DNA of 64,000 nucleotides from NCBI GenBank assembly GCA_036362785.1, contig CP143625.1, forward strand, positions 1,117,401 through 1,181,400. The letters are read 5' to 3'. This DNA is from a beta proteobacterium MWH-UniP1 (lineage in GTDB: Bacteria > Pseudomonadota > Gammaproteobacteria > Burkholderiales > Burkholderiaceae_A). Position numbers and translations under genes: made by a program. Position 1 is the stretch's first letter; the number at the start of each line of letters is the position of its first letter. Below the pieces are notes generated by a model. It had not been told where the DNA came from. It did not search any database and was given only the letters and a program-made list of their open reading frames with translations. This document shows positions 1 through 64,000 of this stretch, piece by piece.

Positions 1-3000
1 CGCGCCAGCTGCACCACCTAGTGCCGTGGCTGAACCGAGTTTCAATGTTCCAGCGCTGACGGTTGTTCCACCGGTGTAGGTGTTAGTACCCGAGACCAAT
101 AAAGTTCCGGTGCCAGATTTGATCAGCCCACCCGCCAAACCAACAATGTTCCCGCTTAGGGTGATCGCTTGATCGGTATTGACAGTTAAAAGGTGGGAGC
201 CATTTGTAATTCCCCCGCTGAACGTCACTCCCCCTGTGTTTGTGCTTTCAATTGTTGCAGCAGCAGAGAGGGCAATAGCGTTTGTCAGGTCGAAGGCGCT
301 AGAACCGGTTGCCACTAAACCACCACCGTTAAACGTTATCGATCCCGTGCCAAGTGTGCCGGCATCAGCCACCGAAACCTTACCTGCACTAATAGTAGTT
401 CCACCCGAGTATGTATTGCCCAGATTACTCAAACCAAGGGAACCGGCACCGGCTTTAACGACCGAGGCGTTCGTACCGCTAATAAGACCACTGTAAGTTG
501 AATTGCCGGACTGAGTGACCGTAAAACTACGGCCATTTGCCAAGGTGATACCGCCACTACCAGTCAACCCAGAGGTAAAGATGGAAATATCTCCCGTGGA
601 GGTATTTGTTGTGGTGATCGCCGCGCTTAGCTCAACATTCCCACCATAAATATTCACTAATCCATTTACGGTCTGGGAAGATCCCAGCGTGATATTCGCC
701 GTGTTCGTTGACTTACCAATCTTCAAGCCACTCAATGTGCTGCCAAAATTTAGATTGCTGAGCGGCCAGGTCAAGGCGGCAGCAAAACTATTACTGACCG
801 ACTCTACCGTCAGCGTTCCGGTGGTGTTGACTTTGGTTTTGTAGCTGCCATTTGCCTCAAATGTGAGTTTGTCCGCCTGGATCTTAATATTCGAGGAACT
901 AGACGTAAATGAACCCAACAAGGGTGTGGTGCCGTCAGAACCCAAAAAGATGTCAGCCGAAACGCTGGGTTTTAAGTAAAACCCGTTATAAATGCCTGTC
1001 GACCCGGCTGCTTGCTTATCCGTTAAGGTGATTGCACCCGATGCAGATAAGACTTTGACGCTATGACCGTCTACTACGACACCCCTTGCATTAGTCGAGA
1101 CTTTGCCACCCGTTCCAGTAATCGAAATTGCGCCGGTCTCTGTTCGAACTAAAGTGCCCCCACCGAGATTGACACCATACACAGATGCTGTGCTTGTTGT
1201 GTTCGCCGCATCACCTGTAATGCTGATGTTACCCACGCCGCTAGTCTTGAGATCTGTACCAAACAGCCAAAGTGCAAAATCGTTTGTACCCGTACCTGGA
1301 TCACCGCTACTACCGAAGGCACCACTTAATGTAATGTTTCCACCACCGGCATCAATAACCGCCCGGCTACCAGAAAGTGCCCCAACTTTTATTGCGTTAT
1401 CTACGCCTGTAGTGAATGCACCTCCAGCAGCAGAATATTCGATATTTCCGCCGCTGGTAGTTACGCTCACACCAGCGGCTTGGGTAATCTTTTGCCCGAC
1501 GATGGAAATGCTGGTTCCGCTACTTGCTGTACTTGTTAGATTGGCGCTGAGACTAGCGTTTCCGCCGTAAATACTGATTGGGCCAGCGATGCTGATCGCA
1601 TTCTCAATTATGATTTCGCTAGAGTTACCGCTTTTCCCGATGGTCACACTACCCAAGCCCGAATCAAAACTCCAGCCGCTATTTGTGAACGTACTGGAAA
1701 AGCTGGCTGACGACGGCTCAATGACTAAACGCCCTGTCCCAGTAAATGTCTTGCTGCTGGGATTGGGTGCGTCGTTTCTTAGCACGAGCGCCCCATCGTT
1801 GATCGTGGTGGTTCCGGTATAGGTATTGTTAGCCGTCAGCGCAAAGGTGCCCGTGCCTGCTTTGGTCAAGGTCGTGCCCGAACCGGAAATAGTCCCAGAC
1901 AGTGAACTGCTGCCATTACTCGTTGTAACGCTTAATGCGGAAATACCAGAAATAGATTTCGACCCTGTAATTTGCCCCGAGGTGGTCGTGAGCGATAGGG
2001 ATCTCCCTCCGTTGGTATATCCAGTTGAAGATGTATAGGTCTCTCTGACACGATGGAGCTCAAGGCTCTCATCATTGATGTCTTGATTTGTATTGGTCCA
2101 GGTAGTGAGCGTTCCGTTATGCTGTGCCAAAAAAGTGACATCGACATAGACATCATTCCAGCTAGAGCGCCCAAGGGCACTTGGTCCTGTTATCTGATAC
2201 TGGGTGCCGTAGTTCGCGACTATGTTTGATAACTCGTTGCCTCCGCCGCCGTGCGTTCGGTGGGCAGTAAAGTAGTAGTACCAAGAAGCCCCGTCAACGA
2301 CAACCAATTCTCCCCGTTCATTATCCCAGCTGTCCCAAAAATATAGCCGTGTGGAGTATTCGCGTCCCGAAACAACATTGATGCCGTACGTCTTCGAGCC
2401 GTTGGTGTGCGCCCCACCCCAACCGCTAAGGAGAAAACTCGTATGGATATCATGAAATGTAGTCGTGTATCCCAAAGAACCGGTACCCAAGGTTAAAGCC
2501 CCCGAGCCGGTGTTGAGCGCAACCGAACCATTACCTGATTGCCTCAAAAGCTGAATATTCGAGCTGCCGAAATCAAGACTGCCGCCACCAGTGGTGACAG
2601 ATTGGGTGCCACTGGTTTTTTGGAGATGTACTGTCCCAGTGTTGAAAGTAATTGCACCCCCCTTCGTCGTTATGTCCCCGTTCAGAAGAACTCGATCGCC
2701 GCTCGCGTTAAACGTTAGACCTAACGAACCGGATCCATCTGCTGTGATGTTCCCTTTAATCCAAATATCCTTGTCAGCGGTCAGCGTGAGCGTTCGGGCA
2801 TTACTACCCGTGTAACTAAAGTTGTCGAAAAATACAATATGACCAGCTATCGAGGTTCCCGCTAAGACTCCGTCTGATCCACCACCACTTGAACTTGCGG
2901 TTGAGATCGTGACGTTATTGCTCAACAAGCTACTATTAAGCGTGGACAGCTCACTAGAACCCAGAAAAAAGTTGTAGGGATCTAGTAGCCAGTTACCTGC

Positions 3001-4341
3001 GGTGCCGTCGGCGGCAAGGGTGCTCACTGATATACCGTCGTAGTGAAGTTGACGCCCAGACGTCTCAATCTGCCCCCCATCACCACCGTTCACGCCACCC
3101 TTGGCGAAGATGGATCCATGTGCTGCAGTAATGGAATTCGGGTTGCGCACATCAGACCACAACACCACCGTGCCGCCACTGCCGGTATCAAGGGCCGATG
3201 CATCGATGGTGGCGCCCTCGGCCATGGCGACAGTTGTGGCTTGGTGCATGTCACCTTTACCCTGCCACCCACCGCCCACGAGTACTTCACCACCACCGGT
3301 AGCACCCTTGGCTTCAATCTTTGATGTCGCCGTTAAGGTGATGTCATCACCTTCCAGCAGAATTCTTCCGCCACGTTCGGTAATGCTGGATGCAATCAGT
3401 TCACCGGATTGCTTCACCACACCACCCAGAATTTCACTCTGGGCGCGGGAAGACAGAATGATTAATCCGCCGGGTGCATGCACCGCGTGTTTGTTTTCCA
3501 CCAGCGTTTTAATGGTGGCGGGCTCAACGCGAATGCCAGCCAGGCTTTTATCGTTAATGTTGAGCTCAAACGCTTCGCCAGCCGCCAAAGCAACTGTGCC
3601 CATCTGCGCCACGATCACGCCTTCGTTTCTGACTTCTGGCGCAAGTAGCGCAATGTAGCCATTTAACGCGGCTTTGATCTGGCCTTCGTTCACCACACTG
3701 CCGGTGGCGCCATCACGGGTGAAGCGCAATTTGCCCGCCATGAAGTCTTCGTTGCCAATACTGTGAGTGGTGGCCACCAAGCCGCCCACATCCACGCTCG
3801 CCGTTCTGCCAAACAAAATGCCGCTGGGGTTGGTGAGAAACAGCTGACCATTACTGGTCAGTCTTCCAAAGATCTGCGTGGGGTTACCGCTGGTCACGCG
3901 GCTTAGTGTTGCACTACTGGCGCTGGGCACCACGTAGTTCACCTGGGCATTGGCGCCAATGTCATGCCCACTCCAATTAATCACTGCACGGTTGGTGCTT
4001 TGATTAATCGTCATCACCGGTGCATTTACAGCACCACCAGAATTAATACTGGCCTGGCCCGCCACCACCTGACCATTGGTGGGCAGTTGGTTTACATCAG
4101 GCGCAGCATGTGCAATAAACGGTAAGAACGACAGCAGTCCAGAGGCCGCCATCAGCCGCGCAAAGACTTTTAAGTTTGGCGGCGCATTAATCTGTTGTTG
4201 CGCATCTTCGCTATCAACAACAACACTGCGCGACACCAGCCGAACCGAAGACTTCTCCTTGCCGTGGGCGCGCACGGTCTCGGCCACCACGACAATGCAA
4301 TGGTGGACCCTGCTCCAGATGCAGCGGAAAGATCGGTTCAT
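1..4341 (-). CDS. Two-partner-secretion (TpsA / filamentous haemagglutinin-like) adhesin, 3' end beyond window
   Basis: One open frame of 1447 codons runs without a stop from an ATG at 4341 to the left edge; I checked parts of it by translation. The N-terminus (MNRSFRCIWS...VVVAET) is an extended signal peptide region. A hydrophobic stretch at about residues 57-79 follows and ends in AHA, a likely signal peptidase site. Residues about 85-195 are a TPS secretion domain (LPTNGQVVAG, NPSGILFGR). The rest is Gly/Ser/Thr/Asn-rich, as expected for a beta-helix, with passenger-associated strand repeats of the type NTYTGGTTVSAGTLKLG near residues 838, 1305 and 1410. An aromatic-rich block at about 625-770 looks like a separate inserted domain. 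The likely role is a secreted surface adhesin exported by a TpsB porin; none is visible here. Two kinase/regulator pairs lie just upstream on the same strand. The passenger is more AT-rich than the N-terminal third. Confidence 0.9.
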   Translation of the reverse strand, partial: MNRSFRCIWSRVHHCIVVVAETVRAHGKEKSSVRLVSRSVVVDSEDAQQQINAPPNLKVFARLMAASGLLSFLPFIAHAAPDVNQLPTNGQVVAGQASINSGGAVNAPVMTINQSTNRAVINWSGHDIGANAQVNYVVPSASSATLSRVTSGNPTQIFGRLTSNGQLFLTNPSGILFGRTASVDVGGLVATTHSIGNEDFMAGKLRFTRDGATGSVVNEGQIKAALNGYIALLAPEVRNEGVIVAQMGTVALAAGEAFELNINDKSLAGIRVEPATIKTLVENKHAVHAPGGLIILSSRAQSEILGGVVKQSGELIASSITERGGRILLEGDDITLTATSKIEAKGATGGGEVLVGGGWQGKGDMHQATTVAMAEGATIDASALDTGSGGTVVLWSDVRNPNSITAAHGSIFAKGGVNGGDGGQIETSGRQLHYDGISVSTLAADGTAGNWLLDPYNFFLGSSELSTLNSSLLSNNVTISTASSSGGGSDGVLAGTSIAGHIVFFDNFSYTGSNARTLTLTADKDIWIKGNITADGSGSLGLTFNASGDRVLLNGDITTKGGAITFNTGTVHLQKTSGTQSVTTGGGSLDFGSSNIQLLRQSGNGSVALNTGSGALTLGTGSLGYTTTFHDIHTSFLLSGWGGAHTNGSKTYGINVVSGREYSTRLYFWDSWDNERGELVVVDGASWYYYFTAHRTHGGGGNELSNIVANYGTQYQITGPSALGRSSWNDVYVDVTFLAQHNGTLTTWTNTNQDINDESLELHRVRETYTSSTGYTNGGRSLSLTTTSGQITGSKSISGISALSVTTSNGSSSLSGTISGSGTTLTKAGTGTFALTANNTYTGTTTINDGALVLRNDAPNPSSKTFTGTGRLVIEPSSASFSSTFTNSGWSFDSGLGSVTIGKSGNSSEIIIENAISIAGPISIYGGNASLSANLTSTASSGTSISIVGQKITQAAGVSVTTSGGNIEYSAAGGAFTTGVDNAIKVGALSGSRAVIDAGGGNITLSGAFGSSGDPGTGTNDFALWLFGTDLKTSGVGNISITGDAANTTSTASVYGVNLGGGTLVRTETGAISITGTGGKVSTNARGVVVDGHSVKVLSASGAITLTDKQAAGSTGIYNGFYLKPSVSADIFLGSDGTTPLLGSFTSSSSNIKIQADKLTFEANGSYKTKVNTTGTLTVESVSNSFAAALTWPLSNLNFGSTLSGLKIGKSTNTANITLGSSQTVNGLVNIYGGNVELSAAITTTNTSTGDISIFTSGLTGSGGITLANGRSFTVTQSGNSTYSGLISGTNASVVKAGAGSLGLSNLGNTYSGGTTISAGKVSVADAGTLGTGSITFNGGGLVATGSSAFDLTNAIALSAAATIESTNTGGVTFSGGITNGSHLLTVNTDQAITLSGNIVGLAGGLIKSGTGTLLVSGTNTYTGGTTVSAGTLKLGSATALGGAAGA
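558..834 (-). repeat. Internal adhesin repeat, copy B (about residues 1170-1262)
   Basis: This stretch and the one at 1483-1755 encode about 92 residues with the same skeleton: a Gly-Thr-x-Leu-x-Val-Glu start, an SF motif, GKS-x-N, then IYGGN-x-x-LSA and a closing Ile-Ser-Ile strand. The two copies start about 307 residues apart, which suggests duplication of a beta-helix unit. Confidence 0.6.
1483..1755 (-). repeat. Internal adhesin repeat, copy A (about residues 863-953)
   Basis: This is the partner of the repeat at 558-834. It carries IGKSGN, SIYGGNASLSA and a closing SISIVGQ strand. Similarity is at the protein level only; the DNA has diverged. Confidence 0.6.
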
Positions 4342-4421
4342 ACCCCAACATGATAAAAATCAATGGGTTACGAACATTAACGAAGGTAAATGGGATGGGG
4401 GTGGTACTGAACTTGTCCGGA

Positions 4422-5114
4422 TTAAGATTTCAGGACAATTGGAGTCGCCAGGCGGTAGCCTACCCCACGAATTGGTCGAATGGTTTCTGTGCAGCCCGCC
4501 TGCTCTAACTTTTTGCGGATCTTACTCACCCGCACTTCCATCGTCGCGCTGTCCTCCAGCCGATCCAGCCCTATATTTAAGTGCTCGGCCACCTGAAATC
4601 GCTCCAAGGTGAAGTTGGGCGCCCGAGCAAAGGCTGCCAGCAGCTGAGTCTCGCCGGGGGTCAGGCTGACCCGAATATCCCCGTGCAGTAACTGCATGGC
4701 CTGGGTGTCTAAACTGAGTTGACGCTCTTCTTGTCCGGTACCTCTTAGCCTGCGGCCCAGCGAACTTACCGCCGCTAGCAGTTCTTCGGGGGCGACAGGT
4801 TTTGAAAGGTAAATGTCCGCCCCGCTTTCATAGCCTTGGGCACGCTGATCACTATGGGTTCTGGCAGTGGTCATGATGATCCCCACACGGGGACTGGCCG
4901 CCCGAAGCCGCTTGGCCAGACTGATGCCATCTTCACCGGGCAGGTTCAAATCCAGCACAAAGATATCGGCGTTGTGCGTCTGGGGGCTGTCTTCTAGTTC
5001 TTCAGCCGCGATCAAGCCAACCACATGGTGGCCAGCACTGGCCAGTGCCGCCACGGTTGCCTCTCGCAGCAGATCGTGGTCTTCCACCACGACAATATTC
5101 AAAGGGGATGCCAT
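4422..5114 (-). CDS. OmpR/PhoB-family response regulator (pair 1)
   Basis: 230 residues. The receiver domain (1-120) has an acidic pair at E11/D12, the phospho-acceptor D55 in VLDLNLPGEDG, and the conserved Lys in LSKPV. The C-terminal half is a winged-helix DNA-binding domain of the OmpR type, ending in EVRVSKIRKKL and IRPIRGVGYRL. The ATG at 5114 overlaps the end of the kinase gene by 16 bp, so the two are translationally coupled and form a cognate pair. The adhesin begins 80 bp downstream on the same strand, which makes it a candidate target. It closely resembles the regulator at 7057-7743. Confidence 0.93.
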   Translation of the reverse strand: MASPLNIVVVEDHDLLREATVAALASAGHHVVGLIAAEELEDSPQTHNADIFVLDLNLPGEDGISLAKRLRAASPRVGIIMTTARTHSDQRAQGYESGADIYLSKPVAPEELLAAVSSLGRRLRGTGQEERQLSLDTQAMQLLHGDIRVSLTPGETQLLAAFARAPNFTLERFQVAEHLNIGLDRLEDSATMEVRVSKIRKKLEQAGCTETIRPIRGVGYRLATPIVLKS

Positions 5115-6994
5115 AAAACAAATCGTACCTTCTCAGGCGTGGGGCTGTATTCAATAGTGCCGCCGAGTCTGTGGATTAAGCCTTTGATCAGATAAGAACC
5201 CAAGCCCGAGCCCGACTGGCGGTGGGCCATGGGGCTTCGATAATATTTTGTGAAAAGTTTTTCTGGGTCAGGAAAACCCGCCGGGCCTGGCACATTTTCC
5301 ACCACCAGCGTAAAGCCGGGTTGCTGTAAGCCTGAAGCATTGGTTCGCGAAGCTTTTTCTAAAAACACCAATACGGTACTGCCATGGGCCCGGTACTTGC
5401 AGGCGTTATCCAACAGGTTCGACACAATCACCCGGAAAAACTCATAGTCAGTGGGCACACTGCCAACCGGATTCAGTTCCGATTGCACCGCAGCCGGTTC
5501 GCGACACTCGGCAATTAAATGCGCGATCTCTTTGCAGACATCCACCGCCGTGACTTGAAGATTTGTGGCATCGAACTCCACCCGGCCCGACTGCACACTA
5601 CGCTCAATCACCGAATCCATCTCACTAATCGCTTTAAGGATGCGTTCCACCGTGTCGCTGGTTGGGGGGCTGTTGCCCAACATCATGCGCATGGCCGATA
5701 GCGGTGTTTTTAGTTCGTGGCCCAGCATGGCCAGCAGGCGATCCCGCTCTTCACGGTTTTCACGTTCTTGGCTGGCGGTTTTTTGGCTCACCGCCAGTTC
5801 GGTCAGAAGTAGATTTTGATATTTCTGGCTTAAATTCACCCGGTACTGCAGCACGGCCACCGCCAGCGCCCCCGCCACAATGCCATTCACCAGTGGGGCA
5901 TACACCGTAAAGGCGCTCGACTGGGCAAGAAAGCCAATGCCGGCACTTCCGGCGATCAGCATGATCAGCAAGAGCACCCCAAAATACCCAAGCAGGATCG
6001 ATCTTGGCAAAAGCCGCACCTTGGTCTCCTGCCAGCCCCGCCCAAGGAATGCTGCGATCAAATTGATCACGGGAAATAACATGGCCGCTGTCCAGTTAAT
6101 CGTGAGTGCGATATGGGGTTTGCCCGACACAAACAATAAAAATGCCGTAAGCACCGCTGCGATATGCAGGCGATACACCCAGACCATGGCCAGCGGTGGC
6201 TTGAATTCCGAAATCAACCGGAAATAAAACCAACTTGCCGCCAGCACCGCACTGATCACCGAAAAGCTGAGCATTTCATTAACAACCGCTGGCCCCCAGC
6301 TATCTGATAGCCAGAGTCTTACGTAGCCAAACATCGTAAACCCGATCCACACGGCGCAGGCCTGGGAAAAAATAAAGGCAAACACAATGCGATCCTTGGT
6401 CACAAACCAGGTGAACACGGCCCACAGAAAAAATATCGCGCTAATCCCAAGATACAGACCAGAAAAGATCAGCAAGCCCTGGTCTTCGCGCTGAAGCTCT
6501 GCCAGCGTAAAGGCCTGAGCCTCGATCATCCGGGTGCTGGTGCTCTCCACGCGTAAATAAATGTCGCGCGCCCGGTCGCCCTTTGGAAGCACGAAATTAA
6601 AATTGAGCGACTGAAATTCATCTTGGGACACTGGGGTCAGGTCGCCACTTTTTTTCGGCTGTGCAAGGTCCTGAGCGGGGTCATACAAAACAATGCTGTC
6701 TAAATACGTGGGCCGCACACGCAAGACAGCACGGTCCGCCACCAGCGATGTTTCTGTTGATTTGACCGTTGGGTCAAAGGTAAGCCGCAGCCAAATCACC
6801 CCTTTGCCAATGCCGCGACTCAGCACCCCGGTATAGGGCGTAAATTCTTGGGTTTTGGCCTGCTCAAAGGACAGCGAGGCACTTTTATCTTCAAACCAGG
6901 CCCGGGCCGTGATGAGATCAGCCGCCATGCTTGGCCGCATGCCCGCCAAAACGACAGCAAGCAGAAAGACGACAAAAGCAATCCTATGACGCAC
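5099..6994 (-). CDS. 7TMR-DISM sensor histidine kinase (pair 1)
   Basis: An inner-membrane sensor. With the GTG at 6994 it starts MRHRIAFVVFLLAVVLAG, a good signal peptide preceded by AAGG; the frame stays open upstream to a GTG at 7081, which would add 29 hydrophilic residues. The order of parts is signal peptide, periplasmic DISMED2-type beta domain (AWFED...WLRLTFDP), about seven membrane helices (residues about 170-370), a short coiled coil rich in Gln/Glu/Arg, a HisKA box with phospho-acceptor His426 in GHELKTPL, and an HATPase_c domain (NLLDNACKY, GSGLGSYLIKG). Such sensors often detect small carbohydrates or other periplasmic ligands. It lies between two regulators and pairs with the downstream one by overlap. 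Confidence 0.9.
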   Translation of the reverse strand: MRHRIAFVVFLLAVVLAGMRPSMAADLITARAWFEDKSASLSFEQAKTQEFTPYTGVLSRGIGKGVIWLRLTFDPTVKSTETSLVADRAVLRVRPTYLDSIVLYDPAQDLAQPKKSGDLTPVSQDEFQSLNFNFVLPKGDRARDIYLRVESTSTRMIEAQAFTLAELQREDQGLLIFSGLYLGISAIFFLWAVFTWFVTKDRIVFAFIFSQACAVWIGFTMFGYVRLWLSDSWGPAVVNEMLSFSVISAVLAASWFYFRLISEFKPPLAMVWVYRLHIAAVLTAFLLFVSGKPHIALTINWTAAMLFPVINLIAAFLGRGWQETKVRLLPRSILLGYFGVLLLIMLIAGSAGIGFLAQSSAFTVYAPLVNGIVAGALAVAVLQYRVNLSQKYQNLLLTELAVSQKTASQERENREERDRLLAMLGHELKTPLSAMRMMLGNSPPTSDTVERILKAISEMDSVIERSVQSGRVEFDATNLQVTAVDVCKEIAHLIAECREPAAVQSELNPVGSVPTDYEFFRVIVSNLLDNACKYRAHGSTVLVFLEKASRTNASGLQQPGFTLVVENVPGPAGFPDPEKLFTKYYRSPMAHRQSGSGLGSYLIKGLIHRLGGTIEYSPTPEKVRFVLWHPL

Positions 6995-7056
6995 TGCCTG
7001 CCTTGTGTTGTTGGGAATCTTGATAGACCAAGGACTGCCGTCGATCAATCGCCACG

Positions 7057-7743
7057 CTAACTGATCGCCACCGAGATACACAGCTTATAGCCAAGACCAC
7101 GGATGGCTTTGATGGTGGGCTCATCGGCGCCCACTTGATTGAGTTTTTTTCTCAGCCGGCTTAGCCGCACTTCCAGGCTTGTGGCATTTAACACTTCACC
7201 ATTCACACACAGACTATTGGCCACCTGGTAGCGCTCTAACTGTTCACCCTTTGCACGAACGAATGCACTGATCAAATTGGATTCCGACTGGGTGACGCCC
7301 GCCTCGCCGGCTGGGCCGCGTATTTTTAACTTGAGTGCATCAAGCGTTAAGGTGCATTCATTGGGAACGGGTCTGACCCTGTGGGCAACGGCCTGGATGG
7401 CCGCCAACAATTCCTCTGGGTCGACCGGCTTGGGCAGATAAATATCCGCGCCGCTCTCATACCCACTGATGCGATCTTTAATCTCTGATCGTGCGGTGAC
7501 CATGACAATCCCCACACGCGGGTGAGACTCTCGGAGACGCTTTGAAAGACTCAGGCCATCTTCACCCGGTAGATTCAGATCAATGACATACAAGTCAGGC
7601 GGCTGCAAGCTTGTTGTGTCGTCAACATCTTCGGCACTAAAGACACCCTTGGCGCTATGGCCGGCATTGTTCAATGCCGACACCATGGCATTACGCAGCA
7701 TGTCGTGATCTTCAACCACTAAGACAGAGAGTTGGGCAGCCAT
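7057..7743 (-). CDS. OmpR/PhoB-family response regulator (pair 2)
   Basis: 228 residues. The receiver domain has E11/D12, acceptor D55 (VIDLNLPGEDG) and the Lys in LPKPV; the C-terminal winged helix ends IKAIRGLGYKL. The ATG at 7743 has a GAGG ribosome site and overlaps the kinase gene by 25 bp. It is a paralogue of the regulator at 4422-5114: the segments VVEDHD, NLPGEDG and GYESGADIYL are shared, so the two pairs probably come from a tandem duplication. The DNA-binding halves differ more than the receivers, so target sites may have diverged (inference). Confidence 0.93.
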   Translation of the reverse strand: MAAQLSVLVVEDHDMLRNAMVSALNNAGHSAKGVFSAEDVDDTTSLQPPDLYVIDLNLPGEDGLSLSKRLRESHPRVGIVMVTARSEIKDRISGYESGADIYLPKPVDPEELLAAIQAVAHRVRPVPNECTLTLDALKLKIRGPAGEAGVTQSESNLISAFVRAKGEQLERYQVANSLCVNGEVLNATSLEVRLSRLRKKLNQVGADEPTIKAIRGLGYKLCISVAIS

Positions 7744-9632
7744 ACAAAAAACCTCACTTTATCCGCTGTAGGGCGGTAATCGATTTTACCTTTTAGCACT
7801 GCCAAAAGGCCCTTGACCAGATACATGCCCAGGCCAGAGCCGGTCTGCCGGTAGGCCATGGGGCTTCGGTAATACTTGTTGTAGACCTGGGCGGGGTCGG
7901 GAAAGCCCGCGGGCCCAGGCGTATTTTCAACCACCAGCTCAATTGCATGTTGATCATCCCGTGGGGTGACGGTAATGCCCACCCCAGTGCCCTCTTCCCG
8001 ATACTTCAGGGCGTTGTCGATCAAGTTGGAGATCACCATGCGGAAAAATTGTGCGTCTGTTCGGATGCGCAGCGATGCCGGGGCGTTGAGATCAATGGCC
8101 GACCAATTCTCAATCGTGCCGCTGACAATGTCGGAGATTTCACCGACCGCATCAATCTCCGATATATCAGGCGTCAGCTTTGACTCATCGAGCTGATTCA
8201 CCTGAACGCTACGCTCAATCACCAGGCTCATTTCCGCTACCGATCGCTTGATTTGACGAATGCTCTCTTCGTTTAGTTGCTGCTCACCCACCAATAGCCG
8301 CACAGTTGCTAGCGGCGTGCGAAGCTCATGGGCCAGCATCGCCAACAATCGTTCACGCTCTTCTCGAAACGCCCGCTCTTGCTGGACCTCCTGCTGGGCC
8401 ATGGTGAGCTCCATGGCCAGGGCGGCTCTTTTTTGCGACAGCAAGTAACTGCGGTATTGCAGAATGCCAACCGCAAAGGCGCCATTGATAATGCCGTGGG
8501 CCAGGCCAACATAAATGGAATACGCACCACCGGACGCCAGCCCAAGCCCAGGCAGTGCACCAGCCAGTAGCACCAACAAGTTTGCGGCAAAGTACATGAA
8601 GACTAGCCATCTGGGCACCAGTGGTGGCTGATCTGGCTGGCGCAAACGCCAGCCTTTGGCAGTAAAGACCATGGCAAAGGTGACAAACGGCACCACCAAC
8701 ACCAGAGTCATGTTGATCTGCAAGGCCAACCGAATCTGCCCAAAAAGCAGCAGCACAAAGTTCACCAGCCCAATAACGAAAAACACCCCCAATGCCTTGA
8801 GTAATACATTGGCGGGTTTGTACTCTTGCCAGAACCGGTAATAGAAAAAAATGGCGGATGTGACGATCAGCACGCTGGAATAGCTGGTGATTTGGTTAAT
8901 CACGCTCGGGGGCCATACGCTGCCAAAAAAATCGCGGACATAACCGAAAATGGACAACCCAAGGCAGAGCGAAAAAAACTGTGTTACCAAAAAAGCAGAG
9001 ATCACCGGGTCGCGAGTGCTCAGCCAGGTGATTGCGGCCCAGCCCAGAAACAGGCTTACTAGCGACAAATACAAACCAAACAACAACTGCTGTGATCGGT
9101 CTTCACGCTGCAGATCCGTCAGGTGATACGCCTGCACATACAGCAGTCGTGTGCTGGTGGAACGAACACGCAGATAAATGTCTCGTTCGGTCTCTCCCCG
9201 CGGAATCACAAAGTTAAAGTTCAGGGATTGGTATTCCGCAGCGCGGGCCGGAAACTGGTCCCCGGTAATACGGCGAAGGCCACTCGGATCGGCCGGATCA
9301 AATAACTCTATTTCGTCGATATAGAGCGGCCGAATTTTTAGAATCAACGACCGTGCCGCTGGCCCCACCACTGTTTTGTCACTGTGCGGGTCAATGGTAA
9401 GCCGCACCCAAATGGTGGAGTCACCAAACCCTTTGGATAAAAACCATTGGTACGGCGTGAACGGCTTTTCTTGAATCTCGGCAAAAGTTAACTTATTGCT
9501 GGGGTCTTCGAACCAGGCTTGCGCCACAACATGGTTGGTGTCATCCGCCAGGGCCGCCCGTGGCCACACCACCGTGACACAGAAAAAACAAAGAGCTGCG
9601 ATGGCAGCTCTTTGTAGCAAGGTCAGCAACAC
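7719..9632 (-). CDS. 7TMR-DISM sensor histidine kinase (pair 2)
   Basis: 637 residues from a GTG at 9632. It has a signal peptide (about 1-29, ending ALA), a periplasmic DISMED2-type domain (AWFEDPS...IWVRLTIDP), seven predicted membrane helices, a linker coiled coil (QQEVQQERAFREERERL), a HisKA box with His435 in AHELRTPL, and an HATPase_c domain (NLIDNALKYREEG, GSGLGMYLVKG). Its parts and many short motifs match the kinase at 5099-6994. The gene begins 24 bp after the thiolase stop codon on the same strand, so it could be transcribed by read-through from the PHA operon; I see no terminator between them. Confidence 0.92.
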   Translation of the reverse strand: MLLTLLQRAAIAALCFFCVTVVWPRAALADDTNHVVAQAWFEDPSNKLTFAEIQEKPFTPYQWFLSKGFGDSTIWVRLTIDPHSDKTVVGPAARSLILKIRPLYIDEIELFDPADPSGLRRITGDQFPARAAEYQSLNFNFVIPRGETERDIYLRVRSTSTRLLYVQAYHLTDLQREDRSQQLLFGLYLSLVSLFLGWAAITWLSTRDPVISAFLVTQFFSLCLGLSIFGYVRDFFGSVWPPSVINQITSYSSVLIVTSAIFFYYRFWQEYKPANVLLKALGVFFVIGLVNFVLLLFGQIRLALQINMTLVLVVPFVTFAMVFTAKGWRLRQPDQPPLVPRWLVFMYFAANLLVLLAGALPGLGLASGGAYSIYVGLAHGIINGAFAVGILQYRSYLLSQKRAALAMELTMAQQEVQQERAFREERERLLAMLAHELRTPLATVRLLVGEQQLNEESIRQIKRSVAEMSLVIERSVQVNQLDESKLTPDISEIDAVGEISDIVSGTIENWSAIDLNAPASLRIRTDAQFFRMVISNLIDNALKYREEGTGVGITVTPRDDQHAIELVVENTPGPAGFPDPAQVYNKYYRSPMAYRQTGSGLGMYLVKGLLAVLKGKIDYRPTADKVRFFVWLPNSLS

Positions 9633-9656
9633 CTGCGCCCGACCAGATCGATCGCT

Positions 9657-10838
9657 TTAGATGCGCTCGAAAATCACGGCAATGCCCTGGCCGCCACCGA
9701 TACACATGGTGGCCAAGCCATAGCGGGCGTTTGCGCGGTGCAGTTCGTGAATACACTTGGTGGCAATTACTGCACCCGTGGCGCCAACCGGGTGGCCCAG
9801 TGCAATCGCGCCACCATTGACGTTGACCTTGGCCGGATCAAAGCCGCAGACTTTGGAAACCGTCAAGGACTGCACGGCAAAGGCCTCGTTGGATTCGATC
9901 ACATCGATCTTATCGAGCGTCAGACCGGCGCGCTTTAATGCCATCTGGGTTGCGGGGATTGGGCCTTCACCCATGACATCGTTGGGCACACCGGCCACGG
10001 CATAGCTCACCACACGGGCCAATGGTTTTTGACCGGCCTTGGCAGCCGCGCCCGCTTCGGCCAAGACCAAAAAGGCGGCCGCATCGTTGATGCCGGATGC
10101 GTTACCGGCCGTGACTGTGCCGTCTTTTTTAAAGGCAGGCTTCATGGCGCCAAGCTTTTCCATGGTGGTGGCGCGGGGGTGTTCATCGGTGTCAAACACG
10201 ATGTCACCTTTTTTACCGGTGATCGTGATGGGCACGATCTGGCCCTTGAATCGGCCTTCCGCAATGGCTTTGGCGGCGCGATTCTGGGATTCCAGCGCAA
10301 AGGCATCTTGTTGTTCGCGGGTAATGCCGTGTTTGGCAGCAAGATTTTCAGCCGTGATGCCCATGTGGCCCACGCCAAATGGGTCGGTCAGTGTGGCCAC
10401 CATCATGTCAATCAGCTTGGTGTCCCCCATGCGGGCACCGTTGCGCATCGCGGGACTTAGGTAGCCGCCACGGCTCATCACTTCCACGCCGCCACCAATG
10501 CCGTAATCCGAGTCCCCCAGCATGATGTTCTGGGCGCTCGACACCACAGCCTGCAATGCGGAACCGCAAAGGCGGTTAATGGTGAGTGCCACTGAACTCA
10601 TGGGCAACCCCGCTTGAATCGATGCCACGCGGGAAACATACGGTGAGCGGACTTCCGTGGGAATACAGTTGCCCACCACCACATAGTTAATGGCGTTTGG
10701 GTCTGCCTTGGCCCGCGCAATGGCCTCTTTCATGACCAGGCCACCAAGCTCTGCGGGCTCAAAACCGGCCAGGCTGCCGTTAAATGCACCAACGGCAGAA
10801 CGCACTGCACTTAATACAACGACTTCCCTCATGTTCAT
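9657..10838 (-). CDS. phaA: Acetyl-CoA acetyltransferase (beta-ketothiolase)
   Basis: 393 residues. It condenses two acetyl-CoA into acetoacetyl-CoA, the first step of polyhydroxybutyrate synthesis; it may also accept longer ketoacyl-CoA, like BktB. The nucleophilic Cys91 lies in [16 protein letters not shown] is present, the active-site His is in [15 protein letters not shown], and the second Cys is in MCIGGGQG. The ATG at 10838 overlaps the rimO stop codon (ATGA). The GGGAG ribosome site is only 2 bases from that ATG but 8 from a second in-frame ATG at 10832, so translation may start there (MREVVVLSA). The gene is separated from phaC-phaB-phaR by rimO. Confidence 0.93.
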
Positions 10839-12193
10839 GTCTCCCTTATAAAAATTGCATCCAAATCATGTTCATCTGAACCAACAATATCCACTGTAGC
10901 AAACTCACCAATGGCAATTGGAATGGGGTGGCGCGAATTTGGGTCTGGCGAAATCCGCACGATTCCGTCGATCTCGGGCGCATCGGCTGCTGTGCGGCCA
11001 ATCAACACCCCCTCTTCAGCGTCAACATCGTCAATCAACACTCGAATTCGTTTTCCAATAAAGCGCTTTAAGCGCTGTGCAGAGATCTCTGCTTGAACTT
11101 CCATAAATCGGGCGAGCCGCTCTTCTTTGATCTCTTCGGGTACAGGGTTGGCCAATTCATTGGCACTCGCCCCTTCAACGGGCGAATACATAAAGCAGCC
11201 GACTCGGTCCAGCTGTGCCTCTTTTAAAAATTGCAGCAGGTGTTCGAACTCTTCTTCGGTCTCGCCAGGAAAGCCCACAATAAAGGTACTGCGAATGGTC
11301 AGATCTGGGCAGATCTTGCGCCAGGCCTGAACCCGCTCTAGATTCTTTTCGCCACTGGCCGGCCGCTTCATGCGCTTTAAGACATCGGGGTGGGAGTGCT
11401 GAAACGGCACATCTAAATAAGGCAAGATTTTGCCTTCCGCCATCAGTGGCAGCACTTCATCCACATGGGGGTACGGATACACATAGTGCAGCCGAACCCA
11501 CACGCCAAGCTTGCCAAGCTCTTCGGCAAGTTCCGTCATGCGGGTGCGCACGGGCCGGCCTTCCACAAAGTCAGTGCGGTATTTCACATCCACGCCATAG
11601 GCGCTGGTGTCTTGTGAAATGACCAACAATTCTTTCACGCCGGCTTTCACCAGGCTTTGCGCCTCGCGCATCACTTCACCAATGGGCCGCGAGACCAGAT
11701 CCCCCCGCATGCTGGGAATAATGCAAAAACTGCAGCGGTGGTTGCAGCCCTCGGATATTTTCAAATACGCATAGTGCCGTGGCGTCAAGCGAATGCCCTG
11801 CTCTGGCACCAAGTCGGTAAACGGGTCGTGCGGCTTGGGCAGATGGGTGTGAATCGCCTGCATCACTTCGGCGGTGGCATGCGGGCCAGTCACGGCCAAC
11901 ACCTTTGGGTGAATCTCTTTCACCAGATTGCCACCCCCCTGGGATGCTTTCGCGCCAAGGCAGCCGGTGACAATCACCTTGCCGTTTTCAGCCAAGGCTT
12001 CGCCAATAGCATCTAAGCTTTCTTGCACGGCATCATCAATAAAGCCACAGGTGTTGACCACCACCAGATCGGCATCGGAATATTCCGGCGCAATCTCGTA
12101 GCCTTCGGCCCGCAGTTGGGTCAGGATGTGCTCAGAGTCGACCAACGCCTTTGGGCAGCCCAGGGAAACAAAACCAACACGGCCAACTGTCAT
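10835..12193 (-). CDS. rimO: Ribosomal protein S12 methylthiotransferase RimO
   Basis: 452 residues. A radical-SAM enzyme that adds a methylthio group to the beta carbon of an Asp of ribosomal protein S12. The N-terminal UPF0004 domain has its cluster cysteines in [15 protein letters not shown] and TGCLG. The radical-SAM core has C-x3-C-x2-C in [16 protein letters not shown], the RimO-type signature that separates it from MiaB. A C-terminal TRAM domain covers about 385-450. It lies between phaR and phaA, and its stop overlaps the phaA start, so it is co-translated with a PHA gene. Confidence 0.95.
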
Positions 12194-12220
12194 GAACTAA
12201 TCCTTGCGCTGATTGATGAA

Positions 12221-12787
12221 TCAGCTGTCTTTTTTGGTCGTGTCGCTGCCAGTTCCGGGAAACGGAAAGCCCTGAAACATGCTGGTGGCATTTTTCTGCA
12301 TCTGCTCTTGCATCTGCATGAAAATGTTTTTGCTCTGCTCAATGTAATTGCCCATCAGGTTCTGCATCATGGGGGCCTGGCCTTGCATGAACTGGGCCCA
12401 GGCCTCTGGGTTGGGAAACCCACTCTTGCCGTCTACCAGCTTTTTAGACTGCTCTTGCATCGAGTTCTGGATCTCGGTAAAGGCCTTGATGTTTTTTTCC
12501 AGATAGTCCCCCATCATGCCCTGCATGGCGTTGCCATAAAAACGAATGACTTGCGAGAGCATATCGGCCGAAAACATGGGCGCACCAGCGGACTCTTCGT
12601 CCAGAATAATCTGCAACAAAATGCTGCGGGTTAAGTCATCCGATGTTTTGGCATCCACCACCGTGAACGGCTCACCCGCCAAGACCAATTGCTTCACATC
12701 GGCCAGCGTAATGTAGGTGCTGGTCTGGGTGTCGTACAGGCGGCGGTTGGGATACTTCTTAATCAGGCGGGGAGTTTTCTCAGTCAT
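12221..12787 (-). CDS. phaR: PHA synthesis transcriptional repressor PhaR
   Basis: 188 residues. The N-terminal PHB/PHA accumulation regulator DNA-binding domain is clear (LIKKYPNRRLYDTQTSTYI, residues 7-25), followed by the PHB_acc domain (about 70-120) and a Gln/Met-rich C-terminal region (MQMQEQMQKN). In related bacteria PhaR represses phasin and its own gene and is released when it binds nascent PHA granules. It follows phaB by 38 bp. No phasin gene is visible in the window. Confidence 0.94.
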   Translation of the reverse strand: MTEKTPRLIKKYPNRRLYDTQTSTYITLADVKQLVLAGEPFTVVDAKTSDDLTRSILLQIILDEESAGAPMFSADMLSQVIRFYGNAMQGMMGDYLEKNIKAFTEIQNSMQEQSKKLVDGKSGFPNPEAWAQFMQGQAPMMQNLMGNYIEQSKNIFMQMQEQMQKNATSMFQGFPFPGTGSDTTKKDS

Positions 12788-12825
12788 GTCTTTGTTCAGA
12801 CCTTTTTAAAAGTTGTTATAAAACA

Positions 12826-13563
12826 TCAGCCCATGTGCAGACCACCGTTTAACGAGAAGTCTGCACCGGTTGCAAAACCACCATCGTCGGACGCAATCCA
12901 GCGCACAATCGATCCGATCTCATCAGGCGTGCCCAGCCGTTTTACCGGAATGGTGCTCACAATCTTTTCCAAAACCTCTGGCTTAATCGCCCGAACCATC
13001 TCGGTGCCGATATAACCCGGTGACACCGTGTTCACCGTCACGCCTTTGGCGGCCATTTCTTGGGCCAAGGCCATGGTAAAGCCATGAATACCGGCTTTTG
13101 CCGTGGAATAGTTGGTCTGGCCGAACTGGCCCTTTTGGCCGTTCACGGAAGAGATGTTGATGATGCGGCCCCAGCCCTTGGCCACCATGCCTTCGACCAC
13201 CTGCTTGGTCACATTGAACAGGCTATTTAAGTTGGTGTCGATCACTTCGTCCCAGGCCTGGCGGGTCATTTTTAAAAACATGCCGTCACGCGTAATGCCC
13301 GCGTTATTCACCAAAATATCGGGGTTGCCGTGCTCGGCTTTGACTTTATTAAAGGCCTCCACCGTGGAATCCCAATTGCCCACATTGCCCACCGAAGCGT
13401 AAAAGGTGTAGCCGTCTTTCTTTTGCTCGTCTAACCATTTCTGTGCGTCGCGGGTTGGGCCGCAGCCCGCAATCACCTTGTGGCCAGCATCGTGCAGCTG
13501 TCGACAAATGGAAGTTCCAATACCACCCATACCACCGGTTACATACGCAATTCTTTGTGTCAT
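12826..13563 (-). CDS. phaB: Acetoacetyl-CoA reductase (NADPH)
   Basis: 245 residues. A short-chain dehydrogenase that reduces acetoacetyl-CoA to (R)-3-hydroxybutyryl-CoA, the monomer for PhaC. The Rossmann motif is TGGMGGIGTSIC, NNAG is present, the catalytic Ser is in INISSVNG, and the Tyr/Lys pair is in YSTAKAG. The ATG at 13563 (MTQRIAYVTGG) is chosen because GGAGGA lies 6 bases before it; the frame stays open 12 codons further upstream, into the end of phaC. It lies 22 bp after the phaC stop codon. Confidence 0.95.
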   Translation of the reverse strand: MTQRIAYVTGGMGGIGTSICRQLHDAGHKVIAGCGPTRDAQKWLDEQKKDGYTFYASVGNVGNWDSTVEAFNKVKAEHGNPDILVNNAGITRDGMFLKMTRQAWDEVIDTNLNSLFNVTKQVVEGMVAKGWGRIINISSVNGQKGQFGQTNYSTAKAGIHGFTMALAQEMAAKGVTVNTVSPGYIGTEMVRAIKPEVLEKIVSTIPVKRLGTPDEIGSIVRWIASDDGGFATGADFSLNGGLHMG

Positions 13564-13585
13564 TTTGTCTTCCTCCGGGTTGTAG

Positions 13586-15265
13586 TTATTCGCTTGCACT
13601 TCTTACCTTGACATAGCGCCCTGGTGCCGGCTCGATCGGCGGATAGTCTGCGCTGCCCGCCTGCTTGGGGGGCTCGACCTGGTTGCCCGCATAGCCCTTG
13701 ATCCACTGGGCCCAGTCATTCCACCAGCTGCCTGGCACTTCTGTTGCCGAATCAAGCCACTGCTGAGCCGACTCACCAAGGGTTTCATTGACCCAGTAGC
13801 TGCGCTTATTTTTGGACGCTGGATTAATCGAGCCCGCAATATGGCCACTTGCGCCCAGCACAAATCGCTTAGGCCCGCCCAGCGCGGTCACCGATTTCCA
13901 GGCCGAATCCCAGGGCACGATATGGTCTTCCCGCGCGCCCATGGCATAGGTGGGCACTGTGATGCTGGATAGGTCCATCTTCTCGCCGCAGACCGTAAGT
14001 TTGTTTTTCTTCACCAGATTGTTCTCGTGATACATGTTGCGCAGGTACCAAGAGAAAAATGGGCCAGGAAGATTGGTGCTGTCAGAGTTCCAATACAGCA
14101 AATCAAAGGGCGTTGGTTTTTCACCCTTCAGATAATTGCTCACCACATAGTTCCAGACCAAGTCGTTGGGCCGCAGAAATGAAAATGTGGTGGCGAGTTC
14201 ACTGCCCTTGAGTATGCCGCCCTTGGCCAGCTGTTGCTCACGCAGCCGCACATGCTGCTCATCAATAAAGACTTCCAACACACCCGGCTCTGCAAAATCT
14301 AGAAGCGTGGTCATCAAGGTAAACGAGTTGACCTTGTCGATCTTGCGGGCAGCCAGCGTGGCCAGTGCCGTGGCGCTCATGGTGCCGCCCACACAAAAGC
14401 CCAGCAGGTTGGCCTTGGGCTGCTGGCTAATGGCCAAGACCACATCCAGTGCCTTCAGAACGCCATCTTCAACGTAGTTGTCCCAGGTGAGCTTGCTCTG
14501 CTGGTCCTGCACATTGGCCCACGAGACCAGAAAGACCGTGTTGCCATGGTCCACCGCAAACTTCACCAGCGAGCTGTGCGGCTGCAAGTCCATGATGTAA
14601 AACTTGTTGATGTTTGGCGGCACCATCAGCAGTGGCACTGTCCCAACCTGTTCAGTGGTGGGCTTGTATTGAATCAGTTGAAAGAGTTCGTTTTCAAACA
14701 CCACATCGCCTGTGGTGACGGCAACATTCTTGCCAATCTCAAAGGCCTGCTCATCGGTCTGCGAGATGCGGCCCTTGCGCATATCGGTCATGAGATTTTC
14801 AATGCCAGCGCGCAGGCTTTCCCCCTGCGACTCCACCATCTTTTGCTGAGCCTCGGGGTTGGTGGCGAAGTAATTGGTGGGGGAAGCCGCATCGATCCAT
14901 TGCTGCACCATAAACTTCAGGCGGGCGTGGGTCTTGGGGTCGGTTTGTACAGCATCAGTCATGGCCTGCAGTGTTTTGGAATTCAACACATACAGCGCAG
15001 CAAGCCCCGAGTAGTAAGAATCTAACCAGGCCGGGTTATTAAAGCGCCGGTCTTGCGCGGCCATCTTGATCATCTCGGGCTGAGACGTGAAGACCTTGCT
15101 TAAGCTTTCAAGGTATTGCTTCTGAATTTCCTGCAGCTTCTCTGGCACGAGTTGCATGGCAGGAATCGATGGCATGGTGGGGGTTAATGCTGCAGCAGCA
15201 CTGGTGTCGGGCTTACTGCTGGCCCCCGGCTTTGCTGCTTTTTTGACAGATTCCTCCCGAGCCAT
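13586..15265 (-). CDS. phaC: Class I poly(3-hydroxyalkanoate) polymerase
   Basis: 559 residues. It polymerises (R)-3-hydroxyacyl-CoA on the granule surface. The catalytic Cys291 lies in the lipase-like box GFCVGGT; the catalytic Asp is in REDHIVPW and the His in GASGHIAGSINP, as in Cupriavidus-type class I synthases. The N-terminus (about 1-35) is Ala/Lys/Pro-rich and probably disordered. The PhaC N-terminal domain covers about 100-270 and the alpha/beta core about 250-520. GGGAG lies 8 bases before the ATG. It is the first gene of the phaC-phaB-phaR-rimO-phaA run. Confidence 0.96.
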   Translation of the reverse strand: MAREESVKKAAKPGASSKPDTSAAAALTPTMPSIPAMQLVPEKLQEIQKQYLESLSKVFTSQPEMIKMAAQDRRFNNPAWLDSYYSGLAALYVLNSKTLQAMTDAVQTDPKTHARLKFMVQQWIDAASPTNYFATNPEAQQKMVESQGESLRAGIENLMTDMRKGRISQTDEQAFEIGKNVAVTTGDVVFENELFQLIQYKPTTEQVGTVPLLMVPPNINKFYIMDLQPHSSLVKFAVDHGNTVFLVSWANVQDQQSKLTWDNYVEDGVLKALDVVLAISQQPKANLLGFCVGGTMSATALATLAARKIDKVNSFTLMTTLLDFAEPGVLEVFIDEQHVRLREQQLAKGGILKGSELATTFSFLRPNDLVWNYVVSNYLKGEKPTPFDLLYWNSDSTNLPGPFFSWYLRNMYHENNLVKKNKLTVCGEKMDLSSITVPTYAMGAREDHIVPWDSAWKSVTALGGPKRFVLGASGHIAGSINPASKNKRSYWVNETLGESAQQWLDSATEVPGSWWNDWAQWIKGYAGNQVEPPKQAGSADYPPIEPAPGRYVKVRSASE

Positions 15266-15300
15266 CCCTGAATCTCCCAGATTTAATCGTTGTTTAGGCC

Positions 15301-15330
15301 ATTCTGCATAGGCTTGGTGCAGAGTGTCAA
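15301..15330 (-). promoter_or_regulatory. Putative sigma-70 promoter of the PHA operon
   Basis: On the minus strand a perfect TTGACA (15325-15330) is followed after 18 bases by CAGAAT (15301-15306, 4 of 6 to consensus), ending 35 bp before the phaC ATG. The -35 box overlaps the last bases of pgeF. Confidence 0.5.
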
Positions 15331-16265
15331 ATAAGGCTGATCAGGCTTGCCATGCGGCCGGTCACACGGTCACGCCGATAAGAAAAATAACGCTCGGGCT
15401 GGGAATACACGCAGTCATTTTGTTGCGCAACATGAACCACCACTTCTGCGGCGCTTTGGCCCCGCAAGGCTCGATCGGCCCGTAAGCGATCAAACCAATG
15501 CTGCAGGCGAAGCCGGGCCAGACACCCCAGATCGGCAAGCCACTTGTCTTGGCCTGTGGGGCTTGGCCGAAACCCATTGGCGGCCAGTGGATCCTGGGCC
15601 AGAAAGGCCAATCGCACTTCTGGGCCCACCTCAAAAGCGCCGGGGCCAATGGCAGGCCCAAGCCAGACCCACCAATGATCGGGTTCTGTGGTCTCAGATG
15701 CGGTCTCAGGTGCGGTTTCTGATGTGTTTTGTGTGCCGCCCACAAGCCGGTCTAAGGTGGACTCAATCACCCCATCACACAGGCCGCGCCAGCCCGCATG
15801 GATGGCGGCCACCTGTTGATGAGCCGGCCTTGCCACCAATAGCGGCAGGCAGTCTGCTGTCATGACCAGACAGGCCCGGCCGGGTGCGCTTGCCACAATC
15901 GCGTCAGCGCAGGCACCACCTGGGGGCTGGCATGCTGGGCCGTGCTCGGCCACTTGCGCGCCATGAACTTGGTTAAGCCAAACAAGGTCTGCCTGGCAGG
16001 CCTGCGCCAGCCGATCCCGATTCTGCAAGACCGCCTGTGGATCATCGCCAACATGGTTTCCCAAGTTGAACTGATCAAATGGGGGCTGAGAGATGCCCCC
16101 CAGCCGGGTGGTCTGGATGGCGCAGATGTTCGGCGGAAAAAAGCCCTCGATCTGATGGATGCCGGGTGCGATTTCACGCATGGCGCAATCGCGGGGGCGG
16201 GCCAGATCTGGGTCTTGAAAACCAGGGGGGTGTTTCGCCATGGGCGGTGTGTCTATATTGGCCAA
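15327..16265 (-). CDS. pgeF: Peptidoglycan editing factor / laccase-domain protein (YfiH family)
   Basis: 312 residues. This family acts in the cytoplasm on UDP-MurNAc peptides carrying a misplaced L-Ser; older annotations call it polyphenol oxidase. The three metal-site motifs are present: NQVHGAQV, TADCLPLL and HAGWRG. A low-complexity insert at about residues 180-195 (SETAPETASETTEP) comes from a short in-frame DNA repeat and is probably a surface loop. An alternative ATG (MAKHPPG) lies 8 codons into the frame. It lies 5 bp after rluD on the same strand. Confidence 0.9.
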   Translation of the reverse strand: MANIDTPPMAKHPPGFQDPDLARPRDCAMREIAPGIHQIEGFFPPNICAIQTTRLGGISQPPFDQFNLGNHVGDDPQAVLQNRDRLAQACQADLVWLNQVHGAQVAEHGPACQPPGGACADAIVASAPGRACLVMTADCLPLLVARPAHQQVAAIHAGWRGLCDGVIESTLDRLVGGTQNTSETAPETASETTEPDHWWVWLGPAIGPGAFEVGPEVRLAFLAQDPLAANGFRPSPTGQDKWLADLGCLARLRLQHWFDRLRADRALRGQSAAEVVVHVAQQNDCVYSQPERYFSYRRDRVTGRMASLISLI

Positions 16266-16270
16266 AATCC

Positions 16271-17359
16271 TTACTCTGCAGAGTTAAAGTAAATGTCTGC
16301 CAGTTCAATCAGTTTCTTGTAGTTGGCGGGTAACTCACTGATAAAGCTAGATTTTTTATTGGTCTTGGGATGCAGAAAGCTTAAGCGCTGGGCATGCAGG
16401 GCCTGGCCTGACATCAGGTCAGAAATCGTTTTGTGGTGCGCGCCCAGGCGCGAAGCGTGGGGGGCATGGCGGGTGTAGGTTCGGTCGCCCACAATCGGGT
16501 GGCGGATGTGTTCCAAGTGCACCCGAATCTGGTGCGTGCGCCCCGTTTCAAGCCTGCAGCGCACAAGGGTTACGGCAAGCCCGCCAATGCTGCCTTCATC
16601 AATGGCCTGGATATGCGTGATGGCCTGCTTGCCCTTACCCGCTGCCAAGACCGCCATGCGCTGCCGGTCTTTCGCATCCCGCCCCATTGGGGTGTCCAGA
16701 GTCTGATCGGTCACCCTGCCCCAGGCCAGGGCCAGGTATTGGCGCGACACCGTTCTGGCCGCCAGCTGGCTCACCAGATTTAACTGGGCGGCAACCGTCT
16801 TGGCGGCCACCATCAGCCCACTGGTGTCGCGGTCCAGCCGATGGACAATGCCACAGCGGGCCACCGTGCCCATGCTGGGGCAATGCGCCAGCAAGCCATT
16901 GACCAAGGTGCCACTGGGGTGTCCTGCAGCCGGATGCACCACCAGGCCTGCGGGCTTATTAATCACAATGATCTCGTCGTCTTCAAAAACAATATTAAGC
17001 GTCATGGGTTCAGCCACCCAGTCATTCACAGGCTGTGCTGGCGGCGGCGTGATCTGCACCGACTGGCCTGGCCGAAGACTTAAGGATGGCTTCACACTGC
17101 GGGCATCGACCAGAACCTGGCCATCTTGCACCCAGCGCTGTAACTGACTTCGCGACACACCGGGCAGGTGCTCTGAGAGAAACACATCAAGCCTGCGGCC
17201 CGCCTGTTCCGGCGTGACTTCCAGCTGACTTGGCTCCAGATCGCCGACGGTATGGCCTTGTGGTTCCAACTGCGATGCGCTTGGCAACAACCCCTCGCCG
17301 CTATAATCGTCAGACCAATCCTCTAGGTCTTCGGGAGTTTCATGATCGTTGCCATTCAT
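16271..17359 (-). CDS. rluD: 23S rRNA pseudouridine(1911/1915/1917) synthase
   Basis: 362 residues. It makes pseudouridines in helix 69 of 23S rRNA. An S4 RNA-binding domain (about 48-110, RRLDVFLSEHLPGVSRSQLQ) precedes the RsuA/RluD catalytic domain, whose Asp lies in HRLDRDTSGLMVAAK. The acidic N-terminal extension (residues 1-40) is unusual in composition. Its first 18 bp overlap the start of bamD on the other strand. Confidence 0.94.
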   Translation of the reverse strand: MNGNDHETPEDLEDWSDDYSGEGLLPSASQLEPQGHTVGDLEPSQLEVTPEQAGRRLDVFLSEHLPGVSRSQLQRWVQDGQVLVDARSVKPSLSLRPGQSVQITPPPAQPVNDWVAEPMTLNIVFEDDEIIVINKPAGLVVHPAAGHPSGTLVNGLLAHCPSMGTVARCGIVHRLDRDTSGLMVAAKTVAAQLNLVSQLAARTVSRQYLALAWGRVTDQTLDTPMGRDAKDRQRMAVLAAGKGKQAITHIQAIDEGSIGGLAVTLVRCRLETGRTHQIRVHLEHIRHPIVGDRTYTRHAPHASRLGAHHKTISDLMSGQALHAQRLSFLHPKTNKKSSFISELPANYKKLIELADIYFNSAE

Positions 17360-18226
17360 CGGTTTTTCCTGCGTCTTCCTCTTGCGCTGCTTTTGGTGAT
17401 GGGCGCCACTGCGCCGCTCGTGCTGACCGGCTGCGCTGCCGATTCTCTAGCCCGCGACCAGACATTATCTTGGAGTGCAGACCGATTGTACGCAGAGGCC
17501 AAGGATGAGTTCAGCGCAGGCAACTGGGCCGCCGGCATCAAGCTTTTAGAAAAGCTGGAGTCACGCTACCCCTTTGGCCGCTATGCCCAGCAGGCCCAGA
17601 TTGACACGGCTTACGCCCACTGGAAAGAAAACGAAAATGTGTTGGCACTCGCGGCCATTGATCGGTTTATTAAGCTCTACCCCAATCACGACAACATTGA
17701 TTACGTGCTGTATCTCAAGGGCCTGATCAACTTTAACGACCGCTCTAGCCTGTTTACATCGGTGACCGGTGAAGACCTGGCCGAGCGCGACCCCAAGGCC
17801 GCCCGCGAAGCCTTTGATAGCTTCAAAGAATTGGTCACCCGTTTCCCGAAAAGCCAGTACGCCGAAGATGCTGCGGCCCGCATGAGTTTTCTGGTCAATA
17901 TGCTGGCCTCCAACGATGTCCACGTGGCCCGCTACTACATGCGCCGTGGTGCGAACTTGGCTGCGGTGAACCGGGCCCAGGCCGTGGTGAAACAATACCA
18001 AGAGGCCCCCGCGATTGAAGAGGCCCTGGCCATCATGATGGTGGGCTATCAGCAGCTCAATATTCCCGATCTCAGCAACGACGCCCGCCGAGTGTTAGAG
18101 AAAAACTTTCCCGACAGTGTCTATCTGAAAAAAGGCTACGACCCGAAGATCCGTGGTGGGGCTGAAAATGCACGGCCCACCATCTGGTCCAAAATGAAGT
18201 TCTGGGAATTTAACGCTACAAAATAA
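17342..18226 (+). CDS. bamD: Outer-membrane assembly lipoprotein BamD
   Basis: 294 residues. A periplasmic lipoprotein of the BAM complex that folds outer-membrane proteins. The signal peptide ends in a lipobox (LTGC, Cys31). Tetratricopeptide repeats follow; YAEAKDEFSAGNWAAGIKLLEKLESRYPFGRYAQQAQ is split across the first two helices of the family signature. The length is slightly above the usual 240-280. The start overlaps rluD head to head by 18 bp, so each gene's promoter must lie inside the other's coding region. Confidence 0.94.
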   Translation: MIVAIHRFFLRLPLALLLVMGATAPLVLTGCAADSLARDQTLSWSADRLYAEAKDEFSAGNWAAGIKLLEKLESRYPFGRYAQQAQIDTAYAHWKENENVLALAAIDRFIKLYPNHDNIDYVLYLKGLINFNDRSSLFTSVTGEDLAERDPKAAREAFDSFKELVTRFPKSQYAEDAAARMSFLVNMLASNDVHVARYYMRRGANLAAVNRAQAVVKQYQEAPAIEEALAIMMVGYQQLNIPDLSNDARRVLEKNFPDSVYLKKGYDPKIRGGAENARPTIWSKMKFWEFNATK

Positions 18227-18255
18227 GCCCCAAGTCTGGGCCGCGCAGTCTTTCG

Positions 18256-20223
18256 CTACTTGACTTGCGCGGCGTGCTTGACCCACTGCCGGGCAACGCC
18301 ATAGTCCCGGCTTCTTGAAAATGCAGGAAGGCTTCTTAAGATTCGCCTGCCATAGGCGGTATCAGCCAGCCGTTTATCCCCAATTATCACCAGGCCACGA
18401 TCGGTCTCGGTGCGAATCAATCGGCCAACCCCCTGCTTGAGCAAAATAGCGGCCTCTGGAATTTGAATAGTGCTAAAGGGGTCACGGCCCTGTTCAGTCA
18501 GCCAACGCGAGCGGGCTTCTAAAATCGGATCATCGGGCGGCGCAAACGGCAGCTTATCAATCAGCACCATGGAGAGCGCCCTGCCCGGCACATCCACGCC
18601 CTCCCAGAAACTATGGCTGCCAATCAATAGCGCGCGGCCATGCTCACGAAAGCGATCAATCATCTGGTGCCGTGGGCCATCACCCTGCACCACCACCAAT
18701 CGATCGGGATGCTCTCTTGCCCAAGACTCAAACCAATTCTTGGCCAGGCCCACTGCTCGGTGCGACGTACACAACACAAACACACCGCCGGGGGCCTCTT
18801 CAATCAGTGATTGAAGATCGGGGGTGTCGAGCAATTGCACAATCAGATCACTGGCCTTTGGGTCCGGCCCATGGTCGGGCACCAACAAGAGCCCCTGGCT
18901 TTGGAAATCAAAGGGGCTCTCGGCAATGAGTGTGGTGGCGCTTTCCAGCCCAAGCCGATCGACAAAATAATGAAACGATCGGGCATCGGCCGTGTTGCCC
19001 AAGGCCAGTGTGGCTGACACCATGACCCAGGCCCGCTGATGCTTGGCCAACTCTTGCTGGAATTTTTCCCGAATGTCATACGGTGTGACATGCAGCGTGA
19101 TGGCGTATTTGGAACTCTCCATCCAACGCACCACGGGCGCATCATCACTCGGCTTACAAAAGACGGTCAGTCGATCAATCAAATCTTGCGCCCGTGCCTG
19201 ACACTGGGCAAGATCAATATGGCGCGGTGCATTGAGCTCTAACACTTTCAGTAGATCACTCACCGCATCAATGGCTGCCTGAATTTTTTCAATCCAGTGG
19301 GCCTGCTGGTCTTTGCCAAGCGACTGCCAGCCAAGCCGGCGATTGAGATCAGCGGGCATTAACAGTCGTAATTCAGAAGCGGCACGCTCCACCTGGCCAC
19401 AGACATCGGGCCACGAGGCGCCATCGCGCGCGTGTTGTAAACCACTGGCCATGGCATCACGGGCCAACAAGCCCAGCAGCTGGGTTGAGATGGATTGACT
19501 AAAAAATGTGGTGGCGATTTCCGGTAGCGCATGGGCCTCGTCGATCACCACATAGTCCACCGTGGGCAAGAGTTCACCAAAGCCCTCGTCTCTTAATGCC
19601 ATGTCGGCGCACAACAGGTGATGGTTCACCACCACCAGATCCGCTTCCACTGCTTTTTTTCGGGCCGCCATGACATGGCAGTCATTGAGTCGTGGGCAAT
19701 TCTGGCCCAGACAGTTTTCACGGGTGGATGTGGCATACGACCAGACCGGGGCGCTTTCTGGCACGGCCGCACACTCGGCAATGTCACCGGTTTGGGTGGT
19801 CTGGGCAAAACGCGCAATCTCTTGAAAGGCCAGCACATCTTCACGGCGATAAAAGCGGCCGCTGTCTTGGTGCATCTCCATGCGATAGAGACAAAGATAG
19901 TTGGATCGGCCCTTTAAGACCGCAACCTGCGCCGAGATCCCCAGGGCCGACTTAATCCGTGGAATATCCCGCTGATACAACTGATCTTGTAAGTGCCGCG
20001 TGGCGGTAGACACCAGGCATTTGCCCTGGCTTTGCAACATGGGCACCAGATACGCAAAGGTCTTGCCCACGCCGGTGCCGGCTTCCGCCACCAACACAGT
20101 GCGGGCTTCCAGCGTTTCTTGAATGGCGCTGGCCAGTCGCACCTGGCCTGGCCGATAGCGATAACCGGGGGCTGCCCGCGACAGCGGCCCCTGCTCTGCA
20201 AACAACTGCTCAAGCGGGGACAT
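18256..20223 (-). CDS. DinG/YoaA-family ATP-dependent DNA helicase
   Basis: 655 residues. A superfamily 2, XPD-like 5'-3' helicase. Walker A is EAGTGVGKT (about residue 46) and Walker B/DEAH is VIDEAHALPE. The four iron-sulphur cysteines are visible: one in NYLCLYRM and three in NCLGQNCPRLNDC. The C-terminal motif VI region is GVGRLIRTETDRG. The N-terminal sequence around AAPGYRYRPGQ is closer to YoaA than to DinG. The product probably acts in DNA repair or replication-fork processing. It overlaps the upstream small gene by 14 bp. Confidence 0.92.
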   Translation of the reverse strand: MSPLEQLFAEQGPLSRAAPGYRYRPGQVRLASAIQETLEARTVLVAEAGTGVGKTFAYLVPMLQSQGKCLVSTATRHLQDQLYQRDIPRIKSALGISAQVAVLKGRSNYLCLYRMEMHQDSGRFYRREDVLAFQEIARFAQTTQTGDIAECAAVPESAPVWSYATSTRENCLGQNCPRLNDCHVMAARKKAVEADLVVVNHHLLCADMALRDEGFGELLPTVDYVVIDEAHALPEIATTFFSQSISTQLLGLLARDAMASGLQHARDGASWPDVCGQVERAASELRLLMPADLNRRLGWQSLGKDQQAHWIEKIQAAIDAVSDLLKVLELNAPRHIDLAQCQARAQDLIDRLTVFCKPSDDAPVVRWMESSKYAITLHVTPYDIREKFQQELAKHQRAWVMVSATLALGNTADARSFHYFVDRLGLESATTLIAESPFDFQSQGLLLVPDHGPDPKASDLIVQLLDTPDLQSLIEEAPGGVFVLCTSHRAVGLAKNWFESWAREHPDRLVVVQGDGPRHQMIDRFREHGRALLIGSHSFWEGVDVPGRALSMVLIDKLPFAPPDDPILEARSRWLTEQGRDPFSTIQIPEAAILLKQGVGRLIRTETDRGLVIIGDKRLADTAYGRRILRSLPAFSRSRDYGVARQWVKHAAQVK

Positions 20224-20422
20224 CGGGCGAGAGCTGCATCTGCAATTGTGTGATCTGGTCCTTGATTTGAAGCTTGCGTTTTTTTAGCCGACGAATCTGG
20301 AGTTCATCGCGAACGCCTGCGGTCTGCTGCATCTGCCCAATCAAATGATCCAGTTCACGATGCTCGGACTCCAGTTCCAGCAGGCGAAGCTCAAGCGTGC
20401 GAATGTCGGGCAAGAATTGCAT
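20210..20422 (-). CDS. YdcH/DUF465-family small protein
   Basis: 70 residues, almost entirely helical and charged (LRLLELESEHRELDHLIGQM...LKKRKLQIKDQI). This matches the short DUF465 (YdcH) coiled-coil family; its function is unknown. Its ATG shares one base with the upstream stop codon (TAATG) and its 3' end overlaps the helicase gene by 14 bp, so the three genes are coupled. Confidence 0.85.
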   Translation of the reverse strand: MQFLPDIRTLELRLLELESEHRELDHLIGQMQQTAGVRDELQIRRLKKRKLQIKDQITQLQMQLSPDVPA

Positions 20423-20784
20423 TACTTGGTGTTTCCTGTGGCGCGGCGCTCGCGTGAGCGTTTGCGAATTTCAGCATCAATATCACGCAGGGCCTGCAAT
20501 TCGGTTTCCCGCCGAATATCAAACTCACGCATGGCCTTCAGGTGCTCGGTCCGAATGTCCTCAATACAGCCTGCCGAATAAAACCGCTTTAAGCAGACTT
20601 CTTCGCGCTTGGCCAGATCACGCTGAAAAGCACGGCGCTCGAATTCGATCCGATCAATCTGCTGCTCATGGGGAGGCTTTTTGGCCTTGAGCTCAGCATC
20701 GGGGTCTGGCGGGGCTGGGGGTTCTGCCGCCAAGGCGGCCCCGGCAAACAGCACTGAAAGTGGGAAAATTAAGGTTTTCAACAT
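20422..20784 (-). CDS. Periplasmic hypothetical protein
   Basis: 120 residues. A signal peptide (MLKTLIFPLSVLFAGAALAA) is followed by a Pro/Asp-rich linker and a long Arg/Glu-rich helix with two Cys (EEVCLKRFYSAGCIEDI) that could form a disulphide. I do not recognise the family. It overlaps the DUF465 gene by 1 bp (TAATG), so the two are co-translated; it is transcribed divergently from the phosphatase gene at 20804. Confidence 0.75.
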   Translation of the reverse strand: MLKTLIFPLSVLFAGAALAAEPPAPPDPDAELKAKKPPHEQQIDRIEFERRAFQRDLAKREEVCLKRFYSAGCIEDIRTEHLKAMREFDIRRETELQALRDIDAEIRKRSRERRATGNTK

Positions 20785-20803
20785 ATCCTGCGATTATCCC
20801 TTG

Positions 20804-21595
20804 ATGCCGCCAAAACAGCCATCACCCAAAGACCTGATCAGCATGGCAGATGCCCTAGAGCCTGCCCTGCGGGCTGCGGGCGACATCATTTTGCAGCTCT
20901 ATGCCAAGCCCGAGCACTCGGTGTCCACCAAATCGGATCTATCCCCGGTGACCGATGCAGACCTGGCCAGTCATGACCTGCTCTTATCAATCCTGGCCCA
21001 AGTCACGCCCGATTGGCCAGTCATTTCTGAAGAAGACCAGACGTTCACCCCCGCAGAGACAGGGCCGTATTGGCTTTTAGACCCTCTGGATGGCACCAAG
21101 GAATTCATCGCCCGCACCGGCGAATTCAGCATTAATTTGGGCTTGGTCGTAAACCATCAGGCGGTCTTTGGTCTGCTGTATGGCCCCGTGGATCAACTGC
21201 TCTTTCGGGGTGGCCAGGGGGTGCCCGCGCAGATGCGTGACGCCAATGGCCCTTGGCAGCCCATTTCCTGCCGGCCCCGGCCAACCGATGGTGGCGTGTT
21301 GATTACAAGCCGCCGCTCGACCACGACCCCGCAAGGCGAATCGTTTGGGAGCCGAGAGTATCTGGGTTCAGCACTGAAATTTGCCCGTATCGCTCAGGGC
21401 CTGGCCGATACGTATTTTCGGCGCGGGCCCACCATGGAGTGGGACACATGTGCGGGCCAGGCGATTTTGGAATCTGCTGGCGGCAGCGTGGTGGCCTTGG
21501 ATGCCCATCATGCCCCGAGTGGCGCACCACTGCGCTACGGAAAACCGGGCTATCTCAACCCCGGATTTGTTGCCCGGGGTGGTGAAAGTCGGTAA
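20804..21595 (+). CDS. cysQ: 3'(2'),5'-bisphosphate nucleotidase (CysQ-like, inositol monophosphatase fold)
   Basis: 263 residues. It probably dephosphorylates 3'-phosphoadenosine 5'-phosphate from sulphate assimilation, with Mg2+. Metal-site motifs are present: SEE (residues about 74-76), the family signature LDPLDGTKEFI, and WDTCAGQAILESAGG near the C-terminus. The frame is open back to 20681, but that would overlap the divergent neighbour; I chose the ATG at 20804 (MPPKQPS), with 20843 (MADALEP) as an alternative. Its last 41 bp overlap zapE tail to tail. Confidence 0.88.
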   Translation: MPPKQPSPKDLISMADALEPALRAAGDIILQLYAKPEHSVSTKSDLSPVTDADLASHDLLLSILAQVTPDWPVISEEDQTFTPAETGPYWLLDPLDGTKEFIARTGEFSINLGLVVNHQAVFGLLYGPVDQLLFRGGQGVPAQMRDANGPWQPISCRPRPTDGGVLITSRRSTTTPQGESFGSREYLGSALKFARIAQGLADTYFRRGPTMEWDTCAGQAILESAGGSVVALDAHHAPSGAPLRYGKPGYLNPGFVARGGESR

Positions 21596-22706
21596 CGGCC
21601 TCTCGCCTTTGGGCCTGCAGATAATCTTCCGATTGCATTTCAACCAGGCGGCTCACCGTGCGGTGAAATTCATTGGCCAACACGCCAGCGGTATAGAGCT
21701 CTTCCGGCGGTGCAGCAGCCGAGATCACCAGTTTGACCTTGTGGTCATACAGCACATCGACTAGCCAAGTGAAACGTCTGGCTTCAGAGAACATGCCCGC
21801 AGACATCTTGGGCACTTGGGACAAAAACACACAATCGAATTGATTGGCCAATTCCAGATAATCGTTTTGCGAGCGTGGGCCACCACAGAGTGTTTGAAAA
21901 TCAAACCAGATGGCACGGCCGGATCGCTTGAGTGCCGCAATCTCACGCGCCTCGATCTGAAGCACAGGGTTTTGCAGGCTGCCATCGCCTGACTCACGCG
22001 ACATGGCGTCAAACGACTGGGCAATCTCGCGATCGGTCTCTGGCCCAAGCGGTGTTAAATACGCCCGCACATGGCCACGGGCAAACTGCCGGTAATCCTG
22101 GCCGCCATCAACTTCCACAATATCCAAGTGTTGTTTGATCAACTCGATCGCGGGCAACACTCGGTCGCGATGCAATCCATCCGGGTAGAGCCCATCGGGG
22201 TGATAGTTCGATGTCATGATGAAGCCCACGCGGCTATCAAAGAGCGCATTCAGTAGCCGCTCCAGAATCATGGCGTCCGCAATGTCCGACACATGAAACT
22301 CATCAAAACAGATCAGCCGATACCGCCGGGCCACCCGCTGGGCCACTTCGTCTAGTGGGTTTTCAGTGCCGCGCAGATCATGCAGTTCACGGTGGGTGGC
22401 CCGCATGAATTCATGAAAATGCAGCCGCACCTTTCGCTCAAGTGGCACATGCTTAAAAAAGCAGTCCATCAGCAGGCTCTTGCCACGGCCCACACCACCC
22501 CACAGGTACACCCCCCGTGGCAGTGGCGGTTTGGAAATCATCTTTTTGAGCGTACCACCGCGCCTGGCCTTGTAGTCGGCCCACTCCTGAGCACAGGCCT
22601 CTAGCCTGGCCGCAGCGGCTAACTGAATCGGGTCTGCACGATGCCCCTGCTCTGCAAGCTGGGCTTCGAAAGCTTTGACAACAGAGACCCTTGGCGGCAA
22701 AGACAT
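21555..22706 (-). CDS. zapE: AFG1-like cell-division ATPase ZapE
   Basis: 383 residues. A P-loop ATPase that binds and destabilises FtsZ rings in E. coli. Walker A is GGVGRGKSLLMD (about residue 70), Walker B is ICFDEFHVSD, and the family motif TSNYHPDGLYPDGLHRDR is complete. It lies downstream of lpd on the same strand, separated by the palindromic array at 22715-22767. Confidence 0.94.
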   Translation of the reverse strand: MSLPPRVSVVKAFEAQLAEQGHRADPIQLAAAARLEACAQEWADYKARRGGTLKKMISKPPLPRGVYLWGGVGRGKSLLMDCFFKHVPLERKVRLHFHEFMRATHRELHDLRGTENPLDEVAQRVARRYRLICFDEFHVSDIADAMILERLLNALFDSRVGFIMTSNYHPDGLYPDGLHRDRVLPAIELIKQHLDIVEVDGGQDYRQFARGHVRAYLTPLGPETDREIAQSFDAMSRESGDGSLQNPVLQIEAREIAALKRSGRAIWFDFQTLCGGPRSQNDYLELANQFDCVFLSQVPKMSAGMFSEARRFTWLVDVLYDHKVKLVISAAAPPEELYTAGVLANEFHRTVSRLVEMQSEDYLQAQRREAVTDFHHPGQQIRG

Positions 22707-22714
22707 TACAAAGA

Positions 22715-22767
22715 GGTGTCAGACACCAAGCACGGTGTCAGACACCATGCCTGCGGTGTCTGACACC
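22715..22767. repeat. Array of three 13-bp palindromes GGTGTCWGACACC
   Basis: Perfect palindromes lie at 22715-22727 and 22734-22746 (GGTGTCAGACACC) and at 22755-22767 (GGTGTCTGACACC), spaced 19 and 21 bp start to start. The second and third are each followed by RTGCCTG, so the unit is about 21 bp. The array fills most of the lpd-zapE gap. It could be a REP-like element, a transcription-blocking structure or an operator; the sequence does not decide. Confidence 0.8.
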
Positions 22768-22802
22768 GTGCCTGAATGCGTTGCGAATGCATCGCGCCGA
22801 AG

Positions 22803-24230
22803 TTACATGTTAAGGGCGCGTTTATAAATCGCCAGCGATGCCTCACGCACGGCCTCGGACAACGAGGGGTGTGGGTGGCAGATGCGGCCAATGTCTTCCG
22901 CAGATGCCTTGAACTCCATGGCCACGGCGGCCTCGGCGATCATGTCAGAAGCCGCAACGCCAATGATGTGAACGCCCAGAATCTGCTCGGTCTCGGCATC
23001 GGCCAAGACTTTTACAAAGCCCTCGGGGGCATCCATGCCAAGCGCACGGCCATTGGCGGCAAAGGGAAACTGCCCACTCTTATAGGCGCGGCCCTCGGCC
23101 TTTAACTGCTGCTCGGTGCGGCCCACCCAGGCGATCTCGGGCGATGTGTAAATAACCCAGGGAATGCAGTCGTAATCGATATGCGGCTTTTGGCCTGCAA
23201 TCAATTCCGCCACCATCACGCCTTCGTCTTCACCCTTGTGCGCCAGCATGGGGCCACGGACCACGTCGCCCACGGCATAAATACCAGGCACGCTGGTGGC
23301 GCAGTGGTCATCCACCGGAATAAAGCCACGCTCATCCACACCAAGCCCCACTTGATCCAGCTGCAGGTTATCGGTGTTGGGCGTGCGGCCAATCGACACA
23401 ATGAGCCGATCTACATCTAATGTTTTGGCCTTGCCGTCACTGTCTTCATAGGCAATTTTCACGCCCTTGGCCGATGTTTTGATCTCGCCAATCTTCACAC
23501 CAAGATTGATCTTTAAGCCCTGCTCGGTAAAGAGTTTGAAGGCTTCTTTGGAAACGGCATCATCACAGGCGCCCAAAAAGGTGGGCAGTGCTTCTAACAC
23601 GGTGACATCTGACCCCAGGCGGCGCCATACCGAACCAAGTTCTAAGCCGATCACACCCGCGCCAATCACGCCGAGTTTTCCCGGCACCGACTCAAAAGCC
23701 AATGCGCCTTCGTTGTCGCACACCACTTTGTTGTCGACCTTGACACCAGGCAGGTGACGGGCCTTGGAGCCTGTGGCAATGATCACGTTTTTGGCAACAA
23801 CGGTGTCAGACTCTTCGCCATCTACCGCAACTAAAAACCCAGTCTCGTTGCGGCCAGCAAACTTGCCGTGGCCCTTCAACCAAGTGATCTTGTTTTTACG
23901 AAACAAGAACTCAATGCCCTTGCTCATCTTGCTCACAATGGTTTCTTTGCGCTTGAGCATCTTGGCAATGTCCATCGTGGCACCCTTGACCGTAATGCCA
24001 TGGGTGCTTAAATGCGACGAGACTTTTTCGTATTCTTCGCTGGAAGCCAACAAGGCCTTGGACGGAATACAACCCACGTTTAAGCAGGTGCCGCCAAGCG
24101 CCATCTCGCCATTGGGATTGCGCCATTTTTCAACGCAGGCTGTCTTTAGCCCCAGCTGTGCTGCACGAACCGCAGCGATATAGCCCGCAGGGCCAGAACC
24201 AATTACCACCACATCATAGAGTTGAGCCAT
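22803..24230 (-). CDS. lpdA: Dihydrolipoyl dehydrogenase (E3)
   Basis: 475 residues. A flavoprotein that reoxidises the lipoyl group of the 2-oxoglutarate dehydrogenase complex with NAD+. The FAD fold is [13 protein letters not shown], the redox disulphide is in [16 protein letters not shown], the NAD site is [11 protein letters not shown], and the C-terminal catalytic His-Glu is in HPHPSLSEA. It is the third gene of sucA-sucB-lpd, 18 bp after sucB. Confidence 0.96.
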
Positions 24231-24248
24231 ATTCGTTAACCTGTTTAA

Positions 24249-25538
24249 TTAGACTTCAAGGAGCAGACGGGCAGGATCTTCCAATGCCTCTTTCATGGTG
24301 ACCAAACCCAGCACAGCCTCGCGGCCGTCGATGATGCGGTGGTCATACGACATGGCCAGATAATTCATTGGGCGCACCACCACCTGGCCGTTTTCCACCA
24401 CGGCACGGTCTTTGGTGGCGTGAACGCCAAGAATGGCCGACTGCGGTGGGTTGATGATTGGCGTCGACAGCATGGAGCCAAACACACCGCCGTTCGAGAT
24501 CGAGAAGGTACCGCCGGTTAACTCTTCGATCGAGATTTTCCCATCACGCGCTTTGGCGCCGTATTCGGCAATCTTCTTTTCAATATCGGCAAAGGTCATC
24601 TGGTCGGCGTTGCGCAAAATAGGCACCACCAGGCCGCGGGGTGAGCCCACAGCAATACCGATATCAAAGTAGCCGTGATACACAATGTCATTGCCATCGA
24701 CCGAAGCGTTCAGCACCGGATATTTTTTCAGAGCGGCAACCGCGGCCTTCACGAAGAACGACATAAAGCCAAGCTTCACGCCATGTTCTTTTTCGAAGCG
24801 CTCGCCGTATTGCTTGCGCAGGGCCATCAGTGGCGCCATGTTGACTTCGTTAAACGTGGTCAAAATGGCATTGGTCGCCTGCGACTGCAGCAGGCGCTCG
24901 GCCACACGGGCACGCAGGCGGCTCATGGGCACGCGTTGCTCAGGCCGGCCTTCTAACTGCGCCTCGGGGCCAAACTTCACGGCAGGCTGCGGCAGACCCG
25001 CAGACACTGCCACCGAAGGCAAGGCCGCACCCAGAGGCGCAGCCTGAGCTGCTGCTGGCCCGGCTTTCTGTGCCGCAATGACATCAGCCTTGGTGATGCG
25101 GCCATCTTTGCCGGTGCCCTGGGCGGGCATCACACCGGTTTCAGCAATCATCTTGGCAGCCGATGGCATGGCAATCGCCGCGCCCGCACGTGCCACCACC
25201 GCAGGTGTGGTGGGCAGCGGTGCAGCCGCAGCAGGCATCACCGCGGGCTCATGTTTGGTGGGTGGCGCAGCTGCTGCAGCACCAGCGCCAGCCTTGGCTT
25301 CGGAATCGATCTTGGCGATGACTTCGCCTGAGACCACCGTGCCGCCATCGCCTTTGACGATTTCGGTCAGCACACCGGCCGATGGGGCTGGCACTTCCAG
25401 CACCACCTTGTCAGTTTCAATTTCAATCAGGATCTCATCAACTGCTACTGCATCACCCGGCTTCTTTTTCCATTGCAACAAGGTGGCCTCGGCCACAGAT
25501 TCAGAGAGCTGGGGAACTTTTACGTCGTGAATAGCCAT
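24249..25538 (-). CDS. sucB: Dihydrolipoyllysine succinyltransferase (2-oxoglutarate dehydrogenase E2)
   Basis: 429 residues. One lipoyl domain (residues 1-76, lipoyl Lys in [13 protein letters not shown]), an Ala/Pro-rich linker, a peripheral-subunit-binding domain ([19 protein letters not shown]) and the catalytic acyltransferase domain with the active His in [13 protein letters not shown]. It forms the core of the complex and transfers succinyl to CoA. Confidence 0.96.
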
Positions 25539-25596
25539 TTTCGTCTCGTAATTTTCTAAAGTGTTGGGTCGCGTTTAACGTTGGATTAGCGCTGTC

Positions 25597-28455
25597 TTAT
25601 TTGGTGTGCACAAAGCCTTTGACTTTGCCGAAGGCGGCATCGACCAGGTCTTTGAGCTGGGCCAAGTGTTTCTCCAGGTAGCCAACGGCGGGCGATGCTG
25701 ACGCTGGACGGCCTGCGTAAGCAAGCTTTTGCCCAGGCAGCATGTTTTCCAAAATGTTGTGCTGGATCTGGAACCAGTAGCCCTGGTTTTGCGGCTCGTC
25801 TTGCACCCAAATCACTTCGGTCGCATTGGCAAATTTCTTCATCTCTGCGGCAAAAGCCTTGTGGGGGAACGGATAGAGCTGCTCCACACGAATAATCGCG
25901 ACATCGGTCGCCTTGCGCTCACGCCGGGCGTTAACCAACTCGTAGTAGACCTTGCCGGAACACGCCAACACACGGGTGACCTTCTTGGCCTCAATCGCTT
26001 TATCAACTTCGCCAATCACCGTCTGGAAGCTTCCCTTGGTCAGTTGCTCCAGCGGCGAGCCGGCATCTTTGTTACGCAGCAGCGACTTGGGCGAGAGCAC
26101 CACCAAAGGCTTGCGGAAAGAGCGGATCATCTGACGGCGCAGCACATGGAAGATCTGTGCGGCGGTGGTGGGTTGCACCACTTGCATGTTCATGTCCGCA
26201 CACAGCTGCAAGAAACGCTCAGGGCGCGCCGATGAGTGCTCTGGGCCCTGACCCTCGTAGCCATGGGGCAGCAACATCACCAGACCAGACTGGCGGCCCC
26301 ACTTCACTTCACCCGATGAAATGAATTGGTCAATCACCACCTGGGCGCCGTTCACAAAGTCACCGAACTGGCCTTCCCAGATCACCAAGGAATTGGGCTC
26401 GGCAGTGGAGTAGCCGTATTCAAAGCCAAGCACGGCCTCTTCCGAGAGCACAGAGTCAATCACCACAAAGGGTGCCTGGGCAGGTGCCACGTTTTGCAGC
26501 GGAATATAGGTGCCCGAATCCCACTTCTCACGGTTTTGGTCATGCAACACGGCATGGCGGTGGGTAAAGGTGCCACGGCCAGCATCCTGGCCGGTAATGC
26601 GAACCGCATAACCACTGGCCACCAATGAGGCATAGGCCAAGTGCTCGCCCATACCCCAGTCCAGATTCATCTCACCGCGGCCCATGGCGCGGCGATCAGC
26701 AATAACTTTTTCAACCAGTGGGTGGACCTTGAAGTTCGGGGGCACCGTGGTGATCCGCTCAGCAAGGCGCTTGAGTTCCGTGGCGGGAACCGATGTGTCG
26801 GCATCGTCAGTCCACTTCTTGCCCAGAAATGGGGACCAGTCCACCGCGAACTTGCTCTTGTAGTTGGACAGCACCGGCGACGATTTATTGGTGCCCTGCT
26901 CCATCTCGGCGCGGAAACTCTTCACGTATTCATCGCCCTCGCCAATCCGAATCACACCAATGGTTTCAAGCCGGTCAGCGTAGAGCTTGCGTGTGCCGGG
27001 GTGTTGGGCAATCACTTTGTACATCAAGGGCTGAGTCAGTGACGGCGTGTCTTGCTCGTTGTGGCCCAGTTTGCGGAAGCAGACAATATCCACCACCACG
27101 TCTTTACCAAATTCCATGCGGTAATCGACAGCGATTTGTGTCGCCAGAACCACGGCCTCGGGGTCATCACCATTGACGTGAAGCACTGGGGCTTCAATCA
27201 TCTTCACCACATCCGAGCAGTAGCTAGTGGAACGCGTGTCGCGTGGGTCGGATGTTGTAAAGCCAATCTGGTTATTGATCACGATGTGCACCGTGCCGCC
27301 CGTGCCGTAGCCACGGGTCATGGCCAGATTGAGCGTTTCCATCACGACGCCCTGGCCTGCAAAGGCAGCATCGCCATGAACCAAGATGGGCAGCACCTGT
27401 TCACCTTTCGTATCACCGCGACGGTCTTGCCGCGCACGGACCGACCCTTCCACCACGGGGTTCACAATTTCCAAGTGGGACGGGTTAAATGCCAAAGACA
27501 GGTGGACTGGGCCGCCAGGTGTGCTGACATCGCTTGAAAAGCCCTGGTGGTATTTCACATCCCCTGCGGGCAGATCGTCAGCGTGGTGGCCTTCGAATTC
27601 TGAGAATAATTCCTTGGGTACTTTACCCAGGGTGTTGACCAACACGTTGAGTCGGCCACGGTGGGCCATACCAATCACGATTTCTTGCACACCGCGCTCA
27701 CCACTGCGCTGGATGATTTCATCCATCGACACGATGAAGGATTCACCGCCCTCGAGCGAGAAGCGCTTTTGGCCCACGTATTTGGTGTGCAGATAACGCT
27801 CAAGGCCTTCGGCGGCCGTGAGTTTGGAAAGAATGCGTTTTTTCTTTTCGGGTGAAAACTGTGGGGTCGAGCGAATCGACTCAAGACGCTGTTGGAACCA
27901 GCGCTTTTCAGCGGGGTCCGAAATGTACATGTACTCCGCACCAATCGTGCCGCAGTAAGTGTCGCGCAGACCCTTGATGATCTCGCGCAGTGTCATCTGC
28001 TCTTGGCCGAAATACAGGTTGTCGGCGCGGAAGCTGGTGTCTAAATCGGCCTCGGTCAGGTCATAAAAGCCTGGCTCAAGTTCAGGAATGGATGGCCGCT
28101 CTTGGCGCTTGAGTGGGTCCAGGTCTGCCCACTGGGCACCCAGGAAGCGGTAGGCCGCAATAATCGACTGAACATGGACTTGCTTGCGCGCAATCGACAG
28201 ATCACGCTCGGCAACCCTGGGCAAAAAGGCATTAGCCTTGGCACGCTGGGCAAAGGATTCCACGATTGGCGCATGGGCGACGTCTTTGCTGGTGTCGGAG
28301 CCATCGGTTGCCGGAAGAATCTGGAGTTGATCAAAGTAGGCACGCCAGTTGTCAGGGACGCTGCCGGGGTTGTCGAGATAGGACTCGTAGAGTTCCTCGA
28401 CATAAGGCGCGTTGGCGCCAAATAGATACGAGTTGAGCTGATAGCTCTTCATCAT
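25597..28455 (-). CDS. sucA: 2-oxoglutarate dehydrogenase E1
   Basis: 952 residues. The thiamine-diphosphate-dependent decarboxylase of the TCA cycle. The N-terminal motif YLFGANAPYVEELYESYL, IGMAHRGRLNVL, the ThDP/Mg2+ region (HGDAAFAGQGVV...NNQIGFTT) and GYGTGG are typical. Two ATGs stand in tandem at the start, and the leader (28456-28662) holds a hairpin. It is the first gene of sucA-sucB-lpd. Confidence 0.96.
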   Translation of the reverse strand: MMKSYQLNSYLFGANAPYVEELYESYLDNPGSVPDNWRAYFDQLQILPATDGSDTSKDVAHAPIVESFAQRAKANAFLPRVAERDLSIARKQVHVQSIIAAYRFLGAQWADLDPLKRQERPSIPELEPGFYDLTEADLDTSFRADNLYFGQEQMTLREIIKGLRDTYCGTIGAEYMYISDPAEKRWFQQRLESIRSTPQFSPEKKKRILSKLTAAEGLERYLHTKYVGQKRFSLEGGESFIVSMDEIIQRSGERGVQEIVIGMAHRGRLNVLVNTLGKVPKELFSEFEGHHADDLPAGDVKYHQGFSSDVSTPGGPVHLSLAFNPSHLEIVNPVVEGSVRARQDRRGDTKGEQVLPILVHGDAAFAGQGVVMETLNLAMTRGYGTGGTVHIVINNQIGFTTSDPRDTRSTSYCSDVVKMIEAPVLHVNGDDPEAVVLATQIAVDYRMEFGKDVVVDIVCFRKLGHNEQDTPSLTQPLMYKVIAQHPGTRKLYADRLETIGVIRIGEGDEYVKSFRAEMEQGTNKSSPVLSNYKSKFAVDWSPFLGKKWTDDADTSVPATELKRLAERITTVPPNFKVHPLVEKVIADRRAMGRGEMNLDWGMGEHLAYASLVASGYAVRITGQDAGRGTFTHRHAVLHDQNREKWDSGTYIPLQNVAPAQAPFVVIDSVLSEEAVLGFEYGYSTAEPNSLVIWEGQFGDFVNGAQVVIDQFISSGEVKWGRQSGLVMLLPHGYEGQGPEHSSARPERFLQLCADMNMQVVQPTTAAQIFHVLRRQMIRSFRKPLVVLSPKSLLRNKDAGSPLEQLTKGSFQTVIGEVDKAIEAKKVTRVLACSGKVYYELVNARRERKATDVAIIRVEQLYPFPHKAFAAEMKKFANATEVIWVQDEPQNQGYWFQIQHNILENMLPGQKLAYAGRPASASPAVGYLEKHLAQLKDLVDAAFGKVKGFVHTK

Positions 28456-28540
28456 GATGCTTCACCCTTCTAGGCCTTTGGCCTGAATCGATGCAGGTTT
28501 AACCTTCCGCGACACGGCCTCACCGATTAGCGGATTGCTA

Positions 28541-28561
28541 CTTACCAGAACCACTGGTAAG
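28541..28561 (-). promoter_or_regulatory. Hairpin in the sucA leader
   Basis: Perfect 8-bp arms CTTACCAG and CTGGTAAG with a 5-base loop, about 86 bp before the sucA start. There is no T-run, so it is not a simple terminator. It may be an operator or an mRNA structure. No convincing -35/-10 pair stands out in the 240-bp gltA-sucA gap. Confidence 0.4.
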
Positions 28562-28662
28562 CCTTCGCAGGTTACCACTGCCTCCCAAAAAGACGCAAAT
28601 TTTTATTATTTGCCGGACTGCGTCACCCCGACGTTACTGCTAATTTCCAAAAACCACCAAAC

Positions 28663-28688
28663 AAAAAGGGGCCATTAGGCCCCTTTCT
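28663..28688 (-). terminator. Rho-independent terminator after gltA
   Basis: On the minus strand AAAGGGGCC, loop TAAT, GGCCCCTTT then further Ts: a 9-bp GC-rich stem starting 11 bp after the gltA stop codon. It closes the sdhCDAB-sdhE-gltA unit. Confidence 0.88.
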
Positions 28689-28696
28689 TACTTCAA

Positions 28697-30004
28697 TTAC
28701 CGCTGATTCAGCGGTTTCACTGCTCTTGTCTGCGGACCCACAAACAACTGACGTGGGCGGCCAATCTTGTATTCCGTGTCGGTAATCATTTCCTTCCACT
28801 GGCTGATCCAGCCGATGCTTCGGGCCAGTGCAAACACACAGGTAAAGGCATCGGTTGGAATGCCCAAGGCGCGCTGCACAATGCCGGAATAGAAGTCCAC
28901 GTTCGGGTAGAGCTTGCGGCTAACGAAGTAATCGTCTTCCAGAGCGATCCGCTCTAATTCCATGGCAAGTTTGAAAATGGGGTCGTTTTGCAGGCCCAAC
29001 TCATCCAAGACTTCTTTACAGGTCTCTTGCATGAGTTTGGCGCGCGGGTCGAAGTTCTTATAAACACGGTGACCAAAGCCCATCAAGCGCACACCAGAGT
29101 TTTTATCTTTCACTTTTTCCATGAACTCGCCCACTTTGGCGACACCGCCGTTGGCGTTGAGTTCTTCCAGCATGGTCAGACAGGCCTCATTGGCACCGCC
29201 GTGGGCTGGGCCCCACAAGCAGGCAATGCCCGATGCAATGGCGGCAAAGGGGCTAGTGCCCGACGAGCCGCACAGCCGCACCGTAGAGGTTGAAGCGTTT
29301 TGCTCGTGATCGGCGTGCAGAATAAAGATGCGGTCCATGGCGCGGACCAGCACGTCGTTGAGTTTGTATGGGGCGCAAGGCGTGGCAAACATCATGCGCA
29401 TGAAGTTGCCGGTGTACGACAAATCGTTTTGCGGGTAGATGATGGGTTCGCCAATGCTGTACTTATAAGACAGCGATACCAGTGTCGGCATCTTGGCGAT
29501 CAAGCGGATGGCGGAGATGTCTTGCTGCTCGGCCGAATTGATGTCCATGCTCTCGGGGTAGAAGGCCGACATGGCGCCAATCAAGCCCGTCAAAATGCCC
29601 ATCGGGTGGGCGTCACGCCGGAAACCACGCAAGAAGAACTGCATCTGCTCGTGGACCATGGTGTGGGACATGACCAGCTCAACGAATTCCGCTTTCTCTT
29701 GCGCGTTGGGCAGCTCACCAAAGTAAAGCAAGTAACAGACTTCTAAAAAGTCGCAATGCACGGCCAGCTGTTCGATGGGGTAACCGCGATAGAGCAGCTC
29801 ACCTTTGTCGCCGTCGATATACGTTATGGTCGATGCGCAGGATGCGGTCGACAGAAAGCCCGGGTCGTAGGTGAACTTGCCGGTGGCGCCGTAGAGTTTG
29901 CGAATATCAATGACATCGGGGCCAACACTACCCTTCAGAATGGGCAGATCGAGCGATGGCGTGCCGTCACTAAATGAAATGGTTGCTTTGTTCTGCGTCG
30001 ACAT
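28697..30004 (-). CDS. gltA: Citrate synthase (hexameric type II)
   Basis: 435 residues. It condenses oxaloacetate and acetyl-CoA. Active-site residues lie in [21 protein letters not shown] and [14 protein letters not shown]. The length and N-terminal domain match the NADH-regulated Gram-negative type. It follows sdhE by 29 bp. Confidence 0.96.
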
Positions 30005-30033
30005 GAGGGTTCCTTTCCGGAATAAATAGTGTT

Positions 30034-30336
30034 CTAGTTGGCCCGAATCTTTTCGAGCACGGCATGCACTTGCGGCAGATCCAGATCGCCCTGTGGTGAC
30101 TGCCTGCCTACTAACAAATCAAGAAGGTCGTTGTCGGTAAGATCGAGTAGCCTGCCAAGGCCATTGTGATCGTCGACCGTGAGCTGGCCTTCCCACTTCT
30201 CAAAAAAACGTTGCAGCAGTAAATCGTTTTCCAAAAGACCCCGCCGCGCACGCCAGCGCAGCCGGCGAATAAGATCCTCGGGCGCCAGCGCACCGGAGTG
30301 GGCCAACGCAAAAGGATCTGGGGTCATGACAGACAT
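30034..30336 (-). CDS. sdhE: Succinate dehydrogenase flavinylation factor SdhE
   Basis: 100 residues. A small cytoplasmic protein that promotes covalent FAD attachment to SdhA. The RGxxE motif is present as [15 protein letters not shown] second ATG (MTPDPFA) lies 3 codons in. It lies between sdhB and gltA, the usual betaproteobacterial position. Confidence 0.92.
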
Positions 30337-30353
30337 GCGCGATCGATCGGCTA

Positions 30354-31064
30354 TTAAACGGTTCGCCGCACCATAAGCTCTTTGATCTTGCCAATCGCCT
30401 TTGTGGGGTTTAAGCCTTTGGGGCAGACATCCACGCAGTTCATGATGGTGTGGCAGCGGAACAGGCGATACGGGTCTTCCAAGTTATCGAGCCGCTCACT
30501 GGTAGCCTGGTCGCGGCTATCGGCAATAAAGCGATAGGCCTGCAACAAGCCTGCGGGACCAACGAATTTGTCTGGGTTCCACCAAAACGACGGACAGCTG
30601 GTCGAGCAGCAGGCACACAGGATGCACTCATAGAGACCATCTAGCTCTTCGCGCTCTTCTGGCGACTGCAGGCGCTCTTTTTCAGGCGGCGGCGTGTCGT
30701 TGATCAAGAATGGTTTGATCGAGTGGTACTGCTTAAAGAAGTGCGTCATGTCCACGATCAGGTCGCGCACCACAGGTAGACCTGGCAAAGGCCGCAGCAC
30801 AATGGGTTCCTTGAGATCACGCAGGTTGGTGATACAGGCCAGACCATTTTTGCCGTTGATGTTCATGGCGTCCGATCCGCAAACCCCCTCGCGGCAAGAC
30901 CGACGATACGAGAGCGAATCGTCGAAATCGCTCTTGATGCGCATCAGCGCATCGAGCAGCATCTTGTCGGTGTCTTGCAGCTCGACCGTTAGGTCTTGCA
31001 TGTAGGGCTTGGCGTCCTTGTCCGGATCGTAGCGATAGATCGAGAAACGTACGGTGCGGGCCAT
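30354..31064 (-). CDS. sdhB: Succinate dehydrogenase iron-sulphur subunit
   Basis: 236 residues. It carries the three clusters: [2Fe-2S] cysteines in [20 protein letters not shown], and the [4Fe-4S] and [3Fe-4S] cysteines in [16 protein letters not shown] and [17 protein letters not shown]. It passes electrons from SdhA to ubiquinone. It lies 2 bp after sdhA. Confidence 0.97.
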
Positions 31065-31066
31065 GA

Positions 31067-32857
31067 TCAGAATGTCCTCTTTTTCGGTGCAAACGATTCA
31101 ACGGTAAGCGGCTTGAGATTCACCGGCTTGTAATCCAGTCGGTTTTTATCGGAATACCACAGGGTGTGTTTCATCCAGTTAGCGTCATCGCGCTCGGTGA
31201 AGTCACGGTGGGCGTGGGCCCCACGGCTTTCTTTGCGGGCCTCGGCCGAGACAATCGTGGCTTTCGCGGTCTCAATCAGGTTGTCGAGCTCTAACGCTTC
31301 AACGCGTGCGGTGTTAAACACCTGCGACTTGTCTTTCACATGAACATTCTTGGCACGAACATCGAGTTCCATGATCTTCTGAACGCCCTCTTTCAACAGG
31401 TCGGAAGTGCGGAACACGCCACAGTAATGCTGCATGGTGTTACGAATGTCTTGCGCCACGTCTTGCACACGCTCGCCGGATGACGAGCCATTGATCTTCG
31501 CCAGGCGCGACAGCGACACATCTGCGGCGTTTTGCGGCAGCTCTTGGTGCGACTGGGCCTTGAAGTTTTGCGCCACGATATGGTTGCCCGCAGCACGGCC
31601 AAAGACCAGCAGGTCGAGCAGTGAGTTGGTGCCCAGGCGGTTTGCACCGTGGACCGATACGCAGGCGCATTCGCCAATGGCGTACAGGCCATTCACGATC
31701 GCATTGGGGTTGCCGTTTTTGGGCACCACCACCTGACCATGCACATTGGTGGGAATACCCCCCATCTGGTAATGGATGGTGGGCACCACAGGGATCGGCT
31801 CCTTGATCGGGTCCACGTTGGCAAACTTGATCGCGATCTCGCGGATCGAGGGCAGTTTTTTAAGAATCTTGTCTGCACCCAGGTGATCCAGCTTAAGCAA
31901 CACATGGTCTTTATTCGGGCCACAGCCGCGGCCTTCTTTGATTTCCTGGTCCATCGAGCGGGACACAAAGTCACGCGGTGCCAGATCTTTCAGCGTGGGG
32001 GCGTAACGCTCCATAAAGCGCTCGCCGTTAGAGTTCAGCAAAATGCCGCCTTCGCCCCGCACGCCTTCAGTAATCAGCACGCCAGCACCCGCCACACCGG
32101 TGGGGTGGAACTGCCAGAACTCCATGTCTTCCAGCGGAATGCCCGCACGTGCGGCCATGCCCATGCCGTCACCGGTATTGATAAAGGCATTGGTCGATGC
32201 TGCCCAGATACGGCCAGCACCACCGGTGGCAAAGACCGTGACCTTGGATTCCAGAATCATGACTTCGCCGGTTTCCATTTCCAGCGCAACCACACCCACG
32301 CAATCACCTTCGGCGTTGCGAATGATGTCAAGTGCCATCCACTCCACAAAGAACTGGGTACGGGCACGCACGTTACGCTGATACAGCGTGTGCAAGAGCG
32401 CATGGCCAGTACGGTCTGCCGCGGCACAGGCGCGCTGAACAGGCTTTTCACCCAAATTGGCCGTGTGACCACCGAAAGGCCGCTGATAAATCGTGCCATC
32501 GGGGTTACGGTCAAACGGCATGCCAAAGTGTTCTAACTCGTAGACCACTTTCGGTGCCTCGCGGCACATGAATTCAATCGCGTCTTGGTCACCCAAGTAG
32601 TCTGACCCCTTTACGGTGTCAAACATATGCCAGTACCAGTTGTCATCGCTCATATTGCCCAGCGATGCACCAATCCCCCCTTGGGCTGCAACGGTGTGCG
32701 AGCGGGTCGGGAAGACTTTTGAAAGAACCGCCACATTGAGCCCTGCTTCTGCCAGTTGCAGAGAGCAACGCATTCCGGAACCACCCGCTCCGACAATCAC
32801 CGCATCAAATTTGCGGCGTGGGAGACTGTTCGTTTGATTGGACAGCACTTCGGCCAC
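31067..32857 (-). CDS. sdhA: Succinate dehydrogenase flavoprotein subunit
   Basis: 596 residues. The FAD-binding GAGGSGMR motif and the flavin-linked His in [16 protein letters not shown] are present; the catalytic Arg region is [20 protein letters not shown]. It lies 2 bp after sdhD. Confidence 0.97.
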
Positions 32858-32859
32858 GT

Positions 32860-33228
32860 TTACACCCTCCAGAGAATTTCAATTGCCCAGACACCACAGC
32901 CCACCAACCACAAGATGGTGAAGATCTGCAGGGCTAAACGCACACCAACGGGTTTGACGTAGTCCATCCAAATGTCACGAATGCCAACCCAGGCGTGATA
33001 AATAAAGGCAAGCAACGTGACCAGGGTAAAGACCTTCATCCAGGTGGCTGCAAAGAGGCCAGCCCAGCCGCCATAGCCGGGCTCAGAAGTGGCCAATGCC
33101 GAGATCACCAAAACAATCGCGTAGACACCGATGACAACCGCAGTCACCCGCTGTGCCAGCCAATCACGCAGGCCATAGTGGGCACCAACGACAAGCCGTT
33201 TGGGGCCAATGTTATTCGTTGCACTCAT
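32860..33228 (-). CDS. sdhD: Succinate dehydrogenase membrane anchor
   Basis: 122 residues with three membrane helices. A conserved haem-region His lies in AFIYHAWVGIRDIWMDYV. The ATG at 33228 (MSATNNIGPKR) follows the sdhC stop codon by 2 bp; the frame is open further upstream, but only inside sdhC. Confidence 0.92.
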   Translation of the reverse strand: MSATNNIGPKRLVVGAHYGLRDWLAQRVTAVVIGVYAIVLVISALATSEPGYGGWAGLFAATWMKVFTLVTLLAFIYHAWVGIRDIWMDYVKPVGVRLALQIFTILWLVGCGVWAIEILWRV

Positions 33229-33230
33229 GA

Positions 33231-33641
33231 TTAAAAGACTCCAAAAATTTTCAACCAGGCCACAATCGAGATCAGCACTGCGCCGATCATCACGCCCGAA
33301 CTCCACCGAGCGCTTTGCTCTTTGGTCAGCCCAATGTGCAGATCACTCACCAGGTGGCGAATCCCGGCCAACAGGTGGTGAATAAAGGCCCAGGCCAGCC
33401 CGCACAACACAATCTTCACCAGCGGTGAGGCGGTGATTTCCATGAGTTGGGCGTAGCTAAGTTCGGATGTCAGGCTGAGATCGAAAATCCAGATGATGAG
33501 TGGCAGCAGCAAAAACATGGCGGCGCCGCTGACTCGGTGCAGGATCGACATGATGCCTGCCGCTGGAAGACGGTACTGACGTAAGTCAGAGATGTTGATG
33601 TTACGAAACTGCGGACGAGACTTTTTTGTGAGCTCGTTCAT
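33231..33641 (-). CDS. sdhC: Succinate dehydrogenase cytochrome b556 subunit
   Basis: 136 residues with three membrane helices. SILHRVSGAAMFLL carries the quinone-site Ser/Arg, and the haem His lies in HHLLAGIRHLVSDLH. The ATG at 33641 has GGGGGAA just upstream; the frame extends to 33758 but without a ribosome site. It is the first gene of the sdh operon. Confidence 0.94.
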   Translation of the reverse strand: MNELTKKSRPQFRNINISDLRQYRLPAAGIMSILHRVSGAAMFLLLPLIIWIFDLSLTSELSYAQLMEITASPLVKIVLCGLAWAFIHHLLAGIRHLVSDLHIGLTKEQSARWSSGVMIGAVLISIVAWLKIFGVF

Positions 33642-33690
33642 TCTTCCCCCTGAAGGTTTTTTTTGCTTTGCGCAATTATAAGATCCCTTT

Positions 33691-33719
33691 TTGACATGGA
33701 CTAGGGTCAACCCTAAACT
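33691..33719 (+). promoter_or_regulatory. Putative mdh promoter
   Basis: Perfect TTGACA (33691-33696), a 17-bp spacer and TAAACT (33714-33719), 55 bp before the mdh GTG. TTGAC and GTCAA at 33691-33710 also form an inverted repeat that a regulator of the divergent sdh and mdh operons could bind (inference). Confidence 0.6.
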
Positions 33720-33774
33720 CTCGAAGTTTTCCCAATTACAACTACATCGATATCCCAATCAGGAAGGAGCTCTC

Positions 33775-34761
33775 GTGAAATCCCCCATGCGTGTTGCAGT
33801 GACCGGCGCGGCCGGCCAAATCGGTTATAGCCTTTTGTTTCGTATCGCCAACGGCGATCTGCTTGGCAAAGACCAGCCCGTAATCCTGCAGCTGCTTGAA
33901 ATTCCCGACGAAAAAGCTCAGAAAGCGCTCAAGGGCGTGATGATGGAAATCGACGACTGCGCCTTTCCCCTGTTGGCCGGCATGTCCGCCCACAGCGACC
34001 CCATGACCGCATTCAAAGACATTGATGTGGCCCTGCTGGTGGGTGCACGGCCCCGTGGCCCCGGCATGGAGCGCAAAGATCTGCTGTCGGCCAATGCCCA
34101 GATCTTCACCGCCCAGGGCAAAGCGCTTAACGCCGTGGCCAAGCGCACGGTCAAGGTATTGGTTGTGGGCAACCCCGCCAACACCAACGCTTATATCGCC
34201 ATGAAGTCGGCGCCTGACCTGCCCAAAAAGAATTTCACCGCCATGCTGCGCCTGGACCACAACCGTGCACTGTCCCAGATTGCCGCCAAGACCGGCAAGG
34301 CCGTGGGCGACATTGAGAAATTGGTGGTCTGGGGCAATCACAGCCCCACCATGTACCCCGACTATCGTTTCGCAACGATTGGTGGCCAGAGCGTGAAAGC
34401 CATGATCAATGACGATGTCTGGAACAAAGACGTCTTCCTGCCCACCGTGGGCAAGCGTGGCGCGGCCATTATTGATGCGCGCGGCCTATCCTCGGCAGCA
34501 TCGGCTGCCAATGCCGCGATCGACCACATCCGTGACTGGGTGCTGGGCACCAATGGCAAATGGGTGACCATGGGTATTCCGTCTGATGGCTCTTATGACA
34601 TTCCCGAAGACATCATCTATGGCTTCCCCGTCACTTGCGCCAATGGCGAATATCAGATGGTCAAGGGCCTGGAAATCGATGGATTCTCCCGTGAGCGCAT
34701 GACCCACACGCTCAACGAGCTGCTCGAGGAACGCGACGGCGTAAAACACCTGCTCGGCTAA
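33775..34761 (+). CDS. mdh: Malate dehydrogenase (NAD+)
   Basis: 328 residues. The nucleotide site is [17 protein letters not shown]; substrate Arg residues lie in [19 protein letters not shown] and the catalytic His in [12 protein letters not shown] follow. I chose the GTG at 33775 because GGAAGGAG lies 5 bases before it and the resulting N-terminus (MKSPMRVAV) has the usual length; an ATG at 33787 is the alternative. It is the first gene of the mdh / CitE-like / acnA run. Confidence 0.95.
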
Positions 34762-34774
34762 GTTTTTCCGAGCC

Positions 34775-35773
34775 ATGGCGAAGTTGCTCCACCCCGATAG
34801 CGTTCTCCACGAGAACGCGGGGGGAGCCTTTCACACCGGAAGCGCCCCGGCCTGCGAACACTACGCAGGCGACGAAAAAAAACTGAGAAAGGCCCTGGCC
34901 CTGCAGGACGAACTGCAGGGGGCCTTTGATGTGACTGCCGATCTGGAAGACGGCGCTGCCTCGGGCCAAGAAGCCCAAATGGCCATGCTTTTGGCGGGCA
35001 TTCTGGCCGAACCCCGCCCAACCACCTACCGCGTGGGCTGCCGGGTTCACCCGGCCGACCATGTGGCCTTTGAGCATGATGTCCGCACCCTGCTCTCGCT
35101 TAAGCCCGCTGGGCTTGCCTACCTGACTATCCCCAAGGTGACTGGCCCCGAGCAGCTGGATTCGGCCGCCGAATTCATACGGGGCGAGGCCCTTTTGGAG
35201 GGCTGGCCAAGGCCGCCGGACCTTCAAGTATTACTTGAAGACGAGGCCGGCATTCACCATGCACACGCCATTGCGGGCCACTCGATGGTCCGTTTTATTG
35301 CCTTTGGCCAGATGGATTTCACCAGCAGTCACCATGGCGCCATTCCCGCCTCGGCCATGAAAAGCCCAGGCCAGTTTGACCACCCCTTGATGCGCCGGGC
35401 CAAGCTAGAAATCTCGGCAGCCTGCCACGCCTTTGGCAAGGTGCCCACCCATAACCCAACCACCGACTATGGCTCGGCCACCCAGGCCTTTGAGGATGCC
35501 AGTCGGGCGAAAAACGAGTTCGGTTTTTTACGGATGTGGAGCATTCACCCCAACCAGGTTCGGCAGATTCTGTCGGCCTTTGCGCCAAGCCAGGCCGAAA
35601 TTGACGATGCGACCCGAATTTTGTTGGCGGCCCAGGCGGCCGATTGGGGGCCGATTGCCGATCAAGGATTACTACACGACCGGGCCAGTTACCGGTATTT
35701 TTGGACTTTATTGAAACGAGCCCGTGCGGCTGGCGGGGCCATTCCCGCAGCAGCCATGCAGGCTTTTTTCTAA
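34775..35773 (+). CDS. HpcH/HpaI aldolase / CitE-like lyase
   Basis: 332 residues. A TIM-barrel lyase of the citrate-lyase-beta / malyl-CoA lyase superfamily. The metal-binding acidic residues lie in DVTADLEDGAAS and VLLEDEAGI, and MWSIHPNQVRQI is the conserved C-terminal motif. There is no citD/citF nearby, so it is not part of a citrate lyase complex; it may cleave or hydrolyse malyl-CoA-type thioesters. It starts 13 bp after mdh and lies before acnA. Confidence 0.85.
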   Translation: MAKLLHPDSVLHENAGGAFHTGSAPACEHYAGDEKKLRKALALQDELQGAFDVTADLEDGAASGQEAQMAMLLAGILAEPRPTTYRVGCRVHPADHVAFEHDVRTLLSLKPAGLAYLTIPKVTGPEQLDSAAEFIRGEALLEGWPRPPDLQVLLEDEAGIHHAHAIAGHSMVRFIAFGQMDFTSSHHGAIPASAMKSPGQFDHPLMRRAKLEISAACHAFGKVPTHNPTTDYGSATQAFEDASRAKNEFGFLRMWSIHPNQVRQILSAFAPSQAEIDDATRILLAAQAADWGPIADQGLLHDRASYRYFWTLLKRARAAGGAIPAAAMQAFF

Positions 35774-35824
35774 AATGAGCAACTCGCGACATCACTACTA
35801 ATAAAACCTAGGGAGCCCACAGCA

Positions 35825-38518
35825 ATGCCGCACAACCTTCACAACACCCTGCAAGAGTTCAAAACCGCCTCTGGCAAAACAGGCAAGTTCTATAGCCTGC
35901 CCGCCCTGGAAAAGGCCGGCGTTGCAAATGTCTCGAAACTTCCTGTTTCGATTCGGATTGTTTTAGAAGCCGTGCTGCGCAACTGCGACGGCAAAAAAGT
36001 TACCGAAGAGCACGTGAAGCAGTTGGCCAACTGGGGCCCCACCGCACAGCGCGTGGATGAAATTCCATTTGTGGTGGCACGCGTTGTCTTGCAAGACTTT
36101 ACTGGTGTGCCGCTCTTGGCCGACTTAGCGGCCATGCGTAACGTGGCCGATGCCATGGGCAAGAACCCCAAAGTAATTGAGCCGCTCGTGCCTGTTGATC
36201 TGGTGGTGGACCACTCGGTCATGATCGATCACTTCGGCTCAAAAGACGCGCTTGATCTGAACATGAAACTGGAATTCCAGCGCAACGAAGAGCGCTATCA
36301 GTTTATGAAGTGGGGCATGCAGGCCTTTGACACATTCAAAGTCGTGCCCCCGGGAATCGGTATCGTTCACCAGGTCAACCTAGAGTACTTGGCACGCGGC
36401 GTGCACAACAAAGACGGCGTTTACTACCCCGACACACTCGTTGGTACCGACAGCCACACCACCATGATTAACGGCATTGGTGTGGTGGGCTGGGGCGTGG
36501 GCGGTATTGAGGCCGAAGCCGGCATGCTGGGCCAGCCCGTGTATTTCTTAACACCCGATGTGGTGGGTGTGAACTTAACGGGCAAGTTGCCCGAGGGCTG
36601 CACGGCAACGGATTTGGTGTTGACCATCACCGAGATGCTGCGCAAAGAAAAAGTGGTGGGCAAGTTTGTTGAGTTTTATGGTGAAGGCACCGCATCTCTT
36701 TCGCTGCCTGACCGTGCCACGATTGCCAACATGGCCCCCGAATACGGCGCCACCATGGGCTTTTTCCCGGTGGATGATGTCACCGTTGACTTCATGCGCG
36801 CGACCGGCCGCACCAACGACGAAGTGGAAGCGTTTGAGGCCTATTTCAAAGCACAGAATCTTTTCGGCATTCCCAAAGCAGGCGACATTCAGTACACCAA
36901 GTCAGTGTCGTTAGATCTCGGCACCATTAAGCCTTCCTTGGCTGGCCCCAAGCGCCCGCAAGACCGCATTGAGCTGACCAGCATGAAGAAGTCGTTTACC
37001 GAACTCTTCAGTAAGCCCGTTGCTGAAAACGGCTTCGCTCAGCCCGCCGCTTCGCTGAATAAGCGTGTCAAGGCCGGTGATGCAGAAATTGGTAACGGCG
37101 ATGTGCTGATTGCCGCGATCACGTCTTGCACCAACACATCGAACCCAGGCGTCTTGCTTGCTGCTGGTTTGTTGGCCAAGAAAGCCGTTGAAAAAGGCTT
37201 AACCGTTGCGCCACATATCAAGACATCGCTAGCCCCCGGTAGCCGCGTGGTGACCGAGTATCTGACCAAGGCAGGCCTGCTGCCCTATTTGGAGAAACTC
37301 GGCTTTGCTGTTGCCGCGTATGGCTGCACCACCTGTATTGGTAACGCCGGTGATCTGCGCCCAGAGTTCAATGATGCGATTGTGAAAGAAGACTTGGTCT
37401 GCGCCGCCGTGCTGTCGGGCAACCGTAACTTCGAAGCCCGTATTCACCCGAACCTGCGCGCAAACTTCTTGGCCTCCCCACCGCTGGTGGTGGCTTACGC
37501 CATTGCGGGTTCAGTGTTGAAAGACCTGGGCACCGAACCGGTTGGCCAGGGCAAAGACGGCCCCGTGTTCTTGAAAGACATCTGGCCCACCAGCCAAGAG
37601 ATCGCAGCGGTGATGGGCTATGCACGTGACCCACAGACTTTCCGCACGCTTTATGGTGATCTGACCAAAGATCACCACCTGTGGAACAACATCAAGGGCA
37701 CACAAGGTCAGGTCTATGACTGGCCCAAGTCGACTTATATTGCACGCCCGCCCTTCTTTGATGGCTTCTCCATGACACCCAAGGCCACGGGCTCGATTAG
37801 TGGTGCACGCCCATTGGCAATCCTTGGTGATTCGGTCACGACTGACCACATCTCGCCTGCTGGTTCCATTAAAGAGGCCTCCCCTGGTGGCAAGTACCTG
37901 ATGGACAACAAAGTCAGCAAGGCCGACTTCAATAGCTACGGCTCACGCCGTGGTAACCATGAAGTCATGATGCGCGGCACCTTTGCCAACGTGCGGATCA
38001 AGAACCTGATGATTCCGCCAAAAGCCGATGGCAGCCGTGAAGAAGGTGGTGTCACCGTGTATCAGCCCAGCGGCGAAAAGATGTTCATCTATGACGCTGC
38101 CATGGCTTATCAGAAAGCCAATGTGCCCACCATCGTGATTGGTGGCGAAGAGTACGGCACGGGTTCATCCCGTGACTGGGCTGCCAAGGGCACGCAGCTG
38201 TTGGGCGTGAAAGTCGTGGTGGCCCGCAGCTACGAGCGGATCCACCGCTCCAACTTGGTCGGCATGGGTGTGCTGCCCCTGCAGTTCAAGGGAACTGACA
38301 GCGCCCAGAGCCTAAAGCTGGATGGCTCTGAGACCTTTGATGTGGCGATTCCTGACAATCTGCATCCCCAGCAGGACTTAACGCTGGTGATCACCCGCAA
38401 AGACGGCAGCAAGCAAAACGTGACGGTGCTGTGCCGAATCGATACCCCAATCGAAGTCGACTATTACCGCCACGGTGGCATCCTGCCCTATGTGTTGCGG
38501 GAACTCATGGCGGCTTGA
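35825..38518 (+). CDS. acnA: Aconitate hydratase A
   Basis: 897 residues. It isomerises citrate to isocitrate. The [4Fe-4S] cysteines lie in [12 protein letters not shown] and [15 protein letters not shown]; the swivelling domain carries [16 protein letters not shown]. The length and motifs match AcnA/IRP-type rather than AcnB. A GGGAG site precedes the ATG. The copper cluster begins 14 bp downstream. Confidence 0.96.
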
Positions 38519-38532
38519 GGCGACTAACCGGC

Positions 38533-39039
38533 ATGACTTGGACCACCACCTGGAAACGACTGCACCGCTTTTTTGCGGTGCTGGTCGTCCTGGCGCTGCC
38601 GCTGCAGGGCCAGGCGGTGGCGTCTATGTCGTGCCACACCATGCCGGCGGGGCTTGCAGCTACCCAGGCCATGTCGGCAGCAGACATGGGTCATTCGCAT
38701 CAGCAAACCGTGGTTCATCAGCATGACCATGTGGCGGGCCATCATCAGGTCAGCACGCCAGCATCAAATCCGCTCACACACGACTCGCATGTGACTACTT
38801 CGGCCCACTCACAGATCGTGGCCTTTGCCGCACCAACGGATCTCCCCAGCTCCCCAAGCGACATGATGAACGCTGAAAGCTGCGCACTTTGCGCGGCTGG
38901 ATGCTCGGTTGCCGCACCCCTGCCCACCGTTTACAAATCCGTTTCCCCTTCCCCATCTGATCGCCAACAGCCGGCATTACTGATCACATCGGCCTACACC
39001 GGTGTGGTGCTTGACGGCCTGCTTCGCCCGCCCCGATAA
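38533..39039 (+). CDS. His-rich DUF2946-like exported protein
   Basis: 168 residues from the ATG at 38533, 14 bp after acnA. The N-terminal hydrophobic helix (FFAVLVVLALPLQGQAVA) is probably a signal peptide. Next come a His/Met-rich stretch (CHTMPAG, MGHSHQQTVVHQHDHVAGHH) and a C-terminal CALCAAGCSVAAP with the closing Arg-Pro-Pro. This is the pattern of DUF2946-type proteins that sit in copper clusters. It probably binds copper in the periplasm (inference). The open frame extends upstream into acnA, but without support. Confidence 0.7.
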   Translation: MTWTTTWKRLHRFFAVLVVLALPLQGQAVASMSCHTMPAGLAATQAMSAADMGHSHQQTVVHQHDHVAGHHQVSTPASNPLTHDSHVTTSAHSQIVAFAAPTDLPSSPSDMMNAESCALCAAGCSVAAPLPTVYKSVSPSPSDRQQPALLITSAYTGVVLDGLLRPPR

Positions 39040-39060
39040 CCAACCCTGAAGTTTGAGTTC

Positions 39061-39083
39061 GTTCACCGTCTTATGCGGTGAAC
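39061..39083 (+). promoter_or_regulatory. Perfect inverted repeat upstream of the TolC-like gene
   Basis: GTTCACCG, 7-base spacer, CGGTGAAC, between the DUF2946-like stop codon and the TolC-like start. No T-run follows. It may be an operator or an mRNA stem; nothing else is evident in this 75-bp gap. Confidence 0.4.
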
Positions 39084-39114
39084 GTAGTTGTTCGTCTCAT
39101 TCTTGGAGTTTGTT

Positions 39115-40179
39115 ATGAAAAACATTTTTGCTGGGCTTTTAGCGATTGCACTCGCCCTGCCATTGGCTGCCGGCGCTCTGCCCGGCTACGATCAAAACGC
39201 AGACACCAAGCTCAACGATTGGTCTGCGGCTAATGAGCAAGTGCAAAAGGCTGGTGGGTGGAAGGCCTACGCAAAAGAAATAGCTGATGACCAAAAGGCA
39301 AAGCGTGGTGAAAGCAAACTGGGCAGCGCACCCACACTCACGCTGCAAGCAGCCATGGATCGGGCCATGGCACTTAACCCCGCACTCACCCAGACCCTGG
39401 CAACGATAAACGGCAAAGAGAGCAACTATCTGGCACTAAGCCCGCATCAGCGCGAGGCACTCTCACAGCGGGATCGGCTGTTGGCCAATGTGAAGCTGCG
39501 CTATTTCGCTGCGGTGGCCGCCCAAGAGCAGGCGAACTACAAAGAAACGATTAACGAGACGGCCGCAGTCGCTGCTGAACTCGCTCTAAGAATGCGAAAA
39601 GTGGGTAACCTGAATTTTGCCCATCAGGCCGAAGAGCAGCTCTCACACGCAAAGACTGCTGTTGCCTTCAACAATGCCAGACTAAAGGCGAGCGCGGCAA
39701 AAGACCAACTCGCGCAACACCTGGGGTTTGCGGGCCGGCAAGCTGAGTTCACACTGCCATCACGGCTTCCCGATCTGCCACAGCATTTTCCCGCGCCGTC
39801 TGACTTAACCCAGATCTTGTTATCAGAAGTTCACCCGACCGCGGGCGAAGCGTCTTCTTCGCCCGCCAGTCTGCGGGCACGCGGAGAAGCACGGCAGGCG
39901 CTGGCTTCTGCTGAAAACGCCTATCGCATTGCCAAGCATTATCGAGACGAGGTGTTGCCGCTACGCAAGAAACTATCCGAAGAAACTCTGCTGCGCTACA
40001 ACGGCATGTTGATTGGTGTGTTCGATCTCTTATCAGATGCAACACATCAAATCGAGGCCGTGGAGTCCTATCTAGAAGCGTTACATAGCTACTGGGTGGC
40101 GGATGCCAAATTAACTGTTGCGCTTGCCGAACTTAAAGAAGACGGCGCCCAATTCCGGAGATCTGCATGGACACGATAA
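39115..40179 (+). CDS. TolC-family outer-membrane efflux-like protein
   Basis: 354 residues. Signal peptide (MKNIFAGLLAIALALPLAAGA), then long Ala/Glu/Lys-rich helices typical of the TolC/OEP fold (RDRLLANVKLRYFAAVAAQEQ; YRDEVLPLRKKLSEETLLRYNGM). TolC proteins usually have about 420-480 residues, so this is short and one OEP repeat seems reduced. TTGGAG precedes the ATG at 39115. No RND or membrane-fusion partner lies beside it. It overlaps the oxidase gene by 13 bp. Confidence 0.8.
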   Translation: MKNIFAGLLAIALALPLAAGALPGYDQNADTKLNDWSAANEQVQKAGGWKAYAKEIADDQKAKRGESKLGSAPTLTLQAAMDRAMALNPALTQTLATINGKESNYLALSPHQREALSQRDRLLANVKLRYFAAVAAQEQANYKETINETAAVAAELALRMRKVGNLNFAHQAEEQLSHAKTAVAFNNARLKASAAKDQLAQHLGFAGRQAEFTLPSRLPDLPQHFPAPSDLTQILLSEVHPTAGEASSSPASLRARGEARQALASAENAYRIAKHYRDEVLPLRKKLSEETLLRYNGMLIGVFDLLSDATHQIEAVESYLEALHSYWVADAKLTVALAELKEDGAQFRRSAWTR

Positions 40180-41591
40180 ATCGCCGACGTTTTCTAACCG
40201 GTACCGCAGCTGTCTCGGCCACGGTTGCCGCCACTGCGGTGAGCAAGGTGGCCATGGCCGCACTGCCCGAACCCGTGATTCAAACCAGCGCTGCAACCCA
40301 GCCACCGCTTACGCCAGAAACCGGCCGGCCCTATAACCCAGTGGTCACACTCAACGGTTGGACCCTGCCCTGGCGGATGAATAACGGCGTCAAAGAATTT
40401 CATCTCATCGCCGAGCCGGTGGTGCGTGAAATGGCGCCTGGGTTTAAGGCGCACTTGTGGGGCTACAACGGTCAGTCCCCTGGCCCGACAATTGAAGTGG
40501 TGGAAGGCGACAAGGTGCGCATCTTTGTGACCAATCGATTGCCAGAACACACATCGATTCATTGGCATGGTCAGCGTCTGCCCAATGGGATGGATGGCGT
40601 AACCGGCTTAAACCAGCCCGGAATTCCCGCGGGCAAGACCTTTGTCTATGAATTCACCGCCCGCAGGCCGGGCACCTTTATGTATCACCCCCATGCGGAT
40701 GAAATGACCCAGATGGCCATGGGCATGATGGGATTTTGGGTCACCCACCCCAAAGGCAAACACCCGCTGATTGATCCAGTGGATCGAGATTTCTGCTTTT
40801 TGTTAAACGCCTATGATGTGGACCCTGGCAGCTACACACCCAAGACCATGACCATGTTGGATTTCAACATCTGGTCTTGGAATAGCCGTGTATTCCCAGG
40901 CATTGATTCGCTCAATGTCCGGCTCAATGACCGGGTGCGAATTCGAGTGGGCAATCTCACCATGACCAATCACCCCATTCATATCCACGGCCACGAATTC
41001 GTGGTGTCAGGCACCGATGGTGGACCAACGCCAAAAGCAAGCCGCTGGCCAGAAGTCACCACCGATATCGCCGTGGGCCAGATGCGTCAGCTGGAATTTG
41101 TTGCCGACGAAGAAGGCGATTGGGCCTTTCATTGCCACAAATCGCACCACACCATGAATGCCATGGGCCACGATGTGCCCAATCTTATCGGTGTGGACCA
41201 CACGGGGCTTGCCAAACGTATTGGCCGGCTTATCCCCGACTACATGGTGATGGGCGAGCGCGGCATGGCCGATATGGCCGAGATGGAAATGCCACTGCCA
41301 GAAAACACTGTGCCCATGATGACAGGCGAAGGCCCCTATGGCTCGGTGGAAATGGGCGGCATGTTTAGCGTGTTAAAGGTTCGCAAAGATCAGCCCAAGG
41401 GGGACTACCGTAACCCTGGCTGGTTTAAGCAGCCGCCCAACACACAGGCTTATGAATGGAAAGGCGCCCCTCTGCCCGCGACCCGATCCAATGCTGCAGG
41501 CAATAGTGCCATGCCAAGAGAGTCATCAAAAGAGGTTGAGGTGAAGATTCAAAAACCAAACCAAGGCAACAGCCAGGGGCACAACCACTGA
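40167..41591 (+). CDS. Tat-exported multicopper oxidase
   Basis: 474 residues. A Tat signal (NRRRFLTGTAAVSA) is followed by cupredoxin domains with all four copper motifs: HWHG at residue 132, HPHADE at 174, HPIHIHGHEF at 269 and HCHKSHHTMNAM at 322, where Cys323 and the Met are type 1 copper ligands. Only about 95 residues separate the second and third motifs, less than in three-domain CopA/CueO enzymes. A Met-rich tail (MADMAEMEMPLPENTVPMM) and a His-terminated end follow. It probably oxidises Cu(I) in the periplasm. It is cotranslated with the TolC-like gene. Confidence 0.9.
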   Translation: MDTINRRRFLTGTAAVSATVAATAVSKVAMAALPEPVIQTSAATQPPLTPETGRPYNPVVTLNGWTLPWRMNNGVKEFHLIAEPVVREMAPGFKAHLWGYNGQSPGPTIEVVEGDKVRIFVTNRLPEHTSIHWHGQRLPNGMDGVTGLNQPGIPAGKTFVYEFTARRPGTFMYHPHADEMTQMAMGMMGFWVTHPKGKHPLIDPVDRDFCFLLNAYDVDPGSYTPKTMTMLDFNIWSWNSRVFPGIDSLNVRLNDRVRIRVGNLTMTNHPIHIHGHEFVVSGTDGGPTPKASRWPEVTTDIAVGQMRQLEFVADEEGDWAFHCHKSHHTMNAMGHDVPNLIGVDHTGLAKRIGRLIPDYMVMGERGMADMAEMEMPLPENTVPMMTGEGPYGSVEMGGMFSVLKVRKDQPKGDYRNPGWFKQPPNTQAYEWKGAPLPATRSNAAGNSAMPRESSKEVEVKIQKPNQGNSQGHNH

Positions 41592-41678
41592 TGCCACAGC
41601 CATTGCTCACCAACTGGTGCCCAAACAACCTATCCATCACAGCACGACAGGAACACTATCTTGATTAAGGATCTAACA

Positions 41679-42179
41679 ATGCAACAAATCGCGATTGCAA
41701 TCGCTTTTTCACTCGGATCATTGGCATCTGCCTATGCACATGGCCCAAGCGAGCACAGCGCAAAAGGCCCAATGCAGGCGCATGCCCCGGTGGTCAAAGA
41801 GCAAAAAGACTGGGGCATTGCCGGTGATGCCAAATCGGTAAACCGAACCATACGCATCGACATGACCGACGACATGAAATTTACGCCCAATCGTTTGTCC
41901 ATAAAACTTAACGAAACGGTTCGTTTTCAAGTCGTGAACAAAGGCGGCAAGCTTCACGAGATGGTGATTGGCACCAAAAAAGAACTTGATGACCATGCGG
42001 AAATGATGAAGAAGTTTCCCAATATGCAGCATGATGAGCCCTATATGGCCCACGTGGACCCGGGCAAACGCGCGGATCTGGTCTGGCTTTTTAATCGCGA
42101 AGGAAACTTCGATTTTGCCTGCCTGATCCCTGGCCACTATCAGGCCGGCATGACTGGAATCATCACTGTTACCCAATGA
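41679..42179 (+). CDS. Periplasmic cupredoxin-domain protein
   Basis: 166 residues. Signal peptide to about residue 20 (ASAYA), a His-containing linker, then a plastocyanin/azurin-like domain. Its copper ligands are His in GKLHEMVIG, then Cys, His and Met in CLIPGHYQAGM. AAGGA lies 7 bases before the ATG at 41679. It probably carries copper or electrons for the oxidase next to it. Its end overlaps the open frame of the next gene by 4 bp. Confidence 0.87.
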   Translation: MQQIAIAIAFSLGSLASAYAHGPSEHSAKGPMQAHAPVVKEQKDWGIAGDAKSVNRTIRIDMTDDMKFTPNRLSIKLNETVRFQVVNKGGKLHEMVIGTKKELDDHAEMMKKFPNMQHDEPYMAHVDPGKRADLVWLFNREGNFDFACLIPGHYQAGMTGIITVTQ

Positions 42180-42196
42180 ACCCAACAGGAACCGCT

Positions 42197-42709
42197 ATGA
42201 AACAAATCAACACCACGCTTGAGTCACGCCGGCAGATCTTGCGCGGCATCTCTGCCCTTGCCGCCACACTTAGCCTTGCGCCCGCTGTATCACTGGCCCA
42301 GATGAGTAAGCCCATGGTTGAGGTCTGGAAATCCCCCACCTGCGGCTGCTGCAAAGACTGGATCAAACATTTGGAGGCCAACGGCTTTCAGGTCAAGGCT
42401 TATGATAAGGGCAACATCGCCATGCGGCGTGAACTCGGCATGCCAGAAAAATTTGGCTCCTGCCACACGGCAAAGGTCAACGGCTACGTGATCGAGGGCC
42501 ACGTGCCCGCCAAAGAGATTCATCGCTTGATTAAGGAAAAACCAAAAGCGCTTGGCCTATCGGTTCCCGAGATGCCTATTGGTACCCCCGGCATGGACGG
42601 GCCGGAATACGGCGGCCAGGTCGACCCGTATGAGGTGCTTTTGGTTCAGCGCAACGGCACGGCAACGGTCTACCAGGCGTACACCACGCAACGCGCCGGT
42701 AAGCGCTAA
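42197..42709 (+). CDS. DUF411 metal-binding protein
   Basis: 170 residues from the ATG at 42197, preceded by GGAA; an ATG at 42176 would add 7 residues. The N-terminus (ESRRQILRGISALAAT) looks like a Tat or Sec signal. The DUF411 core holds SPTCGCCKDWIKHLEANGF and GSCHTAKVNGYVIEGHVPA. Members often occur in copper and silver resistance clusters; the biochemical role is not settled. Confidence 0.88.
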   Translation: MKQINTTLESRRQILRGISALAATLSLAPAVSLAQMSKPMVEVWKSPTCGCCKDWIKHLEANGFQVKAYDKGNIAMRRELGMPEKFGSCHTAKVNGYVIEGHVPAKEIHRLIKEKPKALGLSVPEMPIGTPGMDGPEYGGQVDPYEVLLVQRNGTATVYQAYTTQRAGKR

Positions 42710-42724
42710 ATGGGAGTTTGGAAA

Positions 42725-43039
42725 ATGTCTCACCACCAAAATCTTTTGCGCGGAAAATTCTTGCCCGTGATGCTCACCGGCCTGCTGACCATGGCCACGG
42801 CTTCTCAGGCTTATGCTCAGTGGGCCAGCGGTGAGATTCGCCGGGTCGACCCCGACAATCTTCGGCTCACCATCAAGCACGGTGAAATCAAATCGCTCGA
42901 CATGCCGCCCATGACCATGGTCTTTCATGTCAAAAATCGTGCCGTGCTAGGGGACTTCAAAGCCCAGGACAAAATCGAGTTTCAAGCCACGGCCGAGGGA
43001 ACAAAATATTTTGTAACCGAGATCCGCAGAGCCCCCTAG
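42725..43039 (+). CDS. CusF-like periplasmic copper-binding protein
   Basis: 104 residues from the ATG at 42725 (GGGAG 8 bases upstream). A signal peptide ends near AYA. The CusF/CusX beta-barrel domain carries SLDMPPMTMVFHV, with the Met ligands, and HGEIKSL. CusF normally hands Cu(I)/Ag(I) to a CusCBA pump, but none is seen here. It overlaps the DMT transporter gene by 4 bp, tail to tail. Confidence 0.88.
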   Translation: MSHHQNLLRGKFLPVMLTGLLTMATASQAYAQWASGEIRRVDPDNLRLTIKHGEIKSLDMPPMTMVFHVKNRAVLGDFKAQDKIEFQATAEGTKYFVTEIRRAP

Positions 43040-43959
43040 TCCGCTTCCACCAGTTCTGGTCGGCCTGGCGATTTGTTAATGGTTAAAAGAATCGCCATGC
43101 TGACCAACACAATGGCCATACCCACCAGCTGAATCAGACCAATTTGCTCGTTTAAGAAATACCAGCCCAAAAATACGGTAGCTATTGGCCCCGCCACACT
43201 GGCCTGCGCGGTTAGGCCTGAGCCCACTCGGTTCACGGCCACCATGATCATCAGCATGGGAACAAAGGTACACAGGCTGCCATTGAGTAGGCTGTAAAAA
43301 TACACCTGTCCCGGCTGAACAAAAATCCCATGTGGGTTCGTGATCAGCACTTGAATCACCGCAAAGACAGTTGACGAGCCGCTGGCCAAGGCCACCAGCC
43401 GAATACTGCCGATCCGCTTGACCAGCTCCCCGGCGTAAATCAGGTAAATGGCGTAGCTCACTGCGCCAAGTAAGACCAAGGTACTGCCCAAGATGACTTG
43501 CTGCCCTTCCAGCTGAACATCATGGGCGAATACCAAAATCACCCCGACATAGGCCACCAGCATGGCAATCCATTGCCGACCATAGATTTTCTTTTTCAAA
43601 ATAATGGCCGAGATCACCAACACAAAGGCTGGGGTGAGATACAAAATAATTCGCTCTAAGCCAACCGAGATGTACTGCAGGCCAAGAAAGTCCAGGTAGC
43701 TGGACACGTAGTAGCCAATGAAGCCCAACATCACGGCTTGTGCAATATCTTTGCGACTCATGGGCTGCGGATTCTTGGTCCGCTTATTCCACCAGACGGC
43801 GACCCAGAAAAACGGCAGAGAAAAAAGCATGCGCAAGGCCAGAACGGTCTCAGTGTCCGCCTGGTACTGATAACTTAGCTTAATCAGAATCGCCTTGGCG
43901 GAAAAGAGAATCGCACCAAGAGCGGCAAAAAGGATTGCGCCGGTAAAGCCCTGAGTCAT
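43036..43959 (-). CDS. EamA/DMT-family transporter
   Basis: 307 residues from the ATG at 43959 (MTQGFTGAILFAALGAIL), with ten predicted membrane helices in two EamA halves (GYYVSSYLDFLGLQYISVG; GPIATVFLGWYFLNEQIG). The frame extends to an ATG at 44064, but the extra residues are hydrophilic and Pro-rich. The substrate cannot be told from the sequence. Confidence 0.88.
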   Translation of the reverse strand: MTQGFTGAILFAALGAILFSAKAILIKLSYQYQADTETVLALRMLFSLPFFWVAVWWNKRTKNPQPMSRKDIAQAVMLGFIGYYVSSYLDFLGLQYISVGLERIILYLTPAFVLVISAIILKKKIYGRQWIAMLVAYVGVILVFAHDVQLEGQQVILGSTLVLLGAVSYAIYLIYAGELVKRIGSIRLVALASGSSTVFAVIQVLITNPHGIFVQPGQVYFYSLLNGSLCTFVPMLMIMVAVNRVGSGLTAQASVAGPIATVFLGWYFLNEQIGLIQLVGMAIVLVSMAILLTINKSPGRPELVEAD

Positions 43960-44136
43960 AAACACACTAAAAAGGGATAAGTCGACATCATACCGGCTCG
44001 GTTCTCGGCTGCTTTGGACCCCACACCCCATATCTTGTGGAGCGGCAGGCGGGTGTAACCGCAAAGATGTATCGAACTAGCCGGGCCGCCTAGACGGTAA
44101 AATGGCAGCCAAAGATTGTTTACCCAAAGGTTTCCC

Positions 44137-45306
44137 ATGAAAAAGTCACCCTCTTCCCGCCGTGGCCGCGCCTCCCGCGAGGCAAACGCACTTGTCGAGT
44201 TCGCCGAGGGTCTAGCCCAGTCCGGAAGCCGCGCCGAAGACCACTTCTGGGAGTTTCGGCTGGAAAAGGAAATCGAGGGCCTGCTCAAAGATGGCGACGA
44301 AGGGTCGCTTAATGCGGGTTTAGATCGCTTGGCCGACCGGGAGTCGCGAGCCTATGAAGAGCTGGCCGATGCGATCGAGGGCCGCGTTGAACACGAAGTC
44401 ACTCCAACGTCAGACGGTGACCGGGATGTGCTGTTGTTTGCCGCACCCGTGCTGGCCTGGTCCCGCATGCCCCTGCCGACCCGCCCAATTCCAGCGGCAA
44501 CGGTGAAGGCTTTCACCCAGGCGCTGTCCGATGTGGTGTTCGTACCCGATGCCGATCTGGCGATTGCGAATTATTTTTACTCGCCAGATCAACTACCCGA
44601 GACATTTTGTGACACCGCTGAATTCCGGCAGACCCTCACCAAAAGCTTAAAAGACGGTGTACTGAAAATCGACCCAAGCACATTAAAAGAAACAGCCCAG
44701 TTTCTGGCGGATCAGCGCTATGTGATTGGGGTGGTCTCGGTACCACGGGGTGAACCCATTTTTCGCTGGCAGTCTGGGGATGCACCCCGCGAACAGGTGC
44801 TAAAGACCTGGATCGAAAAGAGCCAAGATACGCTCACACCACTCATGCCCGCCTGCGCCTTTGAGCCCATGCTTCCCCGCGCCTATTACGTGGCTTGCCG
44901 TGATGCAGACCGCTCAGCACGGCCATTTTCCATTCGCGCATCGGTTGCCTTCTTGGCCACATCACTCAGCATCGCGCCAAATGCTCTGACCGCAATTGTT
45001 GGCGGCTGCTATAACCGTCAGCTAGAAGAGTTTCGGATTGGTTTTGCGGTGGGCGAAGAAGAGGAAGTCATTCATGGCGTGGTCTGGCCGCTACTTGGCG
45101 CCGAAGACGAAATGAGCGATGTTGCGGAAGACATTGAAGCTACGTTAAAAGAGGCAGGTATTCAGCGCATTGTCATGCTGCGCCAGCGGCTTCCCATGGA
45201 ATACTGTGACGACTGTGGCGCCCCACTCTATCCGAACAGTGACGGAGAGATGGTACATGCTGAGCTACCCGATATCGCCGAGCAGCCCAGCCAGCATTTG
45301 CATTGA
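44137..45306 (+). CDS. DUF2863-family protein
   Basis: 389 residues. A soluble protein with a basic N-terminus (KKSPSSRRGRASREA), conserved mid-protein segments and a Cys pair near the C-terminus (YCDDCGAPLYPN) that resembles half of a zinc ribbon. I recognise it as DUF2863, seen mainly in betaproteobacteria; function unknown. The ATG at 44137 has AAAGG upstream. It stands alone, divergent from the transporter. Confidence 0.8.
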   Translation: MKKSPSSRRGRASREANALVEFAEGLAQSGSRAEDHFWEFRLEKEIEGLLKDGDEGSLNAGLDRLADRESRAYEELADAIEGRVEHEVTPTSDGDRDVLLFAAPVLAWSRMPLPTRPIPAATVKAFTQALSDVVFVPDADLAIANYFYSPDQLPETFCDTAEFRQTLTKSLKDGVLKIDPSTLKETAQFLADQRYVIGVVSVPRGEPIFRWQSGDAPREQVLKTWIEKSQDTLTPLMPACAFEPMLPRAYYVACRDADRSARPFSIRASVAFLATSLSIAPNALTAIVGGCYNRQLEEFRIGFAVGEEEEVIHGVVWPLLGAEDEMSDVAEDIEATLKEAGIQRIVMLRQRLPMEYCDDCGAPLYPNSDGEMVHAELPDIAEQPSQHLH

Positions 45307-45353
45307 TCCCATTCGTTCCGAAGTGCGCTGATTTCGCTATAGGCCTTTACAAC

Positions 45354-45611
45354 CTAGTTCCACTGCCAGTCTGTCTCATCATCAAGCCTCAGCCTATCCC
45401 ACTCCCGGGCTTCTGACTCAGAGGAAGCTGACCCAGCAGGAGCATTCTTAAACCAATCTTTTCGCAGCTCCTTCGCGGCTTCCAGGATGATCTGGCGCCC
45501 ACTAACTCGAATCTCAAGTTCAGTGTGAGCGCCAATCGCCTTCAACACGCTTTCCGGGAGGAGGATTCCCTTTGAATTTCCGATCTGACAAATTGTCGTT
45601 TTCATGCGCAT
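45354..45611 (-). CDS. Lone AbrB/MazE-type protein
   Basis: 85 residues. The SpoVT/AbrB swapped-hairpin domain is clear (ICQIGNSKGILLPESVLKAIG, residues about 8-28). The acidic, Trp-rich tail (EWDRLRLDDETDWQWN) resembles the toxin-binding end of MazE antitoxins. No MazF/PemK gene follows: only 47 bp remain before the convergent DUF2863 gene. A second ATG lies 2 codons in. It is either an orphan antitoxin or a free-standing regulator. Confidence 0.82.
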   Translation of the reverse strand: MRMKTTICQIGNSKGILLPESVLKAIGAHTELEIRVSGRQIILEAAKELRKDWFKNAPAGSASSESEAREWDRLRLDDETDWQWN

Positions 45612-45695
45612 CGTTGCTTAGTCCGTGTACTTGGTAGACGACTGGTAAGGATACTGAAAAGAGCTAGCTACGTCAGCCCAAACTATCAAGTGAAT

Positions 45696-47585
45696 TTAGT
45701 TTTTCGGTTGGTACTGCACCGTTAAAAACACACCCCGTGGCACGGAGTTATACCCCCCTGCGATTTCATATTGCTTGTCAAATACGTTTTCAAACCTTAA
45801 CCTAGCAACCAAATTGGTCGCTAGGCTTCGATCCGCGTACAGAGAGAAGACACCGTATCCACCCAAACGAGTCGTATTCCACTCGGAATCGTCGCGACTA
45901 CCCGACGCATACAACCGCCCCCCGACTTCGTAACCTAACAATCGACGAGATATATCAAAGGTGCCATAGTATTTTGCACGCCGAGAGAGCTGCTCTCCTG
46001 TCGCTACATTTTTGGGGTCTTGGGAAACAGCAGACAATCTTATGTTGTTACCTTGCCACACAGACTTAAGTGTGAACTCAAATCCTTTGTTTTCTGTTTT
46101 GAGAATATTAATCGCAGGTGATGGCCATTGATTCCAGTCATAGTCGATTGCATTGTCGGTCGAGGTATCAAAATATACGACCCTTGCATAGTTGTCTTTG
46201 TTTGAAAATACAAACCCAATCTCTGCAGACTTGTATTTTTCAGACTTAATGTCTTTGTTTGTTGATACATCGTATGCGCTTGGTGCTCGAAACCCAGATG
46301 ACCAAGTACTCGTTAGTTTTGAAGTATCTGTCAACTGATAGCCCACACCAAACAGCTTTGAGGTGTTGTTTTGTTCAGACTCTGACCTGGAAGACGCATC
46401 ATTTCGTTTTATGTCAATAAAATCGCGCCGAACGTTGCCCTGTACTGTCAACGGGCCACGCTTCACCGTCAGACCGGCGAATAACGCTGAAGTATCTTTG
46501 TCTACATCATACGGATCTTCGTACGGATCATAGTATTGGTGATGACGCTCTTGAGCCAAATCCACCCCGAAGCTCAAAACAGATGATCCGCTAACCTCAT
46601 ACCCGTTAGACCATCTCACCCCACTATTTATTGATTTATATCTACCATTATCTGCGCTATTTTTGAAATTTTTTGATTCAACTTCCGAGTTATAAAAATC
46701 GATAGAGCTGTCCAAACTATCTGTAATTGACATTTTCGAATAAACAGAAAAAATATCTGTGTCTTTTTTTTCATAATGCTCGGTTGAAGCAGTGTCATCT
46801 TTGCTGTCGTAGTCCGCATTTGTTTTTGTACTATGTGCGCGCAATCCGACAGTGACCGATGGCGTCAATTGTTTTTCAAAACTTAAAGAAGCGTAGTCTT
46901 TTTTGTATCCGTCTTTATCTGGATTGACCTTACTATTTGACGAATTCATTGCAGAGAATCCAGCAGTGTCGTAAGAACCAACAGTCACATTGAATTTATA
47001 ACTCCCGGTCATACCACCGAAGCCGGCTGTTACTTCATGTGTGTCACGTGACCCGTACATTGCAGATCCATAAGCCGATGGTGCTCCATTGCTTGCCCGG
47101 GTAAAAATACTTATCACCCCGCCTACGGCTGCTTCCCCGTATAACGCTCCGGAATTTCCTCTTAAAATTTCCACTCGGTCGATTTGCGAAAGAGGAAAAT
47201 CAGTGATCCGTAACGCGCCGATACCATCGACTGGAGCACGTGCACCATCGATGAGAACAACTACCCCCTTGCTGTCCTGACCCCGTAGAAAAAAAGATGT
47301 TATTGATCCAAGCCCCCCGTTTCTACCAAACTCAAAACCTGCCTCACCCTGAAGCAAATCGGCAAGCGTCGGAGCCTGTGACTTCTCAATTTCATCGCGC
47401 GTAATTACCGAAACCGAGGGAAGCACCGCTGAAAGTGGTTGCTCATATCGCGCCGCACTCACCACCACAGGGTCTAGCGACGCCAGTTGATATAGGGGAT
47501 TGTTTGAACCAGTTGCGCTCTGCGCAAAAGCAGACGACACCGCGAGTGCGAGCGCACTTGCGACCAAGGGAGACTTCTTCGACAT
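45696..47585 (-). CDS. btuB: BtuB-like TonB-dependent receptor
   Basis: 629 residues. An outer-membrane cobalamin transporter. Signal peptide (MSKKSPLVASALALAVSSAFA), TonB box DPVVVSAAR, plug domain (SVSVITRDEIEKSQAPTLADLL; VVVLIDGARAPVDGIGA; RVEILRGNSGALYG) and a 22-strand barrel ending VFLTVQYQPKN. The ATG at 47585 is used; an upstream frame to 47624 lies in the riboswitch leader. The leader carries a cobalamin riboswitch, which supports the substrate. The coding sequence is clearly more AT-rich than its neighbours, which suggests transfer. Confidence 0.93.
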   Translation of the reverse strand: MSKKSPLVASALALAVSSAFAQSATGSNNPLYQLASLDPVVVSAARYEQPLSAVLPSVSVITRDEIEKSQAPTLADLLQGEAGFEFGRNGGLGSITSFFLRGQDSKGVVVLIDGARAPVDGIGALRITDFPLSQIDRVEILRGNSGALYGEAAVGGVISIFTRASNGAPSAYGSAMYGSRDTHEVTAGFGGMTGSYKFNVTVGSYDTAGFSAMNSSNSKVNPDKDGYKKDYASLSFEKQLTPSVTVGLRAHSTKTNADYDSKDDTASTEHYEKKDTDIFSVYSKMSITDSLDSSIDFYNSEVESKNFKNSADNGRYKSINSGVRWSNGYEVSGSSVLSFGVDLAQERHHQYYDPYEDPYDVDKDTSALFAGLTVKRGPLTVQGNVRRDFIDIKRNDASSRSESEQNNTSKLFGVGYQLTDTSKLTSTWSSGFRAPSAYDVSTNKDIKSEKYKSAEIGFVFSNKDNYARVVYFDTSTDNAIDYDWNQWPSPAINILKTENKGFEFTLKSVWQGNNIRLSAVSQDPKNVATGEQLSRRAKYYGTFDISRRLLGYEVGGRLYASGSRDDSEWNTTRLGGYGVFSLYADRSLATNLVARLRFENVFDKQYEIAGGYNSVPRGVFLTVQYQPKN

Positions 47586-47631
47586 GAATAGACCTTTCAG
47601 GCCGCCCACACCCCGTGACGACAAAAAACAT

Positions 47632-47855
47632 TTGCGTCAACGGCCGGTATCCAGGCTGGGGGTGGCGCATGCCAGAAAGCACGCCTTGATCGATTGCCTT
47701 CCCAAGATCAGCGATCTCAGTGGCTGGGCCTGCGCCTGTTCAAAAGGGTCAGACCGTAACCGATCAATTCACCCGTTACTGTTTCGGGGGAAGCGCCGGA
47801 TTCTCACCAGCTTCCCGTTTAACCCGCGTTAAGCAGGCACCAGATGACGGTGTTT
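47632..47855 (-). promoter_or_regulatory. Cobalamin (B12) riboswitch
   Basis: On the minus strand the 224-bp leader of btuB carries the expected elements in order: GGTGCC (47836-47841), the GGGAAGCTGGTGAGAATCC core, AGCCACTG, GGGAAGGC, and the B12 box AGCCTGGATACCGGCC (47642-47657). A stem with arms TGACG/CGTCA lies just after the box and before the ribosome site. High adenosylcobalamin should switch btuB off. The rest of the 47586-47951 gap holds only the inverted repeat at 47887-47918. Confidence 0.93.
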
Positions 47856-47886
47856 GAAGGATCTCAAACAGGCATCAGTGTAACGC

Positions 47887-47918
47887 CAACTTGACGGGGT
47901 AAGAGACCGGTCAAGTTG
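47887..47918. repeat. Inverted repeat between the VOC gene and the riboswitch
   Basis: Perfect 9-bp arms CAACTTGAC and GTCAAGTTG with a 14-base spacer. It could be an operator for btuB transcription or part of the end of the VOC transcript. No T-run follows it. Confidence 0.45.
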
Positions 47919-47951
47919 ACGAAAATCAAGCCTGCCTGATTTGAATCGCCT

Positions 47952-48365
47952 TTATTTGGCGAACAGATAGTCCGGGTTGGCCATGGCCTTGAATTCGATG
48001 GCGTTGCCCGATGGGTCCAGAAAGAACATGGTGGCCTGCTCGCCCACTTCACCCTTAAAGCGGACATAGGGCTCAATCACAAACTGAATCCCGGCGGCCT
48101 TGAGCCGATCTGCCATGGCGTGAAACTCTGGCATGGACAGCACGATGCCAAAGTGGCGGACCGGCACCTGTTTGCCATCCACATCATTGTGGGCGTCATT
48201 CTTGGCTTCGCCCTTGGCCAGATGGGCAACGATCTGATGGCCAAACAGATTGAAATCAATCCACTCGTCGGAGCTGCGACCCTCGGGGCAGCCCAGAATA
48301 CCGCCATAAAAAGCGCGTGCCTTTGCCAGATCGTCTACGGGAAATGCCAAATGAAATGGGTGCAT
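47952..48365 (-). CDS. VOC-family (glyoxalase/bleomycin-resistance fold) protein
   Basis: 137 residues. Two beta-alpha-beta-beta-beta modules: [20 protein letters not shown] at the start and [15 protein letters not shown] at the end, with likely metal residues at His5, the His of RHFGIV and the late Glu. The ATG at 48365 follows GGAG. The substrate is unknown; this family covers dioxygenases, lyases and resistance proteins. Confidence 0.87.
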
Positions 48366-48398
48366 GGTCAACTCCAACAATAGTGAATGGCCAAGACT

Positions 48399-49322
48399 TT
48401 ACCGCACTACCCGCTCGATAAATTCCCTAGACTTTTCAAGGGTTGGCGCCAGAAAGGAAAAAGTTGGCGACAAGGTGGCCACCAGATTGGCGTGGTTGAT
48501 CAGACCCAGGGGCCCGGGATAGGTCTCGACCCAGACCGGCACACCAACCTCGGTTAAACGCTTGGCCATCGCCCTGGAGTTGATATCGGGATCAACCAGT
48601 GGGTCTTCTGCCGCTGTAATCAGCAACATGGGCGGCACATCTTTAGAGACATGCTCAATCGGCTGAGTGTCTTTCGGCGTATTGGGCCAGCTGAAAGCCC
48701 GCCGCGCCTCGGGCATTTGAATCGGCAGGAAATTCACAGGAGACGCCAAACCAATAAAGCCCCGAATTCGTTTGCGATCTTGCACAGGCAACCAACGGGA
48801 ATCCATCGCGAGCATGGCGGCGTTATAAGCGCCAGCCGAGTGGCCCGCCAGAATAATTCTGTCTGGGTCGCCGCCAAGCTGCTTGGCATTGGCAACCACT
48901 GCCTGAAACGCAGCCGCACTATCGCGAAGAAACTCGGGGTAGACCACTTCCGGCGTGAGCCGATAGTCCGGAATAGCCACCACATAGCCCATGTCGGTAA
49001 ACGACTTCGCCACAAACCGATAGTCCTGCCGCGACCCCGTGTGCCAAGCACCACCATAAAAAAACATCACGATTGGCCGAAGCGAGTTCATATTGGTTGG
49101 CGCGGCCTTTGCCTGGGCACCGCTGATCGGGCCGCTCCCCACCAATGGGGCATCAACAGCCGCCGGATAAAGATCCACCTTCTGGCGATCAGACTGGCCG
49201 TAGCTCACCGTAACCACCGGCACAGCGGGCGCTGGCGTCATGGAGTTCAACACACCCAACCCCGAGCAGCCTGTCAGCAGCAAAGGAATGAACAGCAGCA
49301 AAGAAAGTCTGATTCGGTTCAC
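48399..49322 (-). CDS. Lipoprotein alpha/beta hydrolase (HSL-like)
   Basis: 307 residues. A signal peptide with lipobox LLTGC (Cys19) anchors it in an envelope membrane. The hydrolase core has the oxyanion motif FFYGGAWHTGS, the nucleophile Ser in AGHSAGAYNAAM, the Asp in AAEDPLVD and the His in INHANLV. It resembles the carboxylesterase / hormone-sensitive-lipase group. The substrate is unknown. Confidence 0.88.
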   Translation of the reverse strand: MNRIRLSLLLFIPLLLTGCSGLGVLNSMTPAPAVPVVTVSYGQSDRQKVDLYPAAVDAPLVGSGPISGAQAKAAPTNMNSLRPIVMFFYGGAWHTGSRQDYRFVAKSFTDMGYVVAIPDYRLTPEVVYPEFLRDSAAAFQAVVANAKQLGGDPDRIILAGHSAGAYNAAMLAMDSRWLPVQDRKRIRGFIGLASPVNFLPIQMPEARRAFSWPNTPKDTQPIEHVSKDVPPMLLITAAEDPLVDPDINSRAMAKRLTEVGVPVWVETYPGPLGLINHANLVATLSPTFSFLAPTLEKSREFIERVVR

Positions 49323-49440
49323 GGTTCCGCTTTATTAAATGGTCAGGCTGACAAACAACCCGACCGACAAGCGTGAATTAAACCAGAATTAGCAGCGCGC
49401 CTAATGAATTCCACATAGCGCTCACTGAAGTAATGAAACG

Positions 49441-50142
49441 CTAAAGCAGACGACTATGGCCACCAAAGACATAGCCCTCGCCATAGTTGGAGATCAGCGG
49501 AAAGGCTTGACCGGTGCGGTCCAAGACCTTTTTTCTGAGCCGACTCACCATGACTTCCAGGCTTGGTCCAGTCATGGGCGAACCGGCAAGCTCAAAGACT
49601 TTGAAAATCGCCTCGCGGGTGGCCAGCTGCTGGGGACTTCGAAAGAGTTCTGCCAATAGCATCGCCTCGCGGCGACTCACATGCAAGTCCGGCTGGCCAC
49701 TCACCGATAAGACTTGTCGGGCCGTATCCAATGCCCAGACCACCATCAGCGACGAACTCACCATGGGCGACGATACCGGCATTGAAAGTCGGCGCAGCAG
49801 ACTAGTTATTGTGGCCTGTATTTCATCGGGTTCCACTGGCTTGACCAGATAGGCGTCAGCACCTTCGTTTAAACCCTGTATGCGTAGCTCTCGTTCACTT
49901 CGGCCAGTGCAAACCACAATGCCAGCAGCAAGATATGGCCGAACACGCTTACAGAACTCAAGCCCGCTGCCATCCGGCAGATTGATGTCGAGAAACAGAA
50001 TATCGAATTGCTGCGAGAGTGCCGCGTCCGCTTCCTTCATGGTGGCCACTGATTTCACCAGATAACCACATGTCTGCAGATATTCCTCTAGCTCGCCACG
50101 GAAAACCGGATCGTCTTCGACGATCAAGATCGAATGTCTCAT
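49441..50142 (-). CDS. OmpR/PhoB-family response regulator (pair 3)
   Basis: 233 residues from the ATG at 50142 (MRHSILIVEDD). The receiver has D10/D11, acceptor D52 (FLDINLPDGSG) and the Lys of LVKPVEP; the winged helix ends SNYGEGYVFGG. It is related to the two regulators near 4.4-7.7 kb but clearly more distant. A 53-bp gap separates it from its kinase. Confidence 0.92.
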   Translation of the reverse strand: MRHSILIVEDDPVFRGELEEYLQTCGYLVKSVATMKEADAALSQQFDILFLDINLPDGSGLEFCKRVRPYLAAGIVVCTGRSERELRIQGLNEGADAYLVKPVEPDEIQATITSLLRRLSMPVSSPMVSSSLMVVWALDTARQVLSVSGQPDLHVSRREAMLLAELFRSPQQLATREAIFKVFELAGSPMTGPSLEVMVSRLRKKVLDRTGQAFPLISNYGEGYVFGGHSRLL

Positions 50143-50195
50143 ATAAAAACGAATTCTCCACCCGGCAAAAAATGCCTGCAAACACCTACAAAGCC

Positions 50196-52166
50196 TTACA
50201 GCGGGATCTCCAATCGAAACTCACTTAGGCTGCGGCCTTCATGCACCGTCCGGTGATAGCTTGCTCTTCCCTGGTGCAACTCTGCAATTCGGCGAACCGT
50301 GGCCAGCCCGATGCCAAACCCCTCTTTCCCGGCCTGCTCCGCCCCACCAGAGGGGGAACGCCAGTAGATTTTAAATAGCCGGTCGACCTCGTTATCGGGA
50401 ACTCCGGAACCGTAATCAATGACCGAAAAGCAAAGCTGCTCATCCGTCATCTGCACCAACAACTGAACTGGGGATTGTTCAGGCGAATACTTCGCCGCGT
50501 TGGTCAGCAGATTCACCAAAGCCAGTTCGATCAACTCACCATCGAGTGAGACCAAGCTTGGAATAGCTGGATCGAATCTGTTTTCAAAGCGCCGCAGAGG
50601 CCAGGCATCTTCCACAACTGCCAGGGCCCCCAAGGCAATCTCACGTGGATTGACGGGCTGGCGATTCAGCTGGAAATCGGCATGCGTTAAGCGCTGCAAT
50701 TGCAGGTGGCGCTCAATCATGTCGGCCATGCGTTTGCTGGTCATACGCAGGCGATCAATACGCTCTTGGGACTGCGGGTTCACAGCCCCGATATCTTTGA
50801 TTAAGTTGGTCAGCCCCATGCTGATGGCCGCAAGCGGTGTGCGCAAATCATGGGCCACGCCGGCGAAAAACAACGTCTGCTCTTTACGCAACGCCTGCTC
50901 CTGGTTGGCCAGTTGCATCGCGCTCTGGGCCAGGGTTTCAGAGCGGCGGCGCTCCACAATGGCACGACGTACTTCTGAAATGGCGCCTTGATAGGCAAGA
51001 AACAAAAACCCAACCGTTCCGGCGATCCAGACATATTCGTAAAACGGAATTGGCGCAATCCACCCCAACGCAATCATGGGCGCAATAAAGTAGCTCACGG
51101 AGAAGATTAAAAACCCCACAAGAAAATAATTCGCGCCTTCCATACCAACACGGAAATTACGAAACGCGATCCAACCAATGATCGACACGCCCGTAATCAA
51201 CGACATCATGATGAATGGCCCGCCCACAGTGGCGTAAACACCAAAATAGCGGGTCAATGGTGCCAGCAATGCCACTGCCGCAATGCCGCGCAACAGCCGA
51301 TCAATAATTGGGTAGTGCTGATTGATAGCAAGTGGCCCGCGAAATACCCAAAGCACAGAAGCCACAAAGACACCAACTGTCCAGGGCACCAAGTTATCGC
51401 CAACCCAAGGTGTGTTTTGAAAGACGATCTGGCTCCACAGACCAAGCTGTGCCATCGACCCCGAAATCAGCAAGACCCCCAGCGCCGATAGGCCAAGAAA
51501 CTGCCGATTACGGCTCCAGAAAAAACTGTTCAAGTTCACCAGCGTGGTGATCAACGCCATCGCTAACAGCGCACCGATCAACAAATTTTCTTTTTGAATG
51601 CCTTGCAAAAACGCCTCTGGTGTGTAGAGCAAGAGCGAACCGGTTAGGGTCGAATCACCTTGTAACCGAATATAAAAAACATTGTGCTGCTCATCTTTAA
51701 GCGACACGGGAAAGACCGGGGTGCGATGCGGGTAGTTGCGGATCAGATATGGAAATTTATCGCCCGCCTGCATCTCCCGAAACCCATCCGCGGTTGGAAG
51801 ATAAAACCGAAAATCATCAATGTAAGACGTGTTGTATCGAATGAGCCAGTCTGCATAAGCAAACCGCTCTCGTGAGAGCGCGACACGAACCCATAGTGCG
51901 TCGTTGGTATAGCCAAAATTCAAGCCATTAATGGCGGGCTGAAATTTGGGCGCATAGGCTGCCGATGCGATGGTCTCTATCGTGAGAGATCGACTTGGGT
52001 CACGTAGCACCGAGAGCTCGGCAGGCCCGAGTGTGTGCGTGGTCTCACCTGCACGCAGGGGGCCATCGGCCTGCGCAAATGGCGCCGCACTCATGACAAC
52101 AACTAAAAAGATGGCGTTAAAGAGGCGCTTGAGATGCCCGATGCATGTCCCTGGCCACCGAATCAT
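50196..52166 (-). CDS. 7TMR-DISM sensor histidine kinase (pair 3)
   Basis: 656 residues. Signal peptide to about residue 34, a DISMED2-type periplasmic domain (LWVRVALSRERFAYADWLIRY is split around residue 95), seven predicted membrane helices (about 195-395), HisKA with His439 in VAHDLRTPLAA, and HATPase_c (NLLTNAAKYSPEQ, GFGIGLATVRR). The ATG at 52166 lies 5 bp after the stop of a 49-codon membrane-protein gene, so the two are probably coupled. Confidence 0.92.
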   Translation of the reverse strand: MIRWPGTCIGHLKRLFNAIFLVVVMSAAPFAQADGPLRAGETTHTLGPAELSVLRDPSRSLTIETIASAAYAPKFQPAINGLNFGYTNDALWVRVALSRERFAYADWLIRYNTSYIDDFRFYLPTADGFREMQAGDKFPYLIRNYPHRTPVFPVSLKDEQHNVFYIRLQGDSTLTGSLLLYTPEAFLQGIQKENLLIGALLAMALITTLVNLNSFFWSRNRQFLGLSALGVLLISGSMAQLGLWSQIVFQNTPWVGDNLVPWTVGVFVASVLWVFRGPLAINQHYPIIDRLLRGIAAVALLAPLTRYFGVYATVGGPFIMMSLITGVSIIGWIAFRNFRVGMEGANYFLVGFLIFSVSYFIAPMIALGWIAPIPFYEYVWIAGTVGFLFLAYQGAISEVRRAIVERRRSETLAQSAMQLANQEQALRKEQTLFFAGVAHDLRTPLAAISMGLTNLIKDIGAVNPQSQERIDRLRMTSKRMADMIERHLQLQRLTHADFQLNRQPVNPREIALGALAVVEDAWPLRRFENRFDPAIPSLVSLDGELIELALVNLLTNAAKYSPEQSPVQLLVQMTDEQLCFSVIDYGSGVPDNEVDRLFKIYWRSPSGGAEQAGKEGFGIGLATVRRIAELHQGRASYHRTVHEGRSLSEFRLEIPL

Positions 52167-52171
52167 GGCGC

Positions 52172-52321
52172 TTACTTCAAGTCTTTCCAGGAATCGTCTT
52201 CGCGAAGCTGGGCTTCAATGGCTTCGCGCTCACGGCGGACCTGCTCTTCTTTTCGTTTGCCCACGAAATACAGATAGACCATGCCAGCGGCCACCAAGAG
52301 GATTACAAACACTTCTAACAT
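52172..52321 (-). CDS. Small single-pass membrane protein (49 residues)
   Basis: A complete frame read directly from the minus strand: it starts MLEVFVILLVAAGMVYLYFV and ends DDSWKDLK, with a TAA at 52172-52174. Residues 3-20 form a membrane helix; the rest (GKRKEEQVRREREAIEAQL) is a charged amphipathic helix facing the cytoplasm by the positive-inside rule. The stop lies 5 bp before the kinase start. It resembles no family I can name. Its position suggests a partner or modulator of the kinase (inference). Confidence 0.7.
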   Translation of the reverse strand: MLEVFVILLVAAGMVYLYFVGKRKEEQVRREREAIEAQLREDDSWKDLK

Positions 52322-52341
52322 TTGTTGGTGCCCCCCGCGTT

Positions 52342-52388
52342 AAAAAAAGGGTTTAGCAAGACATGTCTGCCAAACCCTTGTTTTTTTA
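52342..52388 (-). terminator. Rho-independent terminator after tRNA-Pro
   Basis: AAGGGTTT and AAACCCTT arms enclose a nested GACATGTC palindrome, with A/T-runs on both sides. On the minus strand it ends in a 7-T run 10 bp beyond tRNA-Pro; it could work in both directions. Confidence 0.8.
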
Positions 52389-52397
52389 ATTTGATAT

Positions 52398-52475
<78 letters not shown>

Positions 52476-52488
52476 CCGAAGCCCTAGA

Positions 52489-52950
52489 TTATAGCCGAGG
52501 CGACCCACCCTTTAGTACGGCGAGCACTTCCTGGAGCGCAGACCGAAGCGTGCCCTGCGAAGTGCCGTCAACACGGGGCAACGCGGACGGGCTTGATTCC
52601 GCAGAACCCGCAGAACCCGCCGATGCCGCCGCCGAGGAAGAGGATGCTGGCGCCATTGCCGCGCTGAACTTGGCCTCCATCAGTTGGTTACGCGCGCCAT
52701 TGATGGTGAAGCCCTGGTCATAGAGCAATTCACGAATCTTACGAATGAGCAAGACCTCGTGGTGTTGGTAGTAGCGGCGGTTGCCACGGCGTTTCATGGG
52801 CCGCAGCTGCGTGAATTCTTGTTCCCAGTAGCGCAACACGTGGGGTTTGACGGCGCACAGGTCGCTGACTTCGCCAATCGTGAAATAGCGCTTTGCCGGA
52901 ATGGGCGGCAAAACGACTTGGGCGGTACGCGATTCCACGGTGCTCGTCAC
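52489..52950 (-). CDS. MerR-family transcriptional regulator
   Basis: 153 residues. The winged helix-turn-helix is YFTIGEVSDLCAVKPHVLRY (residues about 22-41), with RRGNRRYYQHHEVLLIRKI following. The C-terminal half is Ser/Ala-rich and has no metal-binding cysteines. This short MerR protein is commonly found behind ihfA in proteobacteria; its target is unknown. Confidence 0.88.
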   Translation of the reverse strand: MTSTVESRTAQVVLPPIPAKRYFTIGEVSDLCAVKPHVLRYWEQEFTQLRPMKRRGNRRYYQHHEVLLIRKIRELLYDQGFTINGARNQLMEAKFSAAMAPASSSSAAASAGSAGSAESSPSALPRVDGTSQGTLRSALQEVLAVLKGGSPRL

Positions 52951-52982
52951 TCGGTCAGATAGGTGCGGGGCGCTGGGCCGGC

Positions 52983-53420
52983 TTAGGTGCCCGCAATATC
53001 ATCCACATACGCATCCAGCGGCTTTTTGGCTGGATCCTGAACATACGACTTTAGCTTCTGACTGGCATGAAAAGTCACCACCCGACGCGCCGCAATTGGG
53101 ATCTCTTCCCCAGTTTTTGGGTTGCGGCCAGGCCGCTGTGGTTTGTCACGCAGCTGAAAGTTGCCAAAGCCCGAGAGCTTCACACTGCGGCCGGCGACCA
53201 AGGTCTCGCGAATTTCTTCAAAAAAGATATCCACGACCTCCTTCGCCTCGCGTTTATTGAGCCCAACGACCTCGAAAAGAAGATCGGCCAACTCGGCCTT
53301 GGTCAGCGTGTCATCGACCGATTCGAGCCCGGCGAAGTCCAGCAGATTGATCACCGGCTCAACGCTGGGGTTGGTGGCATAGGCCAGAGATGCGTCGAGT
53401 GACTTTGGATTGGTTTGCAC
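52983..53420 (-). CDS. ihfA: Integration host factor alpha subunit
   Basis: 145 residues. The HU/IHF core starts at [20 protein letters not shown] (residue 38) and carries [14 protein letters not shown] and the DNA-intercalating arm [13 protein letters not shown]. The usual length is about 100; here about 37 residues ([20 protein letters not shown]...) precede the core, and I find no ATG, GTG or TTG closer to it. It starts 10 bp after pheT. Confidence 0.93.
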
Positions 53421-53430
53421 GATCTTGGCG

Positions 53431-55857
53431 TTAACTTCTCAGGCGAGCAGCAAAGTCAGATTGAAGAACCTTCAGAATTTCAGCCATCAGCGCATCGACC
53501 TCGGGGTCTTGCAGGGTGGCATCAGAGCTCTGGAGTATAAACCTGAAAGCCAGGCTTTTTTCCTTTTCAGACAAACCCTTACCCCGATATTCGTCAAAAC
53601 ACTTGATATTTGTTAGCCAAGACCCTTGTTTTAATTGGTTTTTTAGCTTTTGCAGGCGCATCATGATGGCCCCAGCGGGGGTGGCGGTGTCCACCACAAC
53701 CGCAAGATCACGGGTCACCGGCGGGAACTTGGAGACCTCGGATACGCGTGGCAGATCAAGGGCCAAAATGGGGGCCAATAAGAGCTCAAAGACCACCGGG
53801 GCACTTGGCAATTCCATCTCTTGGACCAGCCGGGGATGCAGCTCACCCAGCACACCGATCACATCCTGACCAAGCAGGACCTGGGCACTGCGCCCCGGGT
53901 GAAGTGCGATATGCGCGGTGTCAGACACCTGGGTCGACAGCCTCAACGGTGCGACCAACGCTTCCAAATCGGCTTTGACATCAAAGAAATCCACCAGGCG
54001 CGACGGCTGGCCCCACTGATCATCCGCGGCAGGGCCAAAGGCCAGACCCGCAAGCTTGAGTGGCTGATCAATCCCTTTTACGGTCCAGTCCCCTGCCCCA
54101 ATCGACGGCGCATCGTGAAAGCTTCGGCCAATTTCAAACAGGCGAACACGCGATTGCTTGCGGGCCACATTGGTGGCCAGACTATCCAACAGGCCAGGCA
54201 GCAGGCTGGTGCGCATCACCGACTGGTGCGAGGCCATTGGGTTTAACAGTGCCAGGGGCGCTTCACGACTGAAATCGGCGGCTGCCTTTTCAGAAATGAA
54301 GCTGTAGGTAATGGCCTCGAAATAATCTTGATCGACCAGACGGTCACGCAGTTGCATGGCCGAACGGCTGGCCTCTGCCGGGGCCGACATGACAATGGGT
54401 GCCACCGGTGGCCGAGCGGTGATGCGCTCAAAGCCATAGACCCGGGCCACTTCTTCGATCAGGTCCTCCTCAATCTCGATATCAAAACGAAAGCTAGGCG
54501 GCACCACCGTAAAGACTTCACTGCCCGCGGCGCCTGACATTTCAACGTTAAACCCAAGACGCTGGAAAATTGCCAGACACTCCGCTGCTACGATCTGAAG
54601 GCCAAGAATCTTGTTGCAGCGGGCAAGACGCATCTGCACCGGTGGGCGTGCTGGGACATTACCCTGTTGATCATCGAGTGGGCCCGCCTGACCACCACAA
54701 ATCGTTTGAATTAAATGGGTGATGTAATCCACATGATCGGTGGTGGTGGCCCAATCCACACCACGCTCAAAGCGGTGCCCCGCTTCGGTGGTGAAGTTGT
54801 ACTTGCGCGCACGGCCACGGATCGCATCAGGCCACCAGAAGGCCGCTTCGATATAAATGTTTTGCGTGTCAAGCGAGACCGATGTGCGCTCACCACCCAT
54901 GATGCCGGCCATAGCCTCTGGCCCATAGGCATCGGCAATCACCCCCACCGATGAATCAAGCGACACGGTCTGACCGTTTAACAACAGCAGAGATTCGCCT
55001 GCATTGGCCCAACGCACGGTGAGATCGCCTGAGACCTTATCCAAATCAAAGATGTGGCTTGGGCGGCCCAACTCCAGCATGACGTAGTTTGAAATATCTA
55101 CTAGCGCCGAGATTGAGCGCTGACCGGCCTGCTCCAAACGCTCACGCATCCAATCGGGTGTGGGCGCTTTGGCATTCACACCCTTCATCACTCGGCCACT
55201 GAATCGGCCACACAGATCAGGGGCCTGAATCTTTACCGCCAGCCGATCTGAAATGGAAGAAGCAATTTTTGGCCACGTGGTGGCGCACATGGCCACACCA
55301 GTCAGCGCAGCCACCTCTCGGGCCACGCCCGCAATGGATAAACAATCGGCACGGTTTGGTGTGAGTTTGAGGGTGAGCACCTGTGCATCAAGCGATAAGG
55401 CTTCACGCACATTTTTTCCAAGCTGGCTGCCAAGTGACTCCGGCAAGGCCATCAGGCCCTCGGCATCTTCGGCAATACCCAACTCTTTGGCAGAACACAG
55501 CATTCCCTGCGATTCCACACCGCGCATCTTGGCCCGCTTGATCTTAAAGCCACCAGGAAGCACGGCCCCTTCGGTGGCGCAGGCCACCACCATATTGGGC
55601 ACCACATTGGGCGCACCACAGACAATCTGCAAAGGCTCACCGCCTGCGCCAGTATCCACACGGCAGACACGCAGCCGATCGGCATCAGGGTGTTTTTCGG
55701 TGGACAACACTCGGGCCACGACCACACCAGAAAACTCTGGCGCCAAGGCTTCCACTTCTTCAACTTCCAGGCCTGCCATGGTGAGCGTGTCAGCCAGGGC
55801 CTGTGTGGCCATGGGCGGATTCACCATACTGCGAAGCCAATTCTCGGGGACTCTCAT
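53431..55857 (-). CDS. pheT: Phenylalanine-tRNA ligase beta subunit
   Basis: 808 residues. Domain order: tRNA-binding OB fold (about 40-150), B3/B4 editing domain, B5 domain, catalytic-like core and C-terminal anticodon-binding FDX-ACB domain (about 715-808). It contains one copy of the palindrome GGTGTCAGACACC (53917-53929), the same 13-mer as in the 22.7-kb array. It starts 12 bp after pheS. Confidence 0.96.
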
Positions 55858-55869
55858 GGAATCAAGCGC

Positions 55870-56886
55870 CTATACAAACTGCTTTAGAAAACGAAGATCG
55901 TTTTCATAGAAAAGTCGAAGATCACCAATGCCATAGCGCAGCATGGTCATGCGCTCTAAGCCGCTACCAAAGGCAAAACCAATATATTTTTCAGGATCAA
56001 GCCCAAAGTTTTGAATCACCTTTGGGTGGACCTGACCCGAACCCGAGATTTCAAGCCAACGGCCCTTGAGCGGCCCCGACTCAAACTTCATATCAATTTC
56101 GGCAGAAGGCTCGGTGAACGGAAAAAACGATGGGCGAAACCGCACCTGCAGATCTTCGGTTTCAAAAAACTGCTGTAAGAAATTCGTGTACACGCCCTTC
56201 AGGTCAGAAAACGATACGTCTTGCGCAATCCACAGACCCTCAACCTGATGGAACATGGGCGAATGGGTGGCGTCACTGTCCACACGGTACGTGCGGCCAG
56301 GCGCAATCACCTTAATCGGCGGCTTGTGCGTTTTGGCGTAGCGCACCTGCATGGGGCTGGTGTGGGTGCGCAAGAGCAGCGGCAGACCGTGCTCGTCTTG
56401 CTTCTGGAGATAGAACGTGTCCTGCATAGAACGCGCAGGATGGTTTTCGGGATTGTTCAGCGACGTGAAGTTCATCCAGTCGGTTTCAATCTCAGGGCCA
56501 TCGGCCACATCAAAACCAATGGATCGGAAGATTTCTTCTACACGGCGCCAGGAGCGAATCACGGGGTGAATGGCCCCCACGCCACGACCACGGCCAGGAA
56601 GCGATACATCAATGGATTCCGCCGCAAGACGCTGGGCAAGCTCGGCATCGGCAATGGCCTGACGGCGCTGTTGCAGCAGGCCTTCTATTTGATTTTTGGC
56701 GGCATTGATCTGCGCGCCAAGGGTTTTTTTGGTGTCAGGATCAGCCTGACCGAGTGCTTTGAGGCTCTCGGTCAGTTGACCATTTTTCCCAAGGAATCGC
56801 GCCTTGGCGTTTTCCAGGGCGGCTGAATCAGCCGCCTGGGCAAACGCTTCTTCGGCTTCGCGAACGAGCCGAACCAAATCTGTCAT
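55870..56886 (-). CDS. pheS: Phenylalanine-tRNA ligase alpha subunit
   Basis: 338 residues. An N-terminal coiled coil precedes the class II core, with motif 2 FHQVEGLWI and motif 3 [14 protein letters not shown]. It forms the (alpha-beta)2 synthetase with PheT. Confidence 0.96.
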
Positions 56887-56916
56887 GAACTACTCCGCTA
56901 GGTGCGGGACCCGGTC

Positions 56917-57276
56917 TTACTGACCGAGTGCCGATTTGACAGTGGCAACGATTGCGGCAAATGCAAGCTTGTCCATCACGGCCAAGTCGGCCAAGACCTT
57001 GCGGTCAAGATCGATGTTGGCTTTTTTCAGGCCTGCAATGAACCGGCTGTAATTGATGTCGTGTGAACGGCATGCTGCATTGATACGCGTGATCCACAAG
57101 GCACGGAAGACGCGCTTGCGATTACGACGGTCACGATAGGCATACTGGCCAGCACGCATCACTGCCTGCTTGGCCACACGGAATACGTTGTTGCGGCGAC
57201 CACGGAAGCCTTTGGCCAGGGCCAAAATCTTCTTGTGACGGGCTCTTGCGGTTACTCCACGTTTTACGCGAGGCAT
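56917..57276 (-). CDS. rplT: Ribosomal protein L20
   Basis: 119 residues, strongly basic N-terminus ([20 protein letters not shown]), family-typical [10 protein letters not shown]-like segment ([17 protein letters not shown]). L20 starts 50S assembly and in many bacteria represses the infC-rpmI-rplT mRNA. Confidence 0.97.
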
Positions 57277-57289
57277 ATTTCAGTCCCCC

Positions 57290-57487
57290 TTATGCGTAAG
57301 GCATCATGTCGCGAACGTGTTGAACGTCCGAGGCATGTACCGTGAGTGTGCCGCGCAGCTGACGCTTGTTCTTGGTCGTGCGCTTGGTCAGGATGTGGCG
57401 CTTGGTTGCATGAGCGCGTTTGATCGACCCACTACCGCGGGCCTGAAAGCGCTTTGCAGCAGCCTTCTTGGTCTTCATTTTGGGCAT
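57290..57487 (-). CDS. rpmI: Ribosomal protein L35
   Basis: 65 residues ([14 protein letters not shown]...[18 protein letters not shown]), the normal length and sequence for L35. It starts 156 bp after infC and 13 bp before rplT. Confidence 0.97.
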
Positions 57488-57643
57488 GATTGCTCCGATT
57501 TAAACACTTGCTCAGGTGGTTGGCCTTGGTGACCAACACTTTGACTACCCGGCGAAGCTTTTTCTAACAACTTCAACTGCTGGGTACGACTTAATACAAC
57601 AACTTCAAACTTTGGTGCGCCGCTTGTTACGGCTGCAGCACTC
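57488..57643 (-). other. infC-rpmI intergenic leader
   Basis: 156 bp without an obvious coding frame. It holds two near-identical stretches (TTTGAAGTTGTT and GTTGAAGTTGTT, 32 bp apart) and several short complementary segments. In other bacteria L20 binds a structure in this part of the transcript; whether it does so here cannot be told by eye. Confidence 0.3.
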
Positions 57644-58165
57644 TTACTTCTTTTTCTTCGGCGAGATAACCATCACCATCTGCCGACCCTCGAGCTTGGG
57701 CATCTGTTCGACCTGGGCCATTTCTTCCACATCGGCCTTGATCCGCTCTAACTGCCGCACACCATATTCCTGGTGGGCCATTTCACGGCCCCGAAAGCGC
57801 AGCGTCACTTTGACTTTGTCGCCCTCTTCCAGAAAACGGGTCAAGTTACGCAACTTAACCTGGTAATCATTTTCATCAGTGCCAGGCCGGAATTTCACTT
57901 CCTTTACCTGAATCACTTTCTGCTTTAACCGCGCATCATGGGCACGCTTTTGTTCCTGGTACTTGAACTTGCCGTAATCCATCAGCTTGCAGACTGGTGG
58001 GTCGGCCTGGGGAGCAATCTCCACCAGATCTACTTCGGCTTGCTCGGCCATTTCAATGGCCTGACTAACGCGAACAATTCCCAGGGCTTCGTTATCCACG
58101 CCAACCAAACGAATTTCAGGCGCGGTGATTTCCCCATTAATGCGATGCGAACGATCTGTAGCGAT
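57644..58165 (-). CDS. infC: Translation initiation factor IF-3
   Basis: 173 residues if translation starts at an ATC (58163-58165), which gives the family N-terminus (M)[24 protein letters not shown] lies 7 bases upstream. There is no in-frame ATG before the conserved region; a TTG at 58108 would remove 19 conserved residues. Rare start codons are a known feature of infC, used for autoregulation by IF-3. The two IF-3 domains follow ([27 protein letters not shown] at the end). Confidence 0.93.
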
Positions 58166-58205
58166 ATTCTTTTCCTTTATAAAACCTTAAAAAATTCGGA
58201 CGCCC

Positions 58206-60113
58206 TTACTGGCGTGATCGAACCTCTTGTTCGAGTCGACCGCCAAAGGCGTCCGTTGCCATTGCGCCCAGGTCAACACCACCCCTGGCCCGCACTGTTA
58301 CCTGCCCCGATGCCTTTTCCTTATCGCCAACGACCAGGATGTAAGGCACCTTTTGCAGGCTTAACTCTCTGATTTTAAGGGAGATTTTCTCGCTTCGCAA
58401 ATCTGATTCAACCCGGAAGCCCTGATTTTGCAGGCTTTTCGCGACACTTTCGGCGTAATCGGCCTGTGCGTCGGTGATCGAGGCCACCACCGCCTGGACT
58501 GGCGCCAGCCAGACGGGCATGGCGCCGGCATGGTTTTCAATCAAAATGCCGATAAAACGCTCTAGCGAGCCCACAATCGCCCGGTGCAGCATGACCGGGG
58601 CCTTGCGGGTGTTGTCGGCATCGACATATTCCGCCCCCAGCCGCACAGGCATGTTGAAATCGACCTGGATGGTGCCGCACTGCCAGATCCGGCCCAGGGA
58701 GTCTTTCAGGGAATATTCAATCTTGGGGCCATAAAAGGCGCCCTCACCTTTGAGCTCTTCCCACTGCACGCCCACGTTATCCAAGGCCCTGGCCAGGGCC
58801 TGCTCGGCCTTGTCCCAGCTTTCATCCGAGCCCACCCGGTTGGCAGGGCGAGTCGAGAGCCGATAAATCACATTGTCAAAGCCGAAATCTTTGTAAACCG
58901 CCAAGAGCTTGCGGGTAAAGGCATCCACTTCCGACTGAACCTGGTCTTCAGTACAGAAAATGTGGCCGTCGTCTTGGGTAAAACCGCGAACCCGCAGCAG
59001 GCCATGCAGGCTGCCGGAAGATTCATTGCGGTGGCAAGAGCCAAACTCGCCATAGCGCAGTGGCAGATCACGATAGCTACGCAGCCCCGAGTTAAAAACC
59101 TGGACATGGCCCGGGCAGTTCATGGGTTTCACGGCGTAGTCCCGGTTTTCCGAGGCCGTGGTGAACATGTTGTCTTTGTAGTGCTCCCAGTGTCCCGAAG
59201 CCTCCCAAAGGGAGCGGTCCAGAATCATGGGGCACTTCACCTCTTGGTAGCCGGACTCGACATAGACTCGGCGCAAGTATTGCTCGACTTGCTGCCAAAT
59301 CGACCAGCCCTTGGGGTGCCAAAACACCATGCCAGGCGCGTTGTCTTGCATGTGAAAAAGATCGAGTGCCTTGCCCAGTTTGCGGTGGTCCCGCTTTTCG
59401 GCTTCTTCCAACTGATGCAGATACGCGTCTAACTCATCTTTTTTCGCAAAAGCGGTGCCATAGACCCGCTGCAGCATTTCGTTGCGGTGATCCCCACGCC
59501 AATAGGCGCCGGCCACTTTCATGAGCTTGAAGACCTTGAGCTTGCCGGTGGATGGCACATGGGGGCCACGGCACAAATCGACAAAGCCACCCTCGCGGTA
59601 AAGCGAGATTTCTTGGTCTTGCGGAATCGAGGAGATGATCTCGGCCTTGTACTTTTCGCCCATCTCTAAAAAGAGCTTGATGGCGTCGTCACGCTTCCAG
59701 ACCTCACGCACCACCGGCTCATCTTTGGCGGCCAATTCGCGCATGCGCGCCTCAATCGCTTCGAGGTCTTCGGGCGTGAGTGGCCGTGAGTAAGAGAAGT
59801 CGTAGTAAAAGCCGTTATCAATCACCGGGCCAATCGTGACCTGTAGGCCGGGGAACAATTGCTGCGCAGCATACGCCAACAGGTGGGCCGTGGAGTGCCG
59901 AATGATTTCCAGGCCCTCGGGGTCTTTGTCGGTCACAATCGCCAGCTTGGCGTCTTGGGTGATGGTGAAACTGGTGTCGACCAAGTCTCCGTTGACCTTG
60001 CCTGCGATGGCTGCCTTGGCAAGACCAGCACCGATGCTGGCGGCAACTTCAGCAACTTTGACCGGCTGTGGAAACGATTTCACCGCACCGTCGGGTAACG
60101 TGACATTGACCAT
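58206..60113 (-). CDS. thrS: Threonine-tRNA ligase
   Basis: 635 residues. N-terminal TGS domain, an editing domain with [10 protein letters not shown] and the later zinc-type CRGPHVPS, then a class II core with [10 protein letters not shown] and [12 protein letters not shown], and a C-terminal anticodon domain. The ATG at 60113 (MVNVTLPDG) lies only 23 bases after tRNA-Val and has no clear ribosome site; the open frame continues through the tRNA to 60176 but that part is not protein-like. Confidence 0.95.
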
Positions 60114-60136
60114 GTTGACTCGGAAGAGAATTTGGT

Positions 60137-60213
60137 TGGTAGGCGCGATTGGACTCGAACCAACGACCCCCACCATGTCAAGGTGGTGCTCTAACCAGCT
60201 GAGCTACGCGCCT
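60137..60213 (-). tRNA. tRNA-Val (anticodon GAC)
   Basis: 77 nt with encoded CCA. Acceptor stem AGGCGCG/CGCGCCT, D arm GCTCAGCTGGTTAGAGC, anticodon loop TTGACAT, T arm GGTTCGAGTCC. Its first 10 bases are also the end of ppx. Confidence 0.96.
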
Positions 60214-61751
60214 GCCGAAGACTGACGAAGCACGGCTGCGTCGTCTTGAACAGCCCTTAAGTATAGATCAATTCCAAGTTTCGACCATTCATTGACCTCT
60301 TGCTGCAGGGCATATTCGGTCAGGGGATGGTCGGCAAGCCATTGGGCGCTGATGCCAAGCTTGTAGCCCTTGCCGGAAGCGGCCAGGTGTATGGCCGGCA
60401 ATACCACGTCCTGCCGGCGCCGATACATGAGCGCTGCCAAACGAAAACACAAGAGCGCGGCCCACTGGACGGGCCGCTCAAAATGCTCAGAGACCTTGCT
60501 TAACTTGCCCTGCAGGCCAAGCACCAAGGCAGCCAGTGCCTGCTGCTCTTGGCGTGAAAAGCCAGGCATATCGGCATAGGCCAGGATATAAGCCGAGTGT
60601 TTATGAAAACTGTTGTGCGAAATCGAGTGGCCAATCTCGTGCAGGCAGGCTGCCCAGATCAGCTGCTGCTGCACCTCGGCGCGCTCTTCATCAGCACCAA
60701 GGGCCAGGTCGTTCCATAGATCCAAAGCAAGATCGCCAATGCGTTTGGCCTGGGCCACATCCACGCCATAGCGGCGCATCACCTGCTCCACACTAATGCG
60801 CCGCATGTCTTCGGACTGGGTCCGGCCCACCAAGTCATAGAGCACGCCAAGACGAAGCGCGCCCTCGCCGTATTTCATTTCTTTGATATCTAACTCATCA
60901 AAGATGGCCGACATAATGGCCACCCCGCCGGCAAATACCGGCACACGGTCCTGCTTTAACCCAATTAAGCCCGAGTCCTCGGCGCGGCCGGCACGAATTA
61001 ATTGATTGCGTAACTTTTCCAGGCCTGCGGCTGTAATCGTCGAGCCACCATAGCTGTTATTCACAATGGCCTCTAAGATGGCCTTGGCCGTGCCGCTTGA
61101 GCCCACCGCCTCTTCCCAGCCTTGGGCCAGAAACGATTCGCGAATCACCTGCACCTCTTCGCGGGCAGCCAACACGGCGGCCTTCATCGCGCCACGGGTA
61201 ATCTCACCCCCCGGGAAAAATTCGCGGCTAAACCGAACACAGCCCACATAAACGCTTTCCATTAACTTCGGTTCGTAATTGGTGCCGATAATGAATTCGG
61301 TGGAGCCGCCACCAATATCAATCACCAATCGGCGCCGCCCATCCCGCGGCAGGCTATGGGAGACCCCCGTGTAGATCAGTCGGGCCTCTTCCTGGCCGGC
61401 AATGACTTCAATGGGAAAGCCAAGGGCAGCTTCCGCAGTACGAAGAAAGTCTTGGCCATTTTTGGCCACGCGCAGCGTGTTGGTCGCCACGGCCCGAACA
61501 CGGTCGGGGGAAAAAGAGCGCAGCCGCTCACCAAAACGCTGCAAGACCAAAATGGCCCGGGTCTGCGAGGCCGCATCCAGGCGTTTGTCTGGCCCAAGAC
61601 CGGCCGCCAGGCGGACCACCTCTTTCAAGCTATCCAGGGGGTAAATCTGATGGCCCAAGGAAGATTCCACCACCCGGCCAATCAACAAATGAAAACTGTT
61701 GGACCCCAGGTCCACTGCAGCCACAAGCTTTAAAGGATTCGACATCGGCAT
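60204..61751 (-). CDS. ppx: Exopolyphosphatase / guanosine pentaphosphate phosphohydrolase family
   Basis: 515 residues. It removes terminal phosphate from polyphosphate. ASKHA-fold motifs: VDLGSNSFHLLIGRV near the N-terminus and VIDIGGGSTEFIIG. A C-terminal HD-like helical domain (HEIGHSISHNSFHKHSAY) follows. An alternative ATG lies 2 codons in. The last codons and the TAG stop lie in the 5' end of tRNA-Val. It is divergent from ppk. Confidence 0.94.
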   Translation of the reverse strand: MPMSNPLKLVAAVDLGSNSFHLLIGRVVESSLGHQIYPLDSLKEVVRLAAGLGPDKRLDAASQTRAILVLQRFGERLRSFSPDRVRAVATNTLRVAKNGQDFLRTAEAALGFPIEVIAGQEEARLIYTGVSHSLPRDGRRRLVIDIGGGSTEFIIGTNYEPKLMESVYVGCVRFSREFFPGGEITRGAMKAAVLAAREEVQVIRESFLAQGWEEAVGSSGTAKAILEAIVNNSYGGSTITAAGLEKLRNQLIRAGRAEDSGLIGLKQDRVPVFAGGVAIMSAIFDELDIKEMKYGEGALRLGVLYDLVGRTQSEDMRRISVEQVMRRYGVDVAQAKRIGDLALDLWNDLALGADEERAEVQQQLIWAACLHEIGHSISHNSFHKHSAYILAYADMPGFSRQEQQALAALVLGLQGKLSKVSEHFERPVQWAALLCFRLAALMYRRRQDVVLPAIHLAASGKGYKLGISAQWLADHPLTEYALQQEVNEWSKLGIDLYLRAVQDDAAVLRQSSAGA

Positions 61752-61810
61752 AACCCGCTTATTGTCGCTCAGTTTTTGTGGCGCTGTAGGGGTTGGTCAG
61801 CATTTTCTGA

Positions 61811-61828
61811 CTGTCACGGAACCGTCAT
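61811..61828 (+). promoter_or_regulatory. Putative Pho box upstream of ppk
   Basis: CTGTCACGGAACCGTCAT matches the 7-4-7 PhoB box (CTGTCAT-N4-CTGTCAY) at 6 of 7 and 6 of 7 positions, 25 bp before the ppk ATG. It would put ppk under phosphate-starvation control; a weak -10 (ACACTA) follows 11 bp later. Confidence 0.55.
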
Positions 61829-61852
61829 AGTTGGCCGACACACTAAAACCCC

Positions 61853-63916
61853 ATGACATTCCCCATTCCTGTGACCCACGAGCGATTTTTAAACCGCGAG
61901 CTCAGCCTGCTGGCCTTTAACGAACGGGTGCTGGCCATGTCAGAAGACCCCAGCGTGCCGGCGCTTGAAAAGCTGAAGTACATCTGCATTGTGTCGAGCA
62001 ATCTCGACGAACTCTTTGAGATTCGGGTTGCCGGCCTAAAGGCCCAGATGCGCAGCAACCCCGATCAGATCCACGACGACGGTTACTCGGCGGCCACCAC
62101 CTATCGTGCGGTCTGCGAGCGCGCCCATGCCTTGGTCGAGCGGCAGTATCGAATTTTGAACAACCAAATTCTGCCGCTGCTGGAACAGTACGGCATTCAT
62201 TTTCATTTCGCGGCTGATCTTGATGACGCGCAGCGCCAGCGGGCCCACAAATACTTCACACAAGAAGTTCTGCCGGTGCTCACGCCAATTGGCTTATCGC
62301 CCACCCACCCCTTTCCGCGCGTACTCAATAAGAGCTTGAATTTCATTGTCGAGCTTGATGGCCAGGATTCCTACGGCCGTGAAAGCGGTGTGGCCGTGGT
62401 GCAAGCACCGCGCGCCCTGCCCCGGCTGGTGGCCATGCCGAAAAAAATATCGGGCTACCCCTATGGTTTCATCATGCTGTCGTCGTTCATGCAGGGGTTT
62501 GTGGAAGAGCTCTTCCCCGGCATGACGGTAAAAGGTGTGTACCAATTTCGTGTCACCCGAAATAGCGATCTGTATGTTGACGATGAAGAAGTGACCGATC
62601 TGCGCGAAGCACTGCAGGGCGAACTCTCTCAACGCCAATTTGGCGATGCCGTGCGGCTCGAAGTGTCTGAGGGGATTTCCACACCCATGTTACAGCTGCT
62701 TCGCGATGAGTTTGGCCTTAACGAATCGGACTGCTACCGAGTGCATGGGCCAGTGAATCTGGTGCGGCTGATGCAGCTGCCCGACTTGGTGGACCAGCCG
62801 AATCTGAAGTTTCCAGGCTTTACGCCCCGTTATCCCGCAGCCTTTGAAGGCAAAAATTTCTTTGAAGTCATTCGCAAGCAAGACGTACTCGTGCACCACC
62901 CGTATGAGTCGTTTGCTTCAGTCTCTGACTTTATTCGGGCCGCGGCGCAAGACCCACAAGTGGTGGCCATTAAACAGACCATCTACCGCACGGGACAGAC
63001 ATCGGAATTAATGGAGTCTTTGCTTACCGCCACACGTGCCGGCAAAGAAGTCACGGTGGTGGTGGAACTGATGGCGCGATTCGATGAAGAAACCAATATC
63101 AACTGGGCATCGCGGCTAGAAGATGCTGGTGCCCACGTGGTCTTTGGTGTGGTGGGCAATAAAACCCACGCCAAGATGTGTCTGGTAGTGCGCCGTGAAA
63201 GCGGTGGCATGACCCGGTATGTGCATCTGGGCACTGGTAACTACCACCCGCGCACCGCAAAGCTTTACACCGATTTTGGATTGTTCACATCCCACACCGA
63301 CATTTGCAAAGACGTGCACGAAGTCTTTCAGCAGCTCACCGGCCTGGGCCATGCGAAATCACTGCGCATGCTCTGGCAGTCGCCCTTTACGCTGCACGAG
63401 CGATCGATACAGGCAATACAAAAAGAAGCGGCGCACGCCAAAGCTGGCCGGCCGGCACGCATCATCGCCAAAATGAACTCGCTGGTTGAGCGGGAAGTGA
63501 TTGATGCGCTTTACAAAGCAAGCCAAGCCGGCGTGAAGATCGATCTGATCGTGCGTGGTGTGTGTGTGCTGCGGCCCAAAGTACCCGGGCTATCGGACAA
63601 CATCACGGTGCGCTCCACCGTGGGCCGCTTTTTGGAACACAGCCGAATCTTTTATTTCAGAAACGATGGCAAAGACGATGTCTATTGTTCTTCTGCCGAC
63701 TGGATGGACCGAAACTTTTTCCGCCGTGTGGAGTTGGCGTTTCCAATTTTGGATAAAAAACTCAAACAGCGTGTGATCCGCGAGGGCTTGATGGTGCATC
63801 TTCGTGACAACGCACTGGCCTGGACCATGAAGCCCGATGGTACTTACACGATTAAGCGTGTGACCGGGGAAAAGCGCCGTGCATCACAAGAGGTCTTATT
63901 GGGGCTTGCCCCGTAA
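61853..63916 (+). CDS. ppk1: Polyphosphate kinase 1
   Basis: 687 residues. It makes polyphosphate from ATP. N-terminal FLNRELSLLAFNERVL and SSNLDELFEIRVAG, the autophosphorylated His in NKTHAKMCLVVRR, TGNYHPRTAKLYTDFG, and the second catalytic His in FLEHSRIFYF are all present. Its last 21 bp overlap a convergent partial gene. Confidence 0.97.
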   Translation: MTFPIPVTHERFLNRELSLLAFNERVLAMSEDPSVPALEKLKYICIVSSNLDELFEIRVAGLKAQMRSNPDQIHDDGYSAATTYRAVCERAHALVERQYRILNNQILPLLEQYGIHFHFAADLDDAQRQRAHKYFTQEVLPVLTPIGLSPTHPFPRVLNKSLNFIVELDGQDSYGRESGVAVVQAPRALPRLVAMPKKISGYPYGFIMLSSFMQGFVEELFPGMTVKGVYQFRVTRNSDLYVDDEEVTDLREALQGELSQRQFGDAVRLEVSEGISTPMLQLLRDEFGLNESDCYRVHGPVNLVRLMQLPDLVDQPNLKFPGFTPRYPAAFEGKNFFEVIRKQDVLVHHPYESFASVSDFIRAAAQDPQVVAIKQTIYRTGQTSELMESLLTATRAGKEVTVVVELMARFDEETNINWASRLEDAGAHVVFGVVGNKTHAKMCLVVRRESGGMTRYVHLGTGNYHPRTAKLYTDFGLFTSHTDICKDVHEVFQQLTGLGHAKSLRMLWQSPFTLHERSIQAIQKEAAHAKAGRPARIIAKMNSLVEREVIDALYKASQAGVKIDLIVRGVCVLRPKVPGLSDNITVRSTVGRFLEHSRIFYFRNDGKDDVYCSSADWMDRNFFRRVELAFPILDKKLKQRVIREGLMVHLRDNALAWTMKPDGTYTIKRVTGEKRRASQEVLLGLAP

Positions 63917-64000
63917 CATCGGCCCTAAGACCACAAGCGGCAATAGGCCCACAATCGCAATCATGATGGCCGGCCAGGCGGCCTCTGATAAGAGTTCGTC
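63896..64000 (-). CDS. C-terminal end of a membrane protein, 5' part beyond window
   Basis: A 34-residue frame open to the right edge: a hydrophobic helix (AIMIAIVGLLPLVVLGPML) and a short basic tail (RGKPQ), with TAA at 63896-63898. It could be the last helix of a transporter subunit, but too little is visible to name it. It overlaps ppk1 tail to tail. Confidence 0.45.
   Translation of the reverse strand, partial: DELLSEAAWPAIMIAIVGLLPLVVLGPMLRGKPQ

Follow-up and report, generated by a model that had tools for sequence, protein, structure and literature searches.

The bvgAS genes adjoin fhaB and encode a phosphorelay hybrid kinase (BvgS) and a regulator with a LuxR-type helix-turn-helix (BvgA); PhoBR and CpxRA are global regulators whose genes lie elsewhere. 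The known 7TMR-DISM sensor kinases, such as RetS, LadS and SagS, are orphans or hybrids whose output enters Gac/Rsm or c-di-GMP networks. The Bordetella BvgAS system controls fhaB/fhaC (review PMC5422565), and a table in the same review lists the control of pdtAB by PhoBR/PUMA3 and of lspB-lspA2 by CpxRA (PMC5422565). In Burkholderia thailandensis, BfmSR, which is encoded with csu, activates the promoter of a biofilm surface adhesion structure (PMC12124856).

The locus described here lies in the window, the whole 64-kb stretch of DNA analyzed (positions 1117401-1181400 of a single-contig betaproteobacterial genome of 2.05 Mb), and consists of two tandem kinase-regulator pairs (K1-R1 and K2-R2) followed by a TPS adhesin gene. 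It is akin to BvgAS in that a two-component system is predicted to control a TPS adhesin, but differs from it in that the kinases are of the simple 7TMR-DISM type, the regulators are of the OmpR type and the pair is present twice in tandem. A phosphorelay of the BvgAS type was considered and rejected, as no extra receiver or Hpt domain was found in K1 or K2 (Pfam) and R1 and R2 carry Trans_reg_C. The PhoBR/PUMA3 and CpxRA cases likewise place TPS genes under two-component control, but their regulators are not members of a cassette. With BfmSR-csu, the locus shares the joint encoding of a two-component system and a surface adhesion structure; there, however, a chaperone-usher pilus is the target and a whole 208-kb region is duplicated, a distinction drawn from the published description. 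Finally, K1 and K2 resemble RetS, LadS and SagS in combining an extracellular DISMED2 domain with a kinase and, if the marginal 7TM match is taken at face value, a 7TM module, but are paired with an OmpR-type regulator next to a surface-protein gene. No description of 7TMR-DISM proteins with adhesins or TPS was found in the literature covered by our search, outside which most subscription papers lay. That a two-component system can control a TPS adhesin is already known (PMC5422565); what is new is the two-sensor form, together with a family of such cassettes and its predicted operator.

The five-gene locus and its two sensor pairs

All five open reading frames lie on the minus strand, and the layout of the original prediction was recovered in full: K1 overlaps R1 by 25 bp, K2 overlaps R2 by 16 bp, and the adhesin starts 80 bp past R2 (gap at 4342-4421). 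In reading order, the features are as follows.

9588..9615, minus strand: terminator-like hairpin and T-run over the predicted 5' end of K1
7719..9632, minus strand: K1, sensor histidine kinase with signal sequence, 7TMR-DISMED2, marginal 7TM, HisKA (H435) and HATPase_c (637 aa; start uncertain)
7057..7743, minus strand: R1, response regulator of the OmpR/PhoB type with a REC domain (D55) and a winged helix (228 aa)
5099..7081, minus strand: K2, the other 7TMR-DISM sensor kinase and sister of K1 (660 aa; GTG start at 7081 maybe too early)
4422..5114, minus strand: R2, second OmpR/PhoB-type response regulator (230 aa)
4342..4421, minus strand: R2-adhesin gap of 80 bp (scoring -0.4 against the family operator and holding a weak direct repeat of 10 bp)
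1..4341, minus strand: 5' part of the TPS adhesin with ESPR, TPS domain and PATR repeats, running on beyond the window edge

K1 and K2 are drawn from the GTG that opens the longest reading frame, and the overlap between R1 and K2 may therefore not be real. The hairpin at 9588..9615 is probably the terminator of the thiolase gene upstream of K1; its position over the predicted K1 start renders both the start and the expression of K1 uncertain. In a promoter scan, sigma-70-like sites between 4 and 10 kb were no commoner than in shuffles (4 vs 4.0).

Pfam searches identified 7TMR-DISMED2 (E-values of 4.9e-17 in K1 and 3.2e-18 in K2), HisKA and HATPase_c in both kinases, as well as Response_reg and Trans_reg_C in both regulators; the 7TMR-DISM_7TM scores lie near or below the cut-off of 29 (27.1-30.2 bits for K1, 22.3-26.2 bits for K2). 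K1 and K2 have the phospho-acceptor His together with the N and G2 boxes, and R1 and R2 have the phospho-acceptor Asp. In the G1 box, Asn replaces the usual Asp, a feature common to 73 of the 76 kinases compared.

Alignment of the two kinases and of the two regulators, a check put forward with the original prediction, gave identities of 41% (K1 vs K2) and 48% (R1 vs R2). A tree of 76 kinases groups K1 and K2 as sisters with 99% support, on long end branches; the regulator tree did not settle whether R1 and R2 are sisters. The pairs had been proposed to stem from a recent duplication: the sisterhood of the kinases bears out the duplication, but the low identities speak against its being recent. 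Judging from these alignments, the duplication giving rise to K1-R1 and K2-R2 is local but old. It had further been proposed that the DNA-binding halves of the regulators have diverged; the idea that this divergence is unusual was rejected, as the identities of R1 and R2 (57% in the receiver, 37% in the DNA-binding half) are typical for the regulator family, in which 41% of comparable pairs (1753 pairs tested) have a DNA-binding half diverged at least as much. The residues beside the phospho-acceptor His and in receiver helix 1 differ between K1-R1 and K2-R2, which hints that the two pairs may be insulated from each other.

Two adhesin modules in one genome and related loci elsewhere

The adhesin of this locus (hereafter module 1) spans ~16.7 kb (genome 1105009-1121741) and contains TPS (E 1e-31) and ESPR (E 2.5e-10) domains. 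It is read in two frames of ~3820 and 1758 codons, with the frame break located within MBG/YDG repeats. The adhesin is followed by genes for a PpiC foldase, a TpsB (ShlB/FhaC), a SapC-domain protein, TonB, ExbB and an ExbD-like protein, the cognate TpsB lying at L005:4068-5741 (ShlB E 1e-28; POTRA_2). A single dif-like site, TGTCGCATAATGTGTATTATGTAAA (genome 1099595-1099619), marks the end of module 1; from its sequence we read it as dif, the XerCD site, and around it the GC skew turns from mostly positive to mostly negative. From K1 to the ExbD-like gene, the module measures 27.4 kb and fills the gap between the thiolase gene and dif. The thiolase gene of the sister species G002 and G004 lies within ~0.3 kb of the dif-like site, with ankyrin and TatD genes beyond, and the 27.4-kb module is therefore one block that was either gained here or lost there. 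Since the island abuts dif, a Xer/dif-integrated element (IMEX) was considered, and rejected on the grounds that the genome has one dif copy only and no second one at the far end. No tRNA was found at the module 1 junction.

The whole genome encodes exactly two TPS domains and four 7TMR-DISM kinases, and both TPS genes come after a kinase-regulator pair of one family. The other TPS adhesin gene lies at 713 kb and begins 90 bp past a regulator, R3, which overlaps a kinase, K3. This second module has the order K3, R3, TPS, TpsB and forms a block of ~13 kb that fills the gap from a dehydrogenase gene to the rpsF-dnaB group, flanks that adjoin each other in four sister species. As K3 is only 28% identical to K1, and R3 39% identical to R1, module 2 did not arise as a recent duplicate of module 1.

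To what extent such pairs accompany adhesins elsewhere was evaluated with a regulator-alignment scan of 84,980 species that was blind to adhesins and yielded 80 loci. A TPS gene was present at 17 of these regulator-selected loci, and a TPS gene or TpsB at 26; the usual order at the latter was kinase, regulator, at times a second regulator, TpsB and TPS, on one strand or divergent from the kinase. Based on 39 TPS genes in 167 Mb (61 relatives), 0.26 TPS genes would be expected in the 1.10 Mb of loci, so that the 17 observed amount to a ~66-fold excess among loci that are not fully independent. Other loci adjoin other large surface proteins (DUF4347, cadherin or Ig-repeat, FG-GAP/Big and YadA-like). 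This enrichment, the second kinase-regulator-TPS-TpsB locus and the absence of both blocks from sister species support the idea that the pairs belong with the adhesin.

An independent set of 399 genomes from the order, searched using the kinase's sensor half as query, gave nine close relatives, of which two adjoin TPS/TpsB genes and two more adjoin autotransporters; the association between sensor and adhesin is therefore strong but partial. Within the taxonomic family of the window's genome, the pair also occurs, adhesin-free, beside rpoD/dnaG (L039, L042) or a TonB receptor (L041), and other TPS genes in this family and in the genus lack such a pair upstream. Kinase pairs without an adjacent adhesin, which had been named as an outcome that would speak against the proposed arrangement, were thus encountered in part, as relatives do carry the pair adhesin-free. 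Conservation of the five-gene order in related genomes was likewise looked for, and neither this order nor a tandem kinase pair ahead of an adhesin was seen in any other sampled genome. As a separate observation, one locus (L141) has the order kinase-regulator-kinase, with no adhesin within the stretch examined.

Tandem 10-bp repeats and a predicted operator

Tandem direct repeats of 10 bp are present in 12 of 20 TPS-side intergenic gaps and in 10 of 236 control gaps from the same loci (Fisher p 5e-10). A lag of 10 gave the strongest signal, other lags being found in only 0-4 of the 20 TPS-side gaps. An operator profile was obtained using a tied-half motif sampler, with the genome of the window left out of training; the sampler settles on AAACCTACAA x2, which corresponds to TTTGTAGGTT x2 on the coding strand. 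Limnohabitans and Polaromonas loci (L069, L143) are examples of relatives with this predicted tandem site. Given that OmpR/PhoB-type regulators bind tandem direct-repeat sites, we regard the 10-bp tandem motif as a predicted operator.

By profile score, 15 of the 20 TPS gaps compare with 4 of 236 controls, a comparison that is partly circular, as the TPS gaps trained the profile, and weight is therefore placed on the untrained lag-10 test and on held-out sites. Within 20 kb around module 2, the top profile match falls inside the R3-TPS gap (score 11.2), and across the 64-kb window it lies at the K4-R4 junction, in the form of a triple site (50172-50201, score 18.1). When degenerate operator patterns were searched genome-wide, the K4-R4 site was the only strong match, and counts were otherwise no higher than for the reversed-pattern control. 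The R2-adhesin gap itself has no match to the family operator (profile score -0.4); it holds a 10-bp direct repeat, TTCGTTAATGTTCGTAA at 4368-4384, which is not significant alone (p about 0.09). Due to the lack of a family operator in this gap, the direct step from R2 to the adhesin is one that we infer.

Predicted control of the adhesin

Taken together, the two modules, their absence from sister species, the 17 TPS genes against 0.26 expected and the tandem repeats indicate that the sensor-adhesin cassette is real and recurrent, and make local control of the adhesin likely. The sensor family recurrently travels with giant surface proteins and, as far as can be read from sequence, very probably turns them on.

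We consider it probable that module 1 is a cassette of sensors and adhesin that is gained and lost, in which the regulators switch the adhesin operon and an old tandem duplication provides two inputs. According to this model, K1 and K2 would be membrane sensors with an extracellular DISMED2 domain that respond to an extracellular or envelope cue (the presumed nature of the signal), and each kinase would phosphorylate its own overlapping OmpR-type regulator. The regulators would bind tandem sites upstream of the secretion genes and thereby switch transcription of the adhesin operon, comprising the adhesin, PpiC, TpsB, SapC-like, TonB and ExbB genes. R2, and perhaps also R1, would act directly on the adhesin of the window, presumably by activation rather than repression. 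The kinase-regulator unit of module 1 would have been duplicated in tandem long ago, resulting in two diverged but related inputs for one adhesin.

A serious competitor, to which we grant somewhat less than an even chance, is that R2 alone acts on the adhesin and that K1-R1 has drifted to other genes, engages in cross-talk only or is a leftover of the duplication, in which case no true two-sensor switch would exist. R2 is indeed the sole regulator abutting the adhesin, and both R1/R2 and K1/K2 are far apart in sequence; however, neither kinase has lost its phospho-acceptor His or its ATP-binding boxes, and genomes have either the entire block or none of it. Single pairs are the norm at other loci, module 2 included, but many loci of the family have two DNA-binding regulators ahead of one secretion operon. 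It is unlikely that the pairs are general envelope or metabolic regulators that are no more than neighbours of an independently controlled adhesin, a reading in line with the adhesin-free relatives and with the operator-free adhesin gap, but at odds with the ~66-fold enrichment beside TPS genes, with two separate blocks in one genome that each unite a pair with TPS genes, and with the tandem repeats in the pair-to-TPS gaps of other genomes. Improbable, too, is a decaying cassette whose switch controls a non-functional gene, for although the adhesin is read in two frames and a strong terminator-like hairpin lies within the predicted K1 start, the frame break falls among near-identical repeats, which are prone to errors of assembly or sequencing, and all four regulatory genes are intact.

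Extending the reading of module 1 as a two-input cassette, we lean, by a small measure, towards a broader model in which a distinct clade (7TMR-DISM kinases with the Asn G1 box and their OmpR-type regulators) would form a transferable cassette of sensor and giant surface protein in Betaproteobacteria and some Gammaproteobacteria. This cassette would possess a conserved tandem 10-bp operator (TTTGTAGGTT x2) and often a second regulator ahead of the secretion genes, be it a duplicated pair, a full regulator or a receiver-less DNA-binding domain of 98 aa, and the window would represent its two-sensor form. Co-inheritance of the sensor family with giant adhesins, in conjunction with the predicted operator, would provide a direct handle on when environmental betaproteobacteria deploy them, and the two-sensor form lets one test how duplicated two-component pairs share a single target.

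In other genomes, a second DNA-binding protein is often located between the pair and TpsB, and the tandem pair of the window may meet this need in another way. Full second regulators are found at L091, L111, L118 and L120, the one at L118 being without the phospho-acceptor Asp, and eleven second proteins of 98-123 aa consist of a winged helix without a receiver, those at L134 and L110 measuring 98 aa. At L193, one such winged-helix-only protein precedes an RTX-repeat gene and another precedes a TPS gene.

Kinases and regulators of the window

In the G1 box of the 7TMR-DISM kinases, Asn was found instead of the usual Asp in 73 of the 76 compared, the kinases concerned being K1 and K2, encoded before the TPS adhesin in the window, K3 of the second TPS module (L007) and their relatives. 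Within the predicted 5' end of K1 lies a strong terminator-like hairpin with a T-run (window 9588-9615), which is probably the terminator of the thiolase gene preceding K1. An additional kinase-regulator pair is present in the window:

49441-52166: 7TMR-DISM kinase and OmpR-type regulator
50172-50201: predicted triple family-operator site (tandem 10-bp repeats), at the kinase-regulator junction of this pair

The triple site is located upstream of the regulator's probable ATG near 50142. Elsewhere in the window, a TonB-receptor-like gene is preceded by a cobalamin riboswitch (47625-47860), and the sucA-like gene by a sucA RNA motif (28458-28540).

Receiver-less winged-helix proteins

Eleven proteins of 98-123 aa consist of an OmpR-type winged helix without receiver and are encoded immediately ahead of a TpsB transporter or RTX-repeat gene (loci L069, L074, L104, L105, L110, L134, L135, L139, L143 and L193).

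Adhesin module and probable replication terminus

The frame of the giant adhesin is broken at L005 ~11882, within near-identical MBG/YDG repeats, reflecting either a real mutation or an assembly error. The terminal part of the module comprises:

L005 1240-4045: SapC-domain, TonB, ExbB and ExbD-like genes

Another exbB/exbD pair of the same genome is found near dnaB (L218). The adhesin island directly adjoins a single-copy dif-like XerCD site (L005 1193-1222; genome 1099595-1099619), at which the GC skew changes and where the replication terminus is likely to be placed.
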